DNA from: an uncultured Verrucomicrobiales bacterium
GTDB taxonomy: Bacteria; Verrucomicrobiota; Verrucomicrobiia; Verrucomicrobiales; Akkermansiaceae
Reading direction: 5' to 3'
DNA length: 33,805 nucleotides
Assembly (NCBI GenBank): GCA_937969495.1
Contig: CALBVY010000053.1
Location: 1 to 33,805 of the forward strand
Every line of letters starts with the position of its first letter. Within the stretch, counting starts at the first letter, position 1. Below are positions 1 to 33,805 of the stretch, one piece after another. The notes below the pieces were generated by a model. It did not search any database and was not told the DNA's origin. It was given only the letters and a program-made list of their open reading frames with translations. The position numbers and the translations under genes are program-made.

Positions 1-120
1 TTTTCTGAATGCGAGTAATGATAACGAGGTGACTTTTGTGATTGTTGATACAAATGCGTCTCATACTGGAAATGGCTGGGCGACAAAGGAGCATGCTAGC
101 GCTCTGAAACCGACACTTAC
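1..120 (+). repeat. Direct repeat copy 1 (120 bp, identical to 547-666)
   Basis: Bases 1-120 are identical to 547-666 and the match ends at 121/667. The repeat probably extends to the left beyond the window. It encodes the C-terminal end of a DNRLRE domain (FLNASNDNEVTF to KPTLTL). Confidence 0.95.
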
Positions 121-1129
121 TCTGGTGCCAAGTATGCCATCATCAACTGTGATCACTTCAAGCCGTGATACCTACATTAACAATGCTAGTCGAAATAGTA
201 ATTTTGGTTCGGCTGGTAATATGGTGGCCAATAACAATGGAGGATCGATGCGTATGGCGGTCTTTAGCTTTGATATTTCTTCTGTGCCGGCAGGTACAAT
301 TGGTTCTGCTCAAATTCAGTTAGAACATGTCATTGGAAATGACACGAATACATATGAAGTGTATGGATTATTAGATGCTGATGAAGCATTTGATGAGGCA
401 AATCTTACCTGGAACACAGCTGGTTTTGTCAGTGGGCGTACGATTGATCTAACTAAAACTTATAGGTCTGCTATGCTGGGCTCTTTTTCAAATGTAATAG
501 GCGAAGTCAACACGATCTTGGATGTAAGTAATAGTAACTTCATTGATTTTCTGAATGCGAGTAATGATAACGAGGTGACTTTTGTGATTGTTGATACAAA
601 TGCGTCTCATACTGGAAATGGCTGGGCGACAAAGGAGCATGCTAGCGCTCTGAAACCGACACTTACGCTTGAGCCGATACTTACATCTAATGTGCTCGTT
701 ATGTCTGATCCGATATTAAGTCTGGAGGCAGAAAATACAGGATATCAGAATTGGGCCAGTAACTACTCAGGCCTTAATCTGACTGATTTTTCAGCAGATA
801 GCGATTCTGATGGACTGCCCAATATTATAGAGGCATTTCTCGGAACAAATCCAGGTGAGTGGAATTCTGGATTAAGCGCAGTTTCTTCTGGAGCTACAAT
901 TACCGAGTTCACTCATCCACAAAGTGCTTCGCCTCCCAATGATGTTCTTGGCTATTATCAGTGGTCTCCGAACCTTAAAGACTGGCACGGTGACGGTGAA
1001 GGTCCTATTGACGGGCCAACGGCAACGATCACTTCTCTTACTGAAGAAGGTATAACAACAGTTACGCTGACCTTGAGTGAAGAAATTCCTCAATCTTTTT
1101 TACGTATCAAAGCTGAGCCTATGCCTTAG
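2..1129 (+). CDS. Secreted DNRLRE-domain protein, C-terminal part (5' end outside window)
   Basis: The reading frame is already open at the first bases of the window, so the gene starts upstream; the GTG at 29 is internal. The visible part holds the end of one DNRLRE (CBM96-like) beta-sandwich domain, a complete second copy with the typical features of the family (DTYINNA near the start, FSFDISSVP, NLTWNTA, ALKPTLTL at the end), and then an acidic DSDSDGLPN stretch that resembles a thrombospondin type 3 calcium loop. The last 90 or so residues resemble the tails of secreted verrucomicrobial proteins. DNRLRE domains are extracellular and often associated with carbohydrate-active or adhesive proteins; the substrate here is unknown. 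The domain repeat is 182 residues long, and 120 bp of it is identical at DNA level in both copies. A T-rich stretch follows the stop codon, without a clear hairpin. Confidence 0.85.
   Translation, partial: FLNASNDNEVTFVIVDTNASHTGNGWATKEHASALKPTLTLVPSMPSSTVITSSRDTYINNASRNSNFGSAGNMVANNNGGSMRMAVFSFDISSVPAGTIGSAQIQLEHVIGNDTNTYEVYGLLDADEAFDEANLTWNTAGFVSGRTIDLTKTYRSAMLGSFSNVIGEVNTILDVSNSNFIDFLNASNDNEVTFVIVDTNASHTGNGWATKEHASALKPTLTLEPILTSNVLVMSDPILSLEAENTGYQNWASNYSGLNLTDFSADSDSDGLPNIIEAFLGTNPGEWNSGLSAVSSGATITEFTHPQSASPPNDVLGYYQWSPNLKDWHGDGEGPIDGPTATITSLTEEGITTVTLTLSEEIPQSFLRIKAEPMP
547..666 (+). repeat. Direct repeat copy 2 (120 bp, offset 546 bp)
   Basis: This is the second identical copy, 546 bp (182 codons) after the first, so the reading frame is kept. 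Identity at silent positions points to a recent duplication or gene conversion between the tandem DNRLRE domains. Confidence 0.95.
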
Positions 1130-1226
1130 GTTTTTTTACAGTGACTTTTACTATATCTGCTCAGTTTTCTCAGGTTACAGATAAGCCGCTGAGGGTGATT
1201 GCTTTTATTGGAAGGTTGAAAAAAAG

Positions 1227-1300
1227 CACGCCCGACAGGATTCGAACCTGTGACCTACTGATTAGAAGTCAGTTGCTCTATCCAACTGAGCTACGGGCGC
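1227..1300 (-). tRNA. tRNA-Arg (anticodon UCU)
   Basis: Read on the minus strand, the sequence folds as a 74-nt cloverleaf. The acceptor stem is GCGCCCG with CGGGCGT, the D arm contains AGCTCAGTTGGATAGAGC, the anticodon TCT lies at 1266-1264 within CTGACTTCTAATCAG, and the T arm carries GGTTCGAATCC. The first acceptor pair is G1-U72, the discriminator is G73, and CCA is not encoded. A run of seven T on the minus strand (1225-1219) directly follows and may help end transcription. Confidence 0.95.
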
Positions 1301-1417
1301 TTTGATAACAAAAAATGAATGCCGTAAGGCAAAAAAGGGATTTAGGTGGCACAAGAGGATCCGTCAAGGGTGGATACTTGGATACTCCGGGTAAATTGGA
1401 TGGGGAAAGCGAGGCTG

Positions 1418-1696
1418 CTACTCAGGTAGTTTTTTTTGCTCTTCTTCAATTCTTTCTGCCAGCCATTGTTTCATCATGGACTGGTAGTTGAGAAAGCGTG
1501 ACCGAGCTAGACGCTTGATACGTGAGAGCATACGGGGATCAAAGCGGAGGGTGATGGTGGTGGATTCACGAGAGTCAGGTTGGTGTACGGAGCTGGCTAG
1601 GAGTTTTCCATCTAGTTCATGTTCTTTCCAGAATGCGGACTCTTGGGCTCCGTCTTCGAAGGCTGGGATTTCTTTCCAGGAGGTAATGGTTTTCAT
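1418..1696 (-). CDS. BrnA/CopG-type antitoxin
   Basis: This is a 92-residue protein from the ATG at 1696. An in-frame TTG at 1708 would add four residues, but neither start has a clear ribosome binding site. The N-terminal half carries the pattern W-K-E-I-P-A-F-E-(x)n-FWKEHEL that is common in antitoxins paired with BrnT-like toxins. The C-terminal half (TITLRFDPRMLSRIKRLAR, then NYQSMMKQWLAERIEEE) reads as a ribbon-helix-helix DNA-binding domain of the CopG type. It begins 20 bases after the stop of the upstream small gene, so the two are almost certainly co-transcribed. By family analogy it neutralises the partner toxin and represses the shared promoter. Confidence 0.78.
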   Translation of the reverse strand: MKTITSWKEIPAFEDGAQESAFWKEHELDGKLLASSVHQPDSRESTTITLRFDPRMLSRIKRLARSRFLNYQSMMKQWLAERIEEEQKKLPE

Positions 1697-1716
1697 AATG
1701 CGGGGCAATGGGATGT

Positions 1717-1995
1717 TTATTTAATTTCGCCGTAGCTACGCTGGTAGAAGCGGAGCTCTGATTCCGTCATGTTACGCGCCGCGTAAATGCGTGCTATTTT
1801 ACCATCCGTCCAGAAGGCGGCAAAGAGATGCCGATCACCAACGGTTCTTCCTAGGGTGTAGTAGCGAGCTTCTCCATCGGCGCGGTCTTCATCGGGAAGG
1901 AGGCGGATGCCAAAGGGGTCTTCGAGGAGTTCTTCAAGCTCACGTGGGGTGATGGCTTTTAGATCAATGGGGGAGTCGGTAAGGTCAAGTTCCAT
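1717..1995 (-). CDS. BrnT-like toxin (type II toxin-antitoxin)
   Basis: This is a 92-residue protein encoded just before the BrnA-like antitoxin on the same strand, which is the toxin-first order usual for brnTA. The C-terminal half (RYYTLGRTVGDRHLFAAFWTD, then RIYAARNMTESELRFYQR) matches the BrnT pattern of a core beta-sheet followed by an AR-(x)4-E-(x)2-FY helix. The N-terminal half (PIDLKAITPRELEELLEDPFGIRL) differs from classical BrnT, which has a W-(x)2-K-(x)2-N-(x)2-KH segment. BrnT proteins are RNases of the RelE fold; activity here is inferred from the family. Confidence 0.7.
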   Translation of the reverse strand: MELDLTDSPIDLKAITPRELEELLEDPFGIRLLPDEDRADGEARYYTLGRTVGDRHLFAAFWTDGKIARIYAARNMTESELRFYQRSYGEIK

Positions 1996-2025
1996 GCTGG
2001 CGGAAGGTAGATTAGATTCTTCGTA

Positions 2026-2055
2026 GTTATAGAATCATAGCTTGGTGTGTTTGAA
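2026..2055 (-). promoter_or_regulatory. Possible promoter of the toxin-antitoxin pair
   Basis: On the minus strand TTCAAA (2055-2050) and TATAAC (2031-2026) are separated by 18 bases and lie about 30 bases upstream of the toxin ATG. The match to the sigma-70 consensus is only moderate. Confidence 0.25.
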
Positions 2056-2230
2056 CATGGTTTTTTAACCCAGAATATGCATCTAGATTGCGAGAAATAC
2101 TGCTATTTTTCAAACACAGATTTGTCGCCGATTTTGTCATTTACCGGTGGGGTGACCTCGCTGTCGTGGGAGAATAGACGTTGAGAACTTGCGTTAATTG
2201 ATCTGATTGCATTTCCTCGTTCATTGCCAT

Positions 2231-3517
<1,287 letters not shown>

Positions 3518-3536
3518 TTAGATGTGAAATGGATGT

Positions 3537-4682
3537 CTATTTGTTTGCCTCAATAAGCTCAGCAAATTCCCCAAAGAAATAGGTAGCATCGTTGGGTCCG
3601 GGTGCTGCCTCTGGGTGGTATTGGACGGAAAATGCTGGGTAATCCTTGTGACGGAAGCCTTCCACGGTGTCATCATTAAGGTTGATGTGTGTGATTTCCA
3701 CGTTGTCAGGTAATGATGTGGTATCCGTGGCAAAGCCATGGTTCTGCGCGGTGATGGAGATTTTTCCGGTGCGCAAATCTTTCACAGGTTGATTACCACC
3801 ACGGTGTCCGAACTTGAGCTTATAGGTTGAGCCGCCAAAGGCGTGGGTGAGGATCTGATGTCCTAGACAGATTCCAAATAGGGGGGTTTTTCCCAAGAGT
3901 TTTTTGATTTCGGCGTGAATGTAATCTAGTGATGAGGGGTCACCAGGGCCATTGGAGAGAAATACACCATCAGGCTTCATGGCCAGCACCTCTTCCGCTG
4001 ATGTGCGTGAGTTTACTACGGTTACGCTGAAGCCAGCCTGCCGAAGGTGACGGAGAATATCCCATTTAATTCCGAAGTCATATGCAACGATATTATATTT
4101 TACCTCAGGGAGCTCGATGTAGGTGCCTTCTTGCTTTGTGCAAGCATTAGGAATGGTCCACTCACGGCTCTCACCATCCCAGAGGTAGGTGGATTCCGTA
4201 GAGACTTCTTTGACAAAATCAGAGCCTTCCATGGGTGTGGAATCTTGGGCAGCCTGCACTGCCTCATCTGCTGATAGTTCGGTAGAAATACAGGAGCGCA
4301 TGGCGCCCGCGGAGCGGAGGTGCTTAGTCAGTGCACGGGTGTCTACGCCCTCGATGCCGATGATTTTATGTTCTGAGAAATAATCCGGTAGTGATTGGCG
4401 TGATCGCCAATTGGAGGCGATGGGGGAGAGCTCGGTAATGATAAATCCGCGCACGTGTGGTTGGGATGATTCAGCGTCTTCTGGGTTCACACCATAGTTT
4501 CCAATCATGGGGTAGGTCATGGTGACGATCTGACCTCGGTAAGAGGGATCGGTAATGATTTCCTGATAACCCGTCATTGAGGTGTTAAAACAAACCTCAC
4601 CGGTGGTGGTGCCGGTGTGACCAAAGGCTTCGCCGGTAAAGGTGCGTCCGTCTTCAAGTGCTAGAATCGCTTTCATATCCAT
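3537..4682 (-). CDS. carA: Carbamoyl-phosphate synthase small (glutaminase) subunit
   Basis: This 381-residue subunit hydrolyses glutamine and passes ammonia to CarB to make carbamoyl phosphate for pyrimidine and arginine synthesis. The N-terminal CPSase_sm domain (GEVCFNTSMTGYQEIITDPSY) is followed by a class I glutamine amidotransferase domain. The catalytic triad is visible: Cys272 in GICLGHQ, and His356 and Glu358 in QYHPEA. An AGGAG motif about 12 bases upstream supports the ATG at 4682, although the Met two codons later is possible. No carB lies in the window. It is transcribed divergently from the SOUL-family gene and appears to lead the carA-purA operon. Confidence 0.97.
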   Translation of the reverse strand: MDMKAILALEDGRTFTGEAFGHTGTTTGEVCFNTSMTGYQEIITDPSYRGQIVTMTYPMIGNYGVNPEDAESSQPHVRGFIITELSPIASNWRSRQSLPDYFSEHKIIGIEGVDTRALTKHLRSAGAMRSCISTELSADEAVQAAQDSTPMEGSDFVKEVSTESTYLWDGESREWTIPNACTKQEGTYIELPEVKYNIVAYDFGIKWDILRHLRQAGFSVTVVNSRTSAEEVLAMKPDGVFLSNGPGDPSSLDYIHAEIKKLLGKTPLFGICLGHQILTHAFGGSTYKLKFGHRGGNQPVKDLRTGKISITAQNHGFATDTTSLPDNVEITHINLNDDTVEGFRHKDYPAFSVQYHPEAAPGPNDATYFFGEFAELIEANK

Positions 4683-4864
4683 GGAGGCGCACAGCTCCTA
4701 ATGAGGGTGAGGCCGCGCGCACTTTAGGTTTGGGTAATGAAGTTTCAAGTTTCAAGTTGGAACTTTGGTGGGAAATTCGTTTTCTAGAGAGAAATCTGCC
4801 TGTGTATAGGGGGGGGAATACTTTGAGTTGCGCTTTTTCTGAGCCGTGGTCTGGTTTCTTCATC

Positions 4865-5449
4865 ATGCATACGCAGGCAGCTATACTCAGTATTTTCTCT
4901 CTCTTTCTTTTTACGCAGATGAACCATGCCCAAGAACCCGTCGTCCCAGAGCCCGCCTATCTTTCTGAAGCGCCACTTCCTAAAGGGTGGCCTAAGCCTG
5001 GGCCTTATAATCAAGTGTCTGAGAAAAAATACCCTGCCTACCGTGCCGCCGTAACATTAGGGAAAGGGGAGGCCTTCTGGCGATTATTCAGACATATTAC
5101 GAAAAACAACATTCCCATGACCTCCCCAGTAGAGATGGGGATGAAAAACGAGGAAGGGAAAGCTCTTTCTAGGTATTCGATGGCATTTCTTTATCAGGGT
5201 CAGGAGGTGGGAGAAACTGGGGCCGATGGCTCCAAGGTAGAAGTCAAGGATGTGCCAGCTGCCAAGGCGCTGAGCTACGCCTGGCAGGGTGATGACTCCA
5301 AGTCTAACATTAAAAAAGCCAAGGAAGCCCTGTTCACTGAGCTGAAAAAGCGCAAGCTAGAATACTCCTCCATACGGATGCTAGGCTACAACGGCCCTCA
5401 AGTCCCTAATGCTAAAAAAACATGGGAACTTCAGGCGATGTTGAAATAA
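4865..5449 (+). CDS. Secreted SOUL-family (heme-binding-like) protein
   Basis: The reading frame is open from 4658, but that region overlaps the start of divergent carA. The ATG at 4865 gives a 194-residue protein with a clean Sec signal peptide (hydrophobic ILSIFSLFLF, likely cleavage after NHAQ). The mature part has SOUL-family features: YPAYRAAVTLGKGEAFWRLFRHI, then NIPMTSPVEM, and a C-terminal GYNGPQVP near the end, close to the family's usual NPP segment. SOUL/HBP proteins bind heme or other small hydrophobic ligands; bacterial members are mostly uncharacterised. It is probably periplasmic. It converges on pgi, with only five bases between the two stop codons. Confidence 0.85.
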   Translation: MHTQAAILSIFSLFLFTQMNHAQEPVVPEPAYLSEAPLPKGWPKPGPYNQVSEKKYPAYRAAVTLGKGEAFWRLFRHITKNNIPMTSPVEMGMKNEEGKALSRYSMAFLYQGQEVGETGADGSKVEVKDVPAAKALSYAWQGDDSKSNIKKAKEALFTELKKRKLEYSSIRMLGYNGPQVPNAKKTWELQAMLK

Positions 5450-5454
5450 CCTAA

Positions 5455-7032
5455 CTATTTTACTTTTTTGAACGTATCTTCTGCGGGAGAACTTCCGTAA
5501 GAATTCTGCGCCACACCATTGCTCGCAAGGTGGGTGAGGCAGTGATAAACATCTTCCTCATCAGCGGTGATGTAAGCGGCTATCTGCGCGGCAGTTTTGG
5601 CTTCTGTGGAGAGTGCGTTTTTCACTTTTTGAAGGAGTTCTAGGAAGATGCCAGCAGCGGCTTTTCCTGCTTCTACACCTGGCTGGTGGTAGGCATTGAC
5701 GTTGACTAAGAGTGCGTAGAGGGAAACAGCACGTTCAAAGAGAGCGATGAGCATACCAATGCTGTGGGGCGTTACTTCTTCTATGGAAAGGGTAATGGAC
5801 TTCCGGCCACTTTCGTAAAGCGCGGTGCGTGTGCCTCTTAAGAAACCTTGGAGATAATCCGCTGAGGTGGTGTTAGGTTCAACTTCAACGCTGTCTCCAT
5901 CACGCCCTTTGCGGACTTCGATGAAGGTGGCAAAGAAATTAGGAACTCCGTCACGGAGCTGCTGTACGTAGGCATGCTGATCGGTAGATCCCTTATTTCC
6001 GTATACAGCTAGTCCTTGATGCACGGTTTTTCCATCGAGGTCCTTTTCCTTACCGAGCGACTCCATGACAAGCTGCTGGAGGTATTTGGAAAAGAGCACA
6101 AGTGAATCCTTGTAGGGGAGCACAACCATGTCTTTTTCTCCCTTGCCATTACCGGCATGGTGCCAGGCGAGAGCCAGTTGGATGGCGGCATTTTCTGCTA
6201 CGGAGTCCACCCGGGTATAGTCATCCATGGCTTTGGCGCCAGCTAGTAGGGCGTCGATATCGATACCCTGCAGGGCAGCAGGCACAAGTCCCACTGTGGA
6301 CATGACGGATGTGCGGCCACCTACCCAATCTTCCATAGGAAAGATGGCGAGGAAGTTATTTTCTGTGGCGTATTTAAAAAGTTTTGAGCCTTCGCCAGTG
6401 ATGGCTACGGCGTTATCACCAAAGTCTAATCCGGTATCCTCAAAAGCAGCCTGAGCTTCTAACATTCCATTGCGGGTCTCAGGTGTGCCGCCAGATTTGG
6501 AAACTACAAGAGCGAGTGTTTTCCCTAAACCACCGTGTGTGTTGGTGATGATATTGGTGAGTGTGGTATCGATACCAGCAGGATCTGTATTATCAAAGAA
6601 GAAGGTTTTCAGAGAGCTGTCAGCGCCTAGTGCCTCGTAGATAAACTGGGGGCCTAGTGCAGAGCCACCAATGCCGATAATGAGAAGGTTTTCAAATCTT
6701 CCACCCTTCGTGTTGGTGATCTCGCCACGCTGGACTTTTTTTGCAAAGGCTTTGAGGTCTGTTAGTGGTTCGGTGATTTGTTTTTTAATTTCCTCTGTAG
6801 GGGAGAGATCTGGATTTCTTAGCCAGTAGTGCCCCACCATACGGTGTTCGTCTGGATTCATGATCTCACCAGCCTCGATTTTTTGAATACCATCGAAGGC
6901 ACGGGTGATTTCTGATTTTAATGTGTCCGCGTAGTTGGTGGGGATATCCATACGTGAGGTATCGATGGAGAAGCCCAGCTCTGGGTAGCGGGTGAATGAG
7001 TTCTGGTAATGTTGCCAAGTTGATTCGGGCAT
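5455..7032 (-). CDS. pgi: Glucose-6-phosphate isomerase
   Basis: This 525-residue cytoplasmic enzyme interconverts glucose 6-phosphate and fructose 6-phosphate. Signatures are IGIGGSALGPQFIYEAL, VVSKSGGTPETRNG (sugar-phosphate binding), EDWVGGRTSVMSTVGLVPAAL and GSTDQHAYVQQLRDG, the last containing the ring-opening His. The length fits the bacterial family, and the C-terminal region YHQPGVEAGKAAA is conserved. The start at 7032 has no clear Shine-Dalgarno. It stands alone on the minus strand, between the convergent SOUL gene and the divergent aquaporin gene. Confidence 0.97.
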   Translation of the reverse strand: MPESTWQHYQNSFTRYPELGFSIDTSRMDIPTNYADTLKSEITRAFDGIQKIEAGEIMNPDEHRMVGHYWLRNPDLSPTEEIKKQITEPLTDLKAFAKKVQRGEITNTKGGRFENLLIIGIGGSALGPQFIYEALGADSSLKTFFFDNTDPAGIDTTLTNIITNTHGGLGKTLALVVSKSGGTPETRNGMLEAQAAFEDTGLDFGDNAVAITGEGSKLFKYATENNFLAIFPMEDWVGGRTSVMSTVGLVPAALQGIDIDALLAGAKAMDDYTRVDSVAENAAIQLALAWHHAGNGKGEKDMVVLPYKDSLVLFSKYLQQLVMESLGKEKDLDGKTVHQGLAVYGNKGSTDQHAYVQQLRDGVPNFFATFIEVRKGRDGDSVEVEPNTTSADYLQGFLRGTRTALYESGRKSITLSIEEVTPHSIGMLIALFERAVSLYALLVNVNAYHQPGVEAGKAAAGIFLELLQKVKNALSTEAKTAAQIAAYITADEEDVYHCLTHLASNGVAQNSYGSSPAEDTFKKVK

Positions 7033-7135
7033 GGCGTCATAGTCGGATTAGAAAGCCTGTAATTCAAGTGATTACTTTAATTCGATGTGACATTTTTATT
7101 GAGTATATGGATCTACCCCTGTGATTACCAAAATT

Positions 7136-7852
7136 ATGAATAAAAAACTGTTTGCTGAAATGTTGGGCACTTTCTGGCTTGTGCTAGGAGGTTGTGGAAG
7201 TGCTGTGTTAGCGGCGTATTTTCTGGATAAGCCAGATGGGGCGATTAATTTAGGAATCGCCTTTGTTGGTGTATCATTGGCTTTTGGCCTTACGGTGATG
7301 ACAATGGCTTACGCCATTGGTCATATTTCAGGTTGCCACTTGAATCCAGCGGTATCCATAGGTCTCTGGATGGGTGGGCGATTCTCTGCTAAGGAGCTGG
7401 TGCCATATATCGCCGCGCAGGTGGTAGGTGGGATACTGGGTGCTGGCGTGCTGTATCTTATTGCATCGGGGAAAGCTGATTTTGATGCTTCAGCAGGTTT
7501 TGCCTCAAATGGCTTTGGTGAGCTTTCACCAGGGAAATTCTCGATGGCTTCTGTGTTGATTTGTGAAGTTGCGATGACCTTTATCTTTTTGATCATTATC
7601 CTTGGTGCCACGGACAAACGTGCGCCTGCTGGCTTTGCTCCTATCGCGATTGGTATGGGCTTAGCTTTGATTCACCTCATTAGCATCCCTGTTTCCAATA
7701 CCTCGGTAAATCCTGCCCGTAGTCTTGCTGTTGCCGTTTTTGCTGGAGGTGAGTATCTTTCACAGGTCTGGTTATTCTGGGTGGCTCCTATTGTAGGAGC
7801 AGCTCTGGCCGGTGTGACTTATCGCTGGCTTGGTGGCCGTGAACAATCTTAG
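7136..7852 (+). CDS. aqpZ: Aquaporin Z
   Basis: This 238-residue inner-membrane channel has the MIP fold: six hydrophobic segments and two NPA boxes, HLNPAVS in the first half and SVNPARS in the second. The N-terminal [23 protein letters not shown] is typical of AqpZ, and the spacing and absence of the extra glycerol-facilitator loops favour a water channel over GlpF. I chose the ATG at 7136 (MNKKLFAEM) over the in-frame GTG at 7121, as it matches the normal AqpZ start. A strong terminator follows 29 bases after the stop codon, so it is probably a single-gene transcript. Confidence 0.95.
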
Positions 7853-7881
7853 CGAGATTTCTTTGCAAAGATTTAATTTCT

Positions 7882-7919
7882 AAACCGCTTCGGTATTGTT
7901 TTACTGAAGCGGTTTTGTT
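7882..7919 (+). terminator. Rho-independent terminator after aqpZ
   Basis: AAACCGCTTC (7882-7891) pairs perfectly with GAAGCGGTTT (7906-7915). Four further inner pairs, one of them G-U, extend the stem to about 14 bp around a TTGTTT loop, and a T-rich tail follows. It separates aqpZ from recQ. Confidence 0.85.
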
Positions 7920-7930
7920 TTCTTTGCGCC

Positions 7931-10036
7931 ATGGCCTTAACGAGTGATCCGCTACCAGCACTGAAGAAATACTTTGGGTTCGATGGCTTTTTGGACTCTC
8001 AGGAAGAGGTGGTGGATCAAATTCTTTCTGGGCAAGATGGCCTAGTGGTCATGCCCACAGGTGGAGGTAAATCCCTCTGTTATCAGCTGCCAGCGATGTG
8101 TTTGGAGGGAGTGACGCTAGTCATCTCTCCACTTATTGCGCTGATGAAAGATCAGGTAGATGCCCTTCAGGAAAAGGGTATTCCAGCCACGATGATTAAC
8201 TCGACATTAAATGGGAGTGAGCAGTGGCAGCGTATTGCCGCGATGAAGAGTGGTGACTATAAGCTGGTCTACATTGCTCCAGAGCGGTTTAGATCTGATT
8301 CATTTATGGATGCAATGAAGGATGTGAAAGTGTCCCTTTTTGCTGTGGATGAAGCGCACTGCTTAAGCCAATGGGGGCATGATTTTAGACCAGAATACAT
8401 GCGGCTGGGGCTGGCACTTGAGAAGCTGGGTAAGCCACAGGCCGTGGCTTTAACCGCTACGGCGACTCCTGTTGTGAGGAGAGATATTTTAAAAGTCCTC
8501 GCATTGCGTGAGCCTTTTGAAACGGTGAGTGGCTTCAGTCGGCCTAACCTTTCGTTGGTGATCAATGAGGTGGATAAACATAAGGTAAAGCATGAGCGCC
8601 TTAAGAAAGTGGTGGAGAAGTGGAAAACAGGGATCGTCTACTGTTCTACCCGCAAGCGTGTAGAGGAAGTTGGTGAGCTATTGCATAGCTGGGGGATCAA
8701 GAGCATTGCGTATCATGGAGGGATGACGCCAGATGAGCGGGAGAAAACACAGAATAGCTTTATTAGCAAAGAAGCAGATGTGGCTGTGGCGACCAATGCC
8801 TTTGGTATGGGTATTGATCGATCCGACGTCCGCTTTGTGTTACACTACGAAATCCCTGGTAGTATCGAGGCTTACTATCAAGAAGCTGGGCGAGCAGGGC
8901 GTGATGGCGAGGCGGCTTATTGTGAGCTGTTATTTAACTATGCGGATACCAGGACTCAGGAGTTTTTTATCGAAGGTGCAAATCCAAGTTACAAAACAAT
9001 CTGTGACATCTATCAGTTTATTCAAAACGAAGCAGACGCTAATTTTGAAATTCAAAAAACAATTGATGATATTAAAGATGGTGCAGCCGTAAAGAATGGT
9101 ATGGCAGTGGGGAGCGCCCTCGGAGTGTTAGTGAAACAGGGATATATTGAGAGGTTTGATCTCGCAGGTAAAAGGACTAAAGGAACGCGCTTGCTAAAGC
9201 CTAATATACTTACCGGCCAGCTTCAGATCAATCAACAGACGATGGAAGAAAAAGAGCGCCGTGATCGTGATAAGCTCGATACGATGGTGCAGCTCTGCTA
9301 CGGGAGGCAATGTAGGCAGCAGGCCATTCTTGAGTATTTCGGGGAGGCAAATGCGGAGACTTGTGGCACCTGTGATGTGTGTATGAACTCCTTTGGTGGT
9401 GATGCGCGTGAGCCTGCCAGTGATGAGGAAACTCTTATCGTCCGGAAGGCTCTTAGTGGTGTGGCTAGGATGAGCCGTAAGCGAGGGAAGCAGTGGGAGG
9501 GGATATTTGGGCGTGGGCGCATTGTGCAAATGCTTATGGGGAGTAAATCTCAGGAAATTAAACGAGTGCGTCTGGATACGCTGAGCACTCATGGTATTTT
9601 AAAATCCTGCGGTACTGCGTACCTTAATGAATTGTTCCGCTCGATGCATGATGCTGGGCTGGTATTTACTCAGCGTGGTGAATTTCCTCTACTGACACTT
9701 ACTCCACGTGGAGAGCAGGTTATGTTAGGTGAGGCGTCATTCCGTTTGGTATGGCCAGAGGTGCAGAGTGTGAGTCCGGTTAAGGACTCTGATATGGTGA
9801 TCGAGGAATTTGGCTTCGATGGTAGGCTCTATGATTTACTTAAGGACTTGAGGCAAAAACTGGCGCAAGCAGAAGGTGTTCCTGTCTATCAGATATTTCC
9901 TAATAAGACTCTAGAGTATTTTACTCGACTAAGGCCAAGTAGTATCAAGGCGGGGATGCGTATTAAGGGTGTGGGGGAGGTGAAGGCAGAGAAGTATCTG
10001 CAAGTGTTTATCGATGAGATCAATGCTTTTACATAA
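7931..10036 (+). CDS. recQ: ATP-dependent DNA helicase RecQ
   Basis: This 701-residue 3'-5' DNA helicase acts in recombination and replication-fork repair. Domains in order: a superfamily 2 helicase core with Walker A GGGKS (residues 44-48), DEAH box (140-143) followed by the RecQ-specific aromatic loop CLSQWGHDFRPEY, then motifs V and VI (ATNAFGMGIDRSDVRFV, YYQEAGRAGRDG). A zinc-binding region with four cysteines follows (CRQQAILEYFGE, then CGTCDVC), then a winged helix and a C-terminal HRDC domain over about the last 80 residues (LKDLRQKLAQAEGVPVYQIF). All parts expected of a full-length RecQ are present. The ATG lies only 16 bases past the aqpZ terminator stem and has no Shine-Dalgarno. 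Confidence 0.97.
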   Translation: MALTSDPLPALKKYFGFDGFLDSQEEVVDQILSGQDGLVVMPTGGGKSLCYQLPAMCLEGVTLVISPLIALMKDQVDALQEKGIPATMINSTLNGSEQWQRIAAMKSGDYKLVYIAPERFRSDSFMDAMKDVKVSLFAVDEAHCLSQWGHDFRPEYMRLGLALEKLGKPQAVALTATATPVVRRDILKVLALREPFETVSGFSRPNLSLVINEVDKHKVKHERLKKVVEKWKTGIVYCSTRKRVEEVGELLHSWGIKSIAYHGGMTPDEREKTQNSFISKEADVAVATNAFGMGIDRSDVRFVLHYEIPGSIEAYYQEAGRAGRDGEAAYCELLFNYADTRTQEFFIEGANPSYKTICDIYQFIQNEADANFEIQKTIDDIKDGAAVKNGMAVGSALGVLVKQGYIERFDLAGKRTKGTRLLKPNILTGQLQINQQTMEEKERRDRDKLDTMVQLCYGRQCRQQAILEYFGEANAETCGTCDVCMNSFGGDAREPASDEETLIVRKALSGVARMSRKRGKQWEGIFGRGRIVQMLMGSKSQEIKRVRLDTLSTHGILKSCGTAYLNELFRSMHDAGLVFTQRGEFPLLTLTPRGEQVMLGEASFRLVWPEVQSVSPVKDSDMVIEEFGFDGRLYDLLKDLRQKLAQAEGVPVYQIFPNKTLEYFTRLRPSSIKAGMRIKGVGEVKAEKYLQVFIDEINAFT

Positions 10037-10075
10037 CAGTTTTGTTACTACTTCTTGTTAAGGAAAAAACTCGCC

Positions 10076-11182
10076 ATGATTTCTGATCTTGTTTACACTA
10101 CCTCTGATATGGATGCATTGATCCAACACACAGAAAATGGTACAGAGCTTAGTCCTCGGGAAATAGAGGTGGCGGCAGAGATGCTGCTGAGCTCTGAGGT
10201 GTCAGATGAGAAGAAAATTCGGTTTTTAAAGGCGCTGACAGCAAAAGGGGAAACGCCCTCTGAGATTGCTGGATTTGTAGAAGCCTTTCTAGAGCGTGCT
10301 GTTGATCCCGGTGTTTCTATGATGGAGTTTCATGGCCCTACGATTGATGTATGTGGTACGGGGGGGGATAAGCTTGATCTTTTTAATGTCTCTACCACGA
10401 GCATGTTTGTTATCGCAGCGGGTGGCGCTGTGGTGGTGAAGCATGGGAACCGCGGGATCACTTCCAAGAGTGGTGGGGCTGACGTGTTAGAATCTCTGGG
10501 GATTACTATCACGCATTCGCCAGAAGACTTTAGAAAGTGCTTAGAACATGCACAAGTGGGCTTTTTGTTTGCGCCGCTTTATCATCCTGCATTTAAGGTA
10601 ATAGCACCTGTGCGCGCGGCCTTGGCAAAAGAGGGTGTTAGGACGATCTTTAACCTGATAGGTCCGTTGCTCAACCCCGCTAGACCTGAGTGTCAGCTCG
10701 TAGGGGTGTGTGATCCAGATCTGGATTCTGCTTACGCTGAAATTTTACAGCGTCTGGGGCGTGATAGTGCATGGGTTGTTCATGGAACTACGGCGGATGG
10801 TTCACCTGTGGACGAGGTAAGTTTGTTAGGCTCTACGCGTATTTGTAAATCTGGGCGTTATCAGTCGCTTATCGATGAGGAGGTGCGGCCAGAAGATTTT
10901 GGTTTTTCTCCATGTAAAGTAGAAGACCTTCAAGGTGGTGATGCTCAAGTTAATGCTGCGATCTTGACTGATATTCTTAGTGGCCGAGAGACTGGTCCTA
11001 AGCGTGAGATGGTGTTATTGAATGCTGGAGCAGGTCTAGCTTGTGCAGGATTAGCTGATTCTTTAGGGGATGGGGTAAGGCTTGCAGCAGAGCTTATTGA
11101 TTCTGGTCAAGCGCTGGAGAAATTACACAAACTGCAAGAAATAAGTCAGCAACTCAGTGATACCAATAGCCTAGGATGTTAG
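10076..11182 (+). CDS. trpD: Anthranilate phosphoribosyltransferase
   Basis: This enzyme transfers phosphoribose from PRPP to anthranilate, the second step of tryptophan synthesis. Signatures are CGTGGDKLDLFNVST (PRPP binding), KHGNRGITSKSGGADVLESLG (anthranilate binding) and FNLIGPLLNPA. From the ATG at 10076 it is 368 residues; an in-frame TTG at 10055 would add seven. AAGGAA at 10060-10065 sits about 10 bases before the ATG, which favours 10076. No other trp genes are nearby. It follows recQ by 39 bases, so the two may be co-transcribed, though they share no pathway. Confidence 0.95.
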   Translation: MISDLVYTTSDMDALIQHTENGTELSPREIEVAAEMLLSSEVSDEKKIRFLKALTAKGETPSEIAGFVEAFLERAVDPGVSMMEFHGPTIDVCGTGGDKLDLFNVSTTSMFVIAAGGAVVVKHGNRGITSKSGGADVLESLGITITHSPEDFRKCLEHAQVGFLFAPLYHPAFKVIAPVRAALAKEGVRTIFNLIGPLLNPARPECQLVGVCDPDLDSAYAEILQRLGRDSAWVVHGTTADGSPVDEVSLLGSTRICKSGRYQSLIDEEVRPEDFGFSPCKVEDLQGGDAQVNAAILTDILSGRETGPKREMVLLNAGAGLACAGLADSLGDGVRLAAELIDSGQALEKLHKLQEISQQLSDTNSLGC

Positions 11183-11278
11183 TTCGTGAGAAACTGCATC
11201 ATTTTACAGGTAGATTCTATTGATCTGTGTAGAGTATAACCTTCACCAAATAACATTTTTATAACCACTTAGACATTT

Positions 11279-12376
11279 ATGAGCTCAAACGTAACACCAA
11301 ATAAAATAACGCAGGAAAGAGATTTTACCGGAGGAATGATCCACTCTCAATCTTGTGCCTTTGTCGGCTCCACTGGAGAAAAAGTCCTTGATGATAAAAT
11401 CATGGCTTTAGCGGAAGAAATTTCCGGTAAAAAGGACTGTTTACTTGCGGAGATGATGATCACGGCGGTGCGCACTTCGCGAGGTGCTGTCACAGAAGGA
11501 GACTTTAAGATGATGAACCGCTCACTTAAGGAGATGCGCATTGCGAGTGAAGTATTTCACCCCTATCGCGACTGTCAAAAAATAGCTGTTTTTGGTTCTG
11601 CCCGCACAGATCCAGAAGAGCCAGAGTATCAAGCTGCTGTTGAATTTTCCCGTAAAATGCGTGATGCCGGCTTTATGACTATCACAGGTGCGGGCCCAGG
11701 TATCATGGCCGCAGGTAATGAAGGTGCCGGCCGGAGTGATAGTTTTGGTCTGAATATCACCCTCCCTTTTGAAGCCTCTGCGAATGCGTTTATTAGTGGC
11801 GATGAGAAGCTGATTGATTTTGATTTTTTCTTCACTCGGAAGCTTTCCTTTGTCAAAGAAGCCGATGCCGTAGCAGCGTTCCCTGGTGGCTTTGGTACGA
11901 TGGATGAGATTTTTGAAACTCTGACGCTGATCCAGACAGGGAAGGCGGCGATCTATCCTTTAGTGCTCGTCGATGCAAAGGGTGGAAAATACTGGAAATT
12001 CTGGCAGCAGTTTATCGTGGAACACCTCAGTAGGCTAAAGCTTATCTCAGAGGATGACTTTGCGCTCTACAAAGTCACGGATGATGTTGATGAGGCTGTG
12101 GCAGAGGTGGTAAAATTCTACTCTAACTTCCATTCCTACCGTTACTGTGGGGATCGTCTTGTAATCCGGATGAAAAATAAGCTCAGTGATGCAAAAATGA
12201 AATCTCTGAGCGCCGATTTTGGGGATATTGTGAAAAGCGGTAACTTCGAGCAGTGTGGACCACTTGCAGATGAACAGAATGAGCCAGATCTCGCTGGATT
12301 GCCTCGATTAGTCTTCCGTCATCGCCGCAGGAATTTTGGTCGGCTCCGTAAGTTGATTGATGCGCTTAATGACTAG
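11279..12376 (+). CDS. LOG-family nucleotide 5'-monophosphate phosphoribohydrolase-like protein
   Basis: This 365-residue protein has the Rossmann-like LOG core (formerly called lysine decarboxylase-like). The core runs from about residue 100 (KIAVFGSAR) through TGAGPGIMAAGNEGA, where the family has its nucleotide-binding glycines, to FPGGFGTMDE at 201-210, the conserved PGGxGTxxE active-site motif. Members cleave the N-glycosidic bond of nucleotide monophosphates, either cytokinin ribotides or general AMP-type substrates (PpnN). The roughly 100-residue N-terminal and 130-residue C-terminal extensions make it longer than plain LOG proteins, so a role in nucleotide turnover is more likely than cytokinin production. 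Its stop codon faces the stop of the esterase gene across 11 bases. Confidence 0.85.
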   Translation: MSSNVTPNKITQERDFTGGMIHSQSCAFVGSTGEKVLDDKIMALAEEISGKKDCLLAEMMITAVRTSRGAVTEGDFKMMNRSLKEMRIASEVFHPYRDCQKIAVFGSARTDPEEPEYQAAVEFSRKMRDAGFMTITGAGPGIMAAGNEGAGRSDSFGLNITLPFEASANAFISGDEKLIDFDFFFTRKLSFVKEADAVAAFPGGFGTMDEIFETLTLIQTGKAAIYPLVLVDAKGGKYWKFWQQFIVEHLSRLKLISEDDFALYKVTDDVDEAVAEVVKFYSNFHSYRYCGDRLVIRMKNKLSDAKMKSLSADFGDIVKSGNFEQCGPLADEQNEPDLAGLPRLVFRHRRRNFGRLRKLIDALND

Positions 12377-12387
12377 CTGAGTTAACT

Positions 12388-13575
12388 TCATTTTTTAGAT
12401 GTGGGCTGGATATCTAGCATCGCATCTGCAAATCCTTTGCCGATTTTGGCCATTATTTTTGCGGCTCCGTGGTAGTGGTAATCGGCATTGGATGTTGCTA
12501 GCGCAAGGGTGCGTAATTCTTTTTCTGAAAACTCCTGTTTCATGAGCTTCTGAAAAGCTGCCTTTGTCTGTTGAGGATTAAGGTTTTGGTCTTTGGTTAT
12601 TTTTTTGTGTTGGATCTTTACCTCTCGCTTTCTGAGGCAGAGCTTGCTGATTTCTAAATCCCAGTATTTCTCTGTGAAGACGGCAGCGGTATTCCCTGTG
12701 AACTCTGGGAGTTTCGTGGGCGCGGCCATCGCATTACGAAAGTTCGTATAGGTGTTTTTTTTGGAAGCTAGGTGTTTGGGGAAATGATCGACTGGGCCAT
12801 TGACCCCAAGTACGCCGATGACAAACGGGAGTTTGGGCGTTTTAAGATCTTTCCTAACATCATTAATCAATTGTTCCATCAGCTTGCTGTAGAGAGTGTA
12901 TTCTTTTTTTGGATAAGTGAAGTGATCGACAAAGTCGTTCCAGCCCTGAAACCATACAAAGCCACTGATAGTGTAGCCTTCTTTGGGGTTGTAGGCAGGG
13001 TGCGTTGAGGGAAGCTTTTTGAGCACCGTATGGATATGCTCTATCATCATCTTGTAGTAGATGTGGGAGGCTTTTTGTTTTGCCTTTTCTATGACTTCTA
13101 CGTCACGGCCTCGTTTTCTGATTTGAGCTGCGATATCTGGTGTGACCTTATAAAGTCCAGCACTGGGTGGGCGGAAATCCACTGAGAGACTTTTTCCTCC
13201 CCAGCTTGTTTTAATAATCAGGATGGGTTCTTTGAGGTGTTGGTAGAGGGTAGCTCCAAAAGTGAGTTCAGGGCCAATTTTCTCGCTGTCAGCACCGAAG
13301 CCTGTGGTGAGGCTTCCTGTTTTTATACCACTTTTCGTAATTGCAGATATTTTGACGTCTGTGAAAACTTGGGGGGAACCGTCTATTTTCTGAATTTGGC
13401 TGAGAAGGGCTATTGTTTTAGGGTCCTTTCCCAGATGGGAAATAGTGCTGATTTTTGCATGTCCTTGCATGTTGGACTGACCAGCTAGGATAAAGACCTT
13501 GAGGGGTTTAGCCTCCACTAGTGTAGTGGAGCAAAGTGTGATAAAAAGTGGGATAATGGGGGACAGAAATTGCAT
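12388..13575 (-). CDS. Secreted SGNH/SASA-type carbohydrate esterase
   Basis: This 395-residue protein has a Sec signal peptide (residues 1-22, ending VEA). The nucleophile block FILAGQSNMQGH follows directly, with Ser34, and is diagnostic of the sialate O-acetylesterase/acetylxylan esterase (DUF303, CE6-like) group. Other blocks are TSWGGKS (oxyanion hole), GFVWFQGWND, and a late DYHYHGAAK that would supply Asp and His. It likely removes acetyl groups from polysaccharides outside the cytoplasm. It begins seven bases after selB and is the last gene of the long minus-strand block; co-transcription is likely from spacing, but a shared function is not evident. Confidence 0.85.
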   Translation of the reverse strand: MQFLSPIIPLFITLCSTTLVEAKPLKVFILAGQSNMQGHAKISTISHLGKDPKTIALLSQIQKIDGSPQVFTDVKISAITKSGIKTGSLTTGFGADSEKIGPELTFGATLYQHLKEPILIIKTSWGGKSLSVDFRPPSAGLYKVTPDIAAQIRKRGRDVEVIEKAKQKASHIYYKMMIEHIHTVLKKLPSTHPAYNPKEGYTISGFVWFQGWNDFVDHFTYPKKEYTLYSKLMEQLINDVRKDLKTPKLPFVIGVLGVNGPVDHFPKHLASKKNTYTNFRNAMAAPTKLPEFTGNTAAVFTEKYWDLEISKLCLRKREVKIQHKKITKDQNLNPQQTKAAFQKLMKQEFSEKELRTLALATSNADYHYHGAAKIMAKIGKGFADAMLDIQPTSKK

Positions 13576-13582
13576 CGCAGCT

Positions 13583-15493
13583 TTAGAGTAGTGTGCGGTA
13601 ATTTTCGTTTCTGACCGTTATACCGATGGTATCTAGATGCTCTAGCAGTGGCATCACTACTTTGCGGGTGCTATCAAGGTGCTGGCGTAATTCGCTAGCG
13701 GTTGCTTGACCTTGTGCAGTGATCAGTTCTTTGACCTTTTCGGTAGCGTTATTGAGTGTTTTGGTGCTAATAACAACTTTGGGATCTAATTCAACCACCT
13801 GACCAGAGCGAATGAGGAACTTGAGCGCTTGGTCCGATTTTGCCGTGGTGGTGAAATCGATTTTGTTAGGAGGTTGAAGTCCAGCTTGATCGAGGGCTGA
13901 GAGGATGGCGTTAGCTTCAGGGGCAATCTCATCTGGGAGAGTGAGGGTATGGCTGGCAGAGGCGAGTCCTTTACTGTTACTCTGAAAACCTTTTTCTTCC
14001 ATTGCGCTAGGAAGGTGCTTGAAGATAGAAGTGGGTATTTCCGGTAAGGCTTTGGCAAGTTCTTCCAATGGCATGGCTGGAATGTCGGGGTGTTTTTGGT
14101 GCCATTGTTTGATAAGTTTGGATACTGCTTTGAGTTGATCCTGCCACCACGGGGCGTGAAGTAAGAGCTCACCTAGCTGAATGAGGGTTTTATTTTCTAA
14201 CCTCGATGTGATGGTGGCTGCAATTTCGTCTTTATGGAATTGATTGTTAGGTAAGGGGTCAGATTCAGTGATGCTCTGATCGCGGTCTAATAATGATTGA
14301 AGGTAGCTATCAATTCTATCTGGGTTTTCTGCGCGTGGGGTCAGGAAATGTGCTCGTGTTTCGGTGCGGAAACCTTGCCGCATAGGTAGCGCGTCTAACA
14401 CAGTTCCTCCTGCCAGCGTGCTCTGCTGCGCACCATCGCGGAGGACAACGCGATCTCCAGTGAGTAAGAACAATGGATGCTCTAGTCTGAGCTGTGCCAA
14501 GCAGCTTTCCCCAGGATTAAGATGGGTGCGATCATTGAGGATCACGCGTGCATGGCAGCGGGCGGAGCCGTGATGAAGAATCACCGTTTCTGTATTACGG
14601 ATGGCACGGGGTTTGTATCCGGAGATAGGGCGAGCCATTCTCTGCAGGTGGATGTCTAGAGTGCGTGTAGTTTTTCCTATGTCTGAATAACAGAGGGTAT
14701 GACCACGTTGAGCCCCAGGTTTACCAGGTGCAGCTATGGGCAAATCTGGTAGGTTGAGGGCGGTGCGCATGCCGGGTAGCGCGGTGTCTAGGGAATGATT
14801 ATGATTTTGGATGTAGCGGACTTTAGTATCTAAGCCCATAGGCTGAAGGGTGAGGGTGTCACCTAGGTTAAGACTACCTCCGCTGAGTGTACCGGTAATC
14901 ACAGTGCCTGTGCCCTTGGGAGAGAAGATCCGATCGATTGCAATGCGGGGTTTTGCGCTATTTTTTGGTGGGGTATAATTTTTGAGCTGATTGAGTAGAG
15001 CTTTTTTTAAATCATCGATGCCACTTCCGGTTATTGACGATACTGGAATGATGGGAGCATTTGCAATGGAGGTATCTTTGAGTTCGTCACGTAGAACTTC
15101 GATAGAAAAAGGGACATCTTCGCAGAGGTCTGCCTTGGTCATTGCGATGACAATATTCTCAATGCCAAGGTAGGAGAGGATGTGAAGATGTTCTTCTGAT
15201 TGAGGCATCCAGCCATCATCGGCTGCGATGACAAAAACAGCGAGATCAAGTGCGCCTACACCAGCCACCATGTTGTTAACAAAGTCCGCATGGCCGGGGA
15301 CATCGACGATACCAATCTCATAACAATTCTCAGCGTCGCTCAGTGACATATGGGCAAAGCCTAGCTCAATGGTAACACCACGTGCTTTTTCCTCTGGTAG
15401 GCGATCAGGGTCAGAACCAGTTAGGAGTTTTACCAGAGAGGATTTTCCATGGTCAATGTGGCCTGCGGTTCCGAGGACTAAGTGTGTGCTCAT
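13583..15493 (-). CDS. selB: Selenocysteine-specific translation elongation factor SelB
   Basis: This 636-residue GTPase delivers selenocysteyl-tRNA to UGA codons marked by a SECIS hairpin. The N-terminus GTAGHIDHGKSSL (G1, residues 9-20), followed by DPDRLPEEKARGVTIELGFA, is the SelB signature. G3 is DVPGHADFV and G4 is TKADL, the form usual in SelB. Domains II and III follow (FSPKGTGTVITGTLSGG), then about 250 residues of C-terminal winged helices that bind SECIS RNA. The full length is close to that of E. coli SelB. It implies that the organism makes selenoproteins, yet no selA, selD or tRNA-Sec is visible here. It lies 67 bases after the third lectin-like paralogue on the same strand. Confidence 0.93.
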   Translation of the reverse strand: MSTHLVLGTAGHIDHGKSSLVKLLTGSDPDRLPEEKARGVTIELGFAHMSLSDAENCYEIGIVDVPGHADFVNNMVAGVGALDLAVFVIAADDGWMPQSEEHLHILSYLGIENIVIAMTKADLCEDVPFSIEVLRDELKDTSIANAPIIPVSSITGSGIDDLKKALLNQLKNYTPPKNSAKPRIAIDRIFSPKGTGTVITGTLSGGSLNLGDTLTLQPMGLDTKVRYIQNHNHSLDTALPGMRTALNLPDLPIAAPGKPGAQRGHTLCYSDIGKTTRTLDIHLQRMARPISGYKPRAIRNTETVILHHGSARCHARVILNDRTHLNPGESCLAQLRLEHPLFLLTGDRVVLRDGAQQSTLAGGTVLDALPMRQGFRTETRAHFLTPRAENPDRIDSYLQSLLDRDQSITESDPLPNNQFHKDEIAATITSRLENKTLIQLGELLLHAPWWQDQLKAVSKLIKQWHQKHPDIPAMPLEELAKALPEIPTSIFKHLPSAMEEKGFQSNSKGLASASHTLTLPDEIAPEANAILSALDQAGLQPPNKIDFTTTAKSDQALKFLIRSGQVVELDPKVVISTKTLNNATEKVKELITAQGQATASELRQHLDSTRKVVMPLLEHLDTIGITVRNENYRTLL

Positions 15494-15560
15494 GTTGGAG
15501 GGAGAAGATCAGCAATCAGAGTGTAATAAGCAAGTTAGAAGCTTGTAAGGCTCTCGGTGT

Positions 15561-17003
15561 TTATCTCTCACCAATTCGTTGTTTTTGATATTCGATATCG
15601 TAGATATGAAAATCAATTTGATTAAATGCTCTGAGATCGATGGAGACATCACCTAGTGCCTGGCTGAAGCCATTGATTTTGCCGTTCTCGAACCTTGCTA
15701 ACTTGAGTGTAAGACGTCCGCCGTTATGAAACCATGCGCGTATATCTTGTTGATACATCTTTGGTTGTTCTCCTGTGTGGTCGAGACTAAGGGACTTGAT
15801 ACGTTTGATGGGAATACGGATGGGCGTGTAATCAGTTTCTATAATCATACGTTCATCCTCTACCTTACCTATGGTTCCGGGGACTTCATCGCCATTTTTA
15901 AGGATGATCCGGTGCGGAGGCGTTTCGGTGATTTCTTGATGTTCTTCTGGTGTGCTCGGAGTTAATGTGATATTTTTGTTAGTTAATGGTGTGCCATTCC
16001 AGGGAGTAATGCGAATATTGGAAATCTCGATGGGGTAACCCTCTTGGGTGACGAAGCTGATACCGGTGCCTAAATCGATGGGGTTAGGCGTTTGTGAAGT
16101 TAGCATACAGGCACGATTACCATTGATGTAGAGAGTAACCATGCCGGCCTTTCGATCAAAAAATAAGTCAAACTTCGCTCGTTGCTTAGATGGGGCTTGA
16201 ATTCTTGTTGATTGCTCTCGAGCTACGAATAGTTTGTTTGCGTGTGTTCCTAATGTTCTTAGGCTAACATAATTATTATTAAAATTGATGTTATAGCATG
16301 CGTCAGGATCCATGGTTGTGACGTCGTTGGAATAAAGTAGAACATTGAAGCGCATGGATGTCTTCCAGCTTGTTTCAAAGCTGATGTGAGATTTTTCAGT
16401 AAGACCTACGTCACGGCCAACTCCGGCCTTCCCTGTTAACTGGAGTGCGCCATTTCTAAAGTTTGACAGTGAAGTCTGGCCGCTCAATGACCATTCCTTG
16501 ATGTTGCTAGGTCCGTGATAGTTGCCTGGGGCAGTGGTGATAATTTGCAGTGATTTTACCATCGAACGTTTGAGGGTGATGATGCCGCCATACCAGGTAT
16601 TTAGTTTGAAGCTATCCGGTGTTAGTTCGTGTAAGCTGCCGAGTAGAATGTCACCGGTTGTTTCTCCAAATCTTGGCTGTAGCTCTAAGCGTGCGAGCGT
16701 TTCAGGCTGTTGGAAGTCCTTCCATGTATCCAGCTCTATACTGCGTAATTTTTCTAGAGGGAATGTGGCACGTTTGCCGAGGTTCTCGGAGGTGAACTGA
16801 AGATTTCCCTCAGTGTCTAAATCATGAGGTTCTCCTGTTAATTTATTGCCATTGGTGAAGACGATGCGTGATTTGATTTTTTCTGGTGCTGCTGCCTGCT
16901 CTTCTTGAGCTTTAAGAATGGGGGTGAATAAACTTAGGTTGAAAACGATGGCCAGAGTGAGGCATTGTTTTTTATGCATTGTGTGCTTGGAAAGAGGTGG
17001 CAT
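15561..17003 (-). CDS. Secreted lectin-like protein, paralogue 3 of the tandem family
   Basis: I cannot assign a known function. The protein is 480 residues long from the ATG at 17003; a second Met at 16979 begins a cleaner signal peptide (hydrophobic LTLAIVFNLSLF, cleavage near LKAQ). After it come two short beta-rich units, TNGNKLTGE near residue 51 and TGDILLGSL near 112. A central region of about 200 residues ends in IRITPWNGTPL and resembles a concanavalin A/LamG-type jelly roll. Two more beta units follow: KNGDEVPGT, and a final segment with NGGRLTL and LGDVSIDLRAFNQIDF. The two genes upstream share this layout. It probably lies in the periplasm and binds polymers or partner proteins through the lectin-like core; that is inference. 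Confidence 0.75.
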   Translation of the reverse strand: MPPLSKHTMHKKQCLTLAIVFNLSLFTPILKAQEEQAAAPEKIKSRIVFTNGNKLTGEPHDLDTEGNLQFTSENLGKRATFPLEKLRSIELDTWKDFQQPETLARLELQPRFGETTGDILLGSLHELTPDSFKLNTWYGGIITLKRSMVKSLQIITTAPGNYHGPSNIKEWSLSGQTSLSNFRNGALQLTGKAGVGRDVGLTEKSHISFETSWKTSMRFNVLLYSNDVTTMDPDACYNINFNNNYVSLRTLGTHANKLFVAREQSTRIQAPSKQRAKFDLFFDRKAGMVTLYINGNRACMLTSQTPNPIDLGTGISFVTQEGYPIEISNIRITPWNGTPLTNKNITLTPSTPEEHQEITETPPHRIILKNGDEVPGTIGKVEDERMIIETDYTPIRIPIKRIKSLSLDHTGEQPKMYQQDIRAWFHNGGRLTLKLARFENGKINGFSQALGDVSIDLRAFNQIDFHIYDIEYQKQRIGER

Positions 17004-17023
17004 GACAGGGCAGGGGTGAGGGA

Positions 17024-18349
17024 TTATTTCTTGGCAGAGTTTTTACTTTGTCTTATGTTAGAAATGATTGTGTGATCCAGTGTGAAGAGTCCAAGAATAG
17101 GGTGATGTGTGATGATTTTATTATTTTCGAGTTTGAGTTTTCCTAACTGAATTCTACCGTAGCCCTTAAGTGTTGCTGTAAAAACTGGCTGGGGGAATTC
17201 TATGGCATTTTCGGGCTCAGCAAAGTAGAGTATGCTGACGCGCCGATCTGGTATCATGAATGGCTTGGCTGAATGATTGCTGTTAAATTCTATTGTACGT
17301 TCTTTATCTGAGCTGCTGAGAATGCGGGAGATTTCTCCAGATATTTTATCTCCCTCGTTATCAATGATGACATCGATCTTGGTCGGCCCGATTCTAGTGA
17401 AATGTCTGCTAGGTGCGCCATCATTCCAATCACTCACTTGGATAGCACTGATATTACATGAGTGGTTATTGTTGGATCGGTTATTGAAAATGATGTGGTT
17501 TCCCTCTGCTGCTTCAAAGACATCATGCCAAGTGCCGATGTTTTTTTGATCGAGGTAGAGGGTGAGGGTTCCTTTGGTCCGATTTAATCGAAGATCAATA
17601 TGGATTTTTTTCGCATCTAACTTGTAAGGTTTGATGTCGATATTAGCGAGTGGAGCAGAGTGCTGAGTATCTTGGTAACGCCTGATTTGCATGCCGGAGG
17701 TGTTGAAGACTAGTTCGTAAGTATCTTGTTTCCTTGTAGCGGAGTTTGACTCTGCACAGAAGCGGAAGGCGAAATTAGGTAGGTCTTGCCAAGCAAGAGT
17801 AAAGCGGATGCGGATATTCTCTGGCATGTTGAGTTTGCGTGCAAGAACGCCAGATTTTCTACTACTATAAGTTCCCTTACGGTGTTTCCATACCCCTTTG
17901 TTGGTATCCCAGTTTGAGAGTTCATCACCTCCAGTGTAGATATTACGTTCGTCAGAGAGACCAAAGCGGAGTGATTGGATATTTTCTCTCGCGATGGTGA
18001 ACTCCCCAGCATACCATGTGGAAATTTTTATTGCTTGTTCATCCATAGAGATGACATGGCAGGGTATGATGTCGCCATTGCTTAAGGTGAGGACTTCTGC
18101 GTGGTGCTTGATGTTGTTTTGATCATTTGTGAATTTGATCTGTTTGATACGAGAAGATTTTATATGAAGGGGGCTGGCTGAGACGGTGGATTCTAACGTC
18201 GTATCCTCTTCACTCATCGCAGTGATGGTGCCTGTAATAAGATCGCCATTGAGCAGCACTACGGTGTCAGCATGGGTAAGAGCGCTGAGTATGAAAGAGG
18301 CTGTGATTAGCGCTGAGGTTTTTAGAGCCTTTAGTTTAAAAATTGTCAT
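17024..18349 (-). CDS. Secreted lectin-like protein, paralogue 2 of the tandem family
   Basis: Function is unknown. From the ATG at 18349 it has 441 residues and a signal peptide (LKTSALITASFILSALTHA); an upstream in-frame ATG at 18388 would overlap the previous gene by 53 bases. Two beta units come first (LNGDLITGT and SNGDIIPCHV). A lectin-like core ends in IQVSDWNDGAPS, then a third unit (NEGDKISGE) and a fourth (YGRIQLGKLKLENNKI, ending LFTLDHTIISNI). The architecture repeats that of its two neighbours, so the three arose by tandem duplication. The start overlaps the end of paralogue 1 by 14 bases, indicating translational coupling. Confidence 0.75.
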   Translation of the reverse strand: MTIFKLKALKTSALITASFILSALTHADTVVLLNGDLITGTITAMSEEDTTLESTVSASPLHIKSSRIKQIKFTNDQNNIKHHAEVLTLSNGDIIPCHVISMDEQAIKISTWYAGEFTIARENIQSLRFGLSDERNIYTGGDELSNWDTNKGVWKHRKGTYSSRKSGVLARKLNMPENIRIRFTLAWQDLPNFAFRFCAESNSATRKQDTYELVFNTSGMQIRRYQDTQHSAPLANIDIKPYKLDAKKIHIDLRLNRTKGTLTLYLDQKNIGTWHDVFEAAEGNHIIFNNRSNNNHSCNISAIQVSDWNDGAPSRHFTRIGPTKIDVIIDNEGDKISGEISRILSSSDKERTIEFNSNHSAKPFMIPDRRVSILYFAEPENAIEFPQPVFTATLKGYGRIQLGKLKLENNKIITHHPILGLFTLDHTIISNIRQSKNSAKK

Positions 18350-19808
18350 CCCAGTTATCAAGAAGGTTGTTTTTATGTGAGAAATCAATGATGTTAACGT
18401 AGCGAGTATTTAGGTCTACTTCGCCTAACAATTTTGTCTGTAACTTGGTTATTTGATTGTTACTTTGATCTGGCACGCCGGTGATGCGTCCGTATGGGTA
18501 GATATGAAAATAGATGTCTTTGGGGTTTTTGGCAGCTGGTTGATCTTTATTGTTGGAGGCGAGGGTGATCTCGCTGACCTCTTCCATGGGGATGATGAGT
18601 TCGTTACCATAAGAGCCTTGGAAGTAGACTTTACCCTCGCGGATATTTTTTAGCTTACCTGAAAAACGATCGAGGCCGTTATTAAGAAGAAGCACATCGT
18701 GATCTGTTGATTTCATGCTTTTTGCAGAGTCTTTCATGCCATTCCAGTGTGTAATAACAATGTCACTGATTCTGATATCTGATCTGCTGAAGTGCTGATT
18801 TTTAAATGCGAGGTGAGCACCCTTACCTGCATACTCGTCACCGAGATCCCATTTAGTTTTAAACTCGCCATTGAGGAAGAGTAGAATGTTTTTCTGTGAC
18901 TTATCCATGCGAAGTTCAATATGTGCTGTGTTAGCAGAGGATAAGCCTAGGCCGGATTGGCTAGCTCTTAAGCGGGTATTGATGGGTTTTCCCTCTTCAT
19001 CAAAGGTGCAGGCATATAATGAGGCGCTGTGGCTGGAAAGGCTGAGCATGTAGCCGTGTCCTATGGTAGAGCCCATATCTAGCTGGCTGCTGATGGTGTT
19101 CTCTGATTGAGGTGGGGAGAAGTCTGCGTGGAGAGCGATTTTGGTATTGAGGGAGCCACGCCATGCTAACTTGAAGCTGACTCGGCACTGATCTGGCATG
19201 ATGTTTTCTTGTATGAGAAAGCGGTTTTTATCAGTGCCTGAATACCATGAGGAGCCGATGTGTTGCCAGTCTGTGAGGGTATTTTCGTCATCTTTTTTAG
19301 GAGGATTTTTTTGCTCAGTATCATGTAGTGAGGCAGTAGAGATTTTAGTCCAGCCGTCTGTGTTGAGTGGGCCGTAATAGACCAGTTTGCCTCCGAATGG
19401 AGTGGGTGCGATCTTAGTTAGAGATGAGCGTTGTATTGCTAAATTACCGAGATGTTCTGTGTCCATCACGATGGCTTGGGAGTCTGCGGAGAGAATTTCT
19501 CCAGAAATAATATCACCGTTGATTAATTTTACATGCGAGGTTTGTCTAAGCCCTAGATGAGCCTTGCCTCGGTTGAGTAAAACGCGGTGTACTTTGCTGG
19601 TGGAAAAATGAATAGCTTCACTGGCTTCAGGGTTATTCCAGATCAGGGTATCAGATGGTCCGAAGGCGAGGAAATGGCCATGCAAGGTATCGTGATTAAC
19701 GAAACGGAGCATGTCTGGGGCAGGTTTTAGCTTCTCGGAAGAATCAGCTAAGCCGTTACCTCCTAACGTAATGAGGCTGAGTGCGGAGATGAGTGCGTGT
19801 TGATTCAT
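18336..19808 (-). CDS. Secreted lectin-like protein, paralogue 1 of the tandem family
   Basis: Function is unknown. This 490-residue protein has an N-terminal signal-like segment (ALISALSLITLGGNGLA). A weak first beta unit (NHDTLHGHF, near residue 38) and a clear second one (INGDIISGE, near 97) lead into a lectin-like core of about residues 150-355. That core contains FKLAWRG, AHIELRMDKSQKNILLFLNGE and IVITHWNG. A third unit (NNGLDRFSGK, near 376) and a fourth (YGRITGV, ending in LGEVDLNTRYVNIIDF) close the protein. Its start overlaps the stop of the cyclase-fold gene by four bases (ATGA type), so the two are translationally coupled. Confidence 0.75.
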   Translation of the reverse strand: MNQHALISALSLITLGGNGLADSSEKLKPAPDMLRFVNHDTLHGHFLAFGPSDTLIWNNPEASEAIHFSTSKVHRVLLNRGKAHLGLRQTSHVKLINGDIISGEILSADSQAIVMDTEHLGNLAIQRSSLTKIAPTPFGGKLVYYGPLNTDGWTKISTASLHDTEQKNPPKKDDENTLTDWQHIGSSWYSGTDKNRFLIQENIMPDQCRVSFKLAWRGSLNTKIALHADFSPPQSENTISSQLDMGSTIGHGYMLSLSSHSASLYACTFDEEGKPINTRLRASQSGLGLSSANTAHIELRMDKSQKNILLFLNGEFKTKWDLGDEYAGKGAHLAFKNQHFSRSDIRISDIVITHWNGMKDSAKSMKSTDHDVLLLNNGLDRFSGKLKNIREGKVYFQGSYGNELIIPMEEVSEITLASNNKDQPAAKNPKDIYFHIYPYGRITGVPDQSNNQITKLQTKLLGEVDLNTRYVNIIDFSHKNNLLDNWDDNF

Positions 19809-20803
19809 TTTTCGTAGATGGGAAGAAAGCGATAATTGAGAGCGAGGGAGAGGAGTGCTCCCGCAGTGCTGAAGGCATTACCGTAGTTGCCAGCCCATGA
19901 CCCATCAGATAGCTGGGTGACGGAGAGTAGGCGGATATTGTCCTTATTCCATATTTCCCAAAGTTCTTCGTCAGCTTGGAAGAGTGCTTGAGACATGTAG
20001 TAGCGGAAGTAGAAAGGATACTTATTATCTTGGGTGCTGATATTTGCTTTGAGGTATTCAGTGGATTTTTTAAACCCTGCTTCATCTTTCTTTTTGGCGA
20101 GAGAAAAGCATAGAGAGCCGATGGCGGTGAGTGTGAGTCTGCCGCCGATTTTGCTGGTGTATCCGTAGGAGCCATTAGAGCTTCTGCAGCTGCGCATGTA
20201 GGCTAGTCCTTTATTAATGGCTTCATCAGGTACGGCGATACCAGCATTGCGCGCGGCTAGTAGAGCCACAATTTGAGAGCCTGATACGGTGGTGTCTGCG
20301 TGGCGTGTGGTGGGATCGTAGCGCCAGCCATTACGGGGATTGATTTTCTGTGCTTTGAGGATGAGATCGACAGCTTTTTTTAATGCTGGTGCGATGCGTT
20401 TGTCATCAACCATGCCGTAACACTCAGCAAGTGCCAGTGTGGCAAAGCCGTGATCATACATTTGAGGTCCGATGTAACCCTCGGAACTTTCCTGTTGTTT
20501 CTTGATAAGAAAGCTAATGCCTTGACTGATTTTTTGAGCATGGCGGCCTTTGTTAGGGTCTTCGCCATGGGCGAGGAAGGCGAGGGTGCATAAGGCGACC
20601 ACTCCGGGGCGTGCACCACTGCCGCCACCCCATGCTCCTGAGGCGTCTTGGGTGTTGGCTAGGTAACGTAGCCCACGTGTGTACATTGACTCTACCTGAG
20701 CGGGGATGGTATCATTATTCCTCCGTGGTAGTGACTGAGCTTGGGTAAACTCAGCAAGAATGAGTGGAATGATGAGCAGGTAAGTTAGGGGAGATCGGTT
20801 CAT
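19805..20803 (-). CDS. Secreted squalene-cyclase/prenyltransferase-fold (alpha/alpha toroid) protein
   Basis: This 332-residue protein begins with a signal peptide (LTYLLIIPLILAEFTQAQS). It then contains repeated helix pairs with the QDASGAWGGG, GYIGPQMYDHGFATLALAE, NGWRYDP, NGSYGYT and DGSWAGNYGNAFSTAGALLSLA motifs characteristic of prenyltransferase/squalene-cyclase repeats. No DxDD catalytic motif of squalene-hopene cyclase is visible and the protein is half the size of one, so it is unlikely to be a cyclase. Exported proteins of this fold occur in planctomycete and verrucomicrobial gene clusters with MoxR, DUF58, DUF4159 and DUF4175-type genes, where their role is unknown. It overlaps the next gene by four bases. 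Confidence 0.82.
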   Translation of the reverse strand: MNRSPLTYLLIIPLILAEFTQAQSLPRRNNDTIPAQVESMYTRGLRYLANTQDASGAWGGGSGARPGVVALCTLAFLAHGEDPNKGRHAQKISQGISFLIKKQQESSEGYIGPQMYDHGFATLALAECYGMVDDKRIAPALKKAVDLILKAQKINPRNGWRYDPTTRHADTTVSGSQIVALLAARNAGIAVPDEAINKGLAYMRSCRSSNGSYGYTSKIGGRLTLTAIGSLCFSLAKKKDEAGFKKSTEYLKANISTQDNKYPFYFRYYMSQALFQADEELWEIWNKDNIRLLSVTQLSDGSWAGNYGNAFSTAGALLSLALNYRFLPIYEK

Positions 20804-20824
20804 GATGATGGGCTGACGCTTTTG

Positions 20825-21583
20825 TTAGCGTTGATTCGATTTTTTGGCAGCGCCTTTATTGTAGGCGTCCATGGCTCGTTGAAATTCTCGGGGCAATGAG
20901 GTGCCGGCGTTTCCTGAGTTTTTGGGCACGCGGCGTTGGTTACCCACGGCGGTGTTATCAGGGTCACCGCTGTTACCTCCGGCTTCACCTCCTGCGCCAC
21001 CGCCTTGCCCTGATTGATTGCCATCTTGGCCAGGCTTTTTACCCTCGCCTTCACCTTCACCAGGTTTCTGCTCTTGTCCTTCGCCTCTATCCTGACCTCC
21101 GTCCATCATACGTTGCAGCATTTCCATCATTCCGCCTAGACCTTCGCCTTGACCTTGACCTTCGCCCTGTCCTTGACCTTCGCCCTGTCCTTGAGCTTCG
21201 CCCTGTCCTTCGCCTTCGCCTGGTTTTTTCTTACCTTTTTCTTGCTGTTTCTTTTTAGCGGCTTCAAAGATTTTTTCGATGACCTCAGTTTGGGTAGCGA
21301 TGGTGGCTCCGCCGGTATCTTTTTTTTCTAATTGATCGGTGGCATCTGCCATGATGTTTTCGACTTCACGCAGGAGTTCAATGACCTTAGCATTTGTTTG
21401 TTCATCGATGAGGTCTTGGACGTCAGCAGAAAGCTCGTCCTGTTCATTGGCTAGCTTTTTAGCTCCTTGGCTATGCTGCTCTAGGAGCTCGGCAGGTGTG
21501 GCCTTTTTGGGTTGTGATTCCTCTGCCCATGCAGCGGGTATGAAGCATGCGGTGAAGATGAGGATGTGGTGAGTGATGTTCAT
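20825..21583 (-). CDS. Secreted low-complexity GEGQ-rich protein
   Basis: This is a 252-residue protein of unknown function. It has a signal peptide (ILIFTACFIPAAWA) and then a charged helical region of about 90 residues (ELLEQHSQGAKKLANEQDEL and onward) likely to form a coiled coil. A long Gly/Glu/Gln-rich stretch comes next, with the period-six pattern GEGQGQ interrupted by a short amphipathic GGMMEMLQRMMDGG helix. The C-terminal LPREFQRAMDAYNKG resembles the short conserved tails of proteins found beside DUF4175-type genes. The disordered middle may be a flexible spacer between the membrane complex and outer partners; that is inference. It starts 21 bases after the DUF4175-like gene. Confidence 0.75.
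   Translation of the reverse strand: MNITHHILIFTACFIPAAWAEESQPKKATPAELLEQHSQGAKKLANEQDELSADVQDLIDEQTNAKVIELLREVENIMADATDQLEKKDTGGATIATQTEVIEKIFEAAKKKQQEKGKKKPGEGEGQGEAQGQGEGQGQGEGQGQGEGLGGMMEMLQRMMDGGQDRGEGQEQKPGEGEGEGKKPGQDGNQSGQGGGAGGEAGGNSGDPDNTAVGNQRRVPKNSGNAGTSLPREFQRAMDAYNKGAAKKSNQR
21142..21215 (-). repeat. 18-bp tandem repeats coding GEGQGQ
   Basis: The unit TTCGCCCTGTCCTTGACC (plus strand) recurs with an 18-base period for about three to four slightly divergent copies. It encodes the hexapeptide GEGQGQ on the minus strand and is a likely site of copy-number change. Confidence 0.8.
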
Positions 21584-21604
21584 GACTAAGAATAAGGGCG
21601 TTGA

Positions 21605-24286
21605 TTAAGAGGCTGGAGTGGTGTTGGTGTCTCTAAGGCTGCGTCTAAGGTTTTCTAAGGCGCGGGTGCGGCCTCGTATATCCTGCTCTTTCTGGATCAT
21701 GCGCATTACCTTGAGCATGAATTCAAAGTCCTTGTCTGCTTCTTGGCCACCGCCGCCGCCGCCGCCACCTCCTTGATTTTTAGAGCCTTCTAATTGCTTT
21801 GCCCATTTGCGGAGTTGAGCAGCCCATTTTTTTGATTGGGAAATAGAGGTGTAAGAGAAGTTTGAAGAGACGTGTTTGGAGAGGATCTCCATGGCTTCAT
21901 CAATGCGTGATTGTTTCATTTCATCGACAAGCTCTTTGTGTTTTTCCTTCTGAGTGCGGGCGTAATAGTTAAAGAGATCTTCTTGAATCCATCTTAGGTC
22001 GGCGGCTGTTTCGCGTTGTTGTTCAGAGGCGGATTCAATCGTTCTCTGTTCAACTGGGTCTAGCATGTTAAAGTCTTCCCCGATGACAATATCGATGATG
22101 TTGACAAACGAAGAGGCGATGCCGTCTTGCTCGCTAGCTGCGCGTTTAAGTCGGTTAACAAAGGTGCTGGCCTCGAAGTTCTGATTGGCATCATTAGCAT
22201 CTTTGAGGGCTTGTTTCATTTTCTCGATGGCCTTTTTCTGTTCTTCTACAGCTTTTTTAAGATCTTGTTTGGATTTTTCTTTGGTGTTTCGCGGGCTTTG
22301 AGCGTCTTGTAGTTTCTTTTCCACTTTTGGGAGATCAGTCTCAGCAAGCTCGCGCATGCTCTGGAGGGCTTTGGACATTTTTTTTAGGACATCTTTGTCG
22401 ATTTCCCCGTTGCGCACTGCATCCTTGAAGAGCTGCTCCATTTTTTTTGTGAGTTCCTGCATGCGCTCTCTATTTTCTGCTTCTGCGTCTTGCTGCGCTT
22501 GGAGTTTCTTTTGGCCTTCATCGGTTTTGAGTTCGTTTGCGTCTTTTCGCTCTAGGCGTTGGTTTTCATCGTTTAGGTTTTGCTCCTTACGGGCAATATC
22601 TTCGAGCTCGCCGATGGCGCGATCAAATTGGTTTTTGAGAACTTGGGCGTGTTCATCTTTGGTTAGGATATAGAGTACGATGGGTTCTGAATAGATACGG
22701 CCACGGCCAGGTTTGTAATCCTCTGTCCATGCGCGGAGCATGAGCTTTTGAGGTTCAATGGAAAGATTGGCTGGAGAAAAGGAGAATAGATGGTTGATGG
22801 TGGTGCGTGTGGGAGTTCCTTGTTCTAAGGTTAAGGTTCCTTCAGCAGGGGTTCCTCCTGTGGGCTTGGTGAATTCTCCCTGCCACGATATGCCGGCGGC
22901 TTTGAGTCCGTAGTCGTCCTCTGCGAGAACTTCTAGATCAACGGTTTCTTCCGCAAGCATGATATGCTGACGTTCGATGCCTTGAATGTAAGTGGAAGGA
23001 GCTTGATCTTGTGCGCTTTCTACTCGGAGTTTAAATGGTTTATCAGCCTGGAGCCCGTGGATGTCAGTCCATTCGAGAGGAATGATGAGTGAATCTGAAC
23101 CGATTTTGACCGCGGCTGAGGTTATTTGTCGGTTGTTGAGACTTACTGCGATTGATTCTGGTTTTGAGGGTGTTGGTTGTTCAGCGGGTGTGGCTTCTTC
23201 GGTAGATGGGGCGCTGCCATCAGGGATGATTTCCTTGGGGAGGGTTAGAAAAGATGCAGTGGCTGAAGAAAGGGTGCGGCTGGTAGTGGCCTTGATGGTG
23301 ATTTGACTGCCTTCGAGTGCGGAGATAAATCCGGAGCGTAGATCAGCATTGATGGGAGGTCTTTCAAGATAACTCGGTAGTGCGATGGTGGCGCGGATAT
23401 TTTCTACTGATGGACGAATGACTGGCTCTATCATTAGGCTATGGCGAGCGTCATCGGCTTCAATGTAAACTTCATCTGAGGCACGTTGGGCTGGGAATTT
23501 AAAAGCGTATGCACCGTCAACGAGAGGTGCTTCTAACCATTCACCAGTGCCGTATCTAGCACGGGCAGTTTCTGGATGTCGGCTGGTATCGCTAGCTAAG
23601 GGAATGGTGAGAGTGAATGATTCTCCGTAGGGGACGTGATGTGGTGTTCCGATACCAGACAGGTTTAATTGAGTGAAGGTAAAGCGTTTGGTGTCAGAGA
23701 GCGGCATTAGCCAGCGCTTAAAGGAGTTGATGCCAGCCTCTGGAACAGTGACGAGGGTGCAGACCATGAAGATAAATAGAGCTATGACTGCGAGGGATAG
23801 TTTTTTATGTCTCGCTGCGGGGAGTGCATCTGAAAGGTTTCTTCCCGCCGCGTCATTAGCTACTGTGCGCATCGCGGCTGCTCGGAGTGCGGGGGATAGG
23901 CTGTCTTTCCCTTCTTGTTGATCCTGAAGCTCGACAGCGCCCAAGAGACGGTCACCTAGTTTTGGATACCGCTGTGAGATGAGCTTTGCTAGTTGATTCT
24001 CTTTGCGGTGGCCGAAGACCCAACGTCGAATCCAGTAGGGGGCAAATAGGGAGAAAAGAGAGACTCCTAGGACAAGGATCACCAGCCGTAAGGTAGCTGG
24101 CGTCTCGATAAAGCGATCGAGGCCAAAGACGAGTAAAAACGAAAATAGGAGGCCAAAGAAACCGGCCAGTATGGCCTCGGCAATCTTGATGCGCCAGAGT
24201 TGTTTTTTGAACTGTTCCAGCTGATCGCGTAGCCCTTCAGGAATGGGTGCCTGAGGGGGGATGGGTGAGGAGGAATGATCTGGCAT
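21605..24286 (-). CDS. DUF4175-like membrane protein with long coiled coil
   Basis: This 893-residue protein appears to lead the minus-strand block. Two transmembrane segments lie near residues 38-58 and 66-86. A cytoplasmic-type stretch (ENQLAKLISQRYPKLGDRLLGAVEL) is typical of this group. A third membrane segment is near 164-182, then a large beta-rich extracytoplasmic region with Ig-like strands. A heptad-rich coiled coil spans about residues 555-710, and a nine-glycine linker precedes a charged C-terminal helix. The pattern fits the DUF4175/TIGR02302 type of planctomycete and verrucomicrobial envelope protein, which is uncharacterised. No MoxR, DUF58 or BatA genes, the usual neighbours, lie directly upstream in the window. 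Confidence 0.8.
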   Translation of the reverse strand: MPDHSSSPIPPQAPIPEGLRDQLEQFKKQLWRIKIAEAILAGFFGLLFSFLLVFGLDRFIETPATLRLVILVLGVSLFSLFAPYWIRRWVFGHRKENQLAKLISQRYPKLGDRLLGAVELQDQQEGKDSLSPALRAAAMRTVANDAAGRNLSDALPAARHKKLSLAVIALFIFMVCTLVTVPEAGINSFKRWLMPLSDTKRFTFTQLNLSGIGTPHHVPYGESFTLTIPLASDTSRHPETARARYGTGEWLEAPLVDGAYAFKFPAQRASDEVYIEADDARHSLMIEPVIRPSVENIRATIALPSYLERPPINADLRSGFISALEGSQITIKATTSRTLSSATASFLTLPKEIIPDGSAPSTEEATPAEQPTPSKPESIAVSLNNRQITSAAVKIGSDSLIIPLEWTDIHGLQADKPFKLRVESAQDQAPSTYIQGIERQHIMLAEETVDLEVLAEDDYGLKAAGISWQGEFTKPTGGTPAEGTLTLEQGTPTRTTINHLFSFSPANLSIEPQKLMLRAWTEDYKPGRGRIYSEPIVLYILTKDEHAQVLKNQFDRAIGELEDIARKEQNLNDENQRLERKDANELKTDEGQKKLQAQQDAEAENRERMQELTKKMEQLFKDAVRNGEIDKDVLKKMSKALQSMRELAETDLPKVEKKLQDAQSPRNTKEKSKQDLKKAVEEQKKAIEKMKQALKDANDANQNFEASTFVNRLKRAASEQDGIASSFVNIIDIVIGEDFNMLDPVEQRTIESASEQQRETAADLRWIQEDLFNYYARTQKEKHKELVDEMKQSRIDEAMEILSKHVSSNFSYTSISQSKKWAAQLRKWAKQLEGSKNQGGGGGGGGGQEADKDFEFMLKVMRMIQKEQDIRGRTRALENLRRSLRDTNTTPAS
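21747..21772 (-). repeat. GCC trinucleotide run coding a nine-glycine linker
   Basis: A CCG-type run (plus strand) encodes the glycine run between the coiled-coil part and the C-terminal helix of the DUF4175-like protein. Its length may vary by slippage, with the frame kept when whole triplets change. Confidence 0.8.
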
Positions 24287-24723
24287 GGTTGAGAAGGATG
24301 AGGGAGGGAAGGTTGGCTGGAGGAATCGCCCTATCGTTATTTACATTAGCAAGTAGGTGGCTGGTGACAAACGATTATTCGTGGAGTTAAGGGCTAAATT
24401 GGATAGGTATGATGTGTTTCGGAAAAGTTCTGGTAAAAGATAAGATATGAAAATGTGTGTTGTTTCAAAGTGTTATTGGTGAGTTAAAAGATAATTTTCC
24501 ATAGATAATAACGGTGTAGATGGTGTGGTTTTTGAGTGAAATTGCGATTATTTTACATGGCTATCTTTTCAGGTAGGGCAAAGAGTTCATGCAGTTATCT
24601 TGAGCCTATGATAAAAGTGGTGCAGCGATATACGCTTGCAAAATTAATGATCCTGACTAACTCCTGTGCTGGATTTTGCGTGATTTAAAAACAGACCCTG
24701 CATGGAGCGAGGAGGATCTCGGA
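24287..24723. other. Divergent intergenic region, 437 bp
   Basis: This AT-rich stretch separates the start of the minus-strand DUF4175-like block from the plus-strand PLP-enzyme gene, so it should hold both promoters. A TATGAT at 24607-24612 is a possible -10 for the PLP-enzyme gene, but it has no good -35. I see no tRNA, no SAM riboswitch signature and no convincing small gene. Confidence 0.5.
24711..24715 (+). promoter_or_regulatory. Shine-Dalgarno that decides the start of the PLP-enzyme gene
   Basis: GGAGG lies eight bases before the ATG at 24724. This supports 24724 over the upstream in-frame TTG at 24676. It is one of very few strong ribosome binding sites in the window. Confidence 0.75.
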
Positions 24724-26145
24724 ATGCAGCTGCCGAAAACGCAGCATGCATGTTCTGTGTGTCTTCCCACCTGGGACTCTGTTCTTGGTTATGAGGAGAA
24801 GCGGGAAAAAATCATCCGTAAGCTGAAGTGTGGTTATCCTCGGTTTATTCTGCATCCAGCGACTGGGCGGCTTTTCCATGAGGCGACTGAGGCATTGGCG
24901 GATAAGGGGTCACAAGCGATCGTGTTTCCTAACAGAGAGGCAGCTCAGCGGGCGCAGCGTTTTGTGGAGAAGCGTTCTGGATCTGCATCTCGTGTGGCAA
25001 GTTATGAGGGGCTTCAGGCACTGATTGTATCTGAGGTGGATTTTCCCATTGCGATGGAGTACTGGCGTTACACTGGGGAAATTGTTAGCAGCCGTCAGGC
25101 GGAAAAAATCTTACAAGGCCGCGCTACGAGTGATTTCCGCGCTAAGAGTCTGCGGAGTAGATTGGCTAAACAAGGTGGATATCAAGCATCTAACCTCTAT
25201 CTTTATGAAAATGGCATGGCAGGCTTGTTTGCTGTGTATCGCTTGGTCAATAAACTTTTAGCTGGTAGAAAAACGCTGCAGCTGGAGTTCCCCTATGTCG
25301 ATGCCATGAGGGTGCAGAAGCATTTTGGCAATGGCGTGGTGTTTCTTAATGAAGCCGAAGGGGAGTCCTTTGAGCTTGCTCTTCAGCGTATCAGTAAGGG
25401 GGAGTTCTCAGCCGTATTTTGTGAGGCGCCTAGTAATCCTCTTCTACGCACCGTGGATCTGGCAAGGATCGCTAGTGCATGCCGTGATGGTGGAGTGCCT
25501 TTGATTGTTGATGATACCACCTGTTCGGTGGCTAATATCGATGTCTCTAGCTATGCCGATGTGGTGCTCTCGAGCTTGACCAAATGGGTATCAGGTAAGG
25601 GGGATGTGATGGCAGGGCAGGTGACAGTCTGTGAGCACTCGGCATTTTACTCAGATTTGATTGAATTTTTGGAGGAAGATTGCCCTGGGGGCTCACGGCT
25701 CTTTGCTTCAGACGCCCGGGTATTGTCACGTAACATCAGTGATTTTAGCCAGAGAGTGGCGCGTAGTAATATGACTGGTGAGGCGGTAGCAGATATGCTG
25801 AGTGCGCATGCGGCAGTGGAAAGTGTCTGGTATCCTAAGTTTACCACGCCTTCTCTTTATGATGCGCTTAAGCGTGACGGTGGTGGATATGGCGGGTTGA
25901 TTTCCTTTGTGCTTAAGACGAGAAAGAAAACCCCTAAGTTTTTTGATCACTTAAAAATATCCAAGGGGCCAAGTTTGGGGACGGATTTTAGTTTGGCGTG
26001 TCCGTATACGCTTTTAGCCCATTATGATGAGCTAGAATGGGCGGAGGGCTGTGGGCTGGATAGGAATTTGATTCGGATTTCGATTGGGCAGGAAAAGGAG
26101 GAAGACATTCTGGCCGCCATCACGGAGGCATTGGAGGAGGCTTAA
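24724..26145 (+). CDS. Cystathionine gamma-synthase-like PLP enzyme (fungal STR2-like layout)
   Basis: This 473-residue protein belongs to the Cys/Met-metabolism PLP family (fold type I). The PLP-binding Lys lies in SSLTKWVSGKGD (about residue 287), and the preceding VDDTTCS matches the family's VDNT block; YLYENGMAGLFAV corresponds to the cofactor-phosphate region. Unlike ordinary bacterial MetB, it begins with about 150 extra residues, including LPKTQHACSVCLPTWDSVLGYEE and KLKCGYPRFILHP. From memory, this segment resembles the N-terminus of fungal cystathionine gamma-synthases (STR2 type). The likely reaction is condensation of an activated homoserine with cysteine for methionine synthesis, but another gamma- or beta-substitution is possible. 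It appears to be monocistronic. Confidence 0.8.
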   Translation: MQLPKTQHACSVCLPTWDSVLGYEEKREKIIRKLKCGYPRFILHPATGRLFHEATEALADKGSQAIVFPNREAAQRAQRFVEKRSGSASRVASYEGLQALIVSEVDFPIAMEYWRYTGEIVSSRQAEKILQGRATSDFRAKSLRSRLAKQGGYQASNLYLYENGMAGLFAVYRLVNKLLAGRKTLQLEFPYVDAMRVQKHFGNGVVFLNEAEGESFELALQRISKGEFSAVFCEAPSNPLLRTVDLARIASACRDGGVPLIVDDTTCSVANIDVSSYADVVLSSLTKWVSGKGDVMAGQVTVCEHSAFYSDLIEFLEEDCPGGSRLFASDARVLSRNISDFSQRVARSNMTGEAVADMLSAHAAVESVWYPKFTTPSLYDALKRDGGGYGGLISFVLKTRKKTPKFFDHLKISKGPSLGTDFSLACPYTLLAHYDELEWAEGCGLDRNLIRISIGQEKEEDILAAITEALEEA

Positions 26146-26326
26146 TCGAGTTCGGTAGGTGACTCTGGAACTTATGAGAATGTAAACCCTAGTGGTAAAT
26201 CATTAGTATGTTTATAAACATTGTATTTTAATCTTGTTATTTGCTTCATAGGCGTTTACTTTACACTGAAATTTGGTGAAAAACTGAACCTTAAACCAAG
26301 ATTAACCTAGTTAATTTACACTCCCC

Positions 26327-26554
26327 ATGGCTAGAAATAAGACGAAGTTAGCATTGCGCACGAACGATGATAATCCGAATCATCACCTCTGGAATAACCG
26401 AGGTGTATGGTGGTGCCACCTCACCGTGCACAAAAATGATGCTACCTCAGAGCGGCTGAGGTTTTCTCTTAAGACGCGTGATTTAGATAGCGCAAGAGAT
26501 CGCCGTGATCGTATTCTTCGTGATATTGCAGAACATTATGAGCTGGCGGCTTAG
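26327..26554 (+). CDS. Small protein resembling a stand-alone integrase arm-binding domain
   Basis: This is a 75-residue protein without an assigned function. It contains GVWWCHLTVHKNDATSERLR followed by FSLKTRDLDSARDRRDRIL. This is the three-strand-plus-helix pattern of the N-terminal arm-type DNA-binding domain of tyrosine recombinases (beta strands with an aromatic pair, then S-L-x-T-x-D-x(3)-A and a basic helix). No catalytic integrase domain follows; the next gene is a helicase. It could be a small DNA-binding regulator or the remnant of an integrase. TTGTTA at 26237-26242 and TACTTT 17 bases further are a possible promoter. There is no Shine-Dalgarno before the ATG. Confidence 0.6.
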   Translation: MARNKTKLALRTNDDNPNHHLWNNRGVWWCHLTVHKNDATSERLRFSLKTRDLDSARDRRDRILRDIAEHYELAA

Positions 26555-26707
26555 CGTCGCATATGAGGCATGATAGTGGCCATTTCACGATCTGCCAGTA
26601 TCGCTTGAAATACTCGGTTGTCTGTGTGTTTCACAACGTACTGATACAGAAAAATCGCTGAGATTACCGCTTCTCATTGGTATCAGCCTTGCTAGTTTCC
26701 TTTTGTC

Positions 26708-28717
26708 ATGGCGCGTGAATACCAGATAGCATCAGGAAAGCAGAGTAAGGGTAGCTCCGGCATTGATTACGCCGCAGAACTGAATGAACAGCAGTATGCT
26801 GCCGTGGCATCACAGCCTGGGCCAGCACTCGTCATTGCTGGGGCCGGCTCTGGAAAAACACGGACCCTGACCCACCGCGTGGCTTATTTATTAGATCAAG
26901 GTGTTGATCCGGGTAATATCTTACTACTTACTTTTACTAATAAAGCGGCGCGTGAAATGTTAGATCGGGTGCAGCAGCTTATCCCCAATGACATCAGAGC
27001 GCTCTGGAGTGGCACCTTTCACTCTGTGGGAAATAGAATACTCCGCCGGCACGCAGATGAGTTAGGTTTTACAAAGTCCTTTTCCATCATGGATCGCGAT
27101 GACCAGAAGTCCTTACTTAATGAGGTGGTCAAAGGCTGTAATATTAATACGGGTGGAAGACGTTTTCCCAAAGCAGATTTATTAGCCTCTATCTTTAGTT
27201 TAGTAGAAAACACAGGTGAAACACTCAAAGAGGTGATTGAATTACGCTACTCTCACCTTGAGGAATGGCTGGATGATATTGATCGAGTTTGTAAAGGCTA
27301 CCGTAAGAAAAAGCTGAAGACCAACTCCATGGACTTCGATGATTTACTCGTCCTGACATTGAAACTTCTGCAAGAGCATCAGGATCTACGGCGGCTCTAT
27401 CAAAAAAGATTCCGGCATATTTTGGTGGATGAGTACCAAGATACCAATAAAGTGCAGTGTGACCTAATTGATCTACTGGTAGGAGAAAATCAATACCTCA
27501 TGGTAGTAGGGGATGATGCCCAGTCCATTTACTCATGGCGCGGTGCTGATATGTCGAACATTCTGGATTTTCATGAGAAGTATCCTGATGCTGAGGTTTT
27601 TAAAATTGAAACCAACTATCGCTCGGTGCCGGAGGTGTTAGATCTTTCGAATGCAGCCATTCGGCCCAATCGCCAGCAGTATACCAAGGAGCTGCGCGCT
27701 GTCCGTGAACAAGGGATGACGCCCGCTTTAGTACCGCTGGATGATCCGTCGTTACAGGCGGAATTCGTTGGTGAGCGTATTGAGGATTTGATCGGTGATG
27801 GGATAGATGCGGAAGAAATAGCAGTGCTGTATCGGGCTCACTATCAGAGTATGGAGATTCAAATGGAGATGACACGGCGAGGTCTCCCATTTCAGATTAC
27901 GAGTGGTTTGAGGTTTTTTGAGCAATCGCACATCAAGGATATATCAGCGATGATTCGCTTTGTGGTGAATGGCCGTGATGAAGTGAGCTTTAAGCGTATG
28001 ACCTTACTATTGCCTGGCATTGGTGCTAAGACAGCGGATAATCTCTGGGTGGCATGGACGAACTCCGCTGCTGGTAAGAGTGTGGAGGTGCCGGAGTCAT
28101 TTTCTGAAACTCTGCTGACCTTCAAAGTGCCAGCTAAAGCGAAAGATACCTGGGAACAGCTCTGTCATACACTTGATGAGCTTGCTCCCGGAGGAGTTTT
28201 TGAGCGGCCATCGAATATGATTTTTAGTATTCTTGAAGGGATCTATCAGGAATACATGAGTGTGAGTTTTGATAATCATGAGCACCGAAGAAATGATATT
28301 GAGCAGCTGATGCAATACGGTGAAAGCTACGAGGATGTACTCGAGTTTCTTGCTCAACTATCTCTCATGTCTTCCATTGATGGTGACCCTAGTAAAAAAG
28401 AAAAAAAAGAAGAGGGTGTGACTCTTTCCTCAATTCACCAAGCCAAGGGGCTGGAGTGGAAAGTGGTCTTTCTCGTCTGGCTTGCCGATGGTATGTTCCC
28501 TAATGGCCGAATTCTAGAAGCTGGTGATGAAGGTATGTTGGAAGAGGAACGTAGGCTATTCTACGTGGCTGTTACCCGTGCCAAGGATCAGCTCTACCTC
28601 ACTTATCCTATGACAAATCCGAAGAGCTACACTGGAGATTACATGACACGCCCCTCACGCTTTCTCGATGCCATCCCTACAGAAATGACCGAGGAGTGGA
28701 AGGTGAGTGCATGGTAG
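26708..28717 (+). CDS. UvrD/PcrA-family DNA helicase
   Basis: This 669-residue superfamily 1A ATPase unwinds DNA 3'-5' in repair and replication restart. All motifs are present: Walker A AGAGSGKT (residues 44-51), Ia TFTNKAAREM, II LVDEYQDTN, III VVGDDAQSIYSWRGAD, IV ETNYRSVPEV, V SSIHQAKGLEWKVVFLV and VI EEERRLFYVAVTRAKDQLYL. It is shorter than UvrD/PcrA (about 720 residues) and lacks an obvious C-terminal Tudor-like tail. It may therefore be a Rep/PcrA-type variant, and I give no firm symbol. The Q-motif region LNEQQYAAV begins near residue 25, after a non-conserved leader, so the start at 26708 is plausible. Confidence 0.93.
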   Translation: MAREYQIASGKQSKGSSGIDYAAELNEQQYAAVASQPGPALVIAGAGSGKTRTLTHRVAYLLDQGVDPGNILLLTFTNKAAREMLDRVQQLIPNDIRALWSGTFHSVGNRILRRHADELGFTKSFSIMDRDDQKSLLNEVVKGCNINTGGRRFPKADLLASIFSLVENTGETLKEVIELRYSHLEEWLDDIDRVCKGYRKKKLKTNSMDFDDLLVLTLKLLQEHQDLRRLYQKRFRHILVDEYQDTNKVQCDLIDLLVGENQYLMVVGDDAQSIYSWRGADMSNILDFHEKYPDAEVFKIETNYRSVPEVLDLSNAAIRPNRQQYTKELRAVREQGMTPALVPLDDPSLQAEFVGERIEDLIGDGIDAEEIAVLYRAHYQSMEIQMEMTRRGLPFQITSGLRFFEQSHIKDISAMIRFVVNGRDEVSFKRMTLLLPGIGAKTADNLWVAWTNSAAGKSVEVPESFSETLLTFKVPAKAKDTWEQLCHTLDELAPGGVFERPSNMIFSILEGIYQEYMSVSFDNHEHRRNDIEQLMQYGESYEDVLEFLAQLSLMSSIDGDPSKKEKKEEGVTLSSIHQAKGLEWKVVFLVWLADGMFPNGRILEAGDEGMLEEERRLFYVAVTRAKDQLYLTYPMTNPKSYTGDYMTRPSRFLDAIPTEMTEEWKVSAW

Positions 28718-28958
28718 TAGATAATTTCTAACTCTTAATCTTCTTATGAGCTTAAAGGCGGGGGGATACAGGAGTCGTTTAGGTTTTACGGCAGAGAGTT
28801 TCTTGGACTCCACCGCGCAGGAGTCATAGACATGTTTTTGAGTAGAAAATTCTGCGAGCAAGCTTGCCAAGGCGGCTCATTTGGCCATGATTCAGGAAAT
28901 GGTGATACGTTTAAGCGAATGCATTCATGCTACGTGTCAGTGAACCCAATCAACAACT
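28718..28958. other. Intergenic region between helicase and TPR genes
   Basis: No tRNA or clear terminator is seen. A 71-codon minus-strand frame (28655-28870) runs across it and into the helicase 3' end, but it lacks family resemblance. The promoter of the TPR gene is presumably here. Confidence 0.4.
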
Positions 28959-30356
28959 ATGTCCGAAGAAATTAAGGAAATTACCGAAGCCGAATTACCT
29001 GCTAATATTAAGGCTCTCTGGCTCAAGGCTCAGAGTGCCTTTGAGCTTAAAAACTACAGCTACTCAGTCAGTCTCTGTCATGCTACACTCAAGGATTTTC
29101 CTGGCTTTCTTGATGCCCGCCGTCTGGCAAGAAATGCATCGGCCTCTGAGAATGCGGGTAAGAAAAAGAAAAAAGGCCTTTTTGGCGGAAGTGGTCTTTC
29201 GTTGATGAAAATCCCATCTCTTGGGAAAAAAGATCCCGTTGCTGCGATGGCAGCTCTGGAGACAGAGCTGGTGAAGGCGCCCTTCGATGGTCAGGCGAAT
29301 GATTTACTGTTTGACTGTGCTCTGCGGCTTAACTTGCTGGACACCGCTGCCTTTGCCCTGGAAACCGTGCGCAGTGGCTCTCCTGAGAATACCAAGCTTC
29401 TCCATAAACTCGCCGAGCACTACCTTGCGCGCGATATGCCTGATGAAGCGGCGGATGTATACAATGACATTGTGAAGCAAGATAGTGCTGATATCGATGC
29501 CGTGAAGGGGGCGAAGGATGCAACGGCCCGTGCATCCATGAAGAAGCAAAAATGGGAAGAAGCGCAGAGTTTCCGTGATGTGATGAAGAGCTCTGATGAT
29601 GCCGCTGAGCAGGAGGCTTCAAACCGCGCGGCGATGACGCGTGACCAGATGATGGAAAAGCTTGAGAGGCTCTCAGCAGCCTATGCTGAAGATAATCAAA
29701 ACCTCCAGCTGGTAAAAGAAATAGGCAGTCTCTACGAGCAGTTAGAAGACTGGCCTAATGCTTACTCTTTCTTCCAATATGCTTATGAGCTTTCTAATAA
29801 AGATGTAGCTCTAGAGAATAAAGCTACCTATATGAAGGATAAGGCAGCGGAATTTCAGGTGAATGAACTCCGGATGACTCTTGAGGCTGATCCGGATAAC
29901 GAAGAGCTACGCCTTCAGTATGAGACACTGATCTCCGAACGTACTTCTGGTCAGGTAAAAGAAGCCCAAGAACGGGTAGATAGAAACCCTACTGATCCAC
30001 AGCTACGCTATGAGCTCGGCTTGGCATTATACAACTCTGGTGATCATAGTGAGGCCATCCCACACCTTCAGCAAGCTACGCGAAACCCCCACATCCGGAC
30101 ACGTGTATTGCTTTTATTAGGTAGGACTTTCCGTGCTAAAAACATGCATGACCTTGCGATCAAGCAGCTCTCAGATGCCCTAGCGGACCTCCATGCCATG
30201 GACGGCACAAAGAAAGAAGTGCTTTATGAAAAAGGCCTTATCCACGAAGACATGAATGATAAAAGTGCCGCACTTGATAGCTTTAAACAGATCTACGAAG
30301 TCGATTATGGCTACAGAGATGTGGCGAAGCGTGTGGAGGAGTCTTACAGTGGCTAA
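28959..30356 (+). CDS. Tetratricopeptide-repeat protein
   Basis: This 465-residue protein has helical repeats throughout. Recognisable TPR units include one near residue 25 (LWLKAQSAFELKNYSYSVSL), one around 160 (LAEHYLARDMPDEAADVYNDI) and a C-terminal set (LRYELGLALYNSGDHSEAIPHLQQA, RVLLLLGRTFRAKNMHDLAIKQL, VLYEKGLIHEDMNDKSAALDSFKQI). A basic GKKKKKGLFGGSG linker lies near residue 70. There is no signal peptide or membrane segment, so it is probably a cytoplasmic scaffold. Its partner is unknown; the neighbouring genes give no strong hint. Confidence 0.85.
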   Translation: MSEEIKEITEAELPANIKALWLKAQSAFELKNYSYSVSLCHATLKDFPGFLDARRLARNASASENAGKKKKKGLFGGSGLSLMKIPSLGKKDPVAAMAALETELVKAPFDGQANDLLFDCALRLNLLDTAAFALETVRSGSPENTKLLHKLAEHYLARDMPDEAADVYNDIVKQDSADIDAVKGAKDATARASMKKQKWEEAQSFRDVMKSSDDAAEQEASNRAAMTRDQMMEKLERLSAAYAEDNQNLQLVKEIGSLYEQLEDWPNAYSFFQYAYELSNKDVALENKATYMKDKAAEFQVNELRMTLEADPDNEELRLQYETLISERTSGQVKEAQERVDRNPTDPQLRYELGLALYNSGDHSEAIPHLQQATRNPHIRTRVLLLLGRTFRAKNMHDLAIKQLSDALADLHAMDGTKKEVLYEKGLIHEDMNDKSAALDSFKQIYEVDYGYRDVAKRVEESYSG

Positions 30357-30390
30357 GCGGGTGTAGCGGTGAGTTCCAGTGATCCTTGAG

Positions 30391-30420
30391 TCCCTCCTCA
30401 GCTTTGCACAAGAGGGGGGA
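30391..30420. terminator. Possible bidirectional terminator hairpin
   Basis: TCCCTCCTC (30391-30399) pairs with GAGGGGGGA (30412-30420) over nine pairs including one G-U, around a 12-base loop. It lies between the convergent TPR gene and the membrane-anchored unknown gene, but there is no U-tract on either side. Confidence 0.4.
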
Positions 30421-30451
30421 TATCACGCGCTGGATTTGCAGAAAGTAGCAT

Positions 30452-31396
30452 TTACTCCTGAATGCTGAGTGCAAACTCACGCCACATAAGCCGGGTGATA
30501 TGATAATGCAGCAGATCATCCGCCTGCAGAACAGAGGGTAATTCCGGTAGGGCTGAGAAGTTAGTCTTGGTGGTAAGCTGCGTTCTTAAAAGGGCGTATA
30601 TACCATATGATACTTGATCCTTGAGAGTCTGTGGCTGCTGAGGGTCTACCATAAAAGAAATCGGCGAAGTTTCTGCGCGCACACCGTCTACCGAGCTGGC
30701 CGAGTAAGAAAACCATATGGCTACCGGAATACGTGGAGTTTTAATCTCAGAGCTTTTCCCAAATGATATCTTGGTATCTACTTTGACAGTGTGACCAGAA
30801 GCTACAGTGATAGTTTCCGCGGCAGATTTGAGCACGGAGGTGAGGGGCTCTTTTTCCTTGAAGGTAGCACCTGCATGTAAGGTGAGGGTAATATCGGCCG
30901 TGGGATCAGGATTCCAGGGTGGGAGGTTGTTCCGTAGTCTTTGAATAGCCTGTGTGGCTAGCTTTCTCTCTTGGGTATTCGGATTCGAGGTATCGATCAC
31001 GCGCTCCCATGCTAGTAAGGCGCGCTGATATTGAGCTTTGGTTTCCAGCAGTGTAGCCAGCTGAATCATCGCCTCTGCTCCTTTATCTCCATAGGTGCCA
31101 TATTCTGTTAGTGAGGGTGCTAACTCAAAATCTCCAGGAGGGAGGCTGTCTGGCTTTTTATTTTCCACTTGGGGAGGTGATTGGGGAGTGATCGGAGTAG
31201 GATCAGCAAGTAAAGCGGCATTAATAGGCTTTGGTGAAGGGATATTGGGGCGGCTTTTTTCCCATTCATCAGAGATTTCCACCAGCCGTTCTGGTGTAGG
31301 TGGCTCCATAAACTCCTTGTCCTGAGATCCTAGCCAAAAAACGAATACCGCTATGAGGATACAGGCCGGTAGGGTGATGGAAATAGGAACACGCAT
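30452..31396 (-). CDS. Membrane-anchored protein of unknown function
   Basis: I do not recognise this protein. From the ATG at 31396 it has 314 residues; an upstream in-frame ATG at 31456 would run into the rplS terminator, so I prefer 31396. A single N-terminal transmembrane helix (ISITLPACILIAVFVFWLG) is followed by a proline-rich linker (residues 40-85). Next is a TPR-like helical segment (AEAMIQLATLLETKAQYQRALLAWERVI) and a C-terminal mixed domain of about 170 residues. This fits an envelope protein anchored in the inner membrane with a periplasmic domain. It lies downstream of rplS but beyond a terminator, so it is probably transcribed separately. Confidence 0.6.
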   Translation of the reverse strand: MRVPISITLPACILIAVFVFWLGSQDKEFMEPPTPERLVEISDEWEKSRPNIPSPKPINAALLADPTPITPQSPPQVENKKPDSLPPGDFELAPSLTEYGTYGDKGAEAMIQLATLLETKAQYQRALLAWERVIDTSNPNTQERKLATQAIQRLRNNLPPWNPDPTADITLTLHAGATFKEKEPLTSVLKSAAETITVASGHTVKVDTKISFGKSSEIKTPRIPVAIWFSYSASSVDGVRAETSPISFMVDPQQPQTLKDQVSYGIYALLRTQLTTKTNFSALPELPSVLQADDLLHYHITRLMWREFALSIQE

Positions 31397-31454
31397 AATT
31401 TTTTTGAAAGAGCTTCTACGTGGGAATACTGGCCACGCACTGAGGTGCTTACAC

Positions 31455-31483
31455 AAAAAAGCCTCCCATGATAGGAGGCTTTT
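31455..31483 (-). terminator. Rho-independent terminator of rplS
   Basis: AAAAGCCTCC (31457-31466) pairs perfectly with GGAGGCTTTT (31474-31483) around a seven-base loop. On the minus strand the stem is followed by a T-run (31460-31455), 31 bases after the rplS stop. Confidence 0.9.
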
Positions 31484-31513
31484 GGAAAATAGAAAGTGCC
31501 CGAGAAGATAGAA

Positions 31514-31861
31514 TTACTCGCTTTCAGCGGACTTAACCAGAAGCGCACGCTTACCTACACGATCACGAAGGTAGTTAAGTTTAGCACGGCGGACTTTACC
31601 ACGGCGAGTTACCTCAATCTTAGCCACACGTGGAGTGTGCAGAGGGAATACACGCTCAACACCCTCGCCAGAGGAAATCTTACGTACGGTGTAGGAAGTA
31701 TTAAGCCCACTGCCTTTTTTCCCGATACATAGACCAGCAAAAATCTGGATACGCTCCTTACCACCTTCCACCACGCGGGTGTGAACCTTGAGGCTATCAC
31801 CGACATTGAAGTCTGCGACGTCTTTGAGCTGCTCGTTTTCGATTTTATCGATGATGTTCAT
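31514..31861 (-). CDS. rplS: 50S ribosomal protein bL19
   Basis: This 115-residue protein sits at the 30S-50S interface of the ribosome. It shows the family signatures [54 protein letters not shown] and [26 protein letters not shown]. The length is normal for bL19. In many bacteria it ends an rpsP-rimM-trmD-rplS operon; here no such genes lie upstream within 290 bases, so it has its own promoter. A strong terminator follows. Confidence 0.98.
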
Positions 31862-32033
31862 GGCTTGGCGTTAAGTTAAAAAATGAATAAAATATGATGG
31901 TAGTCACCCTACTTGGGGCTGCACGGGCGGGAGAACTAGCGAATTAACACAGAGAATGCAAACGTTTTTTCCTTCTTCCGTAAGAAATTTCATGAATCGT
32001 AAAGAAAGGTTTCAAGGTATTGCTTTTTGGATG

Positions 32034-32052
32034 CTTCACCTCGCCGGTGAAG
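32034..32052. other. Short inverted repeat (possible hairpin) between rplS and the phosphatase gene
   Basis: CTTCACC (32034-32040) and GGTGAAG (32046-32052) form a seven-pair hairpin with a TCGCC loop. It lies within the 294-base gap between the divergent rplS and PhoD-like genes. The role is unknown; no U-tract follows on either strand. Confidence 0.35.
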
Positions 32053-32110
32053 TGAAAAATTGGCGGGCGGGCTTCTGTGTGAAGAGATAGGGGTAGTTTT
32101 TTGTTTAACT

Positions 32111-32139
32111 TTGACAAGTGAGGGGCATATCCATACGTA
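32111..32139 (+). promoter_or_regulatory. Possible promoter of the PhoD-like gene
   Basis: A perfect -35 box TTGACA lies at 32111-32116. Seventeen bases further is TACGTA, a poor -10. It ends 16 bases before the start codon, leaving a very short leader. Confidence 0.35.
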
Positions 32140-32155
32140 TTGAAAAAATAAATCT

Positions 32156-33631
32156 ATGATAACCAAATCAATAATCGTCGTCACGCTAGCAAAGCCACTT
32201 TTCTCAGCCATATTCGCTTGTTTACTAACGCAAACGTGTGTGGCACAAAAATTTAAGAAATCTAAGGCGGCCACTTTGTCAGAAGCTCATGATGGAAGTT
32301 TAGCCGTGGACCTCAAGATCCTGAACCAGTTCCAAGAACATCCTAAAGAGCTCAATGATTTCTACATCGAGGCGAGAGATGCTTTGTTAGGAGGGGAGAT
32401 AGATCGCCACTTACCTAATGTTTGTAAAAAGTATGGGGTGAAAACAATTGGTAAAAGCATGCTCGGTAATCTCACCGATAAGAGCGTCACTATCAGAGTG
32501 CAAACTCCTGAAGCCGCTACCCTCAACGTCAAGGTCATGGCCAAGGGTAAAGAAAAAACTTTTTCAAGCACAGAGCCTAACACTATATCCTTTATTCAAT
32601 GCGATAGCCTCGCCGCGAATACTTCATACACTTACATCGTTACCAATACGGAGAACGAAGAACTTGCCAAAGGAGCATTTACCACCCCTCCCAAAGCAGG
32701 CGCTAAGATTCCTTATAAAATAGCCGTCGGCGCAGATTTTCATAAAATAGGTATTCATCGCCCTGAGCTACTACGCCTTGTCGAGAAACGTAACAATATC
32801 TCCATGATGTTATTAGGTGATCTTGCCGTCGATGGTAGACGCACAGTGACATTAAGGAATATCGATTACTTGCTACGTGATGTCTCACCAGTCTGGCAGC
32901 AGTTTGCCGCTAATGTGCCTACTTACACTAGTTGGGATGATCACGATTACTACGGGAATGATACCAGTGGGCAATATTTTCAAAAAAATAAAGATGAACT
33001 TATCCCCGTGGAGAGCTTCCGTTCTAACTGGAAACGGATGTGGAATAATCCAGAAAAAGACATCGAGCGCAAAGGCATCTACTTCCAGACCGTGATCGGT
33101 GACGCCCACATCATCATGCTTGATACCAGATCATGCCGTGTGAATGAGGAACGAGGGCAGCGCCATTGCTTTCTTGGTAAAGAACAAACAGAATGGCTGA
33201 AAAAGACACTGAAGAGCTCCACTTCACCCTTTGTTTTGATCAGTGGCGGCACGATGTGGACAGATTACATCTCCAATGGCAAAGACAGCTGGGGGAAATG
33301 GGATAAATCTGGCCGTGAGGAGCTGTTGACATTTTTTGATACCATTGAGGACAAAAAAATCCTGTTGTTTTCAGGTGATAGACACGGCACCCACGCCTTT
33401 AAAATCAAACGACCTAACGGAAAAGAATACATTGAATTTGGTGTAGGCTGCATGGGTGGTGTCCCCGGTGGAGGTAGAGCAAAAGATAAATCCATGCAGA
33501 TTTTTGCATACCCTGGTTTTAAAACATGGGCATACGGAGAGCTTGAGTTTACCTACCCTAACGGATCTCCCAAAGTCACCTTTAAGCTGATTAATCCAAA
33601 AGGGGAAATTCTAGAGACAGTAGAACTTTAG
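32156..33631 (+). CDS. Secreted PhoD-like phosphatase/phosphodiesterase
   Basis: This 491-residue protein has an N-terminal Sec signal (LFSAIFACLLTQTCVAQ) and a beta-sandwich domain (about residues 95-180) like the N-terminal domain of PhoD. The metallophosphatase domain shows VGADFHKIG, MMLLGDLAVD, SWDDHDYYGND, IIMLDTRSCR and LLFSGDRHGTHAF, corresponding to the metal-binding D/H blocks of the PhoD family. It probably hydrolyses phosphate esters outside the cytoplasm. The first metal block is atypical, and no twin-arginine motif is visible, whereas PhoD is normally a Tat substrate. The gene stands alone; the CRISPR-like repeat begins 20 bases after its stop codon. Confidence 0.88.
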   Translation: MITKSIIVVTLAKPLFSAIFACLLTQTCVAQKFKKSKAATLSEAHDGSLAVDLKILNQFQEHPKELNDFYIEARDALLGGEIDRHLPNVCKKYGVKTIGKSMLGNLTDKSVTIRVQTPEAATLNVKVMAKGKEKTFSSTEPNTISFIQCDSLAANTSYTYIVTNTENEELAKGAFTTPPKAGAKIPYKIAVGADFHKIGIHRPELLRLVEKRNNISMMLLGDLAVDGRRTVTLRNIDYLLRDVSPVWQQFAANVPTYTSWDDHDYYGNDTSGQYFQKNKDELIPVESFRSNWKRMWNNPEKDIERKGIYFQTVIGDAHIIMLDTRSCRVNEERGQRHCFLGKEQTEWLKKTLKSSTSPFVLISGGTMWTDYISNGKDSWGKWDKSGREELLTFFDTIEDKKILLFSGDRHGTHAFKIKRPNGKEYIEFGVGCMGGVPGGGRAKDKSMQIFAYPGFKTWAYGELEFTYPNGSPKVTFKLINPKGEILETVEL

Positions 33632-33651
33632 AAAAATTAAGTATATTCGTC

Positions 33652-33682
33652 GTTTCAATCCGCGCCCCCGTGAAGGGGCGAT
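33652..33682 (-). CRISPR. Single orphan CRISPR repeat of type I-C form
   Basis: On the minus strand, 31 bases end in the GGATTGAAAC typical of type I-C repeats and contain the inverted pair CGCCCC and GGGGCG around a short loop. On the plus strand the start reads GTTTCAATCCGCGCCCCCGT. In one frame the repeat translates as FNPRPREG, and in another as VSIRAPVKGR, peptides familiar from mis-annotated type I-C arrays. No second copy lies within 60-80 bases on either side, so this is one isolated unit rather than an array. No cas gene is in the window. Confidence 0.75.
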
Positions 33683-33805
33683 GGTGCATGGCGTGAGATT
33701 GGCAGAGGTCACCATCCAATGCGATGGCTACACCTGTTACCAAACCCTCATAAAAACCTACGAGGGGATAGAGTTAGGAGCCTGCCTCGCGCACATCCGC
33801 AGGAA
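33681..33805 (+). pseudogene. IS66-family transposase fragment (cut by window end)
   Basis: The frame through the window end encodes VTIQCDGYTCYQTL, followed by LGACLAHIRR. This matches the core of IS66 TnpC transposases, which carry a DGY-x-x-Y segment and a C-W-A-H-x-R-R segment. About 40 residues are visible and the frame is open at the window edge. The N-terminal two thirds of TnpC is missing upstream, where the CRISPR-like repeat and the phosphatase gene lie instead, so this is a truncated copy. The ATG at 33681 is merely the first in-frame one and lies inside the repeat. No terminal inverted repeat is seen. Confidence 0.65.

Follow-up and report, generated by a model that had tools for sequence, protein, structure and literature searches.

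A solitary type I-C-like CRISPR repeat beside a truncated IS66 transposase gene in a Verrucomicrobiales genome, probably the relic of a lost array

The window, i.e., the whole stretch of 33,805 nucleotides that was analysed, is a complete contig (C53) of the draft genome of an uncultured Verrucomicrobiales bacterium (2.47 Mb, 98 contigs, 96% complete; ‘G000’ in our sample). Where scanned, its content is chromosomal housekeeping: rplS, a UvrD-type helicase, RecQ, purA, carA and pgi. The UvrD-type helicase gene (26708-28717) scored 331 bits against GajB defence models and probably encodes an ordinary helicase. Near the right end of the contig lies a gene for a PhoD-like phosphatase (32156-33631, plus strand) with an apparently intact 3' end; its product aligns through its last residue to a homologue in a congener (G013) at 60% identity. 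It is followed by an AT-rich gap of 20 nt (33632-33651) and by a lone type I-C-like CRISPR repeat (33652-33682, minus strand), which is convergent with the phosphatase gene, and nothing repeat-like was seen farther left. On the other side of the repeat are a 28-nt stretch (33683-33710, minus strand), possibly the remainder of a spacer, and a fragment from the interior of a transposase gene of the IS66 family (33711-33805, plus strand). The repeat is thus intergenic, between the phosphatase gene and a broken IS66 transposase gene. The fragment matches the Pfam domain DDE_Tnp_IS66 (33702-33803; 28.6 bits with a cut-off of 23.1; domain positions 126-158 of 284). Its N-terminal/5' part is missing: it begins mid-gene, ~28 nt past the repeat, and runs off the contig end. 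No other mobile sequence was seen next to the repeat. Contig C8 (14086-14516) also ends in IS66, a frame-broken transposase remnant that is a different copy from the one in the window. As the window is the whole contig, the sequence to the right of the repeat is known for 123 bases only. A first-pass annotation, made from the letters of the window, had placed a 31-base repeat 20 bases past the phosphatase stop codon, and this position is correct (TAG at 33629-33631). It missed the truncated IS66 gene 28 bases past the repeat, and has to be corrected in that the window is a complete contig.

Read on the minus strand, the repeat is 5'-ATCGCCCCTTCACGGGGGCGCGGATTGAAAC-3' (31 nt). This is its functional orientation, with the ATTGAAAC handle at the 3' end. 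Folding gave a hairpin with a 7-bp stem (-12.8 kcal/mol), which together with the 3' end conforms to the structure of a CRISPR repeat, and both sequence and hairpin are fully preserved. The array repeat of Planctomycetaceae HKST-UBA60 is identical to it, base for base, and those of Puniceicoccaceae LCM1.Bin39 and Verrucomicrobiae DG1235 show one difference, G for the first A. The sequence, exact or with this substitution, is also present in a Phycisphaeraceae array. Spacers in the matching arrays are 31-35 nt long, except for one odd unit in DG1235, and the sequence is thus the direct repeat of arrays with spacers of that length. The assignment to type I-C is based partly on the repeat type, which we take to be I-C, and also on a congener (G008) in which a closely similar 33-nt repeat adjoins cas8c. 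Among 387 genomes sampled from the host's order, the repeat was found at up to three mismatches in nine. In six of the nine, multiple copies are spaced as in an array, and the true lone cases are the host and the congener G011. The ninth, G304, looked like another singleton but was rejected, since it has an ordinary array whose repeat is a sequence variant.

No second copy accompanies the repeat. With up to three mismatches allowed, the 31-mer occurs once in the window (against 0 in 100 shuffles); with up to one allowed, its 18-nt core occurs once in the 2.47-Mb genome. Genome-wide, a covariance model of I-C repeats matched only the lone repeat (56.1 bits, E = 1.5e-11). Neither flank has anything repeat-like one spacer length away (best identities 10/31 and 12/31; p = 0.81 and 0.58), and neither the window nor the genome shows the spacer-separated repeats, at least two in number, of a functional array. 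A degenerate second repeat was also considered, and none was detected at spacer distance within the window. On contig C95, 25 nt within a helicase gene match weakly, which was attributed to chance. 

A search of the host genome (draft, 96% complete) for three cas families, Csd1/Cas8c, Cas7 and Cas1, turned up none of them. The first-pass annotation had read the 31-mer as a true CRISPR repeat, to be given up if it matched no known repeat, and the exact match to array repeats bears this out. It had also reported no second repeat at spacer distance, in agreement with the flank identities given above, and had proposed searching the genome for the 31-mer and for cas genes: the lone repeat proved to be the only copy in the draft genome, and Cas8c and Cas7, like Cas1, are absent from the assembly.

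Two congeners are informative in this respect. G008 has Cas8c, Cas7 and Cas1, an array of seven 33-nt repeats, and additional open frames arranged as they would be in a complete I-C locus. This locus (C7:7253-15769) appears to be complete, and its 33-nt repeat has a longer stem. In G011, Cas8c, Cas7 and Cas1 were likewise not found, and a vestigial I-C array of two repeats with one 34-nt spacer is present (C28:1047-1142). Its first repeat differs from the lone repeat at 2 of 31 bases; the second is degenerate and lies exactly 65 nt on, with 23/31 identity, a value reached in 0 of 5000 shuffles. The lone repeat and this vestige indicate two cases within the genus in which repeats outlasted the loss of I-C. 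The seven bases just 5' of the repeat on the minus strand, ATGCACC (window 33683-33689), agree at 6 of 7 positions with ATACACC in G011 (1040-1046); the loci differ, and the agreement may be due to chance. A diverged Cas1 (C2:286319-287008, 102 bits) was observed in G013, with no Cas8c or Cas7. No array was seen downstream of the phosphatase gene of G013, which is the nearest homologue, and accordingly no intact ancestor of the locus was found.

We consider it probable that a type I-C array has been lost except for this repeat, its terminal (leader-distal) unit, which is now without function. This is suggested by the exact match to array repeats, the lack of cas8c, cas7 and cas1 in the assembly, and the truncated IS66 gene directly behind the repeat, and on the same evidence two readings offered by the first-pass annotation, the relic of a deleted array and the last repeat before a rearrangement, are favoured jointly. 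The original array would have occupied the sequence to the right, at higher coordinates, with transcription on the minus strand toward the 3' end of the phosphatase gene. We infer that a deletion or rearrangement linked to IS66, running from within the adjoining spacer to within the transposase gene, then removed the leader and the other repeats, and probably the cas genes too. The 28-nt stretch would be the truncated remainder of one spacer. It is slightly shorter than the intact spacers of related arrays (31-35 nt), which fits a cut inside the spacer; it has no exact match in viral contigs, and its phage matches are at chance level only. With no Cas8c or Cas7 found, and probably no Cas5, to process it, the repeat would now be functionless and is probably no longer transcribed. 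Since the assembled genome is without the tested CRISPR genes, the repeat most likely represents the inert fossil of a lost immune system, a product of ordinary decay, rather than a device still in use. Leader-distal repeats are often degenerate, and the perfect state of this one counts against a leader-distal origin. Moreover, the flank is known for 123 nt only, and a draft of 98 contigs and 96% completeness could miss a contig with cas genes. Nothing specific on decayed single repeats was found in the literature.

Such a missed contig would mean that the I-C array and its cas genes are still in the genome, in unassembled or unbinned contigs, with the repeat as the array edge and the contig end as a break or misjoin. 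It is true that the contig stops 123 nt past the repeat, and that C53 and C8 both end in IS66, as contigs typically do where an assembly breaks at a multi-copy element. However, three cas families are missing from a 96% complete assembly, and past the repeat the contig continues into IS66 instead of a further repeat, both of which make loss in assembly less likely. The best other match of the junction in the assembly is only 45 nt at 84%, too weak to cause a misjoin. Overall, we regard a retained array as unlikely. The alternative of a chance hairpin, or of a stretch of IS66 coding sequence that resembles a repeat, could draw on a 60-codon frame that stays open through the repeat into the transposase. 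It has practically no chance of being correct, as the 31-mer is identical to real array repeats, and the peptide FNPRPREGA read in that frame is also encoded in the I-C repeats of the compared arrays. That the repeat forms part of the IS66 coding sequence was rejected, since IS66 homology begins ~28 nt away.

Solitary repeat units are known from phages and plasmids as RNA anti-CRISPRs (Racr), and a type I-C example sits 11 nt downstream of acrIC5 (PMC10651486). With this precedent, and with its sequence and hairpin fully preserved, the present repeat might act as a Racr or as another kind of crRNA mimic, binding to Cas proteins of type I-C. The first-pass annotation had entertained a repeat mimic, and we found no support for it. 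The repeat is lone and intergenic like a Racr, but it is not located on a virus, prophage or plasmid, its neighbours being rplS, the UvrD-type helicase gene, purA, pgi and similar genes, and no host CRISPR system of matching subtype is present: with no I-C effector found, there is nothing cognate to act on. In addition, no match to the sigma-70 promoter consensus was seen in 33400-33805, the repeat, on the minus strand, runs antisense to its neighbouring gene, in contrast to the arrangement in the acrIC5-racr operon, and the 31-mer has no exact match in viral contigs. Such a role is therefore very unlikely. It is extremely unlikely that selection has kept the repeat, in a host that has no I-C system itself, as a chromosomal mimic RNA disarming the I-C systems of incoming elements; were this true, the relic in G011 would count as another case. 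Finding one solitary repeat in a draft genome should not be taken as evidence for an RNA anti-CRISPR.

Compared with known systems, the repeat shares its 31-nt sequence, its hairpin and the ATTGAAAC end with the arrays of DG1235, LCM1.Bin39 and HKST-UBA60. In contrast to these, it is a single copy with no spacer-repeat periodicity, in a genome without cas8c, cas7 or cas1. It aligns across the full Rfam model CRISPR-DR9 (RF01322), including the ATTGAAAC end (24.3 bits, E = 0.0021), with a score under the gathering threshold of 45 and a shorter stem. Like the solitary repeat units described as RNA anti-CRISPRs (PMC10651486), it is lone and intergenic with an intact hairpin; unlike them, it is off any phage or plasmid, has no promoter match and no cognate I-C system, and lies beside a truncated transposase gene. 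The G011 vestige likewise occurs in a genome without the tested cas genes and has a repeat differing at 2 of 31 positions, but it has kept its spacer and a second, degenerate repeat, at another locus with other neighbour genes. One genus would thus present the end stage of CRISPR loss, with a complete locus in G008, a two-repeat vestige in G011, and a single repeat by a broken IS66 in G000.
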